NCBI RefSeq assembly: GCF_900182705.1
Contig: NZ_FXTP01000011.1
Coordinates: 62,001-126,000, forward strand
Source: Gracilimonas mengyeensis
GTDB lineage: Bacteria > Bacteroidota > Rhodothermia > Balneolales > Balneolaceae
Length of the DNA stretch: 64,000 bases
Direction: 5' to 3'
Shown in pieces: positions 1 to 64,000 of this stretch. Every line of letters starts with the position of its first letter. The first letter of the stretch is position 1. The notes under the pieces are model-generated. The model was not told the DNA's origin. It made no database searches and saw only the letters and a list, made by a program, of their open reading frames with translations. The position numbers and the translations under genes were made by a program.

Positions 1-462
1 AGTAACCAGCAAGGTAGAGTCTTCAAGCTTTTCGGTATCCCGAACTTTGCATGGTTTGCCGTTAAAGGTAGCTCCGTGTCCAATAGCAGCTGCACAGAGT
101 TCTTCGAGCGCGGGGGCATATATGATGCCAACCTGAGGCTCATTATCAATCATAATACCTATAAGCGTAGTGTAAAACGGAACGCCATGTATAAAAGATT
201 TGGTTCCGTCAATAGGATCTAAAACCCACTGTATGTTACTGCCCTCGTTAGTTTTACCAAATTCTTCGCCAATAATTCCATGGTCCGGATAGCGCTTCAG
301 AATTTCCTCTCGTATGATTTCTTCGGTTTCGCGATCAGCTATGGTGACCGGGGAGTCATCCTCCTTCTCTATTATTTCTATATTTTGTTTAAAGTACTGC
401 AGGGTGTGGTGGCCACCAATTTTCGCTATTTCTGTGGCGGCGGAAAGTAATTCTTTAGTCAT
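1..462 (-). CDS. Inositol monophosphatase family phosphatase (3' end outside window)
   Basis: This is the N-terminal 154 residues of a Mg2+-dependent phosphatase of the inositol monophosphatase superfamily. The frame starts at an ATG at 462 and runs off the window edge without a stop. The metal-binding signatures are visible: GEEFG near residue 67 and DPIDGTKSF near residue 83, the latter carrying the two Asp that bind the catalytic metals. The family includes inositol-1-phosphatase, histidinol-phosphatase (HisN type) and 3'(2'),5'-bisphosphate nucleotidase (CysQ). The visible part does not separate these. It is divergent from the YceI-like gene at 520. Family confidence is high; substrate is unknown. 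Confidence 0.85.
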   Translation of the reverse strand, partial: MTKELLSAATEIAKIGGHHTLQYFKQNIEIIEKEDDSPVTIADRETEEIIREEILKRYPDHGIIGEEFGKTNEGSNIQWVLDPIDGTKSFIHGVPFYTTLIGIMIDNEPQVGIIYAPALEELCAAAIGHGATFNGKPCKVRDTEKLEDSTLLVT

Positions 463-519
463 GTAAAAATAATATTCATCAAAAATTTAAACTTAAACTG
501 TATCTTCGAAAATAAAACT

Positions 520-1113
520 ATGAGTATGAGTACGGTTCACCAAAAATTATTGGCATTGGTACTGCTTTTTCTGCCCTTGGCGGCTATCGCGCAAAACGGA
601 CAAGTACAGCTGAGTAACGAAAGCAAGTTAAGCATTAATGGAAAATCAAACGTAAATGATTTTCGCTGTTATTCTGAGCATCAGCTGCAGCAGGATTCCC
701 TTAGTTATTCCTATCATTTTGAAGGAGATGTGATTGAAGTAGACGGAGTTTCCCTTTCTCTGCAGGTAGATCAATTTGATTGTGGACGAAAAGGCATCAA
801 CCGTGATTTTCGTAGTGCCCTCCAATACAAGGAATATCCTTTCATTCACATCACATTAAATGAACTGATTCTGGAAAACGAGGAAGATATTGTTCCAAGT
901 TCAGCGCGGGTTACCATTAAAATTGCAGGGGTTGAGCAAAAATACACCGTTCCTCTGAATGCCTTTTCAAGCAGTGAAGAACGGATCATTGTAGGTGGCA
1001 GCAAAGTTCTTTCCATGCACGACTTTGGGATTGATCCTCCCTCACCCATGCTTGGACTGATCAAAGTAAGCGATGAGCTGGACATACAATTTGATCTCGT
1101 CATCAGGTATTAG
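520..1113 (+). CDS. YceI-like secreted lipocalin-fold protein
   Basis: A 197-residue protein with a signal peptide ending around AIAQN (residues 21-26). It has the YceI-type opening LSINGKSNVNDFRC, closely matching the INGTSNVHDWES of the YceI protein encoded at 11369-11926. The C-terminal HDFGIDPPSPMLGLIKV also parallels TDYNVDPPKAMFGAIKA there. YceI proteins are periplasmic beta-barrels that bind isoprenoid or other apolar ligands. This copy has replaced the usual His-Asp-Trp with Asn-Asp-Phe and gained Cys residues, so it is a diverged paralogue. Either of two closely spaced ATGs (520, 526) could be the start. It stands alone upstream of pgsA. Confidence 0.7.
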   Translation: MSMSTVHQKLLALVLLFLPLAAIAQNGQVQLSNESKLSINGKSNVNDFRCYSEHQLQQDSLSYSYHFEGDVIEVDGVSLSLQVDQFDCGRKGINRDFRSALQYKEYPFIHITLNELILENEEDIVPSSARVTIKIAGVEQKYTVPLNAFSSSEERIIVGGSKVLSMHDFGIDPPSPMLGLIKVSDELDIQFDLVIRY

Positions 1114-1245
1114 CAATTCTTGTCTATTTAACCGCCATTCAGCATTAATACCCAAGCCAACGAATGGCACATCATTTATCAAAATCATTGTGTTATGAAG
1201 AGAATTCCTTAGTAAGTTAGGGATTAAAATTTTGTTAGCTCTACT

Positions 1246-1839
1246 ATGAAAAATATCCCTAACATATTAAGTGCCATACGGATGGTTCTGGCGCCGATAT
1301 TCCTGTTCATGTATATACAGGACGAGCTCATCTGGCGCTCGCTAAGTGTTGCCGTCTTTGCCACTGCGGCTGTTACCGATTATTTTGATGGCAAAATAGC
1401 CCGCTATTACAAAGTGGAAAGTGATTTCGGGGTTTTCCTGGATCCGCTGGCCGACAAGTTTCTCACTTTTGCCGGCTTCTTCTGCCTCCCTTTTCTGGAT
1501 ACTGCACAATTCCCCTGGTGGGCAGTAGCCCTGATCGTAATCAGGGATGTTGGGGTAACAGGCTTACGCATCTACACCAACCGGAAAGATATTGTTCTGG
1601 AGACCCGCTTTACGGCCAAAGCAAAAACCATGGTACAGATGATCTTTCTTTATGCCGTACTGCTACTGGGTGTTTTTAAAGAAGCAGATATTGAATTTGC
1701 CAACCTTGCAAACCAGTTTTTTAATTCCGGTCTGCTCTATTACGCCATGATGTTTGTTACGGTGCTCACGGTTTACTCAGGCATTGAGTACCTGTGGGTA
1801 AACCGAAAGATTCTAAATTCCCAGTCTCAAGCTTCATGA
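1246..1839 (+). CDS. pgsA: CDP-diacylglycerol--glycerol-3-phosphate 3-phosphatidyltransferase
   Basis: This membrane enzyme makes phosphatidylglycerophosphate from CDP-diacylglycerol and glycerol-3-phosphate, the committed step to phosphatidylglycerol. The CDP-alcohol phosphotransferase signature DxxDGxxARx8GxxxDxxxD is complete: D45, D48-G49, A52-R53, G62, D66 and D70. Several hydrophobic segments surround it, and 197 residues is normal for PgsA. Its stop overlaps the ATG of the next gene by four bases (ATGA), which is the phosphatase for its product. The two consecutive steps are therefore probably translationally coupled. Confidence 0.93.
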   Translation: MKNIPNILSAIRMVLAPIFLFMYIQDELIWRSLSVAVFATAAVTDYFDGKIARYYKVESDFGVFLDPLADKFLTFAGFFCLPFLDTAQFPWWAVALIVIRDVGVTGLRIYTNRKDIVLETRFTAKAKTMVQMIFLYAVLLLGVFKEADIEFANLANQFFNSGLLYYAMMFVTVLTVYSGIEYLWVNRKILNSQSQAS

Positions 1840-2321
1840 ACGCCTTAAAGTTTTTCCTCGGAACAGGATGTTTCTCAGGCCTGTTTCCCAAAACACCGGG
1901 AACGGCCGGAAGCCTGGTTTTTCTGTTTCCCTTGTATCATGCGCTACAAATATCAACGGTTTGGCCTGTTATTCTCATTGTACTCTCAGCCTCGGCCGTT
2001 TGTTTATGGATAGCTTCTTACTTTGAGGATATCTATGGCAAAGATCCCGGCATTTTAGTGATGGACGAATGGGCCGGACAGGCACTGGTTTTTTTAGGAA
2101 TGCCCTATTCAGGTTTGCTCGAAGACCGTGTTATTATGCTATTAACGGGTTTTATTCTATTTAGATTCTTTGATCTCTTTAAACCACTTGGCATCAGCAA
2201 ACTTCAGGATTTGCCCCTGGGTTTTGGTATTTTTATGGATGATTTATTGGCAGGATTGTACGCGCTTCTCTGTTTAAAAACCCTTATTTTTATGTGGCCA
2301 AATTTATTTGGAATGATCTAA
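1836..2321 (+). CDS. pgpA: Phosphatidylglycerophosphatase A
   Basis: PgpA removes the phosphate from phosphatidylglycerophosphate to give phosphatidylglycerol at the inner membrane. The start chosen is the ATG at 1836, which overlaps the pgsA stop in an ATGA; a longer frame from 1794 would overlap pgsA needlessly. The protein opens FFLGTGCFSGLFPKTPGTAGSL, as PgpA family members do, and has the acidic VMDEWAGQ motif near residue 82 expected for metal binding, followed by hydrophobic helices. Length is 161 residues, usual for the family. Pairing with pgsA supports the call. Confidence 0.9.
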   Translation: MNALKFFLGTGCFSGLFPKTPGTAGSLVFLFPLYHALQISTVWPVILIVLSASAVCLWIASYFEDIYGKDPGILVMDEWAGQALVFLGMPYSGLLEDRVIMLLTGFILFRFFDLFKPLGISKLQDLPLGFGIFMDDLLAGLYALLCLKTLIFMWPNLFGMI

Positions 2322-2370
2322 CCACCCTCATTCATCGCAGCGGTACCATTAACAGAATTTAAAAAGACTT

Positions 2371-3030
2371 ATGATACTTAATACTTCATTTGCACGTGAG
2401 CTTGCGGCCCATTTGCTTGATATTAACGCGGTAATACTACGGCCAAACGATCCTTTTACGTGGACCTCAGGATGGAACTCACCCATCTATTGCGATAACA
2501 GGCTAACGCTTAGATTCCCGGAAATCCGTAACAAAATTGAGAACGAATTCACCAACATTATTCAGGAAAAGTTTTCTGATATAGATGTGGTAACCGGTAC
2601 GGCAACGGCGGGTATTCCACACGCTGCCTGGGTGGCATCAAACCTGAACAAACCTATGGCCTATGTACGGGCTAAAGCCAAAGCACACGGCATGGGTAAC
2701 CAGATTGAGGGCGGTGTTAAAAAAGGTGAATCTACGGTGGTTATCGAAGACCTTATTTCTACCGGCGGTTCTGTTATTTCGGTTGTAGAAGCCCTGCAGT
2801 TTATCGGTGCTAACGTGAACGCCATTCTTTCCATTTTTACTTATGATTTTGACAAGGCATCACAAAAATTTACGGATGCCAACGTGCCCGTTTACACTCT
2901 TACCGATTATAAAACGCTGGTAAATGTAGCCGTGGAAAAAGGTATCATTGACGGAGAGGATCTCGACGAACTTTCGAACTGGAGAGACCATCCCGATATT
3001 TGGCCCGACAGCCCCGCAGACAAAGATTGA
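2371..3030 (+). CDS. pyrE: Orotate phosphoribosyltransferase
   Basis: PyrE condenses orotate with PRPP to form orotidine 5'-phosphate in pyrimidine synthesis. The PRPP-binding loop is clear (VVIEDLISTGGSV, about residues 126-138). So is the flexible catalytic loop (RAKAKAHGMGNQIEG, about 104-118) and the VTGTATAGIPHAAWVA segment. At 219 residues it fits the long bacterial type. It begins about 50 bases after pgpA and may share its transcript. A short acidic tail follows the fold. Confidence 0.93.
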   Translation: MILNTSFARELAAHLLDINAVILRPNDPFTWTSGWNSPIYCDNRLTLRFPEIRNKIENEFTNIIQEKFSDIDVVTGTATAGIPHAAWVASNLNKPMAYVRAKAKAHGMGNQIEGGVKKGESTVVIEDLISTGGSVISVVEALQFIGANVNAILSIFTYDFDKASQKFTDANVPVYTLTDYKTLVNVAVEKGIIDGEDLDELSNWRDHPDIWPDSPADKD

Positions 3031-3138
3031 TTGCTTGGCGGCTTTTATTTTATGTTGAACCTATGACCGGTATACTTCAGGATGGGCAATAAAAATCTTA
3101 TTTTTGCCCTTCTGTAATCATCTAAAACTATTAGTACA

Positions 3139-4500
3139 GTGACTGACAAGAAATTTTATATAGAGACTTACGGTTGCCAAATGAATTTCGCGGATTCGGA
3201 GATTGTGAACTCCATCCTGCTGGAAGAAGGCATGAAACCTGTTCATGAAGCGGAAGAGGCCGATGTAGTATTGGTAAACACCTGCTCCATTCGTGAAAAT
3301 GCCGAAACCAAAGTTTGGAACCGTTTGAAAGAACTGCGGTCTATCAAAAAAGAAAACGGAGAGCTGACCGTAGGCGTACTGGGCTGCATGGCCGAACGTA
3401 TCAAAGACAAGATTATAGAACAGGAACACCTGGTGGACATCGTAGTGGGACCGGATGCTTACCGTGATATTCCCCGACTGCTGGAAGAAGTGGATGATGG
3501 TCGTAAAGCCGTAAATGTATTGCTCTCCCTGGAAGAAACTTATGCGGACATCGCTCCCGTTCGTACCACCGGCAACGGCGTAAATGCCTTTGTATCCATT
3601 ATGCGTGGCTGTGATAACATGTGCGCTTTTTGCGTAGTGCCCTTCACCCGTGGACGCGAACGCAGCCGTCCGATGGAATCTATTCTCCGCGAGATAAAAG
3701 AACTCAGCGATCAGGGCTACAAAGAAGTCACGCTGCTTGGCCAAAACGTGAATTCATACCTGGATGGTGAAAATACCTTCACCAAATTGATGGACGAAGC
3801 CAGCAAGGTCGATCCAGAAATGCGTTTCCGGTTCTCATCGCCCCACCCCAAAGATTTTCCCGACGATCTGCTGCACCTGATTGCAGAACGGCCAAACTTG
3901 TGTAATTATATCCATATTCCTGCACAGGCCGGAAGTGACACCATGTTGGAACGCATGCGTCGCCCCTACACCCGAGAGCAATACCTGGATTTGGTTGAAA
4001 AAATGAAGTCCATCATTCCCAGGGTTTCCCTTTCTACGGATATCATTGCCGGTTTTTGTGATGAAACCGAGGAAGAGCACCAGCAGACCATGTCACTCAT
4101 GAAGGAAGTGGAATACGATCTGGCCTACATGTTTGCTTATTCTGAGCGTGAGCGTACCCTGGCCCATCGCAAGTTTGAGGATAATGTACCTGAAGACGTT
4201 AAGAAGAAGCGCCTTTCCGAAATCATTACGCAACAGATGGAAATACAAGCCCGACGAAATCAAAATGAAATCGGCAATCGGCACGTAGTATTAGTGGAAG
4301 GAACCAGTAAGCGCTCCGATGAACAAATGAGCGGACGTACCGATACCAATAAAATGGTGGTATTTGACCGTAAAGACTTTAAACCCGGTGATTATGTTGA
4401 AGTTGAGATTACCGGAGCAACCTCAGCTACCCTGCTTGCACGCCCGATTGGTAAAACCACACTACAAGACTATTACGGAGCTGAAGTAGCGGCAGCCTGA
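3139..4500 (+). CDS. miaB: tRNA-2-methylthio-N6-dimethylallyladenosine synthase
   Basis: This radical-SAM methylthiotransferase converts i6A37 to ms2i6A37 in tRNAs. The N-terminal UPF0004 domain carries its three cluster cysteines (C13, C49, C83). The radical-SAM CxxxCxxC is at C158, C162 and C165 ([10 protein letters not shown]), and a C-terminal TRAM domain follows from about residue 380. The start is GTG at 3139; no in-frame ATG fits the N-terminal [15 protein letters not shown] motif better. A TATTTTTG at 3099-3106 resembles the Bacteroidota -7 element TAnnTTTG. The next gene begins at the base after the miaB stop. Confidence 0.94.
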
Positions 4501-5946
4501 GTGAAACCATCCCCGGCCACATATCTCTACACTTTACTGCTTTTGTGGCTGTATGTGGGAATGCAGGCCCAAGTAACTGCTCAAACTTCTTTAGGAGTGA
4601 TTTGGGACGTGCCCGCCACGGAATCGAACCAAACAGAGCAGTTACAAACCTTCAGCGAGCATGGCGTTCAGTTTCTGGAGATTGAGGCTTCTGTATCATC
4701 CAATCTTCAGGAAGAACTAACAAGCTATCCCTTTGAAGTGATGGTACGGCTCTCTCCTGCTTATCTGACCATAAATGATACCCGTGATAACAGAAATGAG
4801 CTGAAAGAAACCTATTTCCAGTCTATAGAAAGTTATCGGGATTTTGAAGCTTTGCATTCCATAGGCCTGCTCACCAACAGCATGGTACAGCATCCTGACT
4901 TTGATCCGCTTTTTAATCCCCTGTTGGATTCTTTACGGTCTGCCTCAGGTACTGATTTATACTTCAGTCATGGCGAACAATGGTTTTATTTTTCTGAACC
5001 ACAGCAAGCCTTTGCCCGGCAGTTTTATGACCTCGAATTTGATGAACAAGACCTGATCTCTGCCTCCGGATTTTTACAATCCTCTGGAACCAATAGCCCT
5101 TCTGCTGAGATTCATTTTATCCATTCACAGTGGCTGCTGCAAGCCCTTAACGACTATCCCGAGTTCAGTAAAAGCCTGTTAGCCTATCGCACTACAGGTG
5201 AGTGGCACCTTCCCCTGCCTGAGGCAACTCCGCAAGCTCTGAATATAAACTGGCTGGTTTTAGTTTTGATACTGTTGTGGATCTCTCTGGCTTTGCAGTT
5301 CAAATACCTGCCTTACATAAGACCAATGATGCTTCGTTTTTTCTTTGCCCACCGGTTTTTTGTAGATGATATTCTGCAATACCGCGAACGTGCTGCAGTA
5401 GGTGGCAGCTTGCTTATGCTAAAACACGCGTTATTTGGCGGGATGGTGACTTACCTCACGGGCCGCATTTTACTTTCAGAAGAAGGTCTCACGGCGCTCC
5501 TAGAAAATTATCCTTTGATTGCAATTGCAGGTAACCAATACATTTCGCTTTTCTTTTTTGCAGCCCTTTTGATTCTAATAACTGACCTGATTTCTATTTT
5601 CTGGCTCTACTTGCCCGCCAAAAACCTTAATCACCTCAGCCAGGTTATCAACCTGTATGCAGGCAGTTTTTACCTGGATTTCATTTTGGTCACCTTTATG
5701 GCTACCTCTTTTCTTGCCGGATGGAGTCCAATCCTTGTTCTTTCATTAGCCGCTATTTTTGTTCTGATCTGGTTTTTAGCCTATAATCTGGCGGCTTTCA
5801 ACGCTTCTACAAAAATGGGCCAGAATCGTACCACCTACCTGTTGCTTACCATAGGCCTACACACCTTAGTCCTGATTCTTTTCCTGGTTGTATTTTTTAC
5901 ACAGACTGATGTGCTACAAGTTTTGAAGCTGGCTCTAAGTCTTTGA
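4501..5946 (+). CDS. Multi-pass membrane protein with an extracytoplasmic N-terminal domain (DUF4271-like C-terminus)
   Basis: A 481-residue protein starting at a GTG directly abutting the miaB stop, so coupled translation is likely. Residues 1-27 look like a signal peptide. About 200 residues of soluble sequence follow, beginning TSLGVIWDVP and containing repeated FLEIEA and VRLSPAYL-type strands. From about residue 245 there are six or seven hydrophobic helices. The arrangement and helix spacing recall the DUF4271 membrane domain of Bacteroidota, but that is from memory of family shape and is tentative. No catalytic motif was recognised. Confidence 0.55.
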   Translation: MKPSPATYLYTLLLLWLYVGMQAQVTAQTSLGVIWDVPATESNQTEQLQTFSEHGVQFLEIEASVSSNLQEELTSYPFEVMVRLSPAYLTINDTRDNRNELKETYFQSIESYRDFEALHSIGLLTNSMVQHPDFDPLFNPLLDSLRSASGTDLYFSHGEQWFYFSEPQQAFARQFYDLEFDEQDLISASGFLQSSGTNSPSAEIHFIHSQWLLQALNDYPEFSKSLLAYRTTGEWHLPLPEATPQALNINWLVLVLILLWISLALQFKYLPYIRPMMLRFFFAHRFFVDDILQYRERAAVGGSLLMLKHALFGGMVTYLTGRILLSEEGLTALLENYPLIAIAGNQYISLFFFAALLILITDLISIFWLYLPAKNLNHLSQVINLYAGSFYLDFILVTFMATSFLAGWSPILVLSLAAIFVLIWFLAYNLAAFNASTKMGQNRTTYLLLTIGLHTLVLILFLVVFFTQTDVLQVLKLALSL

Positions 5947-5953
5947 GCATTGC

Positions 5954-6550
5954 TTAAAACTTATACATTGTCTTCACACCAAAGTTGATCCACTTCATAT
6001 TTCGGTAATGCTTCACATTCTCAAAATCTTCAGGCTTTTCCAGATATATAAATTGATAGGAAGCGTAAAGTCCGATATCAATCTTTTCCAGCCCTACAAA
6101 ATCAAAAGAGGCGCCTATTTCAGTATTAATACCATTGGAATTGATCTCCCCCTCAAAATCATCATTAGAGACATCTGCCCTGGCATACCCTGCTTCCAGA
6201 TAAGGGGAAAAATGTACATCTTCAGCCATCAGAAGGTGTAAAGCGGGCCCTGCCATTAATTCGATAATGTGAGCTTTTGTCTTGGTCTTCTGCTCCAGGT
6301 TTAGATAAAACGAGTACTTGGAATAGGTATACCCCGCGTGACCATCTAAACTTAAAGTAGAACTAAGCGGGTAACTGTAGCCCAGATCAAAACTCACCAC
6401 TCCGTCAAAATCAGAGAAAAAATTATCGCCTGCCTGCACCGGATAAGATACATCGGCTGTAAACTTACCACTTTGGGCCAGAAGAGATTTACAAGGCACG
6501 AATGATAAGATCAGAATTAGGAAGAGTAGCTGGTTTTTATTGAATCGCAT
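5954..6550 (-). CDS. Small outer-membrane beta-barrel protein
   Basis: A 198-residue protein with a signal peptide (LLFLILILSFVPCKSLLAQ) followed by alternating amphipathic strands: SYPLSSTLSLDGHAGYTYSK, LSPYLEAGYA-like and IDIGLYASYQFIYLE. The final strand NFGVKTMYKF ends in Phe, typical of barrels inserted by BamA. It resembles the porin-family/OmpW-sized eight-strand barrels common in Bacteroidota. It converges on the preceding membrane-protein gene with a seven-base gap. Function is unknown. Confidence 0.65.
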   Translation of the reverse strand: MRFNKNQLLFLILILSFVPCKSLLAQSGKFTADVSYPVQAGDNFFSDFDGVVSFDLGYSYPLSSTLSLDGHAGYTYSKYSFYLNLEQKTKTKAHIIELMAGPALHLLMAEDVHFSPYLEAGYARADVSNDDFEGEINSNGINTEIGASFDFVGLEKIDIGLYASYQFIYLEKPEDFENVKHYRNMKWINFGVKTMYKF

Positions 6551-6670
6551 TGATAAAGGGTCCCTTGTTGATTAGTTGGTTAAATTTTAAGACCGCTCCA
6601 AAAGTACTGTTTGATGTGATTAGATACCAACATATGGCATATTAGTTTTACCTGTATAATGATCAAATAC

Positions 6671-6709
6671 CTCCAAAAATAGAAAAGCCCCGGCAATTGG
6701 CCGGGGCTT
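6671..6709 (-). terminator. Rho-independent terminator of the DJ-1/PfpI gene
   Basis: A perfect 10-bp GC-rich stem (6685-6694 with 6700-6709) has a five-base loop. Read on the minus strand it is followed by a T-rich tract (TTTTCTATTTTT). It lies just beyond the stop of the minus-strand gene at 6732. Confidence 0.85.
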
Positions 6710-6731
6710 GATAGAACTAAATATGTTCTTT

Positions 6732-7298
6732 CTATGCTGTCATCTGTTCAGCATGTACGCCTTCACGTATTTCTTCAATCATTTTACTGTTGAAGGCCGG
6801 CAGATCATCTGGTGTTCGGCTGGTGGTGAGCCCCTGATCCACAACTACTTCGTTATCAACCCATCGTGCACCTGCATTCTTCAGGTCATTCTTGATGGAT
6901 GGATAGGAAGTAAGTTCCCGACCTTGCAGGACTTCTGCATCGATCAGAATTTGCGGACCGTGGCAGATTGCTGCAACCGGCTTGCCATCCTTGAAGAAGC
7001 TTCGTACAAACTCAATGGCATCATCATTCATGCGAAGCTGATCAGGATTCAATACACCACCAGGCAGAAGCAACGAATCATATTCTTCAGCAGAAGCATT
7101 TTCCAACGCCACATCTACGTCAAAATCGTCTCCCCACTGGTCGGTTGCCCAACTCTTTATGGAACCTGACTCAGGCGAGATAATGTGAGTTTCTGCACCA
7201 GCCTCATGAAGGGCTTCTCTTGGATTGGTAAGTTCCACTTCTTCAAAACCGTTAGTTGCTAAAATAGCAACTTTTTTACCGTTTAATTCATTACTCAT
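6732..7298 (-). CDS. DJ-1/PfpI family glutamine-amidotransferase-like protein (YhbO/PfpI type)
   Basis: A 188-residue protein with the class I amidotransferase-like fold. The nucleophile elbow AAICHGPQ places the reactive Cys at about residue 112, with Glu in GFEEVEL near residue 18, as in the PfpI/YhbO group. These proteins are linked to glyoxal or stress protection or protein deglycation; substrate cannot be told from sequence. The start is the ATG at 7298 because an AGAGAAAGA ribosome-binding-like tract sits just upstream. The longer frame to 7337 has a non-family N-terminus. A terminator follows the stop. Confidence 0.85.
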   Translation of the reverse strand: MSNELNGKKVAILATNGFEEVELTNPREALHEAGAETHIISPESGSIKSWATDQWGDDFDVDVALENASAEEYDSLLLPGGVLNPDQLRMNDDAIEFVRSFFKDGKPVAAICHGPQILIDAEVLQGRELTSYPSIKNDLKNAGARWVDNEVVVDQGLTTSRTPDDLPAFNSKMIEEIREGVHAEQMTA

Positions 7299-7488
7299 AA
7301 TTCTTTCTCTTGTTTTGTAATTAGCTTTATTTTTCAATCTCTGTAATTACAATGTATCTCAGCCTGAATGGTTCCGACATTTTGATAAGCTTTACTAATG
7401 CATCAAATAAGACAAAGCTATAAAATTATAATCCGGCATTGAGGCAATCTTTAACAAGCGGAAAATCACTTAATAAAAGTGCTGTAAA

Positions 7489-8721
7489 TTGGATAGATTC
7501 TTATCCCTCAATGATGTCAAATACACGGTGTACCTCTTGGTAAATTTTCGAACCCTTTTTTCTTCATGCTTATTGTTATGCATTTCAACATCAATCTGCA
7601 CTGAATCTGCAGATGCACAAATCGTTTCTCCCCAAAATACAGTTACGGTAAGCGACTCAGTTGAATATGCTTTCCTCCCCGCTCTGGCTTATAACAGTGA
7701 TCTTGGGCTTATTGGTGGCGGCATTGCCAGCCGGTATCATTATAAAAGGGGCGTCAATCCTTTCTACTCCTATATCAATGTAAATGCGATAGCTTCTACC
7801 AAAGGATTACTCTCTTTTCAGCTCTTGCACGACAAACCGCAAATCATGGATTCCCGTCTTCGTTCAACCACGGAGCTCTATGTTTCCCGGTTCATGGAAA
7901 ATCAGTATTACGGAGTGGGCAGCTATCAGGAAATTGAGGAAGAACCCGAAGCGAATCCCGACTACTATTACTACAAATCTTTCTCAGCAGGATTTGAATT
8001 AACACTCCGAAATCCTCTGTTTTACAACAAAGAAACCGGTGCCCAAATTGATATCTATGGACTGGCCGGCTTCAGCTATCGTACCCCCTGGGGCAACCCG
8101 GACGACCGGCTTATTTCTGAACAACGGCCCGTAGGCATAGGAGGCTCCCATATATCGGAATTGGGGCTGGGTATGATCTGGGAGAACCGGAATAGTGAAT
8201 TTTCCCCAACGACGGGCACTTATGCAAAAGCAGGTTTTGCTGCCGGACATAAGCTTTTGGGCAGCGACTACGATTATATTATGCTTGAGGGAGAAGCCCG
8301 TACCTATCTTTCTTTCTTTTTGATCCGCGAGATCACTTTTGCCAATAAAATTTCCTATACCCATACCTCCGGTGACTTGCCCTATTGGAAGCTATCTGAA
8401 TTGGGTGGCAGTAACACTCTACGCGGTTACCCTGAAAACCGATTTTTGGATGACAATGCTCTCTTGCTGAATTCAGAACTACGTACCTGGCTCATTGAAT
8501 TCCCCGAGTATGACATTCGCTTTGGCGGTACGCTTTTTACAGATATCGGGCGAACATTTCACAATGGAGCTGCCCTGCAATCAGTTTTTAACGATCTACG
8601 CTATACCTTCGGCTTTGGCGGTGTGTCTTCCTTTTTTACGGATGATTTTATCATGCGGGCTGATATTGGGTTCTCGCAAGAAGGCTATGGTATTTACTTC
8701 ACCTCTGGCTTTCAGTTTTAA
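7489..8721 (+). CDS. Omp85/surface-antigen-type outer-membrane barrel protein
   Basis: A protein of about 400 residues whose body is a 16-strand-type barrel of the bacterial surface antigen family. It shows the GIASRYHYKRGVNPF opening, a GMIWENRNSEFSPTTGTY strand pair, the signature turn LGGSNTLRGYPENRFLDDNA (about residues 302-321, containing the RGY/RG motif of Omp85 lid loops) and a terminal YFTSGFQF. POTRA domains are absent, so it is more like a stand-alone barrel or patatin-barrel relative than BamA. The start is uncertain: only non-ATG codons are available (TTG 7489, GTG 7528, TTG 7537) ahead of the signal peptide. Confidence 0.72.
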   Translation: MDRFLSLNDVKYTVYLLVNFRTLFSSCLLLCISTSICTESADAQIVSPQNTVTVSDSVEYAFLPALAYNSDLGLIGGGIASRYHYKRGVNPFYSYINVNAIASTKGLLSFQLLHDKPQIMDSRLRSTTELYVSRFMENQYYGVGSYQEIEEEPEANPDYYYYKSFSAGFELTLRNPLFYNKETGAQIDIYGLAGFSYRTPWGNPDDRLISEQRPVGIGGSHISELGLGMIWENRNSEFSPTTGTYAKAGFAAGHKLLGSDYDYIMLEGEARTYLSFFLIREITFANKISYTHTSGDLPYWKLSELGGSNTLRGYPENRFLDDNALLLNSELRTWLIEFPEYDIRFGGTLFTDIGRTFHNGAALQSVFNDLRYTFGFGGVSSFFTDDFIMRADIGFSQEGYGIYFTSGFQF

Positions 8722-8746
8722 TGGGATAGATACCTGGTAAAGCTTT

Positions 8747-9139
8747 TTATGGTTCTGTTATATTTATGGTGATTGTGAGTTGATTTTCAAGACATCCGGA
8801 AGAAGCTTGTAAATCTAATATTGCTTCTCCTATCTCTATACCAATAATTCGAAGAATCGATAGTTTTCCATTATCTGCTTGATTGGCTATTTGATTTATA
8901 TCCACATTCAAATATCCACTTTGCAATACTGGTAAATATGAAACCCTGCCCTTCGAGCTCACAAACACAGGGGGACCAGTCAGGTCAATAAACAAGGTAT
9001 CCCCCACGGCCACCGTGGTATCGGGGATGGGGTTTTCTAAGGTTAACGAACCCTCGCAGGGGCCGGATTGGCTACAATTTTGCAAGATTAAAGACGCCGT
9101 GACAAGCAGCAGGAATAGGATGACAGAACTTTGCTTCAT
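8747..9139 (-). CDS. Predicted small lipoprotein
   Basis: A protein of about 130 residues with a type II signal peptide ending in LILQNC, whose Cys would be lipidated. The mature part is beta-rich, with NPIPDTTVAVGDTLFIDLTG resembling a bacterial Ig-like/cadherin-type strand set. The start at 9139 is preferred because AAAAAGAGA lies about seven bases upstream; starts at 9160 and 9181 are possible. It is next to another small lipoprotein of similar design (9291-9674). No function recognised. Confidence 0.55.
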   Translation of the reverse strand: MKQSSVILFLLLVTASLILQNCSQSGPCEGSLTLENPIPDTTVAVGDTLFIDLTGPPVFVSSKGRVSYLPVLQSGYLNVDINQIANQADNGKLSILRIIGIEIGEAILDLQASSGCLENQLTITINITEP

Positions 9140-9210
9140 GGCGAATCTCTTTTTGTTCATCAGTAATACCAGCGGTTTCAAAGGGATTTCTTACTCTTGA
9201 TGTTTATAGT

Positions 9211-9259
9211 TTGAGGCAGAGCCTCAATCAAGCATCCCGCAGCAGAGCTAGGGAACGAG
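9211..9259 (-). repeat. REP-type double-hairpin element (RAYT family architecture)
   Basis: On the minus strand this reads CTCGTTCCC, then a GCTCTGCTGC hairpin, a GATGC linker, then GAGGCTCTGCCTC. The same layout (CTCGTTnC, hairpin, AATGC-like linker, hairpin) is seen at 24511, 27001, 40199, 40860, 47340 and 47931. Stem sequences differ but keep their palindromy. Confidence 0.6.
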
Positions 9260-9290
9260 CACAATAATTTTATTCATTGTACTTTCCGAT

Positions 9291-9674
9291 TTATTGTTGT
9301 TGTATAACATTAAAATAGAATGATTTATATGTGCTTATATCACTTTTGAGAGTATCGTTTACAGAAACACTTGCTCCATACTCTCCTGGTTCCAAATTGA
9401 CCTCAAAACTAAACGTATTCTTTGTAGTTGGGATGCTTTCTACTCTATTGGGTATATTCCAAGTAAATTCAAGGTTTTCTGCTAAGCTGTCTTTGACTAT
9501 GCAGGTAAACACAACGGTATCTCCCTTCTGCACAGGATTTGGTTCAACATCTATTCTCATTATTTCAGCTTCAAGAGGTGGTGGCGGATCAGGAGCAGAA
9601 TTGAATCCCTCACATTGGGTAAAAGCAAGAAACAAAGCATGGACTATAAATAATTTGGCTAATTTTCTCATCAT
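9291..9674 (-). CDS. Predicted small lipoprotein with PKD/Ig-like domain
   Basis: A 127-residue protein with a type II signal peptide; FLAFTQC supplies the lipidation Cys near residue 21. A PPPP-containing linker leads into a single beta-sandwich-like domain: RIDVEPNPVQKGDTVVF, then FEVNLEPGEYGASVSVND. The pattern resembles PKD or bacterial Ig-like domains. It lies beside the lipoprotein at 8747-9139 in the same orientation, separated by a REP element. Role unknown. Confidence 0.55.
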   Translation of the reverse strand: MMRKLAKLFIVHALFLAFTQCEGFNSAPDPPPPLEAEIMRIDVEPNPVQKGDTVVFTCIVKDSLAENLEFTWNIPNRVESIPTTKNTFSFEVNLEPGEYGASVSVNDTLKSDISTYKSFYFNVIQQQ

Positions 9675-9924
9675 TGACTATTTAATTACCGAAGATAGCT
9701 AATGCCAAAGGTACAATCATTCTTCTTTGGCACAAATACATTGACAAGTTTACGAAGTGGCAGGCAAGTCTAAGACTTGCAGGGTTTTGGCATTGTGCCA
9801 TGTCAACTTTTCATTTGCTGGTACTTTTAAAGTCTCAGACTTAAAAGATCTTTAGGTTGACCTTCAAGCCTCTCGTTTGACCAACTACTGACTCATCTTT
9901 TTAGAAAAAACCGCAAAAAATAAG
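9675..9924. other. Intergenic stretch with small palindromes
   Basis: No coding frame is credible here. Short self-complementary runs are present (AAGTCTAAGACTT near 9768 and AAGTCTCAGACTT near 9829), consistent with the dispersed palindromes found elsewhere in the window. Confidence 0.4.
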
Positions 9925-9970
9925 AAAGCCGAATAGCAGATGAGAAAACTCATCAAGACTATTCGGCTTT
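9911..9970 (-). terminator. Second of two tandem terminators of the porin operon
   Basis: A 12-bp perfect stem (9925-9936 with 9959-9970) has an inner ATGAG/CTCAT extension. Read on the minus strand it leads into a T-rich tract (TTATTTTTTGCGGTTTTTT). It lies downstream of the minus-strand porin gene. Confidence 0.7.
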
Positions 9971-9984
9971 ATCAGGAAATACCG

Positions 9985-10022
9985 CTCATAAAAAGGGCGA
10001 GCCTTTCACAGCGCGCCCTTTT
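9985..10022 (-). terminator. First of two tandem terminators of the porin operon
   Basis: A stem of AAAAGGGCG (9991-9999) with CGCCCTTTT (10014-10022), followed on the minus strand by TTTTTATGAGC. It begins 18 bases after the porin stop. Confidence 0.75.
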
Positions 10023-10039
10023 CCTATGAGGTCGGTATA

Positions 10040-11320
10040 TCAGAAGCTTATCACAGCTTCTAACATGATTCCGCTAAATTCTGCACCGGCATAGGTACCA
10101 GTAAAGTCGTCGTAACTTTGAGTTACATATTCTAATTTCGTCAGTACGTTCTCAGTCATGAACCAGCCACCGCCAATATTCACACGGGAAATGCTGATGT
10201 CGTTGCCACCTAATTCTTCGCCAGAAACAGAGTTGTAACGTCCGCCTACGTAGAAGTCTTCAGCTGCACCAAAGCGATACAGAAGCTCGGCACCCAGTTG
10301 AGTGAAAGAACGGCTTGAAGATTCGGTTTCAATTTGTCCGGATACGTTTTCGAACACACCGTAGAACTCAAGTCCCTGGTATTTTACGAAGGGGTTAATC
10401 ATGATGGCAGTCATTTCGCCTGCAGCAGGAGCTGATCCTCTTGGAGGAGTGAAAGTAGGCGCATAACGGCCGGCACGGAAGTTACCTGGCTCAATCACGT
10501 TATAGTAACGGCTACCGGCACGGTCACCAGAGTACAGGTAAATAGAACTGTTTTGGCCTACACGGAAGATAGAACCGGTCAGACGAACTCTCAGGTCTTC
10601 ATTTACCTGGCTGTCGTATCCAACTTTAGCAAGGAAAGAAGGTTTTGTTTTGATATCGCCTTCAACAGTGCTTTGATTCAGTTTACCGTTGGTAAGACCA
10701 ACCATTCCGAATACGTCACCGGAGTACACATACACTTCTCCACCTACTTCAGTGGTGAAAGAATCCATGATGTAGTTACCTACAAATGGGTTATTGATAG
10801 TGGCACCGTTGTCGCTGCGACGGAAGTGGTTGTCACCATAGTTGTTCTCCATGTGGCCAACTTTGATACGTACGTGGTCAGAGAGGCCTGCCAGAAAACC
10901 TTCTTCAATAAAATCGAAGGAATCAATTTGCAGGTATCCGCCCTTCACATAGGTTTCTGTGTGGTGTTGTGAAGAAAGATAGGTACGCAAGTGCATGCGC
11001 ATGCCCGGTGCAAGTGCTACATCAAGATCCAAGTTAGAGGTAGCAAGGTTAAAGTTATTTTCCAGATCTGCCAGATCGCCGGCATCGTTATCATGAGAAA
11101 TACCTTGGAACTGCAGTGTGTTGGCGCCACCAATTCGTACCTGGAACCCTTGGAATTCCTTATCGGTAGTAAATGGTGATTCAAATTCGTTCAGTCCTGC
11201 CTGAGTAGGAGGAGTGTAATATTGAATGTCATTGCGCTCTTGAGCGTGAACTGTGGAGAGAAAAGCTCCAAGAACAAAAGTCAAAAGCATTGCTGTGATA
11301 TATTTGGCTTGTGATTTCAT
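10040..11320 (-). CDS. Outer-membrane porin-like barrel protein
   Basis: A 426-residue protein with a clear signal peptide (cleavage near STVHAQ). Long alternating strands follow: FQVRIGGANTLQFQG, LDVALAPGMRMHLRTYLSS, VRIKVGHMENNYGDNHFRR and LTKLEYVTQSYDDFTG. It ends in LEAVISF with terminal Phe. The mid-protein GHMENNYGDNHFRRSDNG loop recalls the phosphate-selective porin (OprO/OprP) and related putative porin groups of Bacteroidota. It follows the YceI gene at 11369 by 48 bases, so the two probably form an operon. Pho-box-like repeats lie upstream of that gene. Confidence 0.7.
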   Translation of the reverse strand: MKSQAKYITAMLLTFVLGAFLSTVHAQERNDIQYYTPPTQAGLNEFESPFTTDKEFQGFQVRIGGANTLQFQGISHDNDAGDLADLENNFNLATSNLDLDVALAPGMRMHLRTYLSSQHHTETYVKGGYLQIDSFDFIEEGFLAGLSDHVRIKVGHMENNYGDNHFRRSDNGATINNPFVGNYIMDSFTTEVGGEVYVYSGDVFGMVGLTNGKLNQSTVEGDIKTKPSFLAKVGYDSQVNEDLRVRLTGSIFRVGQNSSIYLYSGDRAGSRYYNVIEPGNFRAGRYAPTFTPPRGSAPAAGEMTAIMINPFVKYQGLEFYGVFENVSGQIETESSSRSFTQLGAELLYRFGAAEDFYVGGRYNSVSGEELGGNDISISRVNIGGGWFMTENVLTKLEYVTQSYDDFTGTYAGAEFSGIMLEAVISF

Positions 11321-11368
11321 GACCTTAGGGTTTGTTAATTGTTGTGTTGGTTAGTTTTGACAGGATAA

Positions 11369-11926
11369 TTATTGTGCAAATTTTGCATTGAATGTCACCT
11401 CGACGTCCTCGCCGGCTTTGATAGCACCGAACATGGCTTTTGGAGGATCAACATTATAATCTGTCATTTTGATGGGTTGGATACCGTTGAACAGAATAGT
11501 TCCGTCGGGTTGTAGTTCATACTCAACTTCCATTTCAACGTCTTTAGTAACTCCAGAGATGGTAAGTTGCCCGGTAGCGGTAAGGGTATTACTGCTAATT
11601 TGGGTTATATCAGAAAGAGTGAACGTAATATTTGGATGCTTTTTCTCATTTAAAGCATCATAAGTTTTACTATCCATTCCTCCTTTACCACTTTTTATAC
11701 CATCTACTACAACATTGAATTCAAGGGATGAAATATCTACCAATGAATCTTCTGCTATTTCAATAGATGCTGTTCCGGAGAATTCTTCGGCTTCGGATTC
11801 CCAATCGTGCACGTTAGACGTACCGTTGATGATTACTTTGCTGTCGTTTTCAACAACACTGTAGCTTTGCGCAAAAAGTACGGATGTACTCAATGACAGG
11901 ATTAGTGTGATTACAATTCTATACAT
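11369..11926 (-). CDS. YceI family periplasmic protein
   Basis: A 185-residue protein with signal peptide (SLSTSVLFAQ) and the canonical YceI fold. It contains INGTSNVHDWESEAEEFSG, then GKGGMDSKTYDALNEKKHPN around residues 83-102, and the closing DYNVDPPKAMFGAIKAGEDV. YceI proteins form a long lipocalin-like barrel that binds polyisoprenoid-type ligands, and some are induced by base or metal stress. It is the first gene of a two-gene unit with the porin and has two sets of spaced direct repeats upstream. Confidence 0.88.
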   Translation of the reverse strand: MYRIVITLILSLSTSVLFAQSYSVVENDSKVIINGTSNVHDWESEAEEFSGTASIEIAEDSLVDISSLEFNVVVDGIKSGKGGMDSKTYDALNEKKHPNITFTLSDITQISSNTLTATGQLTISGVTKDVEMEVEYELQPDGTILFNGIQPIKMTDYNVDPPKAMFGAIKAGEDVEVTFNAKFAQ

Positions 11927-11991
11927 ATCGACCTCATTTATTTTTTGATTTGATTAATCGCTTTTTGATTAATGCGTTTCCAAAATCGTAA

Positions 11992-12104
11992 CCAAACATG
12001 AAGAAAAAGTGAAGAAAAAAATACTTTTTTTATTCCTGTAACGTATTTCTTATTAGCTACTTACGACTCCTATTTACACGCCCAAATATGAAGATTATGT
12101 GAAG
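11992..12104 (-). promoter_or_regulatory. Two Pho-box-like direct-repeat sites upstream of the YceI-porin unit
   Basis: On the minus strand, 12014-11992 and 12104-12082 both read CTTCAC-N5-CTTCAT-N-TTTGG. The half-sites recur every 11 bp, the spacing used by OmpR/PhoB-family response regulators. E. coli Pho boxes have two CTGTCAT half-sites 11 bp apart, so the resemblance is real but not exact. The two blocks lie 90 bp apart and 66-178 bp upstream of the start codon. The regulator is not identified. Confidence 0.5.
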
Positions 12105-12428
12105 TCTTTTCAAGACCGGGAATCCCCCATTTCGTGCTTTTATAAATGGCCTTCTGCCGAGACATGCATATCAGTATATATGCTGTGCAAGAACGTACTT
12201 CATCCATAGGTAAAATGGCAGGGCCTGTGAAATACGAAGTAAGGGGAGTTTATTATAAAACCTGCCACTGCGAAGGCTGCCGTAGCCGTGGGGAGCAAAT
12301 CCTGGGACAATCTCATTGATAATGCCTCCTCGCGATTGTAGATATTAAGTAATTAGAGGGGGAGAGTAATCAATCGATTTCCTTTTTATGCTGCATTCCT
12401 ATGCTCTATAAAAACACTCTTTATTTAC
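12105..12428. other. Intergenic stretch with a dispersed cattgcgaaggct-type repeat
   Basis: No gene seen. Bases 12260-12335 contain CTGCGAAGGCTGCCGT followed about 60 bases later by GCCTCCTCGCGAT. The same two blocks in the same order occur at 19937-20070, marking a dispersed non-coding repeat. Confidence 0.45.
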
Positions 12429-14258
12429 TTATTTAACAGGCAAGCCTTCCAATTCCATAATCTTTAAGGCATTGGTAGTAGGGCAAGGACCCGGCTTTAT
12501 TTTATATTCGAAATGCATCTTTCCGTCCTCAATCGTCTCAGCAAAATGCCAGTTACTCAGTTGCGGAATCTCACTTTCCAGGGCAGATAATTCCAGGTCA
12601 TGCGTAGAAACCATTCCAACCCCATTTTTACCAGCAACATTTTTAAGAAAAGCCGCACTCCCCTGATATCGCTCCCGGTTGTTGGTTCCTTTGAAGATTT
12701 CATCCACAAAATAAAAAAGCGGAAGTTCATGCTCATCTTCCAGTTCATTCATCAACCTGCGAAGCCTTCGTACTTCCGCGTAGAAATGCGACAGCCCATC
12801 GCCCAGCGAGTCTTTCACGTTAATACTGGTAAAAAGGCGAAACAACCTGCTCTCTAAAGTTTGAGCACAAACAGTAGCTCCGGCAAAACTCAACACCAGG
12901 TTGATACCCACGGTCCGCAAAAAAGTACTTTTCCCTGCCATATTGGAACCTGTGATGAGGAATAAATCTTTACCCTGTTCTATTTTAAAGTCATTGCTAA
13001 CCCGCTCATGTTCAGGTATTAGCGGATGCCCCAACCCTTGGGCCTCAAACAAGAGATCATCTTTATCATCAAGTACAGGAAAATTATACTCCGGATGAAG
13101 CGATGAAAAATTAGCCAACGAGTTCAGCGCCTCCAGCTGATAAAAAAGATCCAGCCACTCACTAAGTCTGGGTTCAAGGTCTTGCTTAAGGTTTTCCATC
13201 TTCATGGAATAATACATATCCCAGGGAATAATTAAATTTACGATAGGCCCGACAAATTGGTTTTTTTGGATAGATGCCGGTCCGGTAATTTTGTTCACCT
13301 TATTTAAGTAAACCGACGGTTTGGTATCTGCCTCGTGATAAGCCTTCAGGAAGTCAGCCAGCTTTGGTTTTCTGGAAAGCTCAAAATTCTCTACATGCAG
13401 CAGCAGCGACCGAAACCGGCTCAATAACTTCTCCATTTGATAGGCTGCTTCAAACAATCCCTCTGTTTTCTCACTGTAAAACTTATAGACAGATAAGTAT
13501 ACCACCAAGCCAAATACCATTGGCAACCAACTCAACATCCCAATAAGAGCGGCCATGCCTGCAGTGATATTAAAAAGTGAAAGCACTGAAAGAATCACCA
13601 ATGGCTTTATAAAACCTTGCTTTTTGGGAAGGCGGAGCCACTTCAGCATATCCTCCATCCCCCAGTCTTTTTCCGATTCATGAATAACAGTGTATTTTCC
13701 CAATGCAGCCAGTTTATCCCGGAAAGCCTGTAGTGGAATCAATTCGCGAACCAATCCTTGCCGTTCTTTTACTGCCGATTCCTTCGGTTCGGTATTAGTG
13801 AGCCAGTCTAATAATATCTGGCTGCCCCCTTTATATACCGAGGTATCCAGCAGACGGTGCAGCGATCGCTTTCCAATAATATTCAAGTCATCAGCATAAG
13901 CATGGTCATCAAGCTCTGGAGTGATCTTAAGTTCGGGGATCTCCTCCCATTCTAATTCCATGCGGGCAATATGCTCTTGTTTGATCTTTTTTAAATGCCC
14001 CAACTTTTCAATGGCCTGATGCACTTTATAGTGCCGGCTAACCAAATAAATAAAACCTGCTATTCCAGCAATTAATCCTGCCGTCCATACATAATCATTT
14101 AACAAATCGGCTGTAAAAAAAACGAAAGCCAAAATGACAAAAAACACCACACCCCGTGCCCAGGAAAACTTTGTGCTGCACTCTCTAAATTTCTCTACGT
14201 GATGATCAATACGCCTGCAATGGCGCTCATATAACTCTTTTTGCTTATGATGATTCAT
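12429..14258 (-). CDS. Membrane-anchored MutS-family ATPase (MutS-like, Bacteroidota type)
   Basis: A 609-residue protein with two N-terminal hydrophobic helices (about residues 34-52 and 57-71) and two more near 218-260. These are followed by a MutS clamp/lever-like region and a C-terminal MutS ATPase domain. Walker A is GSNMAGKST (about residue 436). The FYFVDEIFKGTNNRERY Walker B/signature and GVGMVSTHDLELS (H-loop) are intact. There is no mismatch-recognition domain, so it is not the canonical MutS. Such membrane MutS homologues are widespread in Bacteroidota with no settled role. It is monocistronic. Confidence 0.82.
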   Translation of the reverse strand: MNHHKQKELYERHCRRIDHHVEKFRECSTKFSWARGVVFFVILAFVFFTADLLNDYVWTAGLIAGIAGFIYLVSRHYKVHQAIEKLGHLKKIKQEHIARMELEWEEIPELKITPELDDHAYADDLNIIGKRSLHRLLDTSVYKGGSQILLDWLTNTEPKESAVKERQGLVRELIPLQAFRDKLAALGKYTVIHESEKDWGMEDMLKWLRLPKKQGFIKPLVILSVLSLFNITAGMAALIGMLSWLPMVFGLVVYLSVYKFYSEKTEGLFEAAYQMEKLLSRFRSLLLHVENFELSRKPKLADFLKAYHEADTKPSVYLNKVNKITGPASIQKNQFVGPIVNLIIPWDMYYSMKMENLKQDLEPRLSEWLDLFYQLEALNSLANFSSLHPEYNFPVLDDKDDLLFEAQGLGHPLIPEHERVSNDFKIEQGKDLFLITGSNMAGKSTFLRTVGINLVLSFAGATVCAQTLESRLFRLFTSINVKDSLGDGLSHFYAEVRRLRRLMNELEDEHELPLFYFVDEIFKGTNNRERYQGSAAFLKNVAGKNGVGMVSTHDLELSALESEIPQLSNWHFAETIEDGKMHFEYKIKPGPCPTTNALKIMELEGLPVK

Positions 14259-14969
14259 TAGGGTTGATTTTGCTGCTTTTCTGATGTGTGATGAGGATAA
14301 AAAAAGAAATGGATAAAAGCTGTGTGAATGGAGGGTATAATTGTAGTTTAGATACTACAAATTACAGATTGAAAATTGAAGATTTTCCAAGGGTGCTCTC
14401 CGAAACTTTAATTGTGATGGGCATGATGAAGATGATGCCCTATAATGTTGGGTAAACCATCACACTGCATCAAAAAACCACACATACTTTTAGCCACAAA
14501 AGCCTTTCAGCCCAACCTCCGGGTAGCAGCAATCTACTTCATGCATCTCGGCGGAGGTTTGGTCTTCCTCTATTTCCTCCCGGGGCTATATTCGGACATC
14601 CCTACGGGATTTAATTGGAGAATCATATGACTTTACAGAATGATCCATATGAAGCCAGAATCGATAAATCAACTAAAAACTAATCACTGATAACTGTTCA
14701 CCGAAAATTCCTCGCACAGGCTCCGCACATATCCTGTATTTCTTAGCTTGAAAAGCTCCGGTTTCGATGCTCAAAAAACATCTAATATCGCATCATAAAT
14801 ACTATTTTTATTTATGATATATCTTATCTCACTATATTACAGTAACTTAAATTATTAATTACTTAATGAAACCGCTTTTATTTTAAACTTAAACTATTTG
14901 GGTTGGATAAAAGAAAAATATGCCTTAGTCTATCCCACCGAAACAAACGACGTTTCACCCAAACAAATT
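14259..14969. other. Long intergenic region upstream of the SusC-like locus
   Basis: No convincing gene was found. Bases 14540-14615 hold a GGCGGAGGTTT...CCCGGGGCTAT...CCCTACGGGATTT segment resembling the repeats at 47450-47530 and 48040-48115. Bases 14792-14818 form a perfect 10-bp AT-rich inverted repeat with a 7-base loop. The stretch from 14820 to 14969 is AT-rich and should hold the promoter of the leader RNA, but no clear TTG/TAnnTTTG pair could be fixed. Confidence 0.45.
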
Positions 14970-15149
14970 TAATTCATGATTTTTAACCGTCAATCCAACT
15001 TGTACAATATGATGCGCGCCATGTGTATGCCCATGGGCTGTATGTGTATGATGTGCTGTACCAGTTGGAATGATAGCGGACTTATAAAATCATGAATTAG
15101 ATTTTAACCCAGAAAACGCCCGCTCATCATTCAGGTGAGCGGGCGTTTT
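14970..15149 (+). promoter_or_regulatory. Predicted Met/Cys leader-peptide transcription attenuator
   Basis: Four RNA segments can be drawn. Segment 1 (14990-15005) pairs with segment 2 (15058-15073), 14 of 16 positions. Segment 2 extended (15068-15079) can instead pair with segment 3 (15120-15132) for 12 base pairs with one bulged C at 15125, an antiterminator. Segment 3 (15113-15126) pairs perfectly with segment 4 (15136-15149) to form the terminator. The Met/Cys codon run of the leader ORF lies exactly in the loop between segments 1 and 2. An outer stem (14970-14983 with 15086-15099) pairs the start-codon region with the stop-codon region. This is the logic of trp/his attenuators. The pairings are seen in the sequence; the regulation is inferred. 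Confidence 0.7.
14976..15095 (+). CDS. Met/Cys-rich leader peptide (39 residues)
   Basis: This short frame begins ATG at 14976 and ends TGA at 15095. It encodes nine Met and five Cys in 39 residues, concentrated as MMRAMCMPMGCMCMMCCTS at positions 12-30. It sits about 135 bases ahead of the SusC-like start, with a strong intrinsic terminator between them. The composition suggests a sensor of charged Met-tRNA and Cys-tRNA. A metal (copper)-sensing role through the Cys/Met side chains is the main alternative, as for Cys-containing upstream ORFs known to control TonB receptors. No homologue is known to me; translation is untested. Confidence 0.65.
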   Translation: MIFNRQSNLYNMMRAMCMPMGCMCMMCCTSWNDSGLIKS

Positions 15150-15155
15150 TTGTTT
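15113..15155 (+). terminator. Intrinsic terminator/attenuator ahead of the SusC-like gene
   Basis: A perfect 14-bp stem (15113-15126 with 15136-15149) with a nine-base loop is followed by a T tract (TTTTTTGTTT). It lies 75 bases before the SusC-like ATG and 18 bases after the leader-peptide stop, so it must be passed or disabled for the locus to be expressed from an upstream promoter. Confidence 0.9.
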
Positions 15156-15229
15156 ACGCCTTTCTCTCCTGTTGATGTGTGTCGGGCTCCAGACGATATA
15201 ACCCAAAACACACATACCCTAACAAACGA

Positions 15230-18200
15230 ATGAACACTGATACCACTCACTCTTTCAGGCGCTTTGCCTGGAAAATATCTGTATTGCTGTTTGGCCTTTT
15301 TACGGCCCTTCAGCCCTTAAGCAACGCTCAAAGCTCCGTCTCCGGGGTGATCACCGATGCCGCCACCGGCGAGCCCATCATTGGAGCCAACATTATGGTA
15401 GAAGGCACCAATAAAGGCGCCGCTACTAATATTGATGGCGAATATGTGATCGAAGGCCTCTCGGCAGGCAATTATACCCTGCGGGTGCGGTACATCGGTT
15501 TTAAAGAACAAACCCAGGAAATTGCATTAGACGAAAACGAAGACTTGTCACTCGACTTCCAGTTGGAGCAAGGCTCCATCAACCTGGATGAAGTGGTGGT
15601 TACCGGTACGGGCGGACCTGTAGAGGTACGCAAGCTCGGTAATACCATTGGTCGTGTAGACGCCAGCGAACTGGAAAACACGCCCATCCAGAGTTTCTCG
15701 GATGTACTGCAAGGGCGCGTAGCCGGCCTTACCGGACTGCCCTCCAGTGGTGTAACCGGTGAAGGTTCACGCATACGTATTCGCGGTTCCTCCAGTCTTT
15801 CGCAAAGCAACGAACCGATTGTACTTGTAGATGGAATCCGCGTGGATAATGGCGGTGGCTTTGGCGGTTCGGTTAGTGCCGGTGGTAGCGCCTCTCCTTC
15901 CCGACTGGATGACATCAACCCCTCCTCCATCGACCGCGTTGAAGTGCTCAAAGGAGCCGCAGCGGCTACGCTCTATGGTACCGAGGCTTCCAATGGCGTA
16001 ATCCAGATCTTCACCAAAAATGGTCGTGCCAATGCACCCCAGTTCGATTTCAAAGTAACGCAAGGCGCCATTAATTATCCCAAAACCATTCCAGATAACG
16101 TTGGTTTTGCCCGCACGCAAGCCCAGGCCGATACCATGAGTTTCTATTACGATCAGGACATTGATCCCTGGGAGCTGGTATCCAGAAATTATGTGCATCA
16201 GCTGTACGAAACCGGGATCACCCAGGAATATTCCGGAAGCATCAGCGGAGGAACCGAAGGTATCACCTATTATGTAAACACCCGCTGGATGGATGAAAAC
16301 GGCCCGCACTCCGGGGAAAATATTCCTTTCCCAAATGGCACAAAATCCCTGGCTGATGATCAGTTGAATCGATTTCAAACCAATGCCAACATCAGCATTT
16401 TTCCGGTAGATAATCTGCAAATCCGGTTCAAATCGGCCTACACACAGACCAACCTGGAGACTTTCCAAACGGGTAACAACGTACAGGGTGTAACCTCCGG
16501 TGCCATGCACGGCAAGCCGGAATTGGTTTCCTATGATAACAGATCGGGTACTTCCTACAGTGCTACTTTGCAGGAACGCCTACAGCAAACCGTTGAACAG
16601 GAAGTACAGGCGTTTAACACCAGCTTGGGCCTGAATTACCGCCCGTTAGAAACATTGACACTCGACGGTACTTTTGGCATCAGTTATACCAGTCAGTTTA
16701 GTGAGGAAGTGCGTCCTTTTGGCTGGAACATCAACAACTACGCCAGCATTGAAACCGAAGGATCACGTATAACATCCGATCGTTCGAACCTCAACATCAC
16801 CGCCGATGTAAAAGCCATTGCGAACCATCAATTGAACGAGCGTTTTGAGTCTACCTTTATTGGGGGATTCCAGGTTTTTCAACAACAGAACTTGGTACGT
16901 AGTGCCACAGGAATCAGTTTTCCTGGTCCGGGCCTGAATGTGACCGGGGCTGCCGCCGAGCAAAGCGTGAACGAAACCTACATCGAAGAAACACAGACCG
17001 GTATCTTCTTGCAGGAGCAGATTGGTTTTGACGATCATATTTTCGTAACCGCCGGAGCCCGTCTGGATGCCCACAGTGCTTTCGGTTCCGATTTCGATGC
17101 CGTTATCTATCCCAAGCTTTCCGGTTCCTATGTATTTTCGGATGCTCCTTACTGGGAAGAGAATGAAACGATCTCATCGCTTAGGTTGCGAGCGGCAGTG
17201 GGACAGTCTGGTCTGCAGCCCGGAGCCTTTGATGCCCTTACCACCTACGCCTCTCTTACCTCAGGCAATGGCGCTGGAATCGTACCTCAAAACCTCGGTA
17301 ATCCCGATCTGAAACCGGAAATTTCTACCGAGTATGAGCTTGGAGTAGATGCCGGCTTTTTCCAGGAGCGCGTTACTTTAGATGCCACCTACTGGGACCG
17401 TACCGTTCGTGATGCCTTGGTGCAGCGCAATTTCCCGGCCAGTGGAGGATTCCTGCAGCCCCAGCTGGATAACATTGGCGAACTGAAAGGCCGTGGAGTG
17501 GAAATCGGACTCGAATTCCGCATCGTGGAAAACAAAACGTGGTCGGCCGATGTGTTTACCAACACCGCCTACCTCTGGGAACAAGTAACCTCACTTGGAG
17601 GCGCTGCTCCTATCAAGGTTGGCGGAAGCTATCCGCGCTATCGTCAGTACCTGATCGAAGGCTACGCGCCCGGTTCCAACTTTGGAGCTAAGCTTCAGGA
17701 TGTACAAGACGGCTACCTGCCACTAGATCAACGCGGATTACTGGAAGCACTGGGACGTGATGTATCCGGCTTGAATTACGGAGAAGCGGCCAGCCGCGAA
17801 CTGGTGCTGGATTACCTCAGCAGTCTTACCCCCGGCACTGCCGATCTGGAAACCTTGAACAGCTACATTTTACTGGCTGATGAAGACGGAGACGACAATC
17901 CCTTGGATCATTACCTCGGCAAACCCACGCCCGACTGGACCGGTTCTTTTGGCGGATCGCTTCGATACAAGAACTTCACAGTCTCTACCCTATTTGAATA
18001 CAGCGCCGGCAACTTTTATGTGAATAACCTCACGGAAGGTTTCCGAAACCGTAGCGCAGGTATTGGGCGCAATACACCAGATGCCGCGCGAGTGGATCGC
18101 AACTACACCACTGGCGGTATAGATTCCGACAATCAGCCCCAAAATAACGGAGAAGTTCGCCTTGATGCCGCTGAAGAGTGGCTGGATGAACTCGTGGCAC

Positions 18201-18502
18201 TGGACCCATTCCCCGGCCTGAATGCTATTCAACCCGCTGATTTCATTCGTCTGCGAGAACTGAGCCTGACTTATAACCTGGCTCCGCAGCTGCTGGATCG
18301 CTTCAACATCCGCAGGTTATCCTTTACCCTTTCGGGCAGAAACCTGGCGCTCTGGACCAAATATTCCGGACCCGACCCTGAGGTAAATGCCATTGGTCGC
18401 AGCGGCGGTACTGATCTGGAAAACAACTACCTGCTGGGTACCGATGCCTGGAATATGCCGCTGCCCCGACGCATCCTCTTCACCGTAAACCTGGGGATTT
18501 AA
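15230..18502 (+). CDS. SusC/RagA family TonB-dependent outer-membrane transporter
   Basis: About 1090 residues. The start chosen is ATG 15230, ahead of a standard signal peptide ending near LSNAQSS; the frame could open at GTG 15179 but that adds a non-signal stretch. Next come a carboxypeptidase-regulatory-like domain (SVSGVITDAATGEPIIGANI), a TonB-box-like LDEVVVTGTG, and the plug (SDVLQGRVAGLTG, then RIRIRGSSSLSQSNEPIVLV). The rest is the 22-strand barrel. SusC-type transporters import oligomers captured by the SusD partner. The neighbouring M14 peptidase points to peptides as substrate. Expression is probably governed by the attenuator upstream. Confidence 0.92.
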   Translation: MNTDTTHSFRRFAWKISVLLFGLFTALQPLSNAQSSVSGVITDAATGEPIIGANIMVEGTNKGAATNIDGEYVIEGLSAGNYTLRVRYIGFKEQTQEIALDENEDLSLDFQLEQGSINLDEVVVTGTGGPVEVRKLGNTIGRVDASELENTPIQSFSDVLQGRVAGLTGLPSSGVTGEGSRIRIRGSSSLSQSNEPIVLVDGIRVDNGGGFGGSVSAGGSASPSRLDDINPSSIDRVEVLKGAAAATLYGTEASNGVIQIFTKNGRANAPQFDFKVTQGAINYPKTIPDNVGFARTQAQADTMSFYYDQDIDPWELVSRNYVHQLYETGITQEYSGSISGGTEGITYYVNTRWMDENGPHSGENIPFPNGTKSLADDQLNRFQTNANISIFPVDNLQIRFKSAYTQTNLETFQTGNNVQGVTSGAMHGKPELVSYDNRSGTSYSATLQERLQQTVEQEVQAFNTSLGLNYRPLETLTLDGTFGISYTSQFSEEVRPFGWNINNYASIETEGSRITSDRSNLNITADVKAIANHQLNERFESTFIGGFQVFQQQNLVRSATGISFPGPGLNVTGAAAEQSVNETYIEETQTGIFLQEQIGFDDHIFVTAGARLDAHSAFGSDFDAVIYPKLSGSYVFSDAPYWEENETISSLRLRAAVGQSGLQPGAFDALTTYASLTSGNGAGIVPQNLGNPDLKPEISTEYELGVDAGFFQERVTLDATYWDRTVRDALVQRNFPASGGFLQPQLDNIGELKGRGVEIGLEFRIVENKTWSADVFTNTAYLWEQVTSLGGAAPIKVGGSYPRYRQYLIEGYAPGSNFGAKLQDVQDGYLPLDQRGLLEALGRDVSGLNYGEAASRELVLDYLSSLTPGTADLETLNSYILLADEDGDDNPLDHYLGKPTPDWTGSFGGSLRYKNFTVSTLFEYSAGNFYVNNLTEGFRNRSAGIGRNTPDAARVDRNYTTGGIDSDNQPQNNGEVRLDAAEEWLDELVALDPFPGLNAIQPADFIRLRELSLTYNLAPQLLDRFNIRRLSFTLSGRNLALWTKYSGPDPEVNAIGRSGGTDLENNYLLGTDAWNMPLPRRILFTVNLGI

Positions 18503-18556
18503 GCCATGCAGATCATACAAACTATTTCTAAATCACTATTTGAACGAAACGACAAC

Positions 18557-19870
18557 ATGAAGTATCCAAACATCATACAAAAACCTGTGATCCGGCTTTT
18601 AGCAGGGTTCTTATTTGTAGCTGCTGTGAGCGGCGGCTGCAACCTGCTGGATGTGAACAATCCAAACAGCCTGGTTGAAGAAGACCTCGAAAATCCGGCG
18701 GCCGCGCCTGCCCTGGCGAACGGCGCCGAGGCTACGCTTACCAACGCACTGGGAGACTTACTGGCTCCCTACTCCACCGTAACCGACGAACTCACATGGA
18801 TTGGAACTCGTGACGGCTGGCTGATACTCAACCAAGGCGGCACCGATGATCCCATCAACGAGTTTGTGGATGGAGCGTACACTTCCATCAGCGAGGCGCG
18901 CTGGACGGCCGATAATGCCATTGAGCGCCTGGAATCTTTCCGGGAAGATGGCACGTTGCCCAGCCGAACGCCGCTGGTACGCAGTTACCTCTATGGCGCG
19001 ATAACCTATCTGGCCGTGACCGATGCCTTTGACAATTTCGTCATCTCAGACCGACAGCAAGCCGGAAATCCTTTGGGTGAAGAAAACCTTCCCCAGCTCA
19101 TCAGTACAGCTATTGATTACCTGGACAGAGGGATAGAACTGGCAGATAATGGTTCTGAGTGGGAAACGCGCCTGCTGGCGGTACGGGCCCGGGCCTATTA
19201 TGCACAAAACCTGTGGGCCAAAGTAAATCCTTCAGTTGATACCGCCTCGCCACTGGTTAGCAGCAGCGATGCCGTAGCCGATGCGCAGGAAGTTATCAAT
19301 CGCGTTGGCCCTGAAAACGACTGGCGCTACGAAATTTCCGTCAGCCCGGAGACGCCCGGCAACAACCTGGCTTTCCAGGTAAATGAACGTCTGGAACTCC
19401 GTATAGGTCCCGCTTTTGCCGATCCTACTTCGGATGGTACTCGTGTGGATAGCGTAATTGTCTTTGATCCCATTGATAACATTCAGGCACCCTTCCTGGT
19501 CAACGAAATCAATTCGTTTGTAGAAGCCGATCAGTACGCCAACCTTCCCATTATCTCAGCCAGAGAATTACAGCTGATTATTGCGGAAGACGCACTGGCC
19601 AACAACAATACTGTGGCTTTTACCGATGCCATCAACAACCTGAGAAACCTGGATAATCTTTCGGATTACACCGGGCAGGTAGATGAGCTGGAACTGCTGA
19701 AGCATTCCCGGAAAGTGAACCTTTTCCTTCAGGGAAGAAGGCTTGCTGATCTCTACCGTTTCCAGGAGCAGTCGCCCGAATGGACGCAATCAAGAGTGAA
19801 CGAAGGGGAGTTTTTCCCGATCACCATTTCGGAAATCAACTCCAACCCCAACGTGAATTTTGGGGATTAA
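18557..19870 (+). CDS. SusD/RagB-like substrate-binding outer-membrane lipoprotein
   Basis: A protein of about 437 residues with a type II signal peptide (FLFVAAVSGGC, Cys near residue 28) and the SusD opening NLLDVNNPNSLVEEDLENPA. It keeps the TPR-like helices and the C-terminal signature ISARELQLIIAEDAL with RKVNLFLQGRRLADLYRF. SusD-like proteins form the lid over SusC and present ligand. The ATG at 18557 is chosen because the signal peptide follows it directly; the frame from 18506 adds 17 unlikely residues. It is shorter than many SusD proteins, as in the RagB-like subgroup. It starts 55 bases after the SusC-like stop. Confidence 0.85.
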   Translation: MKYPNIIQKPVIRLLAGFLFVAAVSGGCNLLDVNNPNSLVEEDLENPAAAPALANGAEATLTNALGDLLAPYSTVTDELTWIGTRDGWLILNQGGTDDPINEFVDGAYTSISEARWTADNAIERLESFREDGTLPSRTPLVRSYLYGAITYLAVTDAFDNFVISDRQQAGNPLGEENLPQLISTAIDYLDRGIELADNGSEWETRLLAVRARAYYAQNLWAKVNPSVDTASPLVSSSDAVADAQEVINRVGPENDWRYEISVSPETPGNNLAFQVNERLELRIGPAFADPTSDGTRVDSVIVFDPIDNIQAPFLVNEINSFVEADQYANLPIISARELQLIIAEDALANNNTVAFTDAINNLRNLDNLSDYTGQVDELELLKHSRKVNLFLQGRRLADLYRFQEQSPEWTQSRVNEGEFFPITISEINSNPNVNFGD

Positions 19871-20189
19871 TCAATGATGAATTTAGGTTTATGTGAGTTT
19901 ACCATAGCCATACCTTAGGTAGATATAAAATCCGTCATTGCGAAGGCTGCCGTGACCGAAGGGAACACAGCCTGTGGCAATCTCCCGGAGAATGCCTCTG
20001 AGCGTTGTCAGGGAGATCGCTTCGTCGGAAGAAATAGTATCTTATTTAAACAAATGGCCTCCTCGCGATGACCAGCCAATTTTTACATCATTCTTATTTC
20101 TGTCCAAGGCGTACCCTGAGCAGAATCACAATATTTACCCTATACTCTCATAGAATTTTTTAAATCACGATATCAAATCAATCAAACCT
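19871..20189. repeat. Intergenic repeat with cattgcgaaggct-type blocks
   Basis: This 319-base gap between the SusD-like and M14 genes holds CATTGCGAAGGCTGCCGT near 19937 and GCCTCCTCGCGATGACC near 20059, matching 12260-12335. No terminator or ORF is evident, so the M14 gene may still be co-transcribed or have its own promoter here. Confidence 0.45.
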
Positions 20190-22793
20190 ATGAACTTTAG
20201 CAAGACCATTAAAAAAGCTTATTGGGTACTGGCGGCCGCACTTTTTGTGCTGGCCAGCTCATCCCAAGCCGTTGCTCAAAACGATTATTATTTCCCGGAA
20301 GGATCGGAATTTGACGAATCCATCCCCACCCCGGAAGAATTTCTGGGCTACGAAATCGGAACCCATTATACCCGTCACGATCGCATTGTCGATTACTTTG
20401 AGGAGTTAGCCCGTATTTCTGATAAAGCGTCCTTACAGGTAATTGGACAAACCGTGCAAAAACGTCCACAGGTGGTGCTGACGATCACCGATCCCGCCAA
20501 TCATCAAAACCTGGAGGAAATCCGCGAAAATCACCTTACGCTGATTGATCCGGATGCAGACCTTCTGGATATCGAAGAAGCCAAATCGGTGGTGGCACTA
20601 AACTACAGCGTGCACGGCGATGAAAGCTCCAGTGGCGAGGCGGCGCTGCTTACAGCCTATTATTTCGTTGCCAACCAAAGTGCGGAAACACAGAATTTGC
20701 TGGAAGAGTCCATCATTCATATTGACCCGGCTCAAAACCCCGATGGACGCGACCGTGCCGCCCACTGGCATAACAGCTACAAGTCCTTCCCTCCCGTGTC
20801 CGATCCCAACGACATCGAGCACAACCAGGGCTGGCCCCGCGGACGTACCAACCATTTTCTGCACGACCTGAACCGTGACTGGTTTGCCGTCACCCAGCAG
20901 GAAAGCGCCAACCGTGTGGCCTTTTACCAGAAATGGTATCCCAACATCCAGATTGATTTCCACGAGATGGGGACCAACAGCACCTATTATTTAGAGCCCA
21001 CGCAACCCGAACGCACCTGGAACCCCATCGTTCCGGAATACCATTACGAAGTGCTGAACCCGCTACTGGCTGAATATCACACCGATGCGCTGAACGAATT
21101 GGGCGCCCTCTACTGGACCAAAGAAGTATTCGACAACATCTCCCCCATTTACGGCTCCACCTATCCTGATATCCTCGGCGGCGTGGGCGTAACTTTTGAA
21201 GTAGGAAGCTCCCGCGGACTGGTGCAAGAAAGCGTGGCCGGTGATGTCACTTTTGAAAACACTATCCGCCGTCATCTCCGCACAGGTATTGCTACCGTTC
21301 GGGCCGGCGTAGGCGAAAAGAAAACCCTGCTGGAATATCAGAAAGATTTCTACGAGACTGCTCTGGAAGAAGCGGAAGACCAGCCGGTACGTGCCTATGT
21401 TTTTGGGGATGAAGCTGACAAAACCCTCACCAATAAATTCCTGGATCTGCTGCTGAAGCACAAACTGGAAGTGTACAAACTTGAGGAAGAACGCACCGTG
21501 GATGGCAAAACCTTCAGTCCGGAAGCCGGCTACATCCTGCCCACCAGCCAGGCCAACTACCGCCTGATTCACGACATCTTTGAAACCTACACCGAATATG
21601 CCGACAGCGTGTTTTATGACATCACGGCCTGGTCGCTGGTGCAGGGATATGGCATCAAGTACGGAGAAATTACTTCCGGCGGCTACAATCGCGACTGGGG
21701 CACACCGGTTGAATCGGTGCCCGAGCAAGAAGGCAAAGTAGTGGGCGGCCAAGCCGATTATGCCTACCTGCTTTCCTGGAGTGATTACAATGCCTCCGCT
21801 GCCCTCTACCACCTGCTGGATGAAGGCGTACGAGCACGCGTGGCCCATCAGCCCTTCACTTCGCCTACCAGCGGCGGTGACGTTGATTTTGGCTACGGCT
21901 CAGTCATTATCTCCGTGGCAGAACAGGACAACCACAGCCCGGATGAATTGTATGAAGTGATTGAAGCCACGGCCGAGGAATTTAGCCTGACCTTTCATAC
22001 CACCTCCACCGGCTACAACACCGGCGGTATCGATCTTGGAAGTGGCAACGCACAAGTGGTTGATAAGCCAGAAGCGGCTGTGGTATTCGGCTATGGCGTA
22101 AGCGCCTATGATGCCGGCGAAGCCTGGTTCCTGCTAAACAAGCACTTAGGCATCGACATCACCAAAATTAACAGTGTTGATTTCGGCGATGTGAATCTCT
22201 CCCGCTACAACACCCTGCTGCTGGTAGATGGGGATTACGAGTATTTTGACCAGGAAATCATTGATAAAATTAAAACCTGGGTGAATGACGGCGGAACCCT
22301 GATTACTTCAGCCGGAGCTTCCGTTTGGGCCGTACGAAACGAGATCGTTTCCGAAAACTTCCTTGATAGCGGCGAAGATACTTCTGCAGCTGAAGAAGAT
22401 GAGACCGTCCGTTACAACTATGAAGAACGCCGCGACCGCTGGCTGGCCGGACGTATTCCCGGCGTGATTTTGGAAGCGGATATCGATCCAAGTCACCCCA
22501 TCGCCTTTGGCACGGAAGACCGCAGCCAGTTATTCCTGAAAGAAAACGGACACTTCCTGTATCCTTCCTCCGATCCGTATGGCACCGTTGCGTATTATGG
22601 GGATGATCCTCACCGCGGTGGTTTCCTGAATGAAGCCAACAAAGAAAAGGTAAAGAATAAAGCCTCCATCTTGGTCTCCGGTGAAGGAAGCGGAAATGTG
22701 ATTCTGTTTTCCGAAAATCCCACCTTCCGCAGCTACTGGCACACCTCCAGCCGATTGCTCTTGAATGCCTTACTTTTTGGCAATAACTTATAA
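20190..22793 (+). CDS. Secreted M14-family zinc metallocarboxypeptidase with C-terminal GATase1-like domain
   Basis: An 867-residue secreted enzyme with signal peptide (ASSSQAVAQ) and an M14 catalytic domain. Zinc ligands are H132 and E135 in HGDESS and H248 in DFHEMG. The catalytic Glu is E327 in TFEVGSSRG, and the substrate-binding Arg is in NPDGRDR or LNRDW. After about residue 600 comes a separate domain (VVFGYGVSAYDAG, NTLLLVDGDYEYF, WVNDGGTLITS) that looks like a class I amidotransferase-like fold without an obvious nucleophile Cys. It would trim C-terminal residues from peptides outside the cell or in the periplasm, feeding the SusC/D pair. Confidence 0.9.
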   Translation: MNFSKTIKKAYWVLAAALFVLASSSQAVAQNDYYFPEGSEFDESIPTPEEFLGYEIGTHYTRHDRIVDYFEELARISDKASLQVIGQTVQKRPQVVLTITDPANHQNLEEIRENHLTLIDPDADLLDIEEAKSVVALNYSVHGDESSSGEAALLTAYYFVANQSAETQNLLEESIIHIDPAQNPDGRDRAAHWHNSYKSFPPVSDPNDIEHNQGWPRGRTNHFLHDLNRDWFAVTQQESANRVAFYQKWYPNIQIDFHEMGTNSTYYLEPTQPERTWNPIVPEYHYEVLNPLLAEYHTDALNELGALYWTKEVFDNISPIYGSTYPDILGGVGVTFEVGSSRGLVQESVAGDVTFENTIRRHLRTGIATVRAGVGEKKTLLEYQKDFYETALEEAEDQPVRAYVFGDEADKTLTNKFLDLLLKHKLEVYKLEEERTVDGKTFSPEAGYILPTSQANYRLIHDIFETYTEYADSVFYDITAWSLVQGYGIKYGEITSGGYNRDWGTPVESVPEQEGKVVGGQADYAYLLSWSDYNASAALYHLLDEGVRARVAHQPFTSPTSGGDVDFGYGSVIISVAEQDNHSPDELYEVIEATAEEFSLTFHTTSTGYNTGGIDLGSGNAQVVDKPEAAVVFGYGVSAYDAGEAWFLLNKHLGIDITKINSVDFGDVNLSRYNTLLLVDGDYEYFDQEIIDKIKTWVNDGGTLITSAGASVWAVRNEIVSENFLDSGEDTSAAEEDETVRYNYEERRDRWLAGRIPGVILEADIDPSHPIAFGTEDRSQLFLKENGHFLYPSSDPYGTVAYYGDDPHRGGFLNEANKEKVKNKASILVSGEGSGNVILFSENPTFRSYWHTSSRLLLNALLFGNNL

Positions 22794-22818
22794 GAGCCGA
22801 ATCATTTTTGTTCGAGAG

Positions 22819-22853
22819 GCCGGATTGCTTGAAAAAGCTTTCCGGCTTTTTTT
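22819..22853 (+). terminator. Rho-independent terminator of the peptide-acquisition locus
   Basis: A stem of GCCGGATTGCTT (22819-22830) with AAGCTTTCCGGC (22835-22846), 10 of 12 paired, is followed by TTTTTTT. It lies 26 bases after the M14 stop. Confidence 0.85.
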
Positions 22854-22869
22854 ATGCACCTGCACCACG

Positions 22870-22980
22870 TACCATTTACCACGGCTCGCTGAGCCGTGAA
22901 ATGGCCGATTAAGAATTGATGGCAACAACGGAATTGAACGCGGATGACGCAGATTTGGCGGATCTTCACGGGTTATGTTT
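22870..22980. repeat. Dispersed repeat: CACGGCTCGCTGAGCCGTG hairpin plus GAACGCGGATGACGCAGAT block
   Basis: A hairpin around CACGGCTCGCTGAGCCGTG (22879-22897) precedes AATTGAACGCGGATGACGCAGAT (22931-22953). The same pair recurs at 23900-23918 and 23966-23988. Further degenerate copies of the second block lie at 24247, 31060, 34815 and, inverted, about 35250-35285. Confidence 0.6.
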
Positions 22981-23002
22981 TAGATTTTTCTCTTGCCAAC
23001 CC

Positions 23003-23092
23003 CCGTAGGTCGGGCAGATTTGCCCGACCACTGGTGGAATAACATCTGTTGCTTCCGTTCAACATGGACGGATAAATCTATCCGTCCTACGC
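23003..23092. repeat. MITE-like element, copy 1
   Basis: About 90 bases open with CGTAGGTCGGGCAGATTT (a palindrome to CCCGACC) and close with GGACGGATAAATCTATCC followed by GTCCTACG. The outer CGTAGG and CCTACG are inverted repeats. A near copy is at 51294-51380. It has no coding capacity. Confidence 0.7.
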
Positions 23093-23304
23093 TTAACTGT
23101 GATGGATTTGATGGTTGGGATAGGCTGTGATGTTTTCTCCAGATCACTACCCATTCAATCAATCACAATACATCAGTTTTATCAAAACCATCACAATTCA
23201 GAAGAAGTATTACATCCCCCCATACTATTTCACTTATAATATTATTTTCCTTTTTATCAGTTTATTATCATACTAAAGAAGTATTCAAACTAATAGAGAA
23301 AGCT

Positions 23305-23532
23305 ATGATTGACGAAAACATTAAAAAGAAAGCACTTAAACTTTCGCTTAAGGAACGTGCCGAACTTGCCCACATGTTGATCGATAGTCTGCATCCAGAG
23401 AGTGAGTTTGAATCTGAGGAGGCTTGGTCAGAAGAACTTAAGAGACGCATTGACCGGTACGAACAAGGTAAAAGTGCTGCTAAGCCTTGGAGTGAAGTGA
23501 GAAAAAAGGCCCATGCTCTTATAGACCGATGA
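23305..23532 (+). CDS. Addiction-module antitoxin (Unstab_antitox family)
   Basis: A 75-residue acidic helical protein typical of the TIGR02574/Unstab_antitox group. It has the LSLKERAELAHMLIDSL motif at residues 12-28 and the EEAWSEELKRRIDRYEQGK segment after it. These antitoxins bind and neutralise a RelE/ParE-fold toxin encoded directly downstream. Here the antitoxin stop and the next start overlap in ATGA (23529-23532), the usual coupling. It sits in a repeat-rich accessory region. Confidence 0.88.
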   Translation: MIDENIKKKALKLSLKERAELAHMLIDSLHPESEFESEEAWSEELKRRIDRYEQGKSAAKPWSEVRKKAHALIDR

Positions 23533-23837
23533 GCAACTTGGCCTTTGAACTTGACGATGCGGCAGAGGCCGAATTTTATGATATCATTGAATACTACAAA
23601 CAATTTGACAAGGAACTTTCCCTTGATTTTGTTAAAGAGTTTGATGATGCCGTACAACGACTTATGAAATTCCCCAAAGCAGGTCATCCCTACCTGCATC
23701 AGACCCAGCGTATTTTTCTGAATCGGTTCCCCTATGCGATAGTGTACAAGCTTTACCGGGATGAACTAATTGTAGTTTTTGCCATCATGCATATGAGACG
23801 AAAGCCAGATTATTGGGAAAAACGCCTTAACCCATAA
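23529..23837 (+). CDS. RelE/ParE-family toxin
   Basis: A 102-residue toxin. It has the helical N-terminus FELDDAAEAEFYDIIEYY, then the ParE/RelE beta-sheet core: FPYAIVYKLYRDELIVVFAIMHMRRKPDYW, with the conserved RFPYAIVY and final H-x-R-R-K-P-x-Y-W signature. The group includes ribosome-dependent mRNA nucleases and gyrase poisons; the closing motif is common in the ParE-like set paired with Unstab_antitox. It overlaps the antitoxin by four bases and forms a complete type II toxin-antitoxin module. Confidence 0.88.
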   Translation: MSNLAFELDDAAEAEFYDIIEYYKQFDKELSLDFVKEFDDAVQRLMKFPKAGHPYLHQTQRIFLNRFPYAIVYKLYRDELIVVFAIMHMRRKPDYWEKRLNP

Positions 23838-24979
23838 TTCCATTAATGGAGAAGTAGGTACAAACTCTTCCCCAATTTCCATTTTGCCCCATACCACGTA
23901 CCACGGCTCGCTGAGCCGTGAGATGTTTGATAAAGTCCATTTCTCTAATTGATGGTAGCAATAGAATTGAACGCGGATGACGCAGATTCAGTGGATTTTC
24001 ACGGGTTTGGTATTTATACTCTTCTCCGATTTCCCCATCCTCCCCGTCATCCAGAGCCTACCGGCGATGGACCTTGCATTTTGCGAAGCTGCTTTAGCCA
24101 ATTTCCTAAACAAGATTGCCAGTGCTTCCAGCACTTTACCCTAAGGATAGTTGGTAATCATTTTGTAGCTAAGGTTCTTCACTTTCGTTCTGAATGAATT
24201 TTGATAACTAAAATCCATTTCCAGATCTATTCTGTTAATGGGAACAATGAAATTACACGCGGATAACACGGATTGGGCGGATCAATGAGTTATTCATCTT
24301 ACTCTCACCATCCACCCCGTCATCCAGAGCCTACCGGCGATGGACCTCGCATTTTGCGGAGCTTCATTAGCCAATTTCCTCAATAACATTGCCAGTACTT
24401 CCAGCACTTTACCCTAAGGATAGTTGGTAATCATTTTGTGGATAAGGTTCTTCGCCCCGAGTAAGTCGGGGCTCTGAATGACCGGCCTTGAGTTTAGATT
24501 ATACCTCAAACTCGTTCCCAAGCTCCAGCTTGGGAATGCATACGGGGAAGCTACTGCTTCCACTTCCAACTGTGATGGTTGGGATAGGTTGTGATGTCTT
24601 CTCTCCTGATCACTGCCCATCCAAACAATCACAGTACATCACCTATATCACATATCACAACCATCACAGTTCCGTCCTTTTTTGATTTAGCGAAACAGCA
24701 CCTGTAACTCCAAAAAGAAATGAGGGTTTAGCCGTAGTTACTCTTGACTAATTCGAGAATGCTGTTATCTTGTTTGCGTTCGGGGACGTAGTTCCTTTTC
24801 AAAGAAATTAAATGTTATGCGAAGAGCTTAGGCGAACGACGGTTCGGATAACCTCGCAATAATCACACTATGCAAATACCAAGACCTAAGAAAGCAGGTG
24901 TACACCGTTTTCACTAGTTCTCCCTAATAATATCTTCGTTCGGATAATTTATTTTATGTTTTATGTGTAGGAAAAGCCC
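23838..24979. repeat. Repeat-filled intergenic region
   Basis: No credible gene in 1.1 kb. It holds a second CACGGCTCGCTGAGCCGTG/GAACGCGGAT pair (23900-23990) and two copies of a block of about 170 bases (24030-24196 and 24312-24480). That block starts CCGTCATCCAGAGCC and contains AGCCAATTTCCT, TTCCAGCACTTTACCC and GGATAGTTGGTAATCATTTT. A REP-type double hairpin lies at 24511-24562. From 24690 to 24979 the sequence is unique and featureless to the eye. Confidence 0.6.
24511..24562 (+). repeat. REP-type double-hairpin element
   Basis: It reads CTCGTTCCCAAGCTCCAGC with its palindromic partner, the linker GAATGCA, then GGGGAAGCTACTGCTTCC. It matches the elements flanking the RAYT gene at 40252-40785 in architecture and linker. 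Confidence 0.7.
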
Positions 24980-25507
24980 ATGAGTATTGTAATTTGTGTT
25001 GTTAAGCAAAACAGGGAGTTCTATTTAGCCTCTGATCTTCGGGCAATTCGAAATGGTATTGCAGAAGACAATTATCAAAAAGTCTATGAAATAAGGGAAA
25101 AGGTATACTTTGGAATGACTGGTATTGCCGAAGAAGGACATGAAATTTTAGCTGATTTACAGTCCAACTCTAGTAAAACAGTTTCAGAGCTAATTGAATA
25201 TGGCAATTCTATTTTCCAACCATCTCTAAAAATGTTGACTATAATGTTATCAGGATCAGATGAAAATAGTGATTATTTTATTTGGCAGAAAAATCATCAT
25301 GGTCAAATTACTAATGCAACAATTAATGATTCTTCAATAGCATTTTCGATAAGTACAAATCATAATATTACTGCCTTCAACAATCAATTAAGGTCTCTTA
25401 TTTCATCTGGAGTCGGCATTGAGCAAGCAATAGAACTAACTATAGATTTTGCTTCAAAAATGGACAATACGATTTCACCAACTTTTAAACTAATCAAACA
25501 TACATAA
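24980..25507 (+). CDS. Putative Ntn-hydrolase (proteasome/HslV-like fold) protein, AT-rich
   Basis: A 175-residue protein whose first 60 residues follow the proteasome-beta/HslV pattern: MSIVICVVKQNREFYLASD (strand, turn, strand), a QKVYEIREKVYFG strand pair and a small-residue turn at MTGIAEEGHE. In the fold the residue after the initiator Met becomes the N-terminal nucleophile, here Ser2. The assignment rests on pattern only. The coding sequence is clearly more AT-rich than its neighbours, suggesting recent acquisition. A small membrane protein follows 51 bases downstream and could be functionally linked. Confidence 0.45.
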   Translation: MSIVICVVKQNREFYLASDLRAIRNGIAEDNYQKVYEIREKVYFGMTGIAEEGHEILADLQSNSSKTVSELIEYGNSIFQPSLKMLTIMLSGSDENSDYFIWQKNHHGQITNATINDSSIAFSISTNHNITAFNNQLRSLISSGVGIEQAIELTIDFASKMDNTISPTFKLIKHT

Positions 25508-25558
25508 CAAGCTTTTCATGCGAACTCAAACGCACTTACAGTCTGTACAAAAGAATAG

Positions 25559-25762
25559 ATGAATCAATTTTTAACCATATTTTTAGGGATCTTTTTGATA
25601 TCGATATCCGCTATTCTTTTATACTGGTTTTATATACTTAAGAGAGAAGGATTTGACAAAAATAGCCCCAGATATTTAAAAGCAGTAGTCACTTCCAGTT
25701 TAGGCTTTGCTGCACTTATTTTTGGCATCACCATTATCATACTGTTTCTGACCCAAAACTAA
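25559..25762 (+). CDS. Small two-helix membrane protein
   Basis: A 67-residue protein with two hydrophobic helices (about residues 4-26 and 43-63) joined by a charged loop (LKREGFDKNSPRYLK). It is AT-rich like the gene before it. No family recognised. It may form a small accessory pair with the Ntn-hydrolase-like gene. Confidence 0.5.
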   Translation: MNQFLTIFLGIFLISISAILLYWFYILKREGFDKNSPRYLKAVVTSSLGFAALIFGITIIILFLTQN

Positions 25763-25897
25763 TCTCTCCATTGAAGGATCGCTCCCAACCCCACTTTTCC
25801 ATTTAATTAATGTCAGACTCTGAATCCAGCTAAATATAAAATTATCAGAATTACACGTTTTTCAATAGATTTAAGAAAGCAATTAACCTTCAGAAGC

Positions 25898-26131
25898 ATG
25901 ATAACAGATTTTAAAGAGATTCAGGATTCGGCCCTCGAGTTGGATGAAAAACATCGTGCAGAGTTAGCCAAAAAACTTATCAATAGTCTTGAAAAATCTA
26001 TGGATGAGGATATCGAACAAGCCTGGATTGATGAGATCAAACGAAGAAAAGCTGAAATCAAATCAGGAAAAGTAGCCTCGGTTTCCGGACAAGAAGTTCA
26101 TAAAGCTGCACGTGAACTTCTTAAAAAATAA
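25898..26131 (+). CDS. Orphan addiction-module antitoxin (Unstab_antitox family)
   Basis: A 77-residue homologue of the antitoxin at 23305-23532. It shares the helical AxxLxxxxRAELAKKLINSL segment and the EQAWIDEIKRRKAEIKSGK block, ending in EVHKAARELLKK. No toxin frame follows; the next 280 bases are repeat sequence. It may be a solitary remnant of a broken toxin-antitoxin pair or may act in trans on a distant toxin. Confidence 0.75.
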   Translation: MITDFKEIQDSALELDEKHRAELAKKLINSLEKSMDEDIEQAWIDEIKRRKAEIKSGKVASVSGQEVHKAARELLKK

Positions 26132-26137
26132 ATTCCT

Positions 26138-26245
26138 CAATAGCCAATTTCCTATACAACGTACTTAGTAGTTCCTTCACTTTTCCCGTAGATAGTTGGT
26201 AATCATTTTCTGGCTAAGGTTCTTCGCTTTCGCTCTGAATGACCC
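26138..26245. repeat. Third copy of the 24.0-24.5 kb dispersed block
   Basis: AGCCAATTTCCT, then GATAGTTGGTAATCATTTT, then AAGGTTCTTCGCTTTCGC and CTGAATGACC repeat the block order seen at 24098-24196 and 24368-24483, but with more divergence in the first half. Confidence 0.6.
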
Positions 26246-26411
26246 TTGGTTGCGCATTTTGATTTTCCTACTCCTTCCTAACTACCCAGTTGGGAAGGCC
26301 GCACGCTCCCCCGGTCCCAGTAAAACATCCCACCCAAACAACTTTCCCCTTTAATCATTGCCGGGCTTTCGTTAATATCGGTTTCCTTTTCAACCTTACC
26401 CCAAACCACCT

Positions 26412-26987
26412 ATGGATTATTTCGCACACGAAACGGCCGTTATTGATGAAGGCGCTCACATTGGCAAAGGCACCAAAATCTGGCACTTCACCCATGTAAT
26501 GCCGGACTCGGTGATCGGCGAGGAATGCAACCTGGGCCAAAATGTGGTGGTGTCTCCCAAAGTAAAACTGGGCCGCAATGTGAAAGTGCAAAACAATGTC
26601 TCCATCTACACCGGTGTAATTTGTGAGGACGATGTGTTTTTGGGGCCCTCCATGGTATTCACCAACATCATCAACCCAAGAAGTGCCATTGTACGGCGGG
26701 ATGAATATGTGGAAACGAACGTGCGACAAGGAGCTTCTATCGGGGCCAATGCCACCATTATTTGTGGCAACGAACTGGGCAAATATTGCCTGATTGGCGC
26801 CGGGGCCGTCATCACCAAATCGGTGGCCCCTTATGCGCTTATGGTGGGAAATCCCGCCAAGCAAATCGGCTGGGTAAGTGAATACGGCCACCGGCTGGAA
26901 TTTGATGAACTGGGTAAAGCCACCTGCCCGGAATCCGGTGAGGAATATGAATTACACCACGGCTCGGTGGAAAAAGTATCTGTCTGA
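26412..26987 (+). CDS. UDP-sugar N-acetyltransferase with left-handed beta-helix (WbpD/WlbB-like)
   Basis: A 191-residue hexapeptide-repeat acyltransferase. Repeats such as AHIGKGTKIW, SVIGEECNLG, VKLGRNVKVQ, ASIGANATII and CLIGAGAVIT form the beta-helix, with MVGNPAKQIGWVS at the C-terminal cap. The opening YFAHETAVIDEGAHIGKG and the FTNIINPRSA loop match the WbpD group, which acetylates UDP-3-amino-2,3-dideoxy-N-acetyl-glucuronic acid for surface polysaccharide. Two Cys follow in TCPESGEEY. It is isolated here, with no other sugar genes nearby, so the physiological substrate is uncertain. Confidence 0.85.
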   Translation: MDYFAHETAVIDEGAHIGKGTKIWHFTHVMPDSVIGEECNLGQNVVVSPKVKLGRNVKVQNNVSIYTGVICEDDVFLGPSMVFTNIINPRSAIVRRDEYVETNVRQGASIGANATIICGNELGKYCLIGAGAVITKSVAPYALMVGNPAKQIGWVSEYGHRLEFDELGKATCPESGEEYELHHGSVEKVSV

Positions 26988-27657
26988 TTTAGCCGGTGTT
27001 GGAGGCAGAGCCTCCGTCAGACATTCCGCAGCAGAGCGGCGGAACGAGAACGAGCTTGATTTAGATACTGGGTTCTTTTGAGGTTGTACCTCAAAAGAAA
27101 AAGCGACGCAAGGCTTAGCCTTGCATAATGGTTAGACCAATTTTCGATTAGCGAATCTACCTCTCCCCTATTCCGGGCGAAAATTTTTGGGCGGTGTTGT
27201 TGTTATTTTTTCTACCTACCAGTCGTTCCTATGGAACGGTGTATTCTCTCTAAATGATCGTTTCTGAAAAGATTTTTTAGGATATAGAGAAGAGCTTTTA
27301 ATAGTTCGTGCATCTTGGCCCAAGCAAAACGCAGTAACAACAATGATAACGGATATAAAATCCTGAGCATCCTGAAAATATCCCGAGAATCCCGGTTCAA
27401 AATAATTAGAGCCGTCACTACGTGACTGGTCTCTTTACATCTCCTTACCCCCGACTAAAGTCGGAGGCTACATCAGGCCGTCGCACTGCGACTTTTCATT
27501 GCGTCACCAATAAACTAAACAAAATCTTCACCGTGATCTTTTGAAGTTGCACCTCAAAAGCACAAGAACCGCAAGGCTTAGCCTTGAAATCCCCCAAAAA
27601 GACTCAACCCTAAACACCTTCTGAGTTCTGAATTCTGATTCCTGAATTCTTCCCCTC
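26988..27657. repeat. Intergenic array of palindromic repeats
   Basis: This contains a reverse-oriented REP double hairpin (27001-27048) and two copies of a TTTTGAGGTTGTACCTCAAA-type palindrome followed by CAAGGCTTAGCCTTG (27076-27126 and 27539-27588). Small hairpins CCGACTAAAGTCGG (27452-27465) and GTCGCACTGCGAC (27480-27492) follow. A degenerate heptamer run TTCTGAG/TTCTGAA/TTCTGAT/TCCTGAA lies at 27619-27646. No gene is supported. Confidence 0.65.
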
Positions 27658-28254
27658 CTACAACGCCCAGGTTTTGCCACCTGTTTCTTCCAGAGAAACA
27701 CAGCCCTCGTAGCCCCCCGGGATGGGATCATGATGTAGCAATTGGGTAGCGCCCACTTCTGTGGTGCAGTAGCCGGTAATGGTAAGTTCTTTCATGCTCC
27801 ACAAAAAAGGACGCTCACTCCAGTCCACCACCTCCCCGAAAATCTGTCGGTGACGCTTGTTTACAAAGGCCTTTTGCATGGTGGGTGAAGCTTTGTAAAA
27901 ATCCATCCGCAGGTCATCCAGTGCCCGCTCCTGGAAATATTCAAAGCCATTCATAAACCGTTCGCGGCTGTACGGATCCCACACTTTACCTACCATATCT
28001 TCAATAAACTTGGGCACGCCCAGCTCCGAGGCCGCCGGGGTGTCGGTTTCTGGCATAATAATGTCGGTCACCAAGCTTACGATTTTTGCTTCTGTTTCAC
28101 TAAAAAAAGAGGGATTCCAGCTAAGCCCGGGTTCGGCTTTCACGCCGTTTAAAAATCCCATGGCTACCGGTGCACTTACGGCTCCGCCTAATAGTACCCC
28201 AATACTTTTAAGAGCTTGCCGGCGGTTCATCGTTTTCTTGGTTTGATCACTCAT
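27658..28254 (-). CDS. Gluconate 2-dehydrogenase subunit 3 family protein (Tat-exported)
   Basis: A 198-residue small subunit partner of a GMC dehydrogenase. The N-terminus MNRRQALKSIGVLLGGAVSA is a twin-arginine-type signal. The mature part has the family pattern FFSETEAKIVSLVTDIIMPE followed by PAASELGVPKFIEDMV. It starts three bases after the stop of the GMC gene, with which it must be co-translated. Since the large subunit has no signal peptide, this subunit probably carries the complex through the Tat pore to the periplasm. Downstream is a repeat array without a clear terminator. Confidence 0.85.
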   Translation of the reverse strand: MSDQTKKTMNRRQALKSIGVLLGGAVSAPVAMGFLNGVKAEPGLSWNPSFFSETEAKIVSLVTDIIMPETDTPAASELGVPKFIEDMVGKVWDPYSRERFMNGFEYFQERALDDLRMDFYKASPTMQKAFVNKRHRQIFGEVVDWSERPFLWSMKELTITGYCTTEVGATQLLHHDPIPGGYEGCVSLEETGGKTWAL

Positions 28255-28257
28255 AGA

Positions 28258-29955
28258 TCAGAGATTATTCTTTTTAAGTTGTTCAACGGCATAATCGGCG
28301 GCCCGAGCCGTCAGTGCCATGTAGGTAAGCGAGGGATTTTGGCATCCGGAGGAAGTCATGCAGGCACCGTCCGTTACAAATACATTTTTCACCTCGTGCA
28401 ACTGGTTCCATTTGTTCAGCACGGAGGTTTTGGGATCCCGCCCCATGCGTGCGGTGCCCATTTCGTGAATGCCCAACCCCATAGAAAACTCGCTATTATA
28501 GACATTTACATCTTTAAGTCCGGCCCGTTCAAGCATCTCGCCGGCCTGCTCAGCCATATCTTTGCGCATGGCTTTTTCGTTCTCCTTGATCTCGCAGTCA
28601 AAAACAAAGGTAGGCAGGCCAAATTTGTCCGTTTTGTCGTAATTAAGCCATGCCCGGTTCTCGTGATAAGGCAAGATTTCGCCAAAGCCGCCAAAGCCGA
28701 AACTCCACTCGCCCGGTTTGGAAATCTCTTCTTTTAGGTTTGGGCCGATACTCAATTCTGCCACATTCCGCGACCATCCCTCCCGGCTGCCTCCACCCTG
28801 GTAGCCGTATCCCCGTATGAAATCCGAATGCTTGCTGTCAATATTTCTGAAACGGGGTACATAGATACCATTGGGACGTCGCCCAGAATAATACTTGTCT
28901 TTAAAACCATCGTAGCTGGCCGAAGCTCCCGCTCCAAGATGGTGATCCATGATATTATGCCCCAATTCACCAGAGGCATTGCCCATGCCATCGGGAAAAT
29001 GCTCGTTGGAATGCATCAAAATCCAGGTACTGCCCAGTGTTGAAGCACACAAGAAGACTACTTTGGCGTGATATTCAATGTATTCCAGGGTCTCAGCATC
29101 AAGGATACGCACGCCGGTGGCTTTTTGGGTTTCCGGATCGTAGAGCACTTCTGTTACGATGGAGTGAGGCCGCAAGGTCAGGTTGCCGGTAGCCATAGCC
29201 GGTGGCAACGTTGATGATTGTGTACTGAAATAAGCTCCATACGGACATCCCCGCATGCAGCGGTTGCGGTACTGGCAATTTCCGCGGCCTTTATGAGGCT
29301 GGGTCAAATTTGCCGAACGGCCGATGGTCATAATACGATCGTTGTAATTTTTGGCAATGCGCTCACGTACCAGCTCTTCAATGCAATTCATTTCCATGGG
29401 GGGCAGAAACTGTCCGTCCGGCAATTGGGGAAGTCCCTCCTTCTTGCCGTTCACCCCGATATGTTTCTCTACATGATCGTACCATTTCTCAATATCTTTG
29501 TATCGGATTGGCCAGTCGACCCCGTGGCCGTCTTTGGCATTGGCTTCAAAATCCATATTACTAAGCCGGTAGGATTGCCGGCCCCACATCAGCGAACGTC
29601 CGCCCACATGATAGCCGCGCATCCAGTCAAACCGTTTCTTTTCCTCATAGGGATGCTCGGTGTCTTTGACCCACCAGTGCTTAGTTGACTGCCGCACCGT
29701 ATACCCCGTACGATTTTGTTTTTGATAATCCTGAAGCTCTTCCTGGGTAAGCCGGTCGTTGTTGGGCAGCTCCCAGGGTTCTTTAAACATGGTGGGATAA
29801 TCCTCAATATGATCTACATTACGACCCCGTTCTAGCATGATGGTTTTCAGGCCTTTTTCGGTGAGTTCTTTAGCCGCCCATCCACCGGTGATACCGCTTC
29901 CAACTACAATGGCGTCGTAGGTGTTATCTTTCTTCGCTTTGATATTCAGATTCAT
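28258..29955 (-). CDS. GMC family FAD-dependent oxidoreductase
   Basis: A 565-residue flavoprotein. The FAD-binding Rossmann motif AIVVGSGITGGWAAKEL is near residue 16, followed by the MLERGRN acidic turn. A Cys-rich CQYRNRCMRGCPYGAY segment lies near residue 227. The C-terminal GLGIHEMGTARMGRDP and GCQNPSLTYMALTARAADY hold the GMC catalytic His/Asn-type residues. Pairing with a subunit 3 protein suggests a membrane- or periplasm-facing sugar or alditol dehydrogenase (gluconate 2-dehydrogenase or glucoside 3-dehydrogenase type). Substrate cannot be fixed. The gene diverges from a Tat-exported isomerase-like protein. Confidence 0.87.
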   Translation of the reverse strand: MNLNIKAKKDNTYDAIVVGSGITGGWAAKELTEKGLKTIMLERGRNVDHIEDYPTMFKEPWELPNNDRLTQEELQDYQKQNRTGYTVRQSTKHWWVKDTEHPYEEKKRFDWMRGYHVGGRSLMWGRQSYRLSNMDFEANAKDGHGVDWPIRYKDIEKWYDHVEKHIGVNGKKEGLPQLPDGQFLPPMEMNCIEELVRERIAKNYNDRIMTIGRSANLTQPHKGRGNCQYRNRCMRGCPYGAYFSTQSSTLPPAMATGNLTLRPHSIVTEVLYDPETQKATGVRILDAETLEYIEYHAKVVFLCASTLGSTWILMHSNEHFPDGMGNASGELGHNIMDHHLGAGASASYDGFKDKYYSGRRPNGIYVPRFRNIDSKHSDFIRGYGYQGGGSREGWSRNVAELSIGPNLKEEISKPGEWSFGFGGFGEILPYHENRAWLNYDKTDKFGLPTFVFDCEIKENEKAMRKDMAEQAGEMLERAGLKDVNVYNSEFSMGLGIHEMGTARMGRDPKTSVLNKWNQLHEVKNVFVTDGACMTSSGCQNPSLTYMALTARAADYAVEQLKKNNL

Positions 29956-30071
29956 CTATCCAACAATCAATTATTTATTTTGGAACCTAATAAAAATATT
30001 CTATTCTCCTAACTGATTTATGAATATTTAGTAAAGTTATTTGACCAACCTCTCCATTTTTCCCTGAAAGC

Positions 30072-30938
30072 ATGAAAATAACCCGTAGAAACGCCTTAAA
30101 AAGCCTTGCCGGAATTACCTTAACCGGAACGTTTGGCTTGCCGACCTTGGCAAAATCACATCAACCAAAAAAAGAAAAGCGAACGTTTAAACATTCGGTG
30201 TGCGAGTGGGCTTATGGTGATCACAGCCTGGAAGCGATTTGCAAAGCGGCAGTAAATATCGGTATTGACTCGATAGAATTGCTGAATCCTGATCAGTGGC
30301 CGGTTGTCCAGAAATATGGGCTGACTTGCGCCATGGCCAACGGCAGTGATTACAACATTCCCAAAGGATTTAACAATCTGGAATACCACGAAAAACTTCA
30401 GAATGATTATGCGGATTTGATTCCCAAGGCAGCTGAAGCAGGTTTACCCAATATCATCTGTTTTTCAGGGAACCGGGAAGGCATGGATGATCAGGTGGGA
30501 TTGGAACATTGTGCCAAAGGACTGGAACCCGTAGTGAAGTTGGCCGAGGAGCATGACATCACGGTGTGTATGGAATTGCTAAACTCCAAAGTGGATCACC
30601 CGGATTACATGTGTGATCACACCGAATGGGGCGTTGAGTTGGTGGATAAAGTAGGCAGCGACCGGTTTAAACTGCTGTACGATATCTATCACATGCAGAT
30701 TATGGAAGGAGATATCATTGCGACCATCCGCAAGTATTCCAATTACATCGGGCACTATCATACCGGTGGCGTGCCCGGCCGTAACGAGATTGATGACACC
30801 CAGGAATTGAACTATAAAGCCATCATGGAAGCTATCTCTGAAACTGGCTTTGAGGGTTTTGTCGGACAGGAATTCATTCCCTCACGCGATGATGATTTTG
30901 CTTCGCTTCGACAGGGCGTGGAGATTTGCAATGTCTAA
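30072..30938 (+). CDS. Tat-exported TIM-barrel protein of the hydroxypyruvate isomerase/xylose-isomerase-like family
   Basis: A 288-residue protein with a twin-arginine-like N-terminus (MKITRRNALKSLAGI) and an AP-endonuclease-2-type TIM barrel. Metal-binding residues are recognisable in VCMELLNSK (Glu near 161), LLYDIYHMQ (Asp/His near 202-206), GHYHTGG and VGQEFIPS (Glu near 274). Hydroxypyruvate isomerase-like enzymes and 3-keto-sugar epimerases share this order. It is divergent from the GMC/subunit-3 pair, so it may process the oxidised sugar the dehydrogenase makes; that is inference. Confidence 0.8.
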   Translation: MKITRRNALKSLAGITLTGTFGLPTLAKSHQPKKEKRTFKHSVCEWAYGDHSLEAICKAAVNIGIDSIELLNPDQWPVVQKYGLTCAMANGSDYNIPKGFNNLEYHEKLQNDYADLIPKAAEAGLPNIICFSGNREGMDDQVGLEHCAKGLEPVVKLAEEHDITVCMELLNSKVDHPDYMCDHTEWGVELVDKVGSDRFKLLYDIYHMQIMEGDIIATIRKYSNYIGHYHTGGVPGRNEIDDTQELNYKAIMEAISETGFEGFVGQEFIPSRDDDFASLRQGVEICNV

Positions 30939-31379
30939 GGGTTGAGGGTTTCGGGGTGCGGGTTTTTCTTGCCGACTTAACAATCTCAACTGGTTCAAGC
31001 GTCCGCTTGGACCACCACACTTTATAACAACCTGCATGCCCCTAATACTCTTATAGAATGGAACGCGAATAACGCTGATCTTGCGGATAGTTGGTAATTT
31101 GAGATTATGATTCCCACCTGATGATCTCTTAAATCTTTAGCGAGTCACCTTTTTAACTAAAAACAAACCTGTTTACTGAGCGGTGACTTAAGAGCTTAAG
31201 CCCAAAATTTCTTGCGACAGCTACAAGCGGACGCTTGCGGTAGAGGTAGTATCGACCATTATTCTCTCAACTCTCAAAATAAAATGCCATTGGCCCGCGC
31301 CATCACCCGGCTCTTTTGAGGTTTATATTTTATGCCTATTCTGGCTGAGCCGAATGATGGTGCTACTGTTTAAAATTCA
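30939..31379. repeat. Intergenic repeats including a hairpin element (31288-31366)
   Basis: Bases 31060-31090 are a GAACGCGAATAACGCTGATC variant of the GAACGCGGAT family. Bases 31288-31366 form an inverted element, GGCCCGCGCCATCACCCGG with GGCTGAGCCGAATGATGG, whose second copy is at 37321-37401. Nothing coding was seen. Confidence 0.55.
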
Positions 31380-31667
31380 TCACTCTGTTTCCTGCCCCTT
31401 CTTCAGTTCCGCCACTGTGGCACCCCAGCTGCTCCGGTCGGTAGCCAGGCTGTAAGAAACCACGTGCGGGTTGCGATCCAGTAAGCTGTGAACGGTTCGT
31501 CGTAATACGCCTTTACCCTTCCCGTGAATGATGCGGATGGAATAAATCTCTTTTTCCAGGCAAGCCTCGATATAGTCCGGAATCAAATCCCCCAACTCCT
31601 TTGGGTTGAAAAGATGCAAATCCAACTCACCGTTGATCGGTATTTCAATGGGATCGGGTTCATCCAT
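31380..31667 (-). CDS. Small Smr-domain protein
   Basis: A 95-residue stand-alone Smr domain. It has the LDLHLF motif at residues 15-20 (the LDxH catalytic/nucleic-acid motif), an LxxYIxxCL helix, and IRIIHGKGKGVLR at about 44-56, the HGxG signature. Smr domains cleave or nick nucleic acid in MutS2 and related proteins; small free-standing forms are common but poorly understood. It lies 41 bases downstream of the Dabb gene on the same strand. Confidence 0.87.
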   Translation of the reverse strand: MDEPDPIEIPINGELDLHLFNPKELGDLIPDYIEACLEKEIYSIRIIHGKGKGVLRRTVHSLLDRNPHVVSYSLATDRSSWGATVAELKKGQETE

Positions 31668-31708
31668 GACTGGTTACTGGATGCTTGATGCTGGTTTCTC
31701 GTAACTGT

Positions 31709-32023
31709 TTATTGGTCACTGATATAGTCTACTACGCGGCGTTCGGTTACAATTTTCTTGGCAAACTGTACCACTTTTTGATGATCGGGGTGCTTTGCAT
31801 AAGCCTGAAGATCTTCTTTGGTTTCGCACTGAACGGTGAGAACCAAATCGCATACGGCATCATCATCACGATCCAAAATGTTGATGCCCACTTCAGCACT
31901 TTGCAACTCATCAATCTTGGAAGGTAAATCTTCCAACAGCTTTTTCATGGTTTCGGCATTTTCTTCTTTGGTCTTGCCCTCGGAAATATCTTTCAACTTC
32001 CACATTACTACGTGCTTGATCAT
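31709..32023 (-). CDS. Dabb-family (stress-responsive alpha/beta barrel) protein
   Basis: A 104-residue ferredoxin-like fold protein beginning MIKHVVMWKLKD, the Dabb-family opening. It has the VCDLVLTVQCETKEDLQAYA strand-helix and a HPDHQKVV motif towards the C-terminus. Family members dimerise into an alpha/beta barrel; function is seldom known. The start codon is preceded directly by nine TTCTGAG heptamers, which occupy the place of the ribosome-binding region and may affect expression. Confidence 0.85.
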   Translation of the reverse strand: MIKHVVMWKLKDISEGKTKEENAETMKKLLEDLPSKIDELQSAEVGINILDRDDDAVCDLVLTVQCETKEDLQAYAKHPDHQKVVQFAKKIVTERRVVDYISDQ

Positions 32024-32025
32024 AA

Positions 32026-32088
32026 TTCTGAGTTCTGAGTTCTGAGTTCTGAGTTCTGAGTTCTGAGTTCTGAGTTCTGAGTTCTGAG
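32026..32088. repeat. Heptanucleotide microsatellite, nine perfect TTCTGAG units
   Basis: Nine uninterrupted copies of TTCTGAG occupy 32026-32088. On the minus strand they end two bases before the Dabb ATG. A decayed version of the same heptamer is at 27619-27646, and a short TGCTGAGTGCTGAA is at 41699-41712 just after a stop codon. Confidence 0.95.
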
Positions 32089-32305
32089 AAAAGGTACCAT
32101 TCTTTAGCTATCCCAAAAAATTATAACTCGTAATTCCTTTACGTTCTGTTACCTCCCTTCAATATTCGTTATTCCTTTAATCAATATTCGATATTCCAAT
32201 CCTGTTCTCTTGCTGTCAATTAATAGTTGGAACCCTTAACTTTAGGGTTCTGTTTTGGAGGCGCAGGTAACTGCTCATTATCCCATTTAAACGCAATCAC
32301 AAATA

Positions 32306-32992
32306 GTGAAAACATTGGATTTAGATAAAATCACGGCCGAGGAAATCGGCGAAGACCACATCGGCACATCTGTACAAACCCCGCTCAGAGATGACGCATT
32401 CGATAAATCGGATGAGGAAAAAATTGAGATCATACAGGAGCATTTTGCGGAAATCATGAAAGCCCTGGGCCTGGACCTGGAAGACGACAGCCTGAAAGGC
32501 ACCCCCTATCGCGTGGCAAAAATGTATGTTAAAGAAATTTTTGAGGGATTAAATCCCAAAAACAAACCGGTAGCCCGTCAGTTTAGCAACAACTACGATT
32601 ACAGTGGCATGCTGGTGGAGAAAAACATTCAGGTGACCTCTTTTTGTGAGCACCACTTCCTCCCTTTTATCGGGAAAGCACACGTTGCTTATATCCCATC
32701 CGGCAAAAAAGTAATCGGACTTTCCAAGATCAACCGCATTGTAGATTACTATTCGCGTCGGCCGCAAGTTCAGGAACGGCTTACCTTACAAATTGCCGAT
32801 GAACTTCAGGGTGCTCTGGAAACAGAAGACGTGGCTGTATTTATTGACAGCAAGCACCTCTGTGTTTCAACCCGAGGCATCAAAGATCACAGCAGTACTA
32901 CGATTACTGCCGAATATCGCGGAGCTTTTCAGAATGAAGATACCCAACAGAAATTCATCGATTACATCAAAACCGACACTCAGATAGACTAA
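32306..32992 (+). CDS. folE: GTP cyclohydrolase I
   Basis: FolE converts GTP to dihydroneopterin triphosphate, the first step of folate/pterin synthesis. The zinc site is complete: C114 and H117 in CEHHFLPF and C186 in HLCVSTRG. SGKKVIGLSKINRIVDYYS and ERLTLQIADEL are typical core segments. The start is GTG 32306; the N-terminal 35 residues are an acidic extension ahead of the conserved domain. The cysS start follows after five bases. Confidence 0.94.
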   Translation: MKTLDLDKITAEEIGEDHIGTSVQTPLRDDAFDKSDEEKIEIIQEHFAEIMKALGLDLEDDSLKGTPYRVAKMYVKEIFEGLNPKNKPVARQFSNNYDYSGMLVEKNIQVTSFCEHHFLPFIGKAHVAYIPSGKKVIGLSKINRIVDYYSRRPQVQERLTLQIADELQGALETEDVAVFIDSKHLCVSTRGIKDHSSTTITAEYRGAFQNEDTQQKFIDYIKTDTQID

Positions 32993-32997
32993 CCACT

Positions 32998-34458
32998 GTG
33001 GCTGAGAAACTCGACAAACTACACGTTTATAACACCCTATCCCGAAGCAAGGAACCATTTGAACCGTTGAATCCACCGCACGTCGGCATGTATGTATGCG
33101 GGCCAACAGTGTATGGAGATGCTCATTTGGGCCATGCCAAAAGTTATGTTTCTTTTGATGTGATTCTGCGCTACCTCCGTTACCTGGATTACAAGGTGCG
33201 GTACGTGCAGAATATCACCGATGTGGGACACCTGGTGGATGATGCTGAAGAAGGCGAAGATAAACTCAGCAAGCAGGCCCGCATCGAGAAGGTGCAGCCC
33301 ATGGAAATCGCCGAAAAATACACCTATACCTACTTCCGGGATATGGATGCACTGAATGTGCTCCGCCCGGATATTGCTCCTCGTGCATCGGGACACATCC
33401 CCGAGCAAATTGTCATGGTGAAAAAGTTGATCGAAAACGGTCATGCTTATGAAGTAGATGGCAACGTATATTTTGATGTGTCGTCGGATAAAGAATATGG
33501 TAAGCTTAGCGGACGCAGTACCGAAGATGCTGAATCCGGCACCCGTGTGGAAACGGCCTCCGACAAGCGAAACCCGGAAGATTTTGCCTTATGGAAAAAA
33601 GCCGATGATGGCCACATTATGAAATGGGACTCGCCCTGGGGCGTGGGCTATCCCGGCTGGCACATTGAGTGTTCGGCCATGAGCACCAAATATTTGGGCG
33701 AGAGTTTTGATATCCACGGAGGCGGACTCGAAAACCAGTTTCCGCATCACGAGTGTGAAATTGCCCAGGCAGAATGTGCCCATGATAAGGATTTTGTAAA
33801 GTACTGGCTGCACAACAATATGGTGACGCTTGAAGGCCAGAAAATGGGCAAATCGCTGGGTAACGCGATTAACCTGCATGAGTTTTTTACCGGTGATCAC
33901 AAATTACTGACCCGTGCCTGGCCGCCGGAAGTAATTCGATTCTTCCTGCTGCAAAGTCATTACCGCAGCACCACCGATTTTTCTGAAGAAGCCCTTGGTG
34001 GCGCCGAAACTGGCCTGAAGAATCTGCATTCTATGATCAACACGATTGATAATGCCGAAGCCGGATCTGGTGAAGCATTTGATCTGGAAAGCTTGAAGTC
34101 ATCGGTTGAAAAATCCATGAACGATGATTTTAACTCAGCCCAGGCTATTGCTACGTTGTTTGAGCAGCTCAAGGAAATCAGGAAGCGAATCAATGATAAA
34201 AACGCGCCTTCCAACCTGGATGCCATCAAGGAATTTCTCCATGATTTTGTGGATGGCGTACTCGGTATCTGGCCACAGGAGTCCGGCGGAAACGAGGAAC
34301 TGACCAAGGGCTTGATTGAGCTTTTAATTGAAATCCGTAAGGATGCCCGCAGCAACAAAAATTTTGAGCTCTCGGATAAAATCCGGGATGATCTGAAAGA
34401 GTTGGGCGTGCAATTGATGGATGGCAAAGAAGGTACTTCCTTCGAGATTGAGAAATGA
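32998..34458 (+). CDS. cysS: Cysteinyl-tRNA synthetase
   Basis: This class I synthetase charges tRNA-Cys. Its HIGH motif is HLGH at residues 43-46, and the KMSKS equivalent is KMGKS at about 282-286. Zinc-binding Cys/His occur in YVCGPTVYG (C34), HIECSAMS and HHECE. Length (486 residues) is standard. The start is GTG 32998. It lies between folE and yidD with almost no spacing, implying one transcript. Its product would be the partner of the Cys codons sensed by the leader at 14976-15095, though they are not linked in position. Confidence 0.95.
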
Positions 34459-34772
34459 AATGGCTAAAGCTCATATTCAGCAAGCTGATTGTAGGCCTTG
34501 TCCGCTTCTATCAGCTGGCCATTTCGCCCTGGCTGGGTAAGAGCTGCCGGTACTCCCCCACTTGTTCCCAATACATGATTGAGGCGGTAAATGAATGGGG
34601 CCCTTTGAAAGGCTTCTGGCTGGGCATCAAACGCATCGGGCGATGTCATCCCTGGGGCGGCGATGGATATGATCCGGTGCCGAGGAAAACATCGAGAATA
34701 TCGAATAATGAACATTCAACATTGAACTCAGAACGTAAGGAGGATTCGCCCGACGACTCTAAGTCCTCTTGA
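34455..34772 (+). CDS. yidD: Membrane protein insertion efficiency factor YidD
   Basis: A 105-residue peripheral membrane protein assisting YidC. It has the family signature LVRFYQLAISPWLGKSCRYS, PTCSQYMIEAV and a GRCHPWGGDGYDPVP end at about residue 75. The last 28 residues form a non-conserved polar tail. It overlaps the cysS stop in an ATGA (34455-34458). It is not near yidC or rnpA, the usual location. Confidence 0.92.
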   Translation: MKWLKLIFSKLIVGLVRFYQLAISPWLGKSCRYSPTCSQYMIEAVNEWGPLKGFWLGIKRIGRCHPWGGDGYDPVPRKTSRISNNEHSTLNSERKEDSPDDSKSS

Positions 34773-34809
34773 TGATTCTTTAGGCTGGTGAATATTTGAT
34801 AGTTATGAA

Positions 34810-35290
34810 GGAATAGAACACGGATAACGCGGATCGGGCAGATCATCGCAGGATTGAAAAGGTTTATAAATGAAACACGAAGAACTGACGGAGAAAATTA
34901 TTGAATGCTTCTATTCAGTGTATAACCGGTTAGGGTATGGCTTTCTTGAGAATGTCTATGAGAAAGCTATGTTAATTGAACTTAAAAGAATTGGATTAAA
35001 AGCTGTCCGTCAATTTCCAATTTCAGTTTCATACAGAGATCAAAATGTTGGTGAATATTTTGCGGATATTTTAGTTGAAAATAAAGTAATACTCGAACTT
35101 AAGACTGTCCGCAAGCTTGATAAGGAACATGAATATCAATTGATTAATTATCTTAAAGCAACCGATATTGAGGTTGGGCTGCTTTTTAACTTTGGAAGAA
35201 AACCTGAATTCAGACGTAAAGTATTTTCAAACAGACCAACATATTAACTCGGTGACCATCCGCAAGATCGGCGTCATCCGCGTTCCATTA
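34810..35290. repeat. Inverted repeats bracketing the GxxExxY gene
   Basis: Before the gene, 34815-34845 reads GAACACGGATAACGCGGATC and GGGCAGATCAT. After it, 35250-35285 carries the inverse-complement equivalent (GAACGCGGATGACGCCGATC and TTGCGGAT on the minus strand). The gene is thus enclosed by inverted copies of a repeat found singly elsewhere in the window. Confidence 0.6.
34870..35247 (+). CDS. GxxExxY family protein
   Basis: A 125-residue protein of the GxxExxY family. The name-giving motif is LGYGFLENVYEKAM at residues 18-31. It is followed by FADILVENKVILELKTV at about 71-87, a PD-(D/E)xK-like nuclease core (D-x-ELK), and YLKATDIEVGLLFNFG. The gene is more AT-rich than its neighbours and sits between inverted repeats, which suggests a mobile or once-mobile cassette. 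Biochemical activity is unproven for the family. Confidence 0.85.
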   Translation: MKHEELTEKIIECFYSVYNRLGYGFLENVYEKAMLIELKRIGLKAVRQFPISVSYRDQNVGEYFADILVENKVILELKTVRKLDKEHEYQLINYLKATDIEVGLLFNFGRKPEFRRKVFSNRPTY

Positions 35291-35358
35291 TATTGTAGCA
35301 AAGGAAATACAGATTCGTCTGGCAGCTCTAAGTCTGCCTGACGAATTTTGGTTATTGG

Positions 35359-35467
35359 ACTATTCGCTCCAACGCAGAGCGTGTGGAGCGAGTCTGCTTG
35401 GATGACCATAATTTTCTAACAATATTACACATACAAACTGGTTCCATACGCTCTGCGTTGGAACCCA
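35359..35467. repeat. Hairpin element CTCCAACGCAGAGCG, copy 1
   Basis: The ends CTCCAACGCAGAGCG and CGCTCTGCGTTGGAAC are inverted repeats of each other, separated by about 70 bases. A second copy lies at 37987-38083 with a different centre. Confidence 0.65.
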
Positions 35468-35506
35468 TCAATTACATGAATATCACTGACCTACTAATAT
35501 AAATCC

Positions 35507-35989
35507 ATGAGCGACATCACATTTAAAAAAAGACTGACTGTAGAACAAGTTGAAGAAGGAACCGACCTGGCTCCAAAATTTCAGGAAAATGGGCTGATTC
35601 CCGTAGTTACCACAGACTATGAATCAGGTGAACTTCTGATGCACGGCTACATGAACGAAGAAGCCCTGAAGAAAACCATTGAATTGGGAGAAGCCGTGTA
35701 TTACAGCCGCAGCCGTGAAACCCTATGGCATAAAGGTGCTACCAGCGGACTGGTTCAAACCGTTAAAGAAATGCGTATTGATGACGATCAGGATTGCGTA
35801 TGGCTCCGTGTAGAGGTGCAAGGGAACGGTGCCAGCTGTCACGTCGGTTACCGGTCTTGCTTCTATCGCAGCGTGCCTACAGGCGAGAATTTTGAAGAAA
35901 AAGAAGGCGAGCTGAATTTTGAGGAAGACGAAAAAGTATTCGATCCCAAAGAAGTGTATGGAGATGCGCCTAATCCTACTAAACTGTGA
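35507..35989 (+). CDS. hisI: Phosphoribosyl-AMP cyclohydrolase
   Basis: HisI opens the purine ring of phosphoribosyl-AMP in histidine synthesis. [37 protein letters not shown] and the metal-binding [11 protein letters not shown] and [14 protein letters not shown] are all present, with Cys ligands in the last two motifs. An N-terminal extension of about 25 residues and an acidic C-terminal tail of about 40 flank the core. There is no fused HisE domain. It is isolated from other his genes. Confidence 0.92.
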
Positions 35990-36120
35990 TCGCAGATTGA
36001 GCGGATTGAGGGATTTCACTGATTTGTGTTCTTCTTCCCCTTAATTCATTTATATCGTACTAATAGCCCTGTTCTTTTTAAAGATCGGGGTTTTAATTTT
36101 GATACCTTATATCCATATAA

Positions 36121-36152
36121 AAAAATCCCCTCCTGGTAGAGAGGGGATTTTT
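36121..36152. terminator. Bidirectional rho-independent terminator
   Basis: AAAAATCCCCTC (36121-36132) pairs with GAGGGGATTTTT (36141-36152), with A and T tracts on both sides. It lies between convergent hisI and the GIN-domain gene and can serve both. Confidence 0.9.
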
Positions 36153-36188
36153 GATTATAGTCAATGAGTGATAGTAAGCTTTATTAAA

Positions 36189-36743
36189 TTATTCAGCTCG
36201 TACGGTATAAATCTCTTCAGGCACTAAGAGTGTAGCAGATTCACCCATTTTGCTTCTCAGTTTTTTGGCCTTCAGTTCAGTCACGTCTACGTTCCCTTTT
36301 TGAGAGTAGATGCTGATTTCATTTGCTTTACCGTTCAGCGTAAGTTTTGCAGAGTTGTTAAAAATCTCGATCTTGTCGGCATCCATCTTATGGAAATAAT
36401 ATTCACCGGTACCATTGGTAATCACACGGTTAACATCCGTGTATTCAATTACCACCTGGTTAAGGTTATATTTATCAGATTCCAGGTGATCAAAAACCAA
36501 CACACCACTCTTCAATCTAACATTTGGATTGAATACGTAAGCAGAGTCGCCAGACAGTGTGATTCTGTTTCTGGAGCTCTTAAGTAAGATAACTGGAGCA
36601 TTCACATCTAACCGTACTTGATCGAATGTGGTTAGATCATGAGATTGAAGGTGTGTTTGTGGTCCTTCCTGGGCATTTATTGTAGTAGTTAACCCAAATA
36701 TAAGTGCAAATACGGTGGTTAATTTAATTATGGTAGCTTTCAT
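36189..36743 (-). CDS. Secreted GIN-domain (DUF2807-like) protein
   Basis: A 184-residue protein with signal peptide (LIFGLTTTINAQ) and a short right-handed beta-helix-like region of the head-GIN/DUF2807 type. It contains FDQVRLDVNAPVILLKSS, then repeats of about 20 residues ending in short hydrophobic strands (KIEIFNNSAKLTLNG, EISIYSQKGNVDVTEL). Such proteins are surface or periplasmic in Bacteroidota, with no assigned function. The ATG at 36743 is chosen since the signal peptide starts there; the frame extends to a GTG at 36803. Confidence 0.68.
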   Translation of the reverse strand: MKATIIKLTTVFALIFGLTTTINAQEGPQTHLQSHDLTTFDQVRLDVNAPVILLKSSRNRITLSGDSAYVFNPNVRLKSGVLVFDHLESDKYNLNQVVIEYTDVNRVITNGTGEYYFHKMDADKIEIFNNSAKLTLNGKANEISIYSQKGNVDVTELKAKKLRSKMGESATLLVPEEIYTVRAE

Positions 36744-37320
36744 TTTTCTATGATTAAGTAAGTGAGTATTTGTTGGAGTCGTGAAATACTTATGATTAAT
36801 CACGGTACTCTCTATTGATTTTATGTTGTTGACTTTTCGTTTTGTTCATCGCAGTAATTGCTGACACAAAGTTATCCACCTTTTCAACAGAAAGCAGTTT
36901 TTAGCCGATAGATGGCGTCTATAGGCTATTTGAGGAACGCCTATAACCCCTTAGTTCCATGGAAAAGCGTTCCCACAAGGGTAGATTAATCAGTTGTTTA
37001 CAAATATTTAACATTGACTTTGTTTTTGGAATCGCTTTTGAGAGCGTTTCCAAAAAATGGCCTGACGGCGCTGAGAGGCGATTTTGAGAGTGAATGGAGC
37101 GGGAAAGGTTTGTGAAAGGCAATTTCTAGTAGCCAAAGTTCAAGTGCATATTCTATCCTCCGTCAAAATATTTAACCAGGATTTGCAGGGTTATTTAGGA
37201 AGACCCATAAGCTTCCCCGTTGGAACCTTTAGGTGGTATTTGTACATTTAGATTTTTAACCAACGTGTAAACATTGATATTGTGTCAAAGAGCAATTGTG
37301 GACTTGAACAATAAAGAAGT
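36744..37320. other. Intergenic region without recognised features
   Basis: About 580 bases upstream of the GIN-domain gene contain no frame with family character. TTTACAAATATTTAACATTGAC-like AT-rich runs near 36998 and 37250 could be promoters, but none fits well enough to call. Confidence 0.35.
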
Positions 37321-37401
37321 CCTTGGCCCGCTTCCATCACCCGGCTCATTTTTTAAGGATTCATTTTGTGTCTTTTCCGGCTGAGCCGAATGATGGCGCT
37401 A
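37321..37401. repeat. GGCCCGC/GAGCCGAATGATGG hairpin element, copy 2
   Basis: It shares its two ends and overall length with 31288-31366 (GGCCCGC-n-CCATCACCCGGCTC and GGCTGAGCCGAATGATGG), while the centre differs. The ends are imperfect inverted repeats. Confidence 0.6.
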
Positions 37402-37404
37402 AAG

Positions 37405-37628
37405 CCTCAAATCCATCTTTTCGTTTCACGCATACTCGTTTTGGATAGTTATAAAGATGAGAAACGGAGTGATGAATGGTGTGCCTCTTATCACTTTTTT
37501 TATTCAAAGGAGGCAGCGGTAGGTCGTTCGCTGATATCAATCCTACAAAGTATTATTGACACAACAATAGGTTTTCTATAGATGATGCCTCAGATTTACT
37601 TCAAAACCTCAAGAATCAACTATCATGA
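37405..37628 (+). pseudogene. Possible decayed partner gene upstream of the MNT gene
   Basis: Two frames carry protein-like sequence here. One reads LDSYKDEKRSDEWCASYHFFYSKEAAVGRSL and closes near 37581. A second frame reads FSIDDASDLLQNLKNQLS and ends in a TGA overlapping the next ATG (ATGA at 37625-37628), a spacing typical of coupled two-gene modules. Together they look like a frameshifted first gene, possibly a HEPN-type partner of the MNT protein. No HEPN motif was recognised, so this is tentative. Confidence 0.3.
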
Positions 37629-37951
37629 ATATCAGCAATAAGCATATCCGCATCATTGATCAGATTCTGAATAAACACTTTCCAGATGCCCGAATCCTGG
37701 TGTTTGGGTCAAGGGCTGCGGGTACAAATAGTACGTTTTCAGATCTTGATTTAGCTATTGAAGACCGCCACAATACGTTGTCTTCCATGGATATTGCTGA
37801 TGCCAAGCAAGACTTCATCGAAAGCGACCTCCCCTTTTCTGTAGATTTAGTGGATCTGACTAAGGTTGATGAAATCTTTAAATCCATTATTAAAAAAGAA
37901 GGTAGAGAGTGGGAAGAAATAGTTTCAGAACATAGAGCATATCAAAAATAA
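37625..37951 (+). CDS. MNT-type nucleotidyltransferase
   Basis: A 108-residue minimal nucleotidyltransferase. The signature GSRAAGTNSTFSDLDLAI is at residues 28-45, with the catalytic G-S and two metal-binding Asp (D40, D42), and a third Asp in VDLVDL near residue 79. MNT proteins act as antitoxins to HEPN RNases by AMPylating them. The genuine HEPN partner is missing or decayed here. The gene ends convergent with a terminator belonging to the helicase gene. Confidence 0.85.
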   Translation: MNISNKHIRIIDQILNKHFPDARILVFGSRAAGTNSTFSDLDLAIEDRHNTLSSMDIADAKQDFIESDLPFSVDLVDLTKVDEIFKSIIKKEGREWEEIVSEHRAYQK

Positions 37952-37983
37952 AAAAGCCCAAAACCATTACTGATCTTGGGCTT
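37943..37983 (-). terminator. Rho-independent terminator of the DEAD-box helicase gene
   Basis: AAGCCCAA (37954-37961) pairs with TTGGGCTT (37976-37983). On the minus strand it is followed by TTTTTATTTTT. It overlaps the last bases of the convergent MNT gene. Confidence 0.75.
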
Positions 37984-37986
37984 ACA

Positions 37987-38083
37987 CTCTATTCACTCCA
38001 ACGCAGAGCGCTGGAGCCGGTATTTACTAAGTTAAGTTAATTGATTTACGCCACCTGGTTCCATACGCTCTGCGTTGGAACCA
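37987..38083. repeat. Hairpin element CTCCAACGCAGAGCG, copy 2
   Basis: The same inverted ends as 35359-35467 (CTATTCnCTCCAACGCAGAGCG and GGTTCCATACGCTCTGCG) occur around an unrelated centre of about 50 bases. It lies immediately after the helicase stop. Confidence 0.65.
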
Positions 38084-38088
38084 ATCTG

Positions 38089-39867
38089 CTAAGCATACAC
38101 CTCAGGACTTCTCTTCTTCTTAATACGTCCGCCTTTGGCTTTTTTGCGGGATGAACCGCCGGAGTTACGTTTTCCTTTGTTGGATGAGGTAGATCCGCCT
38201 CCGGAAGAGCCATTGGTGTCGGGTTTAGCCAGTTCAACATTTATGGAGCGGCCTTCAAACTTGGAACCGTTCATGGCATCAAACAATTTTGTATCAAAGC
38301 CTTCTTCTACTTCAAAGAAAGAGAAATTGGTTTGGATATCAATTTTACCAAAGTCTGGCTTTTTGCCATTCATCTGCTCGTTTACCACACCCATTAGTCG
38401 GGCCGGGTTCAGTCCATCACGTTGACCCACATTCAGGAAATAACGCGTGTAGCCTTCTTCTGCTCTTCGAGGATTGCCGCCCGAGTTCCGGTTGTTTTTA
38501 TTTTTGCGGGATGAATTGTTCTTGTTCTTCTTCCCTCTGCCTGAGGCATTGATATCGCCGGCTTGCTGGTAATACTCCAGAATCTGGTTGAATTCCATGG
38601 ATACAAAATGCTGAATAAGTTCCTGCCAGCCTAAATCAGCCAATCGCTCATAAACTTCCGGCAGGTATTTCTCAATCTGCTTCTCGTTCACTTCGGTGGT
38701 TCGCAGTTTTTCCACCATGTCCATCATGCGAACGCCGCAAATTTCTTCACCGCTCGGTACTTCCTGCTTAATGAAATCTTTACCCGACATTTTCTCTAAT
38801 GCACGGATTCTTCCCATCTCACGGGTGTGAATGATAGAAACAGCAATTCCGCTGTTGCCTGCACGGCCGGTACGGCCACTACGGTGAATATACACTTCCA
38901 GGTCATCAGGTAAGTTGTAATTGATCACATGGGTCAGGTTGTCTACATCCAAACCACGGGCAGCTACATCGGTAGCTACTAACAATTGCAGTTCTTTACT
39001 GCGGAAGCGATCCATTACCTCATCACGCTGGTTTTGGGAAAGGTCCCCATTCAGCAAGTCAGCATTGTAGCCTTCTTTAGATAGCTTTGAGGCTACTTCG
39101 GAGGTCTCGCGACGTGTACGGCAAAAAATGATCCCATAGATATCAGGATTTACATCGGCGATACGCTTCAGGGCTTCATAGCGGTCTCTGGCATGCACCA
39201 TATAATAGTGATGTTCCACATTCAGGGCACCGGAGTTTCTGGCGTTCACCTGAATCTCTTCCGGATTGTTCATGTACTTATGCGCCATCTTAGAAATCTG
39301 GTTCGGCATCGTGGCCGAAAACAACAGCGTCTGCTTCTCTTTGGGGGTATCATGCAGAATAGCATCCAGGTCTTCCTGGAATCCCATATTCAGCATTTCA
39401 TCGGCTTCATCCAGAACCAGAGAACGAACGTTGGTCACGTCCAGCTTGCCGCGGCGAATCAAATCCAGCATACGGCCGGGTGTTCCAATTACCACCTGCA
39501 CGCCGTTGTTGAGCGCACGAATTTGGGTGGAGATGTTGGCACCGCCATAGACGGCTACTGTTTTAATGCCTTTTTGATGCTTGGCAAAAGCTTTCAGGTC
39601 TTTGGCAATCTGAATGGCCAGCTCACGTGTAGGTGACAGCACCAAAACCTGTACATTATTTGAATTGGGATCTACTTGCTGCAGTACGGGCATCCCGAAG
39701 GCGCCGGTTTTACCGGTCCCGGTTTGGGCCAGGGCGATCAGATCTCGTTGAGAAGCCAGGATGGTCGGAATCGCTCTTTCCTGTACTTCAGTGGGGGTTT
39801 CAAAGCCAAGATCTTCAACAGCTTGACATATCTCGGGTGATAAACCCAGTTCTTGAAAGGTTGACAT
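38089..39867 (-). CDS. DEAD-box RNA helicase with DbpA-type RNA-binding C-terminus (DeaD/CsdA-like)
   Basis: A 592-residue helicase. It has the Q-motif near residue 20, Walker A ALAQTGTGKTGAF, DEAD in LVLDEADEMLNMGF, SAT in LLFSATMPNQ, and HRSGRTGRAGNSG in motif VI. After the two RecA domains come a helical dimerisation-like stretch, a lysine/asparagine-rich linker, and a DbpA/CsdA-type RRM (RYFLNVGQRDGLNPARLMG near 450-470). A basic, glycine/serine-rich tail ends in KKKRSPEVYA. It would act in ribosome assembly and mRNA remodelling, especially at low temperature. It is monocistronic. Confidence 0.9.
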   Translation of the reverse strand: MSTFQELGLSPEICQAVEDLGFETPTEVQERAIPTILASQRDLIALAQTGTGKTGAFGMPVLQQVDPNSNNVQVLVLSPTRELAIQIAKDLKAFAKHQKGIKTVAVYGGANISTQIRALNNGVQVVIGTPGRMLDLIRRGKLDVTNVRSLVLDEADEMLNMGFQEDLDAILHDTPKEKQTLLFSATMPNQISKMAHKYMNNPEEIQVNARNSGALNVEHHYYMVHARDRYEALKRIADVNPDIYGIIFCRTRRETSEVASKLSKEGYNADLLNGDLSQNQRDEVMDRFRSKELQLLVATDVAARGLDVDNLTHVINYNLPDDLEVYIHRSGRTGRAGNSGIAVSIIHTREMGRIRALEKMSGKDFIKQEVPSGEEICGVRMMDMVEKLRTTEVNEKQIEKYLPEVYERLADLGWQELIQHFVSMEFNQILEYYQQAGDINASGRGKKNKNNSSRKNKNNRNSGGNPRRAEEGYTRYFLNVGQRDGLNPARLMGVVNEQMNGKKPDFGKIDIQTNFSFFEVEEGFDTKLFDAMNGSKFEGRSINVELAKPDTNGSSGGGSTSSNKGKRNSGGSSRKKAKGGRIKKKRSPEVYA

Positions 39868-40198
39868 ATAGTATTTTTAAAACGTTATGATCCCGTATAG
39901 AAATTTGTGCTGTACTGCTTCTTGTCCGGAATGTGGTTTGAGGTGAGCTATGGACAAGAGGTCAAGCGCGACTGCTTGATTTACAAAGGCCAGCAAGGTT
40001 CTATAAACCTGAAAAGTTTTGGTATTCCAGTCTTATCGCGAACTCACGGATTTTCAATAAGCCCCTAAGGTACGCATAAAAAATATCAGGTATGAGATTG
40101 CGGTGAAATTATTTTCTATTGGGGTGATAGGTAATATAGTGAATACGTGATATGGTGAGTTGGTACTGGTTATGAATCTACCGGGGGGAGTGTTAGTA
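39868..40198. other. Intergenic region upstream of the helicase
   Basis: This 330-base region has no gene. It should contain the helicase promoter and 5' leader on the minus strand. DeaD-type genes often have long leaders, but no specific motif could be called. Confidence 0.35.
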
Positions 40199-40249
40199 CT
40201 CGTTACGAAGCTCCGGCTTCGTAATGCAGTCCCGGAAGCTCCAGCTTCC
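40199..40249 (+). repeat. REP element on the 3' side of the RAYT gene
   Basis: CTCGTTACGAAGCTCCGGC and its palindromic partner, linker GTAATGCAGTCC, then CGGAAGCTCCAGCTTCC. It abuts the transposase stop codon (40252) and is inverted with respect to the element at 40860-40913. Confidence 0.85.
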
Positions 40250-40251
40250 AG

Positions 40252-40785
40252 TCAATCAATCCTATGAATAGGAAGTAACCCGCTATCTCCCAGATAATCT
40301 CTCGCAGAAGAATATCGCCAATGTTCAGGCTTATCCACATAACCTCTTTTAACTGGATTAAAATGCACATAATTTATCTTCTGATGTAGCATCTCATCCG
40401 AAAATATCTGTTTCGGATGAAAGCCCTCCTCCCAAACTTGATACGCAGATTCCTTCTTTCCTCTTTTTCTCGAAAAAGCAAGTTGCTTCAAATAGAGTTG
40501 ATTGTTCTTAAGCTTTAAGTACTCCACGGTACGCTTAGCCGTATATGATTTTAAGCTTTGCATACATTTACCCAAGTTTTCATGCACTGCAATCATATGG
40601 AAATGATTCTCCATAATACACCATGCCTGTACTTTTAAATCTGATTCTGACTGAAGATACATTATCGTATCTATCAAATAACTTGCTATTTCAGGTTTAG
40701 CAAAAAGCGGCAATCCATGCACTATACTGCTGGTAATCAGATATGGATAGCAGGTTTCATATTGTTTGTATCTACTTCGTCCCAT
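40252..40785 (-). CDS. REP-associated tyrosine transposase (RAYT, Y1/HUH family)
   Basis: A 177-residue single-domain HUH nuclease. The metal-binding HxH is H61 and H63 in IMENHFHMIAV. The nucleophile is Y139 in KINYVHFNPVKRGYV, followed by the RAYT hallmark PEHWRYSSARDY. RAYT proteins bind and cut REP hairpins and are thought to spread them; they are usually single copy. REP double hairpins lie in inverted orientation immediately on either side (40199-40249 and 40860-40913). Related hairpins are scattered through the window, so this gene or a homologue is the likely source. Confidence 0.93.
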   Translation of the reverse strand: MGRSRYKQYETCYPYLITSSIVHGLPLFAKPEIASYLIDTIMYLQSESDLKVQAWCIMENHFHMIAVHENLGKCMQSLKSYTAKRTVEYLKLKNNQLYLKQLAFSRKRGKKESAYQVWEEGFHPKQIFSDEMLHQKINYVHFNPVKRGYVDKPEHWRYSSARDYLGDSGLLPIHRID

Positions 40786-40859
40786 CGTAATTTTTTTATT
40801 AGTTAGAGCGATGAGATTGGGATTCCTTACATTTTTATTTTGAATAATCTAATGATTAC

Positions 40860-40913
40860 ACGGGAAGCTGGAGCTTCCCGGACTGCGTTACGAAGGTGGA
40901 CCTTCGTAACGAG
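40860..40913 (-). repeat. REP element on the 5' side of the RAYT gene
   Basis: The reverse complement of the 40199 element's design: GGGAAGCTGGAGCTTCCC, GGACTGC linker, TTACGAAGGTGGACCTTCG, then TAACGAG. It lies 75 bases upstream of the transposase ATG. Confidence 0.85.
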
Positions 40914-41017
40914 CACCAACAAGAATTAAGCATATCATCCAAAAACCGGGATTTATTTTCAAAAAATTGCGTTTATATGGTTAGATTTGACCAAAAATTA
41001 AATTTAGCTCTATAAAA

Positions 41018-41698
41018 ATGGAATACATAAACAACATCTACTCTGACGCAAAGTCACTATCCCAAACCGAGAAAACTATTCTGGATGAATTGAAAAAGCA
41101 CGACATGAGTCCAGCTAACTGCATCTGGGGCACCTCCATTTGCAGCGATGAAGTCAACAACAGCTTTCTCTCGCTTGGAACACACTTTAAGGCACCCGGC
41201 CCTTTCTTTTTTGGAGGGATTTCCGGCCTACCTTTTACTGGCAAAACGGGCTTTGCTGCTTTTGCAAGTCACATCCCCGATGATGGCGGAGCGCTCATCC
41301 TATTTGGCCCTCACATTGGTATTTCAGCAGATGGAACCGTGGGTAAAGTGAAACGTGAAGGTCAAGCTGATATCACCGGATGTTGTGGATCTCTGGCGGC
41401 CGGATTGCAAACAGTAGAATCAGGAAGCGTCCCCGTTGAGGATCATTCCGACTATCAACAAACACAAGTAAGTAAAATGCTGATTGAAAAGCATGCAGAG
41501 CTAAAGGAAGCCGATGACCCTATTATCGAAGCTACCGAGATTGCCTACACTCAGATCAAAAGAGAGTTAAACGACATCATTACAAATATGAAAGAAACAC
41601 TGGGAGATAAAAAGCTGCTTTTGGCTGGTGGTATCCTTATAAATACTGATTGGCAGCAAGAGGATTATTTTGAGTTAAGAGATGTGATTGAATTCTAA
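41018..41698 (+). CDS. LCIB/LCIC-like carbonic anhydrase family protein
   Basis: A 226-residue protein matching the C-terminal domain of the algal low-CO2-inducible proteins LCIB/LCIC (theta/beta-type carbonic anhydrases). Matching segments are CSDEVNNSF (Cys ligand near 42), FFFGGISGLPFTGKTGFAAFASHIPDDG with His near 88, FGPHIGISADGTVGKV with His near 99, and DITGCCGSLAAGL with Cys near 124-125. A Cys-His-Cys zinc set and a catalytic Asp/Arg arrangement are plausible from these. Active enzymes of this family interconvert CO2 and bicarbonate. Recognition is from family memory, without a search. Confidence 0.7.
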   Translation: MEYINNIYSDAKSLSQTEKTILDELKKHDMSPANCIWGTSICSDEVNNSFLSLGTHFKAPGPFFFGGISGLPFTGKTGFAAFASHIPDDGGALILFGPHIGISADGTVGKVKREGQADITGCCGSLAAGLQTVESGSVPVEDHSDYQQTQVSKMLIEKHAELKEADDPIIEATEIAYTQIKRELNDIITNMKETLGDKKLLLAGGILINTDWQQEDYFELRDVIEF

Positions 41699-41749
41699 GT
41701 GCTGAGTGCTGAAATATCAAACTTTTTTATCCATTAGAAAGATATATTT

Positions 41750-42946
41750 ATGTCTTCTTCCCCCATTCCAGAAAATGAATTCGAACGTCTGCAAAAACTG
41801 GCAGAATATGATATTGACTATTCCGAAATGCATAAGAAACTGGATGACCTTACCCGGTTAGCCGCTTATGTTGCCGGCACCCCCATATCATTGGTAAACC
41901 TGCTGGGTGCCAATACCCAATGGACCGTATCTAATTTTGGCTTGGATGTGAAACAAACGCCCCGTGAAGATACGGCCTGCCAATATGTAGTGCTGCAAAG
42001 TACTCCTCTTGAAGTAAAAAACATGACGGAAGACGATCGTTTTAAGGATAAAGACTATGTTTTGGAAGACCCCAGCATCCGATATTATTATGGCGTACCA
42101 CTTACAACACCTGATGGCTACAATATCGGGGCCATGTGTGTACTGGATACCGACATCCGGGAACTATCCCCAGAGAAGCAGGAATTCCTGCGAATTATCG
42201 GTAATGAGGTTATCACACGCATTGAATATGAGCATAAGCTAAAGCTGATGCGGAATAACATGGATGAATTAAAAGAAATTCAGCGGAAGGTGAGTCATGA
42301 TATCCGGGGCCCTTTGGGAGGAATTATCGGCATTGCCGAAATCCTGAAAGGTCAGGCTAAAGAACAGAAGATGGACGATTTCATGAAGCTGCTGGAACTG
42401 ATCAACCGTGGCGGTCGGTCCGTTTTGGATTTAGCCAACGATATACTTTCTGATTACGAAGATGAATCAGAAGTACCGGACCATCAATTTACGCTACCAA
42501 TTTTGCAAGGCAAGCTGATGGATTTATATCAGCCCCAGGCTTTAAGCAAAGACATTAACTTTAGTGTTGAGACGGGTGAAAAATACCAGAAAGCTCAGTT
42601 TCCAAAATACAAACTGCTTCAAATCCTGGGTAACCTCATCACCAATGCCATTAAGTTCACCCCAAAAGATGGGCACGTGAATGTACATCTTAGTATTAAG
42701 CAAGAAGACGAAACCGTTTCCCTGACTGCAACAGTTGAGGATACGGGTGTTGGAATGAATCCTGAAAAAATTAAAGAAATCACTTCAGATCAGGCTAAGA
42801 GTACAGCGGGAACCAGTAATGAAAGAGGTTATGGATTTGGTTTCCAGCTGGCCCGTCACCTTACGGAGAGCATGCATGGTAGTCTGGTAGTCGAGTCGGT
42901 AGAAGGCAAAGGCTCCAAAATGACCGTAGAGATTCCGGTGGATTAA
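41750..42946 (+). CDS. GAF-domain sensor histidine kinase (cytoplasmic)
   Basis: A 398-residue kinase with no membrane helix. A GAF domain covers about residues 30-165 (TPISLVNLLGANTQW and RYYYGVPLTTPDGYNIGAMCVLD). The HisKA H-box is KVSHDIRGPLGGIIG with phospho-accepting H183. The HATPase domain has N-box ITNAIKFTP, DTGVGMN and GYGFGFQLARHL. No response regulator is adjacent, so it is an orphan kinase. C77 in DTACQYVVL lies where GAF/phytochrome-like sensors often place a ligand-contact loop. The signal is unknown. Confidence 0.9.
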   Translation: MSSSPIPENEFERLQKLAEYDIDYSEMHKKLDDLTRLAAYVAGTPISLVNLLGANTQWTVSNFGLDVKQTPREDTACQYVVLQSTPLEVKNMTEDDRFKDKDYVLEDPSIRYYYGVPLTTPDGYNIGAMCVLDTDIRELSPEKQEFLRIIGNEVITRIEYEHKLKLMRNNMDELKEIQRKVSHDIRGPLGGIIGIAEILKGQAKEQKMDDFMKLLELINRGGRSVLDLANDILSDYEDESEVPDHQFTLPILQGKLMDLYQPQALSKDINFSVETGEKYQKAQFPKYKLLQILGNLITNAIKFTPKDGHVNVHLSIKQEDETVSLTATVEDTGVGMNPEKIKEITSDQAKSTAGTSNERGYGFGFQLARHLTESMHGSLVVESVEGKGSKMTVEIPVD

Positions 42947-43224
42947 TAAGGCGATTTTCCCTCCCATTTTCATATTTCGAACCTACGGCGCGGGGTTTCC
43001 TCTGGCAATTTCTTTTTCTACCGATAGGTAGCTCCTACGGAGCATTTCATTCTGATCATTTCAGATAACAGTTGCCATGAGCCTAATGCGATAGAAAGCA
43101 TCCAGAACCTGCCGTAGGGGCTAAATATTGGTTGAAAAATGTAATCCAGAAACAGTGCGTGCCGTAGGTACGCCACTCAATTCTGCATTCAAAATTCTCT
43201 GTTCAATTATCGATATTCCCCTTC

Positions 43225-44355
43225 TCATCCTGCTGTTTTCTTATAGCGATTGATGGACAGTAGTAGCAGCAACGAAGCAAAACCGGACAGCACCAGCACC
43301 ATCCAGGCAATTTCCTCCCAGCCGGCTCCTTTAAGCAGTACCATCCGCATTATCCTGATGAAATAAGCCACGGGGTTTGCCAGCGTGAGATCCTGCGCCC
43401 AGCCCGGCATGCTTTCAATGGGCGTAAACAAGCCACCCAGCAAAATAAAAATCACCATCATAAACCAGGCGATAAACATTGCCTGCTGCTGCGTTCCGGT
43501 AACGGTAGAAATAAATAGTCCCAGTGCCTGCACCACAATCAGGAAAATACCTGCCACCACCAGGATGGTTGCCAGACTCCCAAGGAAAGGAATGTCAAAC
43601 CCATATCGGGCCAGGGCTAATCCAATCAACAAATCAAACATGCCGATCACCCAAAAGGGCAACAGCTTGCCAATCATAAACTGGGTTTTGGTGATGGGCG
43701 TTACATTCAGTTGCTCAATGGTTCCGATCTCCTGCTCGCGCACAATATTCATCCCCGAAAGAAATAAGCCGATCATCGACACCAGTACTACCAGAATTCC
43801 AGGCACCATAAAGGTGATATAATCCAACTCGGGGTTGTACCAATTCTGCGGTACCAGGTTAATGGTCTTGGCTTGATGAACCGGTTTATTAGGCAGGCTC
43901 ATTTCTAAATCCGCCCGGTGTTGCTGGTTGAAATCATTGATAATGGAAGCGGAATAGGATTGAATCAGCCCGGCCTGGGTCCCATCTACAGCATCCACCG
44001 ACAGCTGGATGGAAGCATGTTGTCCGCTATAAAAATCGGAGGAAAGTCCGGGTGGCAAATGCATGATCATCCCTACTTTTCCGGCATCCATCATCTGCTT
44101 CGCTTCTTCCATATTAGACACCACATCATGCAAAGTAAAATAACCGGTCGACTGAAACTCGGCGGCCAGCTGTCGCGATACTTCCGAACGATCCTGGTCA
44201 ACCATCACAAAATCTACTTCCTTCAATTCATAGGTGGCCGCGAAGGAAAGTACCAGCAGCTGCACCACCGGCATCAGGAACAAAATGGGCAGCATAGACT
44301 TGTTTCTGAAAATCTGCAGAAATTCTTTTTCCAGTAAAAATCGAATGGTATTCAT
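43225..44355 (-). CDS. ABC-2 type permease (YbhR/YhhJ-like)
   Basis: A 376-residue permease. It has one N-terminal helix (ILFLMPVVQLLVLSFAATYE), a large periplasmic loop of about 150 residues, then five helices (from PGILVVLVSMIGLFLSGMNI). The conserved REQEIGTIEQLNVTPITKTQFMIGKLLPF segment marks ABC-2 drug/lipid exporters. It overlaps the second permease by four bases. It is the last gene of the efflux operon and would heterodimerise with the permease encoded at 44352-45467. Confidence 0.88.
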   Translation of the reverse strand: MNTIRFLLEKEFLQIFRNKSMLPILFLMPVVQLLVLSFAATYELKEVDFVMVDQDRSEVSRQLAAEFQSTGYFTLHDVVSNMEEAKQMMDAGKVGMIMHLPPGLSSDFYSGQHASIQLSVDAVDGTQAGLIQSYSASIINDFNQQHRADLEMSLPNKPVHQAKTINLVPQNWYNPELDYITFMVPGILVVLVSMIGLFLSGMNIVREQEIGTIEQLNVTPITKTQFMIGKLLPFWVIGMFDLLIGLALARYGFDIPFLGSLATILVVAGIFLIVVQALGLFISTVTGTQQQAMFIAWFMMVIFILLGGLFTPIESMPGWAQDLTLANPVAYFIRIMRMVLLKGAGWEEIAWMVLVLSGFASLLLLLSINRYKKTAG

Positions 44356-45467
44356 TGTAACCTCACATTAAATTTTTTCAGGCTTAGTCCGATGAACCCG
44401 GCCGTCATCACCCCAAGAATGAGCGTCTCTTTCCAAACCAGCATCAGGTCGGAGCCTTTCAGCATGATGCCCCGCACAATCACCAAAAACCACTTGGCCG
44501 GAATAAAGTGCGATACCCATTGCAGCACCTCCGGCATACTGGAAACCGGAAAGATAAAGCCAGATAACAGCACCGTGGGAAGCAGCAATCCGGCCAGAGA
44601 AACCATCATGGCCGTCTGCTGATTATTGGCTGCGGATGAAATGAATACGCCAAGCGCCAGGGCGGTCATGATGAAAAGTCCTGCCTCTAAGAAAAAGAAC
44701 AAGTTAGAACCCCGGAATGGCACCTCAAATACAAACCGTGCCAACAGCAAAATAGTGAGCACGTTCACAATAGATAAAACCATGTACGGCAGCACCTTAC
44801 CTATGATGATATGATAGGGTTTTAAGGGCGATACCAACAGGATTTCCATATTCCCCATCTCCTTTTCCCTTGTGATAGAAATGGAAGTCATAAGTGCGGA
44901 GATCAGCATCAAAATAATAGCAATGAGCCCCGGCACAAACAGGTTTACACTGCGCAACTCGGGATTGTACATCATACGTACTTCGGGTTGAAGGCCGGCT
45001 TGCTGTATTTCAATCCCATTTTCAGCATTCAAATCGGCCACATAATCCCTGACAATACTGCCCGTATATGCCTGCACCAATTTAGCCAGGTTGGGATCAG
45101 TAGCGTCGGTTATAACCTGGATGTCGGCCACTCCCTCACGCTCTAATTTTTCGGCAAAATTCTGTTCAAATACCACAATCTCTTTGATGTTACCCTGCCT
45201 GAATAAATCCTCAACTTCCTCATAACTTTCCAGCCAGGCATTTACCGTAAATGACTTGGACGCTTGAAGTTTATGCGTTAAGGTTTGGGTAACATCATCC
45301 CTGGAAAAATCCAGCACTCCAATCTGAGCATCACTAATTTCATTCCGGATAGCAAACCCAAACAGCACCATCATGATCACCGGCATGCCAAACAACACCA
45401 GGAGCGTGCGTTTGTCACGATAAATCTGTTTGAACTCCTTGATAACGAATCCTTTAAACGTGTTCAT
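44352..45467 (-). CDS. ABC-2 type permease (YbhS-like)
   Basis: A 371-residue permease of the same architecture as its neighbour: helix VLFGMPVIMMVLFGFAIRNE, periplasmic loop, ITREKEMGNMEILLVSPLKP coupling segment, then four further helices. The N-terminal FKGFVIKEFKQIYRDKRTL is the usual cytoplasmic elbow. It overlaps the genes on both sides by four bases, so the two permeases and the second ATPase are tightly coupled. Substrate is unknown; E. coli YbhS is linked to drug and cation efflux. Confidence 0.88.
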   Translation of the reverse strand: MNTFKGFVIKEFKQIYRDKRTLLVLFGMPVIMMVLFGFAIRNEISDAQIGVLDFSRDDVTQTLTHKLQASKSFTVNAWLESYEEVEDLFRQGNIKEIVVFEQNFAEKLEREGVADIQVITDATDPNLAKLVQAYTGSIVRDYVADLNAENGIEIQQAGLQPEVRMMYNPELRSVNLFVPGLIAIILMLISALMTSISITREKEMGNMEILLVSPLKPYHIIIGKVLPYMVLSIVNVLTILLLARFVFEVPFRGSNLFFFLEAGLFIMTALALGVFISSAANNQQTAMMVSLAGLLLPTVLLSGFIFPVSSMPEVLQWVSHFIPAKWFLVIVRGIMLKGSDLMLVWKETLILGVMTAGFIGLSLKKFNVRLQ

Positions 45468-46207
45468 CCTTGTCCTCTTTCGGCCGAGCGGGCCAGTTGA
45501 ATAAATACCTCTTCTATGCTATCACACGAAAACGACTGCTTGAGCCCCTTGGGCGTGTCCAGTGCCTCTATCTTCCCATCCACCATGATAGATACCCGGT
45601 CGCAGTATTCGGCCTCGTCCATGTAGTGTGTGGTTACAAATACCGTGATGCCGCGGTCAGCGATTTCATAGATCTTTTCCCAAAACTGCCTGCGGATGAC
45701 CGGATCTACGCCTCCGGTGGGTTCATCCAGAAACACTACTTTGGGCTGGTGCAGGATGGAAATTGAAAAAGCCAGCTTTTGCTTCCATCCCAGGGGCAGT
45801 GATTCCACCGGTTTCTTGCGAACTGATTGCAATCCTACTGAATCAATAACTTCATCAGTTTTTTGCGGTAACTCATTGCGCCCTATACCATAAACTCCAC
45901 CATAAAATCGAATATTCTCTTCAGCAGTCAGATCATTATAAAGCGAAAACTTCTGGCTCATGTACCCAATGCTTTTTTTGATGGATTCGGCTTGTTTATA
46001 CACATCAAAGCCGGCTACTTCAGCCTGACCTTCCGTAGGCATAAGTAACCCTGTAAGCATGCGCATGGCGGTGGTCTTGCCGGCCCCGTTGGCCCCAAGG
46101 AAGCCAAAGATCTCCCCTTTCTTCACTTCAAATGAGATCTGATCCACGGCCGTAAAGTCACCAAACCTGCGGGTCAGTCCTTCTGTTTTAATAGCTACAT
46201 CATACAT
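45464..46207 (-). CDS. ABC transporter ATP-binding protein (YbhF C-terminal-half-like)
   Basis: A 247-residue nucleotide-binding domain. Walker A is GANGAGKTTAM. The signature loop is degenerate: ESLPLGWKQKL stands where LSGG usually is. Walker B is VVFLDEPTGGVD, and the H-loop is VFVTTHYMDEAEYCD. The lost LSGGQ matches the C-terminal half of two-domain exporters such as YbhF, where one half is catalytically asymmetric. It probably pairs with the NBD encoded at 46212-47135, which ends four bases upstream. Confidence 0.9.
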   Translation of the reverse strand: MYDVAIKTEGLTRRFGDFTAVDQISFEVKKGEIFGFLGANGAGKTTAMRMLTGLLMPTEGQAEVAGFDVYKQAESIKKSIGYMSQKFSLYNDLTAEENIRFYGGVYGIGRNELPQKTDEVIDSVGLQSVRKKPVESLPLGWKQKLAFSISILHQPKVVFLDEPTGGVDPVIRRQFWEKIYEIADRGITVFVTTHYMDEAEYCDRVSIMVDGKIEALDTPKGLKQSFSCDSIEEVFIQLARSAERGQG

Positions 46208-46211
46208 GTCC

Positions 46212-47135
46212 TTACTCCTCTAATCCATTGTGCATCAGTGCCATAAAAGCATCTTCTATATTGGGTTGAACCGGTTTAATTTGAACATCCGAAATGCCCT
46301 GATCAAACAGATAAGTCTTTAATGAAACCAGGTTGGGTTTGCCTCTCTTGTCGGTATAGTGCATGTATTCTCCAAAAGGATGTATCGAATCCGTCCATTT
46401 ATACTGCTGCAAAGCGCGCAACAGCTTATATGTTTGGGGTGATTTTACACCTAACAGCGGCTTTTCAAAAGAGTTCACAATCCTTTGTGGTTCATCAATT
46501 TGCATTATTTCTCCTTCCTGAATCAAAGCCACACGGTCACATAAATTAGCTTCATCCATGTAGGGCGTTGACACTACGATGGTGATTCCTTCCTTCTTTA
46601 AAGATTGTAGCATGTCCCAAAACTCTTTACGGGAGACCGCATCCACTCCCGTCGTGGGTTCATCGAGCAACAGCAATTCGGGTTTGTGAATAAGTGCACA
46701 ACTCAGTGCCAGCTTCTGTTTCATTCCGCCGGAAAGTGCACCAGCCAGGCGGTTCTTGAACGGCTCAAGCTGACTATAAATCGGGGCAACCAGCTCGTAA
46801 TTTTCTTCGAGCGTGGTACCAAATACCGAGGCAAAGAACTGGAGGTTTTCTTCTACGGTTAAATCCTGGTAGAGCGAGAAGTGTCCGGGCATGTAACCCA
46901 GCAAAGGACGGATGGTTTTGTAGTCCTTTTCCACATCATGATCCAGTACCGTAGCCGTTCCCTCATCGGGCAGCAGCAGTGTATTGATGATGCGAAACAG
47001 GGTCGTCTTCCCCGCCCCATCAGGACCAATCAGCCCAAACAATTCTCCTTCTTTTACTTCAAAGGAGATATTCTTGAGGGCCTCCACCTTCCCAAAATTT
47101 TTACTCACCGATGATATGTGTACGATAGTTTTCAA
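46212..47135 (-). CDS. ABC transporter ATP-binding protein (YbhF N-terminal-half-like)
   Basis: A 307-residue ATPase. Walker A is GPDGAGKTTLF, the signature is LAGALSGGMKQKL, Walker B is LLLLDEPTTGVD, and the H-loop region STPYMDEANLCD has a Pro where the His normally sits. A C-terminal extension of about 80 residues follows the NBD. The start is a TTG at 47135; no ATG is available. Together with the next gene it corresponds to E. coli YbhF split in two. Upstream is a repeat array rather than the adaptor gene that would normally abut it. Confidence 0.88.
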   Translation of the reverse strand: MKTIVHISSVSKNFGKVEALKNISFEVKEGELFGLIGPDGAGKTTLFRIINTLLLPDEGTATVLDHDVEKDYKTIRPLLGYMPGHFSLYQDLTVEENLQFFASVFGTTLEENYELVAPIYSQLEPFKNRLAGALSGGMKQKLALSCALIHKPELLLLDEPTTGVDAVSRKEFWDMLQSLKKEGITIVVSTPYMDEANLCDRVALIQEGEIMQIDEPQRIVNSFEKPLLGVKSPQTYKLLRALQQYKWTDSIHPFGEYMHYTDKRGKPNLVSLKTYLFDQGISDVQIKPVQPNIEDAFMALMHNGLEE

Positions 47136-47158
47136 TGGGTTTTTCTTTGTTTTTCAAG

Positions 47159-47193
47159 CAACCCTCCAAGGGTTTCAATCCCTTGGAGGGTTG
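47159..47193. repeat. Perfect 14-bp inverted repeat at the ABC-side edge of the repeat array
   Basis: CAACCCTCCAAGGG (47159-47172) pairs with CCCTTGGAGGGTTG (47180-47193) across a seven-base loop, followed on the plus strand by TCTTTTTT. A partial copy (CCTCCAAGGGTTTCAAG) is at 48360-48376 where the adaptor gene ends, so the array is bracketed by related sequence. Confidence 0.7.
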
Positions 47194-47285
47194 TCTTTTT
47201 TAATTTTAACTGCGATTGGGTGTGATATTAGTGATGCACTTTGATGATTTTCTCTTCACCATCACAGCCCATCTAACAAATCAGA

Positions 47286-47750
47286 AGATCTTTCGAAGTT
47301 GTACTTCGAAAGACCAGCCCGGCAAGGCTGAGCCTTGTCCTCATTACCAAGCTCTTGCTTGGTAATGCATTCCGGGAAGCTCCAGCTTCCATTTCCTCAG
47401 TGGCAACGTATTGCCCAATCTCCGATCACCATCATTATCTTTCCAATTATTCGGGCGGAGATTTTTCAGACTGCTTCTTACACCCCGGGTTAAAACCCGG
47501 GGCTATTCATGTTTCATCCCTAACGGGATTTTATACATGCCACTTGTTAATCCTGTACATCATCAAAATCCTTTAAATCCGGGTTCAAATAACCTCGAAT
47601 TATTCCAAGCCAAGCAGAAGATCTTTCGAAGTTGCAATTCGAAAATACCAGCCCGGCAAGGCTGTGCCTTGCACTAAGCAAACACCTGAACCATTCCAAA
47701 GAGAAGGCTAAGCTTACTTTTCAAGTACAACTTGAAAAGATCCGGGGCCC
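47286..47750. repeat. Repeat array, unit A
   Basis: It contains, in order: a CTTTCGAAGTTGTACTTCGAAAG palindrome-type hairpin with GGCAAGGCTGAGCCTTG (47286-47338) and a REP double hairpin (47340-47390). A block of about 350 bases follows (47397-47750), starting CAGTGGCAACGTATTG and including CCCGGGTTAAAACCCGGG and a CTTTTCAAGTACAACTTG hairpin. From the REP onwards it is repeated almost base for base at 47931-48342. Confidence 0.8.
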
Positions 47751-47761
47751 AAAGGCCAATT

Positions 47762-47896
47762 TCATTCCTCATACACCTGCTCCAGTTCATCAAGTACATG
47801 TTGCACCCGGGCTTCAATATGCGCATCCAATTCATCCATGAACTGGTTGAATTTCATGAGCAGTTGATTCGTGATATGTTCTATTTCTTGTAACAT
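47762..47896 (-). CDS. Possible 44-residue helical protein between direct repeats
   Basis: ATG at 47896 to TGA at 47762 on the minus strand encodes a charged helix (EIEHITNQLLMKFNQFMDEL, ending DELEQVYEE). The codon choice and amphipathic heptad pattern look protein-like, unlike the frames in the repeats around it. It occupies exactly the spacer between the two ~410-base direct repeats, so it may be a cargo gene or a fragment. No family recognised. Confidence 0.35.
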   Translation of the reverse strand: MLQEIEHITNQLLMKFNQFMDELDAHIEARVQHVLDELEQVYEE

Positions 47897-47930
47897 CAGT
47901 CCATTTCAGTTTGTCTTAGTTTCTTTTATC

Positions 47931-48342
47931 CTCGTTACCAAGCTCCTGCTTTGTAATGCATTCCGGAAAGCTCCAGCTTCCTTTTCCACAGTGGCAACGT
48001 ATTGTCCAATCTCCGATCACCATCATTATCTTTCCAATTATTCGGGCGGAGATTTTTCAGACTGCTTCTTACACCCCGGGTTAAAACCCGGGGCTATTCA
48101 TGTTTCATCCCTTCGGGATTTTATACATGCCACTTGTTAATCCTGTACATCATCAAAATCCTTTAAATCCGGGTTCAAATAACCTCCAATTACAAGCAAA
48201 CAGAAGATCTATCGAAGTTGCACTTCGAAAGTACCAGCCCGGCAAGGCTGTGCCTTCCACTAAGCAAATACCTGAACCATTCCGAGTGAAGGCTTAGCCT
48301 TCTATTACGCTTACTTTTCAAGTACAACTTGAAAAGATCCGT
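47931..48342. repeat. Repeat array, unit B (direct copy of 47340-47750)
   Basis: This reproduces unit A from its REP double hairpin (47931-47981) through the CAGTGGCAACGTATTG block to the CTTTTCAAGTACAACTTG hairpin at the end. Only scattered substitutions and small indels are seen, including ATCCCTAACGGG versus ATCCCTTCGGG. Near-identity suggests a recent duplication. Confidence 0.85.
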
Positions 48343-48376
48343 GGCTGGTTCAAGAAACCTCCAAGGGTTTCAAGTC

Positions 48377-49261
48377 CTAAAAATTCACTTCACCGGGCAT
48401 CCCGATTTTCAATTTACCCTCAGGGTTTGGTACCCGCACCTTTACCGCATACACTTGGGTTACCCGCTCCTCTTTGGTTTGAATCATGCGCGGAGTAAAC
48501 TCTGCTTCCGAAGCGATCCAGCTTACCGTGCCGCTGAGCCGCTCATTAGAATCTGCATCCTTATCAATGAGTACCTCCACATCACTTCCCAAGGTTACAT
48601 CCGGGAGTTGTGCGCCAGATACATAGACCCTAAGCGTCAGTTCTTCCAGCCCGGCAATTTGATACAAAGGTCGGCCCGTGGAAACCAGCTCGTGTGGCTC
48701 CACAAATACCGATAACACCCTACCCTCCACTGGGTTGATAATCTGGGCACGCTGCAACTGATCTTCCACCTGGGCAATACGGGTTTGCATGGTTTCCAGC
48801 TCCGCATACACGGATTTCTTTTGCACTTGTACCGAGGCAATCTGCTTTTCCAAGACATTCACTTGTCCTTCGGCCTGATCAATTTGCTGCTGAGTAGCCG
48901 CATTCGTTTCCTTCAGGTTTTGAAATCGGGTGAGTTCCTTTTGCGCCGTCTGCAGCTGCTCGCGATATACGTCGGCCTGTGCTTCCAGTTTTTCGATATT
49001 GGTCCGGATGGATTGCACTGAAGCCTTCAGTTCGCGTTTCCGGAGGGAAAGCTGTACGGTATCTACCAGTCCCACTTGCTGCCCGGCTTCCAGCTGCATG
49101 CCTTCTTTCACCTCAAACTGTTGCAGCGTACCCGATGCTTCAGCCGAGATCGTAACCTCATCTGCCTCAAACTGTCCATAGGCATCTGATTTTTCGGTGT
49201 TATTGCAGGATATCAGCGCCAATGCTATAGCCGCCCATCCCAGTTTCTTTATCAATTCCAT
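48377..49261 (-). CDS. HlyD/YbhG-like membrane-fusion lipoprotein
   Basis: A 294-residue adaptor. A lipoprotein signal peptide ends in ALALISC (Cys about 19). A biotinyl-lipoyl half-domain (EASGTLQQFEVKEGMQLEAGQQV) is followed by a long coiled-coil hairpin (about residues 75-165). The second lipoyl half is QIINPVEGRVLSVFVEPHELV, and a short beta-barrel ends in KLKIGMPGEVNF. It bridges the inner-membrane ABC exporter and TolC. It overlaps the TolC gene by ten bases. In E. coli the ABC genes follow directly; here a 1.2-kb repeat array intervenes. Confidence 0.88.
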   Translation of the reverse strand: MELIKKLGWAAIALALISCNNTEKSDAYGQFEADEVTISAEASGTLQQFEVKEGMQLEAGQQVGLVDTVQLSLRKRELKASVQSIRTNIEKLEAQADVYREQLQTAQKELTRFQNLKETNAATQQQIDQAEGQVNVLEKQIASVQVQKKSVYAELETMQTRIAQVEDQLQRAQIINPVEGRVLSVFVEPHELVSTGRPLYQIAGLEELTLRVYVSGAQLPDVTLGSDVEVLIDKDADSNERLSGTVSWIASEAEFTPRMIQTKEERVTQVYAVKVRVPNPEGKLKIGMPGEVNF

Positions 49262-50532
49262 GAGATTCCTTTTTTAGTTAAGTATTCAATAACGGTTTGG
49301 TGAAGCTGAACGCGGTGAAGCTCCAATTGCAGCCGGGCCCGACTAGCTTCATTCAATTCGGTGAGATATTCAGTAGTGGTAATGACCCCCTCCGCAAGCT
49401 GACTTTCTTTCTCTTCCACCACTTGCTCGCGTAAGTTCAGCACCTGTTCATCCAGTTCAATTTGTTCTTCAAGCTGGGTAATTTTTCGGTGCACCCGGCT
49501 TAGATCTCCCTCCACACTCAACCTAAAAGCCTCCTCATCTGCCTGTATTTTTCGTTGCTGATGGGCTAATACTTCCGTTTTCTTACTCGCATTCGTCCAG
49601 CTTTTCAAGCTCCATTGGGCCCGCACGCCCACCATCCAATACCCCTGTAAGTCATCATTAAACATATCCAGTCCCGGGCGACCATAGGCTGCCGTCCCAA
49701 AGGCCGATACCACCGGCAGTTTTGAGGCTGAAGCCAGGTTCTTTTGCAAGTCCAGCATTTCCCTGCGTTCTTCAAATACATTTAGCTCAGGACGGCTAAT
49801 TTCCTGCTCATACAGCCCGGCAGTCACATCACGGTTCGGCTCTTTCAGTGTTACTTTTGGGGTGATGGGTTCCCCGATCAACACACTCAGCACTTCATAA
49901 GAAGCCTGCAAATCATGTTCAATACGGATTTTCTGCTGGCGGATTTTGAGCTGCTCAGCTTCCATGGTTAAAGCGTTGCCTGGAAGCAGCACCCCATTTT
50001 CTACCTGTGCCCGAACCATCTCCAACTGCTCACTAATATCTGCCAGCAACAGCTCTGTAGATTCAAGATTCTTTTGAAGCTGAAGAATGCTGAAATAGAC
50101 CTGTTCCATCTGGGCACGAACTTTCCACAAATCAGCCTTCACCCCGGCATTTTCTATTGCACTTTCTCCTCTTTCCAATTGCTCGGAAGTACGAGTGCGG
50201 CCTGCATCAAATATTGTCTGGTTCACTTCCAGCGAAAGATTGTAATGATCTTTGCTGAAGCTCGGAGGGGTAGTTCCGGGTGTTGAAAATGGAACATCGG
50301 TAACATCCGATTGATAGCTGGCACTCGCTTTCAGTTGTACTTCGGGATACAACCCCGAACGGGCGATGCGCTGATTCAGCTTCGTAATCTTTCGCTGAAC
50401 CTCCATTTTATCTACCAGTGGATAATTGGTTTCAATTTGCTGATAGCAATATTCCAGCAATATGCTTTCAGGCTGCTGTGCAGTAGCCAGCCACGGCATC
50501 AAAAACATTACTATAAAGACTGCTTTTTTCAT
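49252..50532 (-). CDS. TolC-family outer-membrane efflux protein
   Basis: A 426-residue protein with signal peptide (FLMPWLATAQ) and the duplicated OEP repeat: LYPEVQLKASASYQSD strand and long helices, then KLPVVSAFGTAAYGRPGLDMF and helices with LREQVVEEKESQLAEGVITTTEYL near the C-terminus. It forms the trimeric outer-membrane channel for the adaptor and ABC pump encoded downstream. Its ATG overlaps the TetR stop in an ATGA (50529-50532). Confidence 0.88.
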   Translation of the reverse strand: MKKAVFIVMFLMPWLATAQQPESILLEYCYQQIETNYPLVDKMEVQRKITKLNQRIARSGLYPEVQLKASASYQSDVTDVPFSTPGTTPPSFSKDHYNLSLEVNQTIFDAGRTRTSEQLERGESAIENAGVKADLWKVRAQMEQVYFSILQLQKNLESTELLLADISEQLEMVRAQVENGVLLPGNALTMEAEQLKIRQQKIRIEHDLQASYEVLSVLIGEPITPKVTLKEPNRDVTAGLYEQEISRPELNVFEERREMLDLQKNLASASKLPVVSAFGTAAYGRPGLDMFNDDLQGYWMVGVRAQWSLKSWTNASKKTEVLAHQQRKIQADEEAFRLSVEGDLSRVHRKITQLEEQIELDEQVLNLREQVVEEKESQLAEGVITTTEYLTELNEASRARLQLELHRVQLHQTVIEYLTKKGISWN

Positions 50533-51137
50533 GACGGTTGTACCCCCTTGAATATGAGTATTGGAATGAGCTTTCTTCTTTCTTCAAGGAATTCGAAATA
50601 TCCTTCTTCATCCAGCGAAAAGATGGTCTGTACCATTTTCTTGGCTACCATAGGCATCATACTCATCCCCACAATATTCATCAGGAACTGCCGTGGCGGG
50701 ATATCCGCCATTCGTCCGGCTTCCACTTCTTTACGAATCTGATCTGCAAAAACATCCGGGATCTTAATATTCATGTTGGACATGAATTCCTGGAATCGTT
50801 CCGGATGTTGATTCATCTCATACGTCACAAAGGATGGCAGGTGCTGATTTTCCCAAAACATATCGTGATAGAAGTTGACGACCTTTTCCACTTTTTCTTG
50901 CAGAGAAAGCTCGGAGGAAATAATCCCAAACAACTGCGGCATCACTTTTTTAACCCCGGCCTGAAACACCTCCTGGAAAAGCTTGTCTTTGCTGCGATAA
51001 TAATAGTGCAGCATCGATTTATTGATTTCCGCCTCATCGGCAATTTCCTGCATACGCGCACCGTCAAATCCACGTTTTTGAAATACGGTTTGCGCCGCCT
51101 TAAATATCTTTTCTTCGGTTTCTTTTTCTAAAGCCAT
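50529..51137 (-). CDS. TetR-family repressor of the efflux operon
   Basis: A 202-residue regulator. The N-terminal helix-turn-helix is EKIFKAAQTVFQKRGFDGARMQEIADEA with recognition helix KSMLHYYYRSKDKLF, a standard TetR pattern. The rest is the helical ligand-binding domain. The start at 51137 is chosen because the HTH follows directly; the frame runs back to 51194. It heads the operon TetR-TolC-HlyD, then the ABC genes beyond the repeats. The arrangement resembles E. coli cecR (ybiH) with ybhGFSR. A perfect palindrome lies 53-70 bases upstream. Confidence 0.88.
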   Translation of the reverse strand: MALEKETEEKIFKAAQTVFQKRGFDGARMQEIADEAEINKSMLHYYYRSKDKLFQEVFQAGVKKVMPQLFGIISSELSLQEKVEKVVNFYHDMFWENQHLPSFVTYEMNQHPERFQEFMSNMNIKIPDVFADQIRKEVEAGRMADIPPRQFLMNIVGMSMMPMVAKKMVQTIFSLDEEGYFEFLEERRKLIPILIFKGVQPS

Positions 51138-51189
51138 AATCCATCTGTTTTTTTGTTGCGCTTTTATGATACGAATACCAACCAAGTGT

Positions 51190-51207
51190 TTCAACCATTT
51201 GGTTGAA
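51190..51207. promoter_or_regulatory. Candidate TetR operator (18-bp perfect palindrome)
   Basis: TTCAACCA-TT-TGGTTGAA is perfectly symmetrical and sits just upstream of the TetR-TolC-HlyD operon, where an autoregulatory operator is expected. An extra AACCAAGTG half-site-like run precedes it on the plus strand. Binding is inferred from position and symmetry. Confidence 0.65.
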
Positions 51208-51293
51208 TTTTTTAGTTAACAATCAAAAAAGAATATTTAAGTACAATTAAATCAGCACTTAATAAAAACAAGAATAGCTATATTATTGATAGT

Positions 51294-51380
51294 CGTAGGT
51301 CGGACAGATTTGCCCGACCATAATGGAATTAGGCTTCTTTTCCATTTCTGGCATGGACGGATACATCTATCCGTCCTACG
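51294..51380. repeat. MITE-like element, copy 2
   Basis: It opens with CGTAGGTCGGACAGATTTGC and closes with GGACGGATACATCTATCC then GTCCTACG. Same ends, hairpins and length as 23003-23092, with about 30 diverged bases in the middle. It lies between fliR and the tetR gene. Confidence 0.7.
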
Positions 51381-51554
51381 TGGTGGGGGTAATTATGGCA
51401 ACATTTATCTAATGAGCGAATACCCGCCCAATCAGCGTTATCTGTGCCCCCCTTTTTTCTTGGCATTCAATGAAAAGCGAATGATGCTAAACTTCCGAAT
51501 AGCCACTGGTTCGGTATTCCGACGCCCGGCCGATTTATACCCTGTGTGAGTTTT

Positions 51555-52334
51555 TTAAGGAGCTATAACGCCGATGATTTCTCCCAGGAAGTCATAGATA
51601 TGCAAAAACATCATCTCGAAGGCGGTGGGGAGATAAGGAATGGCAAGCATAAGCAAAGCGATACCTACTCCTACTTTGATCGGAAGTGCGATAAACATCA
51701 TGTTGGCCTGAGGCATAATACGGGCAAAAATAGCCAGCGAGACATCCAACAAGAAAATCACAATGAGAAAGGGAGTGGTGATTTGTACACCAATCACAAA
51801 AAGGTAGGTTGCAATTTCGAGCATAAAAGGGCCGGCAAGATGAATATTGGAATCATTCACAGGCACCACCTCAAAACTCTTAGCCAGCGCACTGATATAA
51901 ATCTTGTCCCCCTCTATCGATAAAAAAACCAACACAGCTATCATCATAAATATATTACTGATGATAGCACTTTGCTTTTGCGTCATGGTATCCACCATGT
52001 TGGCAAAACTTAGGGCCGTATTTAAACTGATGAGCATACCGGCCATCTCAAGTCCCGCAAAAACCAATTGTCCAACCAAACCGAGGGCCGCTCCCACCAA
52101 AATTTCCATAATAATAGCAGTCACAATGAAAACCATACCGTCGCTGGCAGATACAAAAGTACTCTCGGCAGGAATCACCGCAAAAAGTAACACGGTAGTT
52201 ACAATAGACAGGTAGATCTTTATTTGCTTGGGGAAAGCGGCCGTATTGAAAAACGGTGCGGTCATCACCACGGCAGCCACCCGTACGAATACCAGGAAAG
52301 CCGATAAGATCAGGTCAATTGAAAGTGATTCCAT
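51555..52334 (-). CDS. fliR: Flagellar biosynthesis protein FliR
   Basis: A 259-residue export-gate subunit. It has six hydrophobic helices and the family's VFVRVAAVVMTAPFFNTAAFPKQIKIYLS opening. LVGQLVFAGLEMAGMLISLNTAL, LFVIGVQITTPFLIVIFLLDVSLAIFARIMPQANMM and GIALLMLAIPYLP are further markers. It is the last gene of the flagellar operon in this window. No flhB gene follows, although flhB usually comes next; the adjacent genes are a repeat element and the efflux operon. Confidence 0.94.
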   Translation of the reverse strand: MESLSIDLILSAFLVFVRVAAVVMTAPFFNTAAFPKQIKIYLSIVTTVLLFAVIPAESTFVSASDGMVFIVTAIIMEILVGAALGLVGQLVFAGLEMAGMLISLNTALSFANMVDTMTQKQSAIISNIFMMIAVLVFLSIEGDKIYISALAKSFEVVPVNDSNIHLAGPFMLEIATYLFVIGVQITTPFLIVIFLLDVSLAIFARIMPQANMMFIALPIKVGVGIALLMLAIPYLPTAFEMMFLHIYDFLGEIIGVIAP

Positions 52335-52377
52335 GGTTCAGGTGGCGATTATAACGGGTGAAGTCTTCTTACTTATC

Positions 52378-52647
52378 TTATTGAGCGATTTCTGGAATGA
52401 ACTCGAAGATGCGGGTGGTAAAGTCAACGGCAAATTGAAGCATAAAGCCCAGGCTCAAAAACAAGATGAGTACTACCACGGCCATCTTGGGCACATAACT
52501 CAGGGTCATCTCCTGGATGGAGGTTGCGGCCTGAAAAATTGCCACAGAGAGCCCAATCACCAGGGCGCCTATCATTGCGGGTGAGCAAAGTACGGCCACG
52601 GCCGTTAACATTTCCTGTAACCAAAAAAGTGCTGATTCTATATTCAT
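52378..52647 (-). CDS. fliQ: Flagellar biosynthesis protein FliQ
   Basis: An 89-residue two-helix protein. It has the FliQ pattern ALVIGLSVAIFQAATSIQEMTLSYVPKM in the middle and a second helix MAVVVLILFLSLGFMLQF. Four copies assemble with FliP and FliR in the export gate. It sits between fliP and fliR, with about 45 bases on either side. Confidence 0.95.
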   Translation of the reverse strand: MNIESALFWLQEMLTAVAVLCSPAMIGALVIGLSVAIFQAATSIQEMTLSYVPKMAVVVLILFLSLGFMLQFAVDFTTRIFEFIPEIAQ

Positions 52648-52694
52648 TTGATCCTCTAAATAATTGTTTTAATAACGTTCTTAATCACTTTCTT

Positions 52695-53513
52695 TTAACC
52701 CACGCCAAAACTTTCTACCAGCGATTGTACCAGCAGATACCAGCCGTCCGTCAATACAAATACCAGGATTTTAAACGGCAGCGATACCATCACCGGCGGC
52801 AAAAACATGATACCCATCGATAGCAAAATGGAGGCTACTACCAGGTCAATCACCATAAATGGCAGGTAAATCATAAATCCAATTTGAAAGGCAATGCGAA
52901 GCTCACTGAGTACGTAAGCAGGAACTGCAACATAAAGAGGCAATTCTTCCACATTGTTTACTGTGCTTACATCGGCCATATCCATGAAATAGAGCAAGTC
53001 CTTATCGCGGGTTTGGCGTACCATAAACTCTTTGAGTGGTACGGCCGCCGTTGCCAGCGCCTCCACCTGTGTCATTTCATCATTTATATAAGGCTGAATG
53101 GCTTCCTCGTTCATGATGTCGAAAGTCGGTTTCATGATAAAAATGGTGAGGAAGAGTGCCAGCCCAATCAGTACCTGGTTAGGCGGTGACTGCTGAGTTC
53201 CCAATCCCATCCGCAAAAAGAAAAACACTACTACGATACGGGTAAAACTGGTCATCATGGTGACGAATGCCGCACCAAAAGACATGATGGTGATAAGCAC
53301 CAGCGCCTGAATGGCCAGTGTGAAATCTTCGTCGCTCACGTCTCCGTCGTTTCCACCCAGTGAAAGGCCTATCTGTGGGATGCTTTGAATGAGCATCGGC
53401 GCGTTAAATGCAGTTACTTGTATGCTGTTGGCAACCGGCTGTGCCTGAACTTGTTGGGGTTGCATAGATACAGCAATCCCTATTATCCCTGTAAGTATAT
53501 ATATCCTGAACAT
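52695..53513 (-). CDS. fliP: Flagellar biosynthesis protein FliP
   Basis: A 272-residue protein with a cleavable signal peptide (residues 1-24), periplasmic lead and four helices. Family motifs are MTSFTRIVVVFFFLRMGLGTQQSPPNQVLIGLALFLT and the C-terminal MGIMFLPPVMVSLPFKILVFVLTDGWYLL. FliP forms the pentameric core of the flagellar type III export gate. It lies between fliO and fliQ in the usual order. Confidence 0.95.
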   Translation of the reverse strand: MFRIYILTGIIGIAVSMQPQQVQAQPVANSIQVTAFNAPMLIQSIPQIGLSLGGNDGDVSDEDFTLAIQALVLITIMSFGAAFVTMMTSFTRIVVVFFFLRMGLGTQQSPPNQVLIGLALFLTIFIMKPTFDIMNEEAIQPYINDEMTQVEALATAAVPLKEFMVRQTRDKDLLYFMDMADVSTVNNVEELPLYVAVPAYVLSELRIAFQIGFMIYLPFMVIDLVVASILLSMGIMFLPPVMVSLPFKILVFVLTDGWYLLVQSLVESFGVG

Positions 53514-53556
53514 TGTTCTCTTTTTATAAAATCAGAAGTCGGTACTATTCGACCGA

Positions 53557-54174
53557 TTAGTTGGTAAAAAACTTATAGAACGACTTAAAATCCCCTTTGT
53601 CGTTTACCGTTTTTTGCACGGATTTGGGTTCTACAGCTTTACTGTCGATTTTCATTTCATTCTCCATCCATTCCTCTTTAAGAATGCGATGCATCAAATT
53701 CACGGAGTTTTCGGCCACTCCCATCACCCACACTTCTTTGTTAATTTCAACAAACTTGAGCTGCAAGCCTTGCGACAGCTTATGACTACCCAAATCCCTG
53801 TTGGGCTTATTGTTTTTGATGCTTAAGCCGTCATCTTTCTTTTTGGCCCATAACCACACCCCGGCCAGCACACCAATCATCACCAAAAAGGTGAGAAAAG
53901 CATTTTGAAATAAAGAGGAAGAGGATTCTTCTTCCTGAACGGCTTCCTCAGGTTTTTCCTTAATTTCTTCACCGGGTTTCAGTAATGAAGTTCTAAGCTG
54001 TTGGGTTTGCTCAATCTTTTGATCTGCATTTACTGATTTCGAGCTACTTCCGGTATCCATCCTTGAAACCAAAAACAGCCAAATCAGCAGCAATGCCACT
54101 GAGATGGAAAGCACAATTTTCAGGATGCTCTTCGGACTTTTATCTGATTGCGAGATTATTTTCTGGACGTCCAT
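53557..54174 (-). CDS. fliO: FliO-like flagellar biosynthesis protein
   Basis: A 205-residue protein with two hydrophobic helices, one near the N-terminus (ILKIVLSISVALLLIWLFLV) and one at about 92-108 (LTFLVMIGVLAGVWLWA). A cytoplasmic domain follows whose KFVEINKEVWVMGVAENSVNLMHRIL matches the FliO core. It starts within the fliN stop (TGATG) and precedes fliP. FliO helps assemble FliP. The double helix and long linker are larger than in enterics, so the call leans partly on position. Confidence 0.8.
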   Translation of the reverse strand: MDVQKIISQSDKSPKSILKIVLSISVALLLIWLFLVSRMDTGSSSKSVNADQKIEQTQQLRTSLLKPGEEIKEKPEEAVQEEESSSSLFQNAFLTFLVMIGVLAGVWLWAKKKDDGLSIKNNKPNRDLGSHKLSQGLQLKFVEINKEVWVMGVAENSVNLMHRILKEEWMENEMKIDSKAVEPKSVQKTVNDKGDFKSFYKFFTN

Positions 54175-55121
54175 CAGGAAAGTTTGGCTAAGCGTTGTCG
54201 GGTTGTAATCAGGTTGGAGATACGAACACCAAAGTGCTCATCAATCACCACTACTTCGCCATGCGCTATACGCTGACCATTCACCAGGATGTCTACTGGC
54301 TCACCGGCCAGTTTCTCCAGCTCAATAACCGAGCCTTTAGCCAGCTGTAATACTTTACCCAGCGGAAGCTCAATCCGGCCCAGCTCTACGGAAACATCCA
54401 TTTCCACATCTTTCAGCAGGTCCATGCTGTTGCCGTCGCCATTTTCAAGCGAAGGAGTGTTGTCGTCGAAGTCTTCGAAGTTGATATATTTTCCCGATAC
54501 CACTTCCTGCGGGGTTCCTTCTTTATTCTCTTGCTCCTGCTCATCCTCAAAATGCAGCAGCGAACCATCCGCGTCTTCCTCTTCGTTCGTTACTTCCTCT
54601 TCCGGCTCCTCATGAACCACCACGTGTTCGGGGTCTCCAATCAGGAAAGCAGCCCGTACATTGTCATCAGCCAGCCCTTCTACCTCAAGTGCAGCAAAAT
54701 GGTACATGGTGTGATTCATAAGCTCGGGCAGCTGACTAAGCTGATACACTTCTACAGCCCCAAAATTATGCTCTTCTCCCTCTTCATCGAATTTCTTTTT
54801 CAAAGTAGCAGAGAGCTCGGAAGAAAACTTTCGCAGAAGGTCTTTTGTCACTTCATTGAATTTTTTCTCTTCCACACCCAGCATCACGCTTGAAAGCAGG
54901 CCAAACCATTCCTCGTCCAGAACCGCAACGAAATCCATCTCGGCATTTTCGTCTCTGGCAAAAAGAATGATATCTGTTTTTTGGAGCTGCTCCGGGATTA
55001 CTTCCGCCTCGGTTTCTTCAAAAGAAGCCACCATAATGTTGGTTTCTTCAAGTAAAAGAGACGTTAAAAATTCTTCTATATCCGGAAGATATTTCTGCAG
55101 TTGTTCTTGATAATTATTCAT
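54174..55121 (-). CDS. fliN: Flagellar motor switch protein FliN/FliY with large N-terminal domain
   Basis: A 315-residue protein. The last 80 residues are a FliN (SpoA) domain: ELGRIELPLGKVLQLAKGSVIELEKLAGEPVDILVNGQ, then GEVVVIDEHFGVRI. The first 180 residues form an acidic domain of CheC/FliM-middle-like character (LSSVMLGVEEKKFNEVTKDLLRKFSSELSATL). A very acidic linker (VVVHEEPEEEVTNEEEDADG) joins them. This matches the FliY layout more than short FliN. It completes the switch with FliM, two bases upstream. Confidence 0.88.
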   Translation of the reverse strand: MNNYQEQLQKYLPDIEEFLTSLLLEETNIMVASFEETEAEVIPEQLQKTDIILFARDENAEMDFVAVLDEEWFGLLSSVMLGVEEKKFNEVTKDLLRKFSSELSATLKKKFDEEGEEHNFGAVEVYQLSQLPELMNHTMYHFAALEVEGLADDNVRAAFLIGDPEHVVVHEEPEEEVTNEEEDADGSLLHFEDEQEQENKEGTPQEVVSGKYINFEDFDDNTPSLENGDGNSMDLLKDVEMDVSVELGRIELPLGKVLQLAKGSVIELEKLAGEPVDILVNGQRIAHGEVVVIDEHFGVRISNLITTRQRLAKLS

Positions 55122-55123
55122 AG

Positions 55124-56059
55124 TTATACCAATTCCATTTCATTTATTTCTTCGATTAATTCGAATACTTTTACAGCTCTCCGGCCCTGAATTACTCCGG
55201 GATACGCTGTCATTTTTGTTTTGCCGTTAATGCGAACCTCAAGTGGATTTTCTGATTTTTGTTTTAAAGGGATGGTATCCCCTTCCTTGAGGTTTATGAT
55301 TTCGTCGAGGGTAAGCTGGGTAGTTCCCAATAAAGGCTGTATGAGTACCTCTGCTTTTGAGAGAGTACGCTTGTATGCTTCCAGCTCTTCTTCCGAGAGT
55401 TTCTCGAACTTTGATTTGATCCCCTTCTTCAAAATAGTGTCGCTCATTGCTTTTTTAAGCAAACTGTATGAGTAGGACACCCCTATTTCTATTTTTTCAT
55501 CCCCAAGCTCTACTAAGAATTTTACGATAATAGTAGGATCTACCGAGGTTAAATGGAGGTTTTCCGTTTTACTCTCGTAGATGGTAGAGTCGATACGGAA
55601 GTCCATGTAAGGCTCCCATGCCGATACAATCTCTGTATTGATATGGCGGACTACGCGACTTACAATTTTTTCCTCAATGGTAGTGAGGGTACGTCTCTCA
55701 CAAAGTTTTTTCCCCTGTCCACCACTTTGCCGCTCAATGAGGTGAATACAAAATTCGGGCGGTAAAACGATTATAATCTCTCCGTTTAGATCATCTACCG
55801 ATAGCAGATAAATGGTACTTGGGCTCTCTATCCCCTGTACAAATTCCTGGGAGGATACTTGTAGTATTTTATGCAGGTAGATATCTACTTTGTAGCGCAG
55901 TGATGTACTAAAAATACGACTCAGGTTTCTTGACAACACATCGTGGATGCTTCGTAAGGTTCTCATAATTTCCTTACTGAACAGCTTTGGATGTCTGAAA
56001 TCGTATGATTCTACATACTTGACGTTACCCGCTTTTTGCCTGGGCAGCTTCGCTTCCAT
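55124..56059 (-). CDS. fliM: Flagellar motor switch protein FliM
   Basis: A 311-residue switch protein. The middle CheC-like domain has the GGxG loop (LIERQSGGQGKKLCERR) and IEEKIVSRVVRHINTEIVSAW. The SpoA domain at the C-terminus has LGTTQLTLDEIINLKEGDTIPL. The N-terminus begins MEAKLPRQKAGNVKYVESYDF and has no LSQxEIDALL-type CheY-P binding peptide. No in-frame upstream extension is available because fliL lies directly before it. The motor would need another CheY docking site. Confidence 0.92.
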   Translation of the reverse strand: MEAKLPRQKAGNVKYVESYDFRHPKLFSKEIMRTLRSIHDVLSRNLSRIFSTSLRYKVDIYLHKILQVSSQEFVQGIESPSTIYLLSVDDLNGEIIIVLPPEFCIHLIERQSGGQGKKLCERRTLTTIEEKIVSRVVRHINTEIVSAWEPYMDFRIDSTIYESKTENLHLTSVDPTIIVKFLVELGDEKIEIGVSYSYSLLKKAMSDTILKKGIKSKFEKLSEEELEAYKRTLSKAEVLIQPLLGTTQLTLDEIINLKEGDTIPLKQKSENPLEVRINGKTKMTAYPGVIQGRRAVKVFELIEEINEMELV

Positions 56060-56087
56060 ATAAAAGGTTTCCGTTGAAGGTTTTTTC

Positions 56088-56576
56088 TCATTGCATTATG
56101 TATTTAGTGAAATACAAATTGCGTACCGAACGGTTGCCAATCTTGGAATTAATTAACCAAATTAATTCTCTGCGTATATTTTCCCGTCCCTCAACTTCAA
56201 CAAGTTGGTTAACGGTACGTGCTGCCAGTGTCTCTCCCATCAGCTCTTTAAGCTCTAACAAGTGCTTATCTATTTCCGGAACATTGTCCTCACCGGCTAT
56301 TTCAAGGCTTATTTCCACCAAAAGGTATCGCTTGCCGTTGGTCCCCGAGGGATTCACCACAAGTTCTTCCATATCATAAATCACGGATTCTGCCGGCTGG
56401 TTGCTGTGAATTTTTTCATAAATATTTGGGTAATATTTATGAACTACAGCGTATGCGAGGAAACCCTGTCCTCCCAAAATCAAAAGAATCAGGAAATATT
56501 TTCCTATAGCAAGAAATTTTGACGGTCGTTTCTTGCTCTTCTTTTCGGTAGATTTTTCTTTTACTTCTTCCGCCAT
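56088..56576 (-). CDS. fliL: Flagellar basal-body protein FliL
   Basis: A 162-residue protein with a Lys-rich N-terminus (KSTEKKSKKRPSKF), a single membrane helix (FLILLILGGQGFLAYAVVH) and a periplasmic domain. That domain contains the FliL signature YDMEELVVNPSGTNGKRYLLVEISLEI, then REELIWLINS-type motifs at the C-terminus. FliL rings stabilise the stators. ATG 56576 is chosen; the frame also opens at a TTG overlapping the motB stop. It lies between motB and fliM. Confidence 0.9.
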   Translation of the reverse strand: MAEEVKEKSTEKKSKKRPSKFLAIGKYFLILLILGGQGFLAYAVVHKYYPNIYEKIHSNQPAESVIYDMEELVVNPSGTNGKRYLLVEISLEIAGEDNVPEIDKHLLELKELMGETLAARTVNQLVEVEGRENIRRELIWLINSKIGNRSVRNLYFTKYIMQ

Positions 56577-56611
56577 AATGAAACTAATCTTTATATCTGA
56601 TGCTGTTTGGT

Positions 56612-57334
56612 TCAAAACCAGATATCTGATCTGGAGTCCAAATTGTTGTTTAGTAATATGTCTCGCAGGTAGATTTCTACCCGGCGATTTTTTCGTCTGC
56701 CGCTTGCCGTATCGTTTGTAGCCAACGGGCTGTATTCGCCAAAACTACTGGCTTTAAAACGGTCGGGATTCACCACGGAATTTTCTTGCAAAAACTGAAC
56801 TACGGATACCGACCGTGCAGCCCCCAGATGCCAGTTACTTTTGTGCATCGAAGCTTTGCCAACCGGCACATTATCGGTATGCCCCTGTACCTCAATCTCA
56901 ACTACTTTGTCATCTATGCGTGATGCTACTTCTCCAAGCACCACCTCCGCAATAGGTAGTAAATCAGAAGATCCACTTTCAAAAGTCAGTGAATCGCTCA
57001 GGGTAATCTTTACCCCGCTGCGGCTAATTTCCATGTCTACTTCAGAAGAGTACTCAGAGCTTTCAAGGAAATCAGAAAATGACTGCCAGTATTCCATCCG
57101 GTCTTCCATCATTTCGTCCAGGGAATCAGCCGGAACATCAAACTCACTATTGCTCACATTCTGTGCATCAAACATCCCTGGGTTTTTCTGAAAGTAATCG
57201 ATAAAATCTTTGAACACCCCATCGCTGATACTGGGTGTTAAGGTGTACATGAGTACAAAAAACACCAGCAGCAAGGTCATAAGGTCCCCATAGGTTACTA
57301 GCCAGTTTCCAGTATCTCGGTCAACTTTTCCCAT
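56612..57334 (-). CDS. motB: Flagellar stator protein MotB/PomB
   Basis: A 240-residue protein. It has a very short N-terminus, then a single helix with the ion-binding Asp at residue 17 (VTYGDLMTLLLVFFVLMYTL). The OmpA-like peptidoglycan-binding domain ends in FGEYSPLATNDTASGRRKNRRVEIYL. The residues after the Asp (DLMTLLLVFFVL) look more like sodium-driven PomB/MotS than proton-driven MotB, consistent with a marine habit. Its ATG lies inside the end of motA (37-base overlap). Confidence 0.93.
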   Translation of the reverse strand: MGKVDRDTGNWLVTYGDLMTLLLVFFVLMYTLTPSISDGVFKDFIDYFQKNPGMFDAQNVSNSEFDVPADSLDEMMEDRMEYWQSFSDFLESSEYSSEVDMEISRSGVKITLSDSLTFESGSSDLLPIAEVVLGEVASRIDDKVVEIEVQGHTDNVPVGKASMHKSNWHLGAARSVSVVQFLQENSVVNPDRFKASSFGEYSPLATNDTASGRRKNRRVEIYLRDILLNNNLDSRSDIWF

Positions 57335-58176
57335 TGATTATCCTGTTGCTCTACCCATAGCTGGTAGAATTTTTCGTCTCTTTTCTTCATCAAACTCAGT
57401 TGCTCGTGATGCTTGATATATTCTGCCCGGTGATGAGGGTCCAGATAAATCAGCATCTTCTTCTCCATAATTCTTGGATTTTCCCCCTCAACAATCGACA
57501 AGATGCCAATCCGGAATAATTCCTTCCTGTTTCTGTCTAGCTCACTTAAATATTCAAGCTTCCCTGCAAGAGGGCCAAAAAGCATGTTCGCAAATATGGT
57601 CCCGTAAAGGGTGGTAATAAGTGCCACAGACAAACCCGATCCGAGAGACTCTGGATCTGATATGTTCTGCAACATCAACACCATTCCGATTACCGTACCT
57701 ATCATCCCAAAGGCCGGAGCGTAAGCCGACATGGAGTTAAGCACCATAATCGAGAGTTCTACTTGCTTCTCACGGCTTTCAATTTCGTCTTTGAGAATAT
57801 CCTGCAAGCTCTTTTCCTGAAAACCATCAACGGCTAATTGCAGTCCATTCTTTAAAAATTCATCTTTAATATGTTTTAGATCCTGATCCAGCGTGAGCAA
57901 ACTTTCACGGCGAACCCTACGTGCAAACATTGTTAAAAGCTCCATATCAGTTCGTAAGTCAACATTGCTCAGCTTCATCAAACTATTAATGGTTATGAAA
58001 CTGCGTTTGATCTTATCAAAACTGTAGTTAATCATGGTAGCTGCAAACACTCCACCCAGCACGATAGCTAGTGATGCGGAGTCGGCAAAGGAGCCTATGC
58101 TACCTTGTGTTACAATTGCTCCAACTATGAGAGCAAAACCTAAAATAAATCCGAGTGTACTTGAACGATCCATCAT
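57298..58176 (-). CDS. motA: Flagellar stator protein MotA/PomA
   Basis: A 292-residue protein with four helices: two at the N-terminus, and two after the cytoplasmic domain in APAFGMIGTVIGMVLML and GLSVALITTLYGTIFANMLFGPLAGKL. The channel-lining Pro and Thr residues are in these helices. The cytoplasmic loop (RREVLLTLDQ-like, ESREKQVELSIMVL) contains charged residues for rotor contact. A C-terminal tail of about 60 residues is longer than in enteric MotA. A terminator and 273-base gap separate it from flgE, so it probably opens its own transcript. Confidence 0.93.
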   Translation of the reverse strand: MMDRSSTLGFILGFALIVGAIVTQGSIGSFADSASLAIVLGGVFAATMINYSFDKIKRSFITINSLMKLSNVDLRTDMELLTMFARRVRRESLLTLDQDLKHIKDEFLKNGLQLAVDGFQEKSLQDILKDEIESREKQVELSIMVLNSMSAYAPAFGMIGTVIGMVLMLQNISDPESLGSGLSVALITTLYGTIFANMLFGPLAGKLEYLSELDRNRKELFRIGILSIVEGENPRIMEKKMLIYLDPHHRAEYIKHHEQLSLMKKRDEKFYQLWVEQQDNQWEKLTEILETG

Positions 58177-58342
58177 ATCTCCTTTATCGGATGCTGCAAT
58201 AAAATCTTAAACCAGCTTCCCAAAATTTTTTTACCTGCGGGCTCTCTATCTGGTAGATTTCTACTGCTTGTTTAAAAGTTTATCCTGTTAATTGCTTTTT
58301 TATTACTCTCAGCCCGATATAGCTTTATTGAAACCAGTGAAT

Positions 58343-58396
58343 AAAAAAAGAGCTCCGCCGAAAAAAGGGTCTCCCCATATTCTTCGTGCGAAGCTC
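58343..58396 (-). terminator. Rho-independent terminator between flgE and motA
   Basis: On the minus strand GAGCTTCGC (58396-58388) pairs with GCGGAGCTC (58358-58350) over nine positions with one G-T wobble, enclosing a smaller GGG/CCC hairpin. TTTTTTT (58349-58343) follows. It lies 54 bases after the flgE stop. Confidence 0.6.
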
Positions 58397-58449
58397 CTCA
58401 CCTTTATCACCAGGCCGGCCTCACCAAAAACCGGCCACCTTTTAAACTA

Positions 58450-60090
58450 TTATCGCTTCAGGTTTACGGCTTCAGTCAACATCTCGTCCGAGGTACTGAT
58501 GACCCGGGCACTTGACTGATAAGCGCGCTGTGAAGTAATCATATCGGTAAACTCTTTAGCCAGATCTACGTTAGATCCTTCCAAAGAACCGGAATTGATG
58601 CTGGTATTAGACATGTTGTCGGCAGTATTAATAAACATTTCGCCGGCAGCTGAAGTAGCTCTAAACAAGCCGCCACCCATCATCTCCAGACCATTCTGGT
58701 TTTGAACCGTACCAAGTGCTAACTGTGCCAACACCTGGTTTTCACCATTGTCGTACACACCCTGTACTTGTCCGGAGCCGTCAACAGCTACGTCAATCAA
58801 TTGTCCCTGGGTATAACCGTCCTGGCCAACAATTTTGGCTGAGTTGGAACCGGAATATTGGGTAAGACGTGTCCCAGATTCAGAATCACCTAATTGTATG
58901 CTAAAGCTGGTAGTAGCTGCACCACCACCTGGCTCATAGGTAAAATCCAATGTGTTGGCAGAAGTAAGCTGCCCTGTTTCATCAAAAGTCACACTTGGCG
59001 GGTTTGATCCAGCCGATGTGATACTTTCACCATCCAGGAAGCTGGCTTCATAGCTCCACTCATTTTCATTTGTTTGAGTAAATTCTACTAAAAGCGAGTG
59101 CGCTTTACCAAGGTCATCATACACGGTAGTACTCATGGTTTGAGTGGCAAACTGACCAGCTTGGGTTGTTTGGAAACCAGGCATTGAAAAAGTACCTGTT
59201 CCACCATAATTGATATTCTTAATATCGAAGTTATTATCGCCCAAGCTGTTATTATTTGCTACGATCACACCATCTAATAAAGAAAGATCAACTGCATCAC
59301 CGGCTGCAGATCCATCTATTGCTGCTTCAATATTTGCAACCAATTCTCCTAAATCATTTCCAATTGGAACATTAGGTATATTTGTGGTCTGTAGATTTCC
59401 TGATCCATCAGTATAATCGATATCAAATGAAATTGTGTCTGTAGCTGCAACCCCAGAAATGCCAGTTATGTCATTTAGCAGAGTTGTACTTTCAGCAGGT
59501 GAGCCACTTGCTGTAAATCCATTTTGCATTTGCAGTATTTGAGATTTACTTGTACTCGCGTTCAGGTTCCCTGCTACGTTTACCATATCCGTTTTCTTAG
59601 GAGGCAGTACGTTTTCAAAATCAACACGGATATCTTCAGCGGCACCGCCACCCAGGATGTTGCCGTTACGGTCGGCATTGTAACCCTGAACGGAACGTCC
59701 GCCCTGGTCTACCAAAAAACCGTCTTTATTGAACACGAAGTTACCGGCACGGGTCATCAGGTTTTCTCCACCATTTGAAACCATGAAGAATCCTTCACCT
59801 TCAATAGCAAGGTCGGTTGCACGGCCGGTGGAGTTCATAGAACCCTGGCTAAAATCACGGTCGATGGAAGCTACACGCACACCCAGACCTACCTGGTTGC
59901 TGAGCTGTGGAGCTGATCCACCGCCACCGGGACGTCCCAGCCGCTCACTCATCATTTCTGCAAAGGAAACCCGTGAGGATTTAAACCCTGCTGTTTCTAC
60001 GTTAGCAATATTGTGACCAATGGTGTCCATTTTGGTTTGAAAAGCTTTCAAACCGCTAACACCTGAATTAAGAGATTTAAGTAAAGACAT
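58450..60090 (-). CDS. flgE: Flagellar hook protein FlgE
   Basis: A 546-residue hook protein. The N-terminal SLLKSLNSGVSGLKAFQTKM and GHNIANVETAGFKSSRV are the rod/hook ANTxGxK-type motif. The C-terminal SQRAYQSSARVISTSDEML and EAVNLKR are the coiled-coil end. FlgE domains such as LLVEFTQTNENEWSYEASFLDG lie between. The length is larger than the enteric protein because of an inserted variable domain (about 180-320). It follows flgD by 99 bases. Confidence 0.94.
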   Translation of the reverse strand: MSLLKSLNSGVSGLKAFQTKMDTIGHNIANVETAGFKSSRVSFAEMMSERLGRPGGGGSAPQLSNQVGLGVRVASIDRDFSQGSMNSTGRATDLAIEGEGFFMVSNGGENLMTRAGNFVFNKDGFLVDQGGRSVQGYNADRNGNILGGGAAEDIRVDFENVLPPKKTDMVNVAGNLNASTSKSQILQMQNGFTASGSPAESTTLLNDITGISGVAATDTISFDIDYTDGSGNLQTTNIPNVPIGNDLGELVANIEAAIDGSAAGDAVDLSLLDGVIVANNNSLGDNNFDIKNINYGGTGTFSMPGFQTTQAGQFATQTMSTTVYDDLGKAHSLLVEFTQTNENEWSYEASFLDGESITSAGSNPPSVTFDETGQLTSANTLDFTYEPGGGAATTSFSIQLGDSESGTRLTQYSGSNSAKIVGQDGYTQGQLIDVAVDGSGQVQGVYDNGENQVLAQLALGTVQNQNGLEMMGGGLFRATSAAGEMFINTADNMSNTSINSGSLEGSNVDLAKEFTDMITSQRAYQSSARVISTSDEMLTEAVNLKR

Positions 60091-60189
60091 AATTAACTCC
60101 TGTTTTGTTCTGCAGAGTTACTCTGCATGGCACGCTGTTACGGCAGTACCTGTATTTTTTTATTTGTTTGTTTTAAAATGTTTGGTTGA

Positions 60190-60870
60190 TTAAAAAATAT
60201 CGGTGCCCACTTCTTCTACATCGCCAATGGGTATTTCGATATCATTAACAGACAAGTACACACCCTCTGCGGTAAAGCGTACTTTGCTCGCTACCCCCTC
60301 TACAAAAAGAAGAGAGTTCACGGTGTCGTCACCGTTTTTGGCTACTACTTCTACCTGGTAGGCGCCTTCGCCCATCCGTTCGCCGGAATCATTCTTGCCG
60401 TCCCAGGTCCAGTTATTATCTCCGGAGGAAAGTCCCCTCAGTGTTTCTCTGCGTACTTCATTGCCGCTTGCGTTGCGGATGATTACTTCCACTTCTTCAG
60501 CAGAGGATTTCAGCTTAAAGTTAATTTCGCTGTCACCTTCCGCACTCAGGTTTACCTGGTCGCTGATGGCACGGATTTGCTTGCCGGTAAGCGATGCCGC
60601 CATTGAATTCGACAAGCTTGCACTCATCATATCCTGGCTTTGCTGCAGGGTTTGCAGCCCGCTGTTTACATCAATCAACTGCTCTACCGAGTTAAATTGT
60701 GCCAGCTGTGAGGCAAATTCAGCTCCGTCTTTCGGGTTGATAGGATCCTGATTTCTCATTTGAGCCACCAACAACTGCAAAAACTGGTTTTGCCCCATCT
60801 CGGTTTTACCCTTCTGGTTCTGCTGCTGGTATGCGGATGTAGTCAGAGAATTTATTTGTGAGATATCCAT
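60190..60870 (-). CDS. flgD: Flagellar hook assembly protein FlgD
   Basis: A 226-residue hook-cap protein. It has N-terminal NQFLQLLVAQMRNQDPINPKDGAEFASQLAQFNSVEQL, then a Tudor-like and an Ig-like (FlgD_ig) domain: VIRNASGNEVRRETL, then GDNNWTWDGKNDSGERMGEGAYQVEV. It directs polymerisation of the hook. It is flanked by fliK (12 bases upstream) and flgE. Confidence 0.94.
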   Translation of the reverse strand: MDISQINSLTTSAYQQQNQKGKTEMGQNQFLQLLVAQMRNQDPINPKDGAEFASQLAQFNSVEQLIDVNSGLQTLQQSQDMMSASLSNSMAASLTGKQIRAISDQVNLSAEGDSEINFKLKSSAEEVEVIIRNASGNEVRRETLRGLSSGDNNWTWDGKNDSGERMGEGAYQVEVVAKNGDDTVNSLLFVEGVASKVRFTAEGVYLSVNDIEIPIGDVEEVGTDIF

Positions 60871-60882
60871 AGTGTTATATTG

Positions 60883-63060
60883 TTATGCCGTCCATTCCAT
60901 TCGGTTGTAACCGAACTTGCGAACACTTTGCTGCAGATTATGATCTGCCTGTTGATTAGAAATTCTGTTACTTCCGCCGTTGCCATTGTTCAATCCACGG
61001 CCCTGGCCCGCGCCATTTGAGGAAGAATCACCGGCAAAGCCTGATGTTTGCTGGTCGTCCTTCCCTTCAAACTGAAGATCAATATTCAATTCACATTCTT
61101 TCTCGAGATGCTCTTTGATCTCCTCACCATACTGCTGCAGCAAACGGGTCAACTCAATGCTTGAAGAAGCCAGTTTCACCTGCATCACGCCATCTACATT
61201 TCGGGTAGAGAGGTCAATTTTGCTGCCGTCATCCATATCAAAACTGTGTTTCTGCCAGCCTGCGCCGGTACCTCCCTCATTTTGAGCCGCTTTTTGAACC
61301 GCAGCCGTAAGTCCCGGCAGCACGCTTCGGCGTAGCATATTATTTGGGATCGCCAAATCAGCCAGACGGTTATGCCCGAAGTTGGCTTGTACCTGTTCTT
61401 TTTGGGTTGAATCTTTTTGCTCAATCGCATCCGTCATTTGCTCTTTAAAAAACATTTCCTGGTTACTCGCAGAAGTGGACGAATACTGTCCGCTATTCTG
61501 CAGCCTTAACCATTCGGTTGCTGAAGTATACATGGGCGACTGACGCTGACCCGATGAAGAAGAACTTCCTCCTTCACTGGTATTGGTAATCGCTGCCAGG
61601 CGCTCATTCGTAAGCGGGTGACGTACTTCCGATTCCTGGTTTCCACCTTTTCTCTTTTCCTGCAAGTCACGGAATTTTGACATCTCAAAACCGGCGGCAA
61701 GCTCGCTATTCTTCTGTCCTGCTTTCTGGGTAGCCATCTGCTGGATGTTGATTCCGGCATCTCCCTCACGGGCAGCCCTTGCATTGGCCACCGCCTGCTT
61801 TCTTGTATTGGCCTCTTCCGTATTTCCTGTTTGATCTGTTCCCTTCAATACCGGGGAATCAGATTGCTGCGGGATCCCAGCTCTTCGTACAAATGGAGAA
61901 GCATTCCGCTCTTGCTGAGTGCGTTCTGAGCGGCCTTGGCCTGTACTTTCTTCGATATTCTCTGTTTTTTCCGGTGCGTCTGCAGGCACTGTTTGTTTTT
62001 GATCAGTTCCGGTAGGCTGGCTTTCTGAGGCCGGCACCGTAGTACCCGTTGTTGCTGTAGTTGCTGTTTGGGCAGCGGCATTCTGGGTTCCGGTTTTGTT
62101 TTCTTCATTACTAAGCGGCGTACTCGTGCCACTCTCAACCATAGTGCTTGCAGCGGGAGCTGAAGCCTGCTTTGGAGAAGCCACATTACCAACCTCTTGT
62201 TTTGCTTTATCTTGCTGGGCTCCTAAACCGGCTGAGCTATTGCTAGTTTCAGTGGTTTGTGTTTGATTTATTTTAACGGGGTCCAAAGCAGGTTTTTCAG
62301 ACGCCTGCAATCCGGCAACCTCTTTTCCTTCAGCATTAACCTTTATTTGCTGAGAATCTTCTGCACCAGAAGATGTGGTTTTAGCCACCGAATTTTTTGT
62401 CGTGCTTTCCTCTGTAATCTCTTGCACGCCCAGTTCATTATTCAAGCCTGCAAGCTTGCCATTCTCTGTTGCCAGAGGAGTTGCATTTGCGGGTTTGATA
62501 TCATTTTCCCGGGTTTCAATATTCTCTCCACTTGCTTTTTCCGCAGTGTTGTCAGAGGGAGTTGTTACGGTACCTTTTTCGCTCTCTGTAGTTTTCAGTA
62601 CCGTTAGCTTAATAGGGGATTCTGTTAATTCACCCTGTTCACCTTCTCCTTTAGTTTCTTCTTTATTAGTGGCAGACTTAACCAATGATAAAGTAGCCTT
62701 ATCTTCCGCGAGAGCAGATTCTCCTTCTGCAGTTGCAATAGCCGCTTCAGGTGATACACTTTCTTCCTCATTACCATCAGCCTGTAAAGCCGGGGTTTCA
62801 GCCGTTTTATTCTCATTGTTTACCAAGGCATGCTTGGCTTCACCATCAGCAGTGGTATTGGTGTTTGCATTGTTCAGCAAACTTCCTTCAGATTGCTTTC
62901 CATTATTACCTTCACCTTCCTCAGCCTGAAGGGCCTGGAGCATTTTTCCAAAAAAGCTGGTTTTGGGATCTTCATTAGTAACGCCTTTGGCTTTACCCGT
63001 CAGAGAAGATTCACCCGCATTTTTACTGTTCGCTATGGAATTAAGTACGTCTTTAATCAT
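60883..63060 (-). CDS. fliK: Flagellar hook-length control protein FliK
   Basis: A 725-residue protein. The first 500 residues are a low-complexity Thr/Glu/Gln/Asn/Ser-rich, disordered region typical of the FliK ruler, rich in TETSNSSA-like runs. The C-terminal Flg_hook domain contains DDGSKIDLSTRNVDGVMQVKL and LTRLLQQYGEEIKEHLEKE. It sets hook length and switches export substrate. It is longer than most FliK proteins. The ATG at 63060 overlaps the upstream stop as TGATG; a GTG just before is the alternative. Confidence 0.88.
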   Translation of the reverse strand: MIKDVLNSIANSKNAGESSLTGKAKGVTNEDPKTSFFGKMLQALQAEEGEGNNGKQSEGSLLNNANTNTTADGEAKHALVNNENKTAETPALQADGNEEESVSPEAAIATAEGESALAEDKATLSLVKSATNKEETKGEGEQGELTESPIKLTVLKTTESEKGTVTTPSDNTAEKASGENIETRENDIKPANATPLATENGKLAGLNNELGVQEITEESTTKNSVAKTTSSGAEDSQQIKVNAEGKEVAGLQASEKPALDPVKINQTQTTETSNSSAGLGAQQDKAKQEVGNVASPKQASAPAASTMVESGTSTPLSNEENKTGTQNAAAQTATTATTGTTVPASESQPTGTDQKQTVPADAPEKTENIEESTGQGRSERTQQERNASPFVRRAGIPQQSDSPVLKGTDQTGNTEEANTRKQAVANARAAREGDAGINIQQMATQKAGQKNSELAAGFEMSKFRDLQEKRKGGNQESEVRHPLTNERLAAITNTSEGGSSSSSGQRQSPMYTSATEWLRLQNSGQYSSTSASNQEMFFKEQMTDAIEQKDSTQKEQVQANFGHNRLADLAIPNNMLRRSVLPGLTAAVQKAAQNEGGTGAGWQKHSFDMDDGSKIDLSTRNVDGVMQVKLASSSIELTRLLQQYGEEIKEHLEKECELNIDLQFEGKDDQQTSGFAGDSSSNGAGQGRGLNNGNGGSNRISNQQADHNLQQSVRKFGYNRMEWTA

Positions 63061-63740
63061 CACATAATCTCCGTCATTAGTTTGGCCGCCTTATCAGATT
63101 TCAGCGATCGAAGGATTTTTTCACGTTGAATAGTACCTCCGCCGAAATACAGGCGTACCAATTGTTCCTGGCTCATTTTCTCAAGTATGGGCGCCAATTC
63201 ATCTTCATCCAGATTGAGTAAACTCTTCACCCGGTCAGAGAATTCTGCCGGATCCATTTCTTCTTCCATTTCAGCCAGCTCTGCTTGTACAGCAAGGAAT
63301 TCTTCTTCTTTTGAGCTTAGCTCTGTTTCCAAACCGGCAATTACCTGTTGTAATGAATCTACCAAACCGGTCAAACGCTGCTCTTCCGCTCCCATCACTC
63401 CGGGAACCGGTATTAGGCGTACCTCAGGGCGGGTATTCACCATTCTTAAAGAATCCATGCCTGCTGAGGCAGAATCATAACCAGCTGCAAATTCATCTTG
63501 TGGATATCCCGGATAACAAGGTCCTGCATATGAACTGTCTTCAACCTGATTTAACTTTGGGCGTGGAGGGCGATAAAAGGACTGATATTCTTCTTGCTGC
63601 TTCTGCTTTTCAAAATCTGACACCACCTTCTCGTATTTGTCCTCATTGATTTTTGGATAGAGGAAATACACGGTAATAAGACTTACCAGGAAGAGGCCTA
63701 CCAGAACACCAAGAATTTTAAGTAATGTTAGCTTATCCAT
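63060..63740 (-). CDS. MotE/YlxF-like flagellar chaperone protein with MgtE_N domain
   Basis: A 226-residue protein with one N-terminal membrane helix (LLKILGVLVGLFLVSLITVYFL), a Pro/Tyr-rich linker (SFYRPPRPKLNQ, GPCYPGYPQDEF) and a coiled coil (about 115-160). A C-terminal MgtE-N-like helical domain follows: LLNLDEDELAPILEKMSQEQLV, then REKILRSLKSDKAAKLM. The position between fliJ and fliK is that of YlxF/MotE genes, which encode stator- or export-related chaperones. The Cys in the linker is unusual. Confidence 0.78.
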   Translation of the reverse strand: MDKLTLLKILGVLVGLFLVSLITVYFLYPKINEDKYEKVVSDFEKQKQQEEYQSFYRPPRPKLNQVEDSSYAGPCYPGYPQDEFAAGYDSASAGMDSLRMVNTRPEVRLIPVPGVMGAEEQRLTGLVDSLQQVIAGLETELSSKEEEFLAVQAELAEMEEEMDPAEFSDRVKSLLNLDEDELAPILEKMSQEQLVRLYFGGGTIQREKILRSLKSDKAAKLMTEIM

Positions 63741-63749
63741 CGTTAATTG

Positions 63750-64000
63750 TTATCTGCTGAATGACTGCGTTGCTATTTCGTCTAAAAATTTATTTTCCTC
63801 TTTCGACACTTTGTCTTTGTGGAGGTCCAATTCGAATTCTTTTACTTTTTCAATCATATGCAAGCTCTTATGGGCTTCTGCAAGATCCTGTCGCGCGGCA
63901 TCTACTTTTTTATCCGCTTTGCTCAATTCCTTGCTTAGCTCTTTCATCTTGCGATGAACTTCTTCCATATGGGCCGCATGCCTGCGAACCATTTGTACAT
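63750..64000 (-). CDS. fliJ: Flagellar export protein FliJ (5' end outside window)
   Basis: This is the C-terminal 82 or more residues of a coiled-coil protein: HAAHMEEVHRKMKELSKELS, then VDAARQDLAEAHKSLHMIEKVKE, the FliJ pattern of ATPase-binding helices. The frame is open to the window edge without a stop, so the annotated Met at 63992 is internal. FliJ couples the FliI ATPase to the export gate. It heads the visible part of the operon; fliI is expected upstream, beyond the window. Confidence 0.78.
   Translation of the reverse strand, partial: VQMVRRHAAHMEEVHRKMKELSKELSKADKKVDAARQDLAEAHKSLHMIEKVKEFELDLHKDKVSKEENKFLDEIATQSFSR

Follow-up and report, generated by a model that had tools for sequence, protein, structure and literature searches.

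A candidate Met/Cys leader-peptide attenuator ahead of a SusCD-carboxypeptidase locus in Gracilimonas mengyeensis and its sister leaders at sulfur genes

The leader region and its gene neighbourhood

The window, a stretch of 64,000 nucleotides from Gracilimonas mengyeensis, carries genes for a SusC/RagA family outer-membrane protein, a SusD-like protein and an M14 carboxypeptidase, which are preceded by a short leader ORF rich in Met and Cys codons and by an intrinsic terminator (Table 1). By sequence, the solved structures closest to the SusC protein are 8aa4, followed by RagA (6sli) and BT_2264 (5fq6). In the excerpt of PMC11817032, RagAB is described as a peptide uptake system, and the likeness of the window SusC to RagA supports peptide import by analogy, without proving it. 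The SusD-like protein is a weak family member by score; in five relatives (L063, L064, L067, L069 and L072) a SusD-like partner 58-67% identical to it also adjoins SusC. Between the SusD and M14 genes, positions 19934-20024 of the window hold a palindrome-like element (GTCATTGCGAAGG ... GGGAGATCGCTTCG), whereas in L064 the two genes lie close together. The MutS-domain gene upstream of the leader is divergent, and the terminator is therefore not that of a convergent gene.

Table 1. Features of the leader region and neighbouring genes, in window coordinates
Feature	Position	Strand	Evidence or remark
MutS-domain gene, divergent, upstream of leader	12429-14258	minus	
Outer stem, 5' arm, containing the leader start codon	14970-14983	+	fold; 14/14 pairs with 15086-15099
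Leader ORF, 39 codons	14976-15095	+	MIFNRQSNLYNMMRAMCMPMGCMCMMCCTSWNDSGLIKS; 9 Met and 5 Cys
Segment 1	14990-15005	+	1:2, pairs with 15058-15073, 14/16 Watson-Crick; 3/300 shuffles as good
Met/Cys codon run, proposed stall site	15009-15059	+	
Segment 2	15058-15079	+	15058-15073 pairs with segment 1; 2:3, 15068-15079 pairs with 15120-15132, 12 bp with a single bulged C at 15125; equalled in 7/300 shuffles
Outer stem, 3' arm	15086-15099	+	fold, sequence
Segment 3, forming the 5' arm of the terminator and most of its loop; pairs with segment 2 in the antiterminator	15113-15132	+	3:4, 15113-15126 pairs with 15136-15149, 14/14
Segment 4, terminator 3' arm and U-run	15134-15151	+	
SusC/RagA family TonB-linked outer-membrane protein	15230-18502	+	TIGR04056, 527 bits (cut-off 368)
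SusD-like protein, weak family score	18551-19870	+	PF07980, E 1.9e-4, 21.6 bits, below the 23.1 cut-off
M14 zinc carboxypeptidase	20190-22793	+	PF00246, E 6e-16

An earlier note on this DNA, made from the letters alone, had described a 39-codon ORF with nine Met and five Cys codons, a strong intrinsic terminator behind it and three mutually exclusive pairings. All of these were found again, and the pairings agreed to the base. The terminator hairpin (15113-15149) begins 17 nt past the leader stop codon, and it was missing from the output of a simple terminator pattern scan. When the Met/Cys run is defined as the densest eight codons, its end lies 11 nt 5' of the 2:3 core. In addition to these elements, an outer stem of 14 bp, absent from the earlier description, encloses the start codon of the leader itself. 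The region 14970-15165 folds to -81.6 kcal/mol, against a mean of -45.2 for shuffled sequences (z -8.8), and none of 200 shuffles was as stable. Ahead of the leader no clear promoter was seen, the best site having 8 of 12 matching positions in the window as in L063-L065, and sites of 9-11 of 12 were present in L067, L069 and L072.

The leader region gave no match to an Rfam family. A SAM riboswitch, or any other Rfam family, was thus rejected as the identity of the leader, since the sole Rfam match in the window is an unrelated one at 48074. That match (48074-48120) is to Acido-Lenti-1 (RF01687) and is barely over the gathering score.

Leaders at related SusC loci and at sulfur genes

A scan of GTDB contigs with the window SusC revealed loci of 73% (L063), 64% (Fodinibius sediminis, L064) and 61% identity (L065), as well as a distant one of 30% (L066). 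Genome searches added loci of 68-72% identity in G028, G070 and G067. Genomes G071 and G092 carry the loci of L064 and L063, and each was counted once, which gives seven distinct loci with the window included. The earlier note had proposed looking for conserved Met/Cys leaders ahead of related SusC genes, and a Met/Cys-rich leader ORF followed by a terminator 17-21 nt past the stop codon is indeed present at all seven loci of at least 61% identity. The leader peptides of the relatives are only 28-59% identical to that of the window. Among SusC relatives at 52-57% identity (L082-L092, 11 loci, L083 being from the same family), where two candidates per genome were scored and loci may be missed, no same-strand upstream ORF reached five Met/Cys in 12 codons.

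Within the genome of the window, upstream ORFs at 29 other TonB-receptor loci never exceed five Met/Cys in 10 codons, and a single locus attains five. This survey comprised 30 loci drawn from 58 matches, of which L050 and L051 are one gene and L062 comes without upstream DNA. That the leader belongs to the M14 gene and not to SusC was considered and rejected. Five genomes (G014, G073, G032, G064 and G022) count against it: they carry an M14 orthologue of at least 59% identity with no SusC match in about 7.5 kb upstream and no ORF with at least six Met/Cys in 12 codons. In G014 and G073 there is one same-strand ORF each with five Met/Cys in 12, some 4-5 kb from M14. As a separate observation, locus L076 (G099) has a distant SusC (24%) near a 46% M14, and on its minus strand (reverse-complement 2895-3008) a short ORF ending in MCMCMINCCC precedes the aligned SusC start by about 200 nt; no terminator-like hairpin was found by the script at this ORF.

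The orthologues bear on a reading in which the leader is a stand-alone hairpin, a small RNA or what is left of a mobile palindrome, equipped with a terminator of its own; the ORF would then be accidental, and SusC would have a separate promoter downstream. The ORF does sit within an imperfect palindrome of 130 nt, with a 69% match to its own reverse complement. Against such an origin, the orthologues have diverged in sequence while their reading frame, Met/Cys run and terminator spacing, and for the most part their pairings, are conserved, and no second copy was found in this genome at E <= 0.001. When relatives were searched at the DNA level, there was one clear match (G028, E 2e-11), and all others outside this genome had E of at least 0.01. 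Moreover, the pattern scan of 15155-15230 found no promoter-like site on the plus strand, where a promoter would, as the earlier note pointed out, count against an attenuator. We regard an accidental ORF in a palindrome as having only the slightest probability, and return to a leader that would be translated and control SusC.

Leaders of the same kind are found ahead of sulfur genes. The pattern ATGTGYATGTGYATG (Met-Cys-Met-Cys-Met) occurs at 43 places in 38 of the 394 genomes of the phylum, and the reversed pattern at 7. Thirty of the 43 places were read, and half of these (15) precede sulfur genes: 13 metY, one gene for a sulfate-binding protein (L134) and one locus in the genome of the window (C15). 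The 13 metY assignments comprise nine by position, some with a small gene between, two by NCBIfam (L135 and L138) and two (L137 and L139) by the likeness of the next ORF only. In locus L134 (G146), from a more distant family, the gene for the substrate-binding protein of a sulfate ABC transporter is preceded by a Met/Cys leader and by a hairpin that resembles a terminator.

The second leader of this design in the window's genome, C15 (L187:5550-11262), reads MKTQNYIQTTTAATEQAMNCCCMCMCMMCNTPTVVDVMC, is followed by a terminator and heads an assimilatory sulfate-reduction operon with genes for a rhodanese, an assimilatory sulfite reductase, SUMT, CysH and a Met8-like protein. Across the order, with this genome counted in, 21 loci carry this rhodanese with at least 76% identity, and 20 of them have a sulfate-type leader; none is present at L252, one of two rhodanese copies in G070. 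Four loci with a rhodanese of about 50% identity (L265, L266, L269 and L270) have no leader, and L267, L268 and L271, which the leader motif of the script did not catch, are outside the rhodanese-locus count. A profile built from SusCD leaders only already matched one sulfate leader, at the rhodanese position in G068 (E 2.8e-5). A generic leader profile (A3) mostly recovers metY leaders, misses the sulfate leader of this genome and is no census.

The upstream regions of metY combine the leader with a second element. The sample covered 50 of 109 metY genomes, as 30 loci plus 20 picked for spread. A SAM riboswitch was found in 20 of 20 metY upstream regions and a Met/Cys ORF, with at least five Met/Cys in 10 codons, in 18 of them; 10 of 400 shuffled metY regions, but 4 of 20 real opposite strands, also reach this threshold. 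A terminator lies between the leader and the SAM aptamer in 17 of the 18, the script having found none for L208, and in none of these 17 did more than 27 of 300 shuffles match the 2:3 pairing. Of a further 30 metY loci, read for the leader only, 26 have a Met/Cys ORF at the same threshold, that of L157 being doubtful. The device of the window's own genome is at about 45500-47200 of C4 (G000), with relatives at L195-L212 (Balneolales). More distant families have metY with a Met/Cys leader and without an Rfam SAM match (L135, L137-L139). Scans for the SAM riboswitch (RF00162) in the window, the six other SusCD loci and 8 of the 20 sulfate loci gave no match. Judged from its sequence, the series of leader, terminator and SAM riboswitch before metY is a putative natural two-input device.

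Two more sulfur-assimilation units of this genome begin with a leader of this design, which explains why Met and Cys codons are mixed in the window leader. Past the start codon, the SusCD leaders have 7-9 Met codons and 2-9 Cys codons, and the 20 sulfate leaders total 116 Met and 117 Cys. The same attenuator might sense Met alone or Cys alone, with the other codon passive, as suggested by the lean of the SusCD leaders to Met beside the balance of the sulfate leaders. Both codons are nevertheless present in 27 of 27 leaders, and sulfur shortage should lower the charging of both tRNAs. Sensing of a single amino acid is therefore judged possible but rather unlikely.

Copper is bound by Met-x-Met and Cys motifs, and CutF is reportedly a uORF of the copper- or metal-sensing kind. 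By analogy, the Met/Cys-rich nascent peptide could bind metal and control the TonB-linked transporter. According to the excerpt of PMC9426467, the uORF CruR precedes a TonB-dependent transporter. Of the 27 leaders compared here, 24 contain CXXC, that of the window among them. This motif is missing from L065, L069 and L247, however, and looks like a by-product of Cys-dense runs; RAPP occurs in none of the 27, and a Pfam scan of five leaders gave no DUF2946 match. The window leader peptide itself had one weak Pfam match, far below the cut-off. The intrinsic terminator directly behind the ORF also speaks against a metal sensor, as do the sister leaders at sulfate reduction, metY and the sulfate-binding protein. 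The leaders before sulfate reduction and metY make the charging of Met- and Cys-tRNA far likelier than copper as the signal, and we consider metal sensing very improbable.

Conservation and modelling of the alternative pairings

The pairings predicted by a tRNA-sensing attenuator were compared in 27 leaders, seven from SusCD loci and 20 from sulfate loci; L254, for which the script mis-located the terminator and the hairpin was identified by eye in the sequence, was left out of the 2:3 tests and the models. In 26 of the 27 leaders the hairpin starts 17-28 nt past the stop codon. For the 2:3 pairing, the 3' end of the ORF was tested against the terminator 5' arm and loop with 300 shuffles, and at most 9 shuffles equalled it in 23 of 26 leaders. 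It was weak in L067 (30/300), L069 (33/300) and L072 (78/300).

The 2:3 core of the sulfate leaders is GGTAGTGG/CCACTACC, with the variants GGCAGTGG/CCGCTGCC, GATAGTGG/CCACTATC and GATAGCGG/CCGCTATC. The SusCD core is GAATGATAGYGG/CCRCT(C)ATCATTC in the window, L063 and L067, is shorter in L069 and L072 and goes down to about 7 bp in L064. Locus L065 keeps the pairing through an entirely different sequence, CGACAATGGAGG/CCTC(T)CATTGTCG.

With the 20 sulfate leaders aligned, the 2:3 positions pair in 98.8% of 160 cells, against 25-59% in slid controls. Compensatory changes occur at 3 of the 8 pairs, a number reached in 16 of 500 shuffles, and the covariation score was reached in none of 500; the relatives are not independent, and these counts overstate the number of events. 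Covariation is also seen in the terminator. Further pair types showed no excess over shuffles, either in the 2:3 pairing (142/500) or in the terminator (272/500). In the seven SusCD leaders alone, with L064 and L065 out of register, 81% of the 2:3 positions are paired and the covariation is not significant against shuffles. The compensatory changes that the earlier note had looked to are thus seen in the 2:3 pairing of the sulfate sister leaders and not at a significant level in the SusCD leaders taken by themselves.

The 1:2 pairing overlaps the 2:3 core in all 27 leaders. It stands out in only 18 of them, where no more than 7 of 300 shuffles equalled it, and it was near or no better than shuffles in L063 (162), L064 (68) and L065 (57). 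Other weak cases were L247 (58), L257 (102) and L264 (54). With the Met/Cys run again taken as the densest eight codons, 3-40 nt separate its end from the 2:3 core downstream, and in 20 of the 27 leaders the distance is 9-18 nt.

In the folding model the transcript was folded as it would be before segment 4 exists, with the stalled ribosome masked and kinetics left out. For the window, the model predicts no 2:3 pairing when the leader is free of ribosomes or when one has reached the stop codon, in line with the attenuator scheme. With a single stalled ribosome, it also predicts no 2:3 pairing at any Met/Cys codon past the start, and the probable cause is that the outer stem and 1:2 form again around the ribosome. 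When a second ribosome is placed on the start codon, 2:3 is predicted to form at 11 of 11 scored Met/Cys stalls and to be lost once the leading ribosome is beyond the run. Of the 26 leaders, 9 show a modelled 2:3 pairing above 0.5 when no ribosome is present and 12 when one sits at the stop codon, two states in which the scheme expects it to be absent. Stalls at most codons ahead of the run are also predicted to permit 2:3, and Met/Cys codons are not singled out. The model backs the attenuator logic only in part. Translation of the leader may be subject to a further control by the outer stem that encloses its start codon.

Proposed mechanism and comparison with known systems

The window leader is very probably a ribosome-mediated transcription attenuator whose input is the charging of Met-tRNA and Cys-tRNA, and thereby the sulfur amino-acid status of the cell. 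From the parts, their conservation, the alternative pairings and the gene contexts shown by the comparison, we infer translation of the leader, stalling, termination and read-through, as well as which amino acids are sensed and that peptides are imported. A ribosome would follow RNA polymerase through the leader, translating the 39-codon ORF as it is transcribed. With ample Met and Cys the ribosome would clear the run, segment 2 would be covered or back-paired with segment 1, and segments 3 and 4 would form the terminator, ending transcription near 15150. Under a shortage of Met- or Cys-tRNA, the ribosome would stall in 15009-15059 and mask segment 1; segment 2 would then pair with segment 3, the terminator would not form, and SusC, SusD and M14 would be expressed, which may provide sulfur amino acids by importing peptides and trimming them. 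Sister leaders would control assimilatory sulfate reduction and, in series with the SAM riboswitch, metY. The three-state attenuator proposed in the earlier note gains support from the conserved leaders and terminators, the alternative pairings and the sulfur-gene contexts, and the predicted mechanism class is well supported by the comparison and partly by the folding models.

The genes behind the sister leaders, for sulfate reduction and metY, serve the supply of the amino acids that would be sensed, and SusCD-M14 may do the same. On balance, we favour the view that the mixed Met and Cys leader is a single sulfur-status gate, where the ribosome would stall if either tRNA is uncharged, over a Bacteroidota regulon joining sulfate reduction, homocysteine synthesis and outer-membrane peptide scavenging; at metY, with the SAM riboswitch in series, expression would require that charged tRNA is scarce and SAM is low at the same time.

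SusCD systems are known chiefly as importers of glycans. The leader would tie the window SusCD to the sulfur economy, a testable hint at the imported substrate. If the proposal is true, leader-peptide attenuation would be extended to an outer-membrane nutrient importer, Bacteroidota would have a codon-based sulfur regulon, and a leader attenuator followed by a SAM riboswitch would offer two inputs for one gene. Among the top matches in the open-access literature, we found neither a Met/Cys attenuator on a SusCD locus nor a leader attenuator in series with a SAM riboswitch.

In the trp, his and leu attenuators, control codons in a leader ORF are combined with three alternative pairings and an intrinsic terminator, and the leader described here would share all of these. 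It differs from them in its mixed Met and Cys codons, in its Bacteroidota host and in its target, which is a SusCD outer-membrane importer with a carboxypeptidase and not a biosynthetic operon. The SAM riboswitch, for its part, stands behind a Met/Cys leader at metY and had no match in the window, the SusCD loci or the scanned sulfate loci.

Among cysteine leaders, uORFC-8-2 is described in the excerpt of PMC8632094 as a Cys attenuator before cysS in Rhodobacterales. As far as that excerpt goes, it shares with the present leader the Cys codons, the intrinsic terminator and the proposed stall at a shortage of Cys-tRNA, but has tandem Cys codons only, precedes a cysteinyl-tRNA synthetase gene and belongs to Alphaproteobacteria. 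Poly-cysteine leaders before actinobacterial cys operons are reported, in the excerpt of PMC1262725, without conserved terminator hairpins and with Rho proposed, and the excerpt of PMC13236596 assigns them to translation attenuation. They resemble our leaders as Cys-rich leaders ahead of sulfur-assimilation genes, and differ in the absence of conserved terminator hairpins and, in these excerpts, of any mention of Met codons.

CruR, a metal-sensing uORF of the DUF2946 type with CXXC, a RAPP arrest motif and Rho-dependent termination in the excerpt of PMC9426467, is alike as a short ORF before a TonB-dependent transporter and in CXXC, which most leaders here have too. On the other hand, it is, by the same source, a metal-sensing DUF2946 protein that acts through RAPP arrest and Rho. 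Closer in taxonomy, excerpts report clues to leader-peptide attenuation before amino-acid biosynthesis operons in Flavobacterium (PMC9723704) and leader-like short ORFs in Bacteroides (PMC7366714). In comparison with these systems, the attenuator class itself is known, and what would be new is the mixed Met and Cys sensor, the outer-membrane importer as a target and the sulfur regulon.
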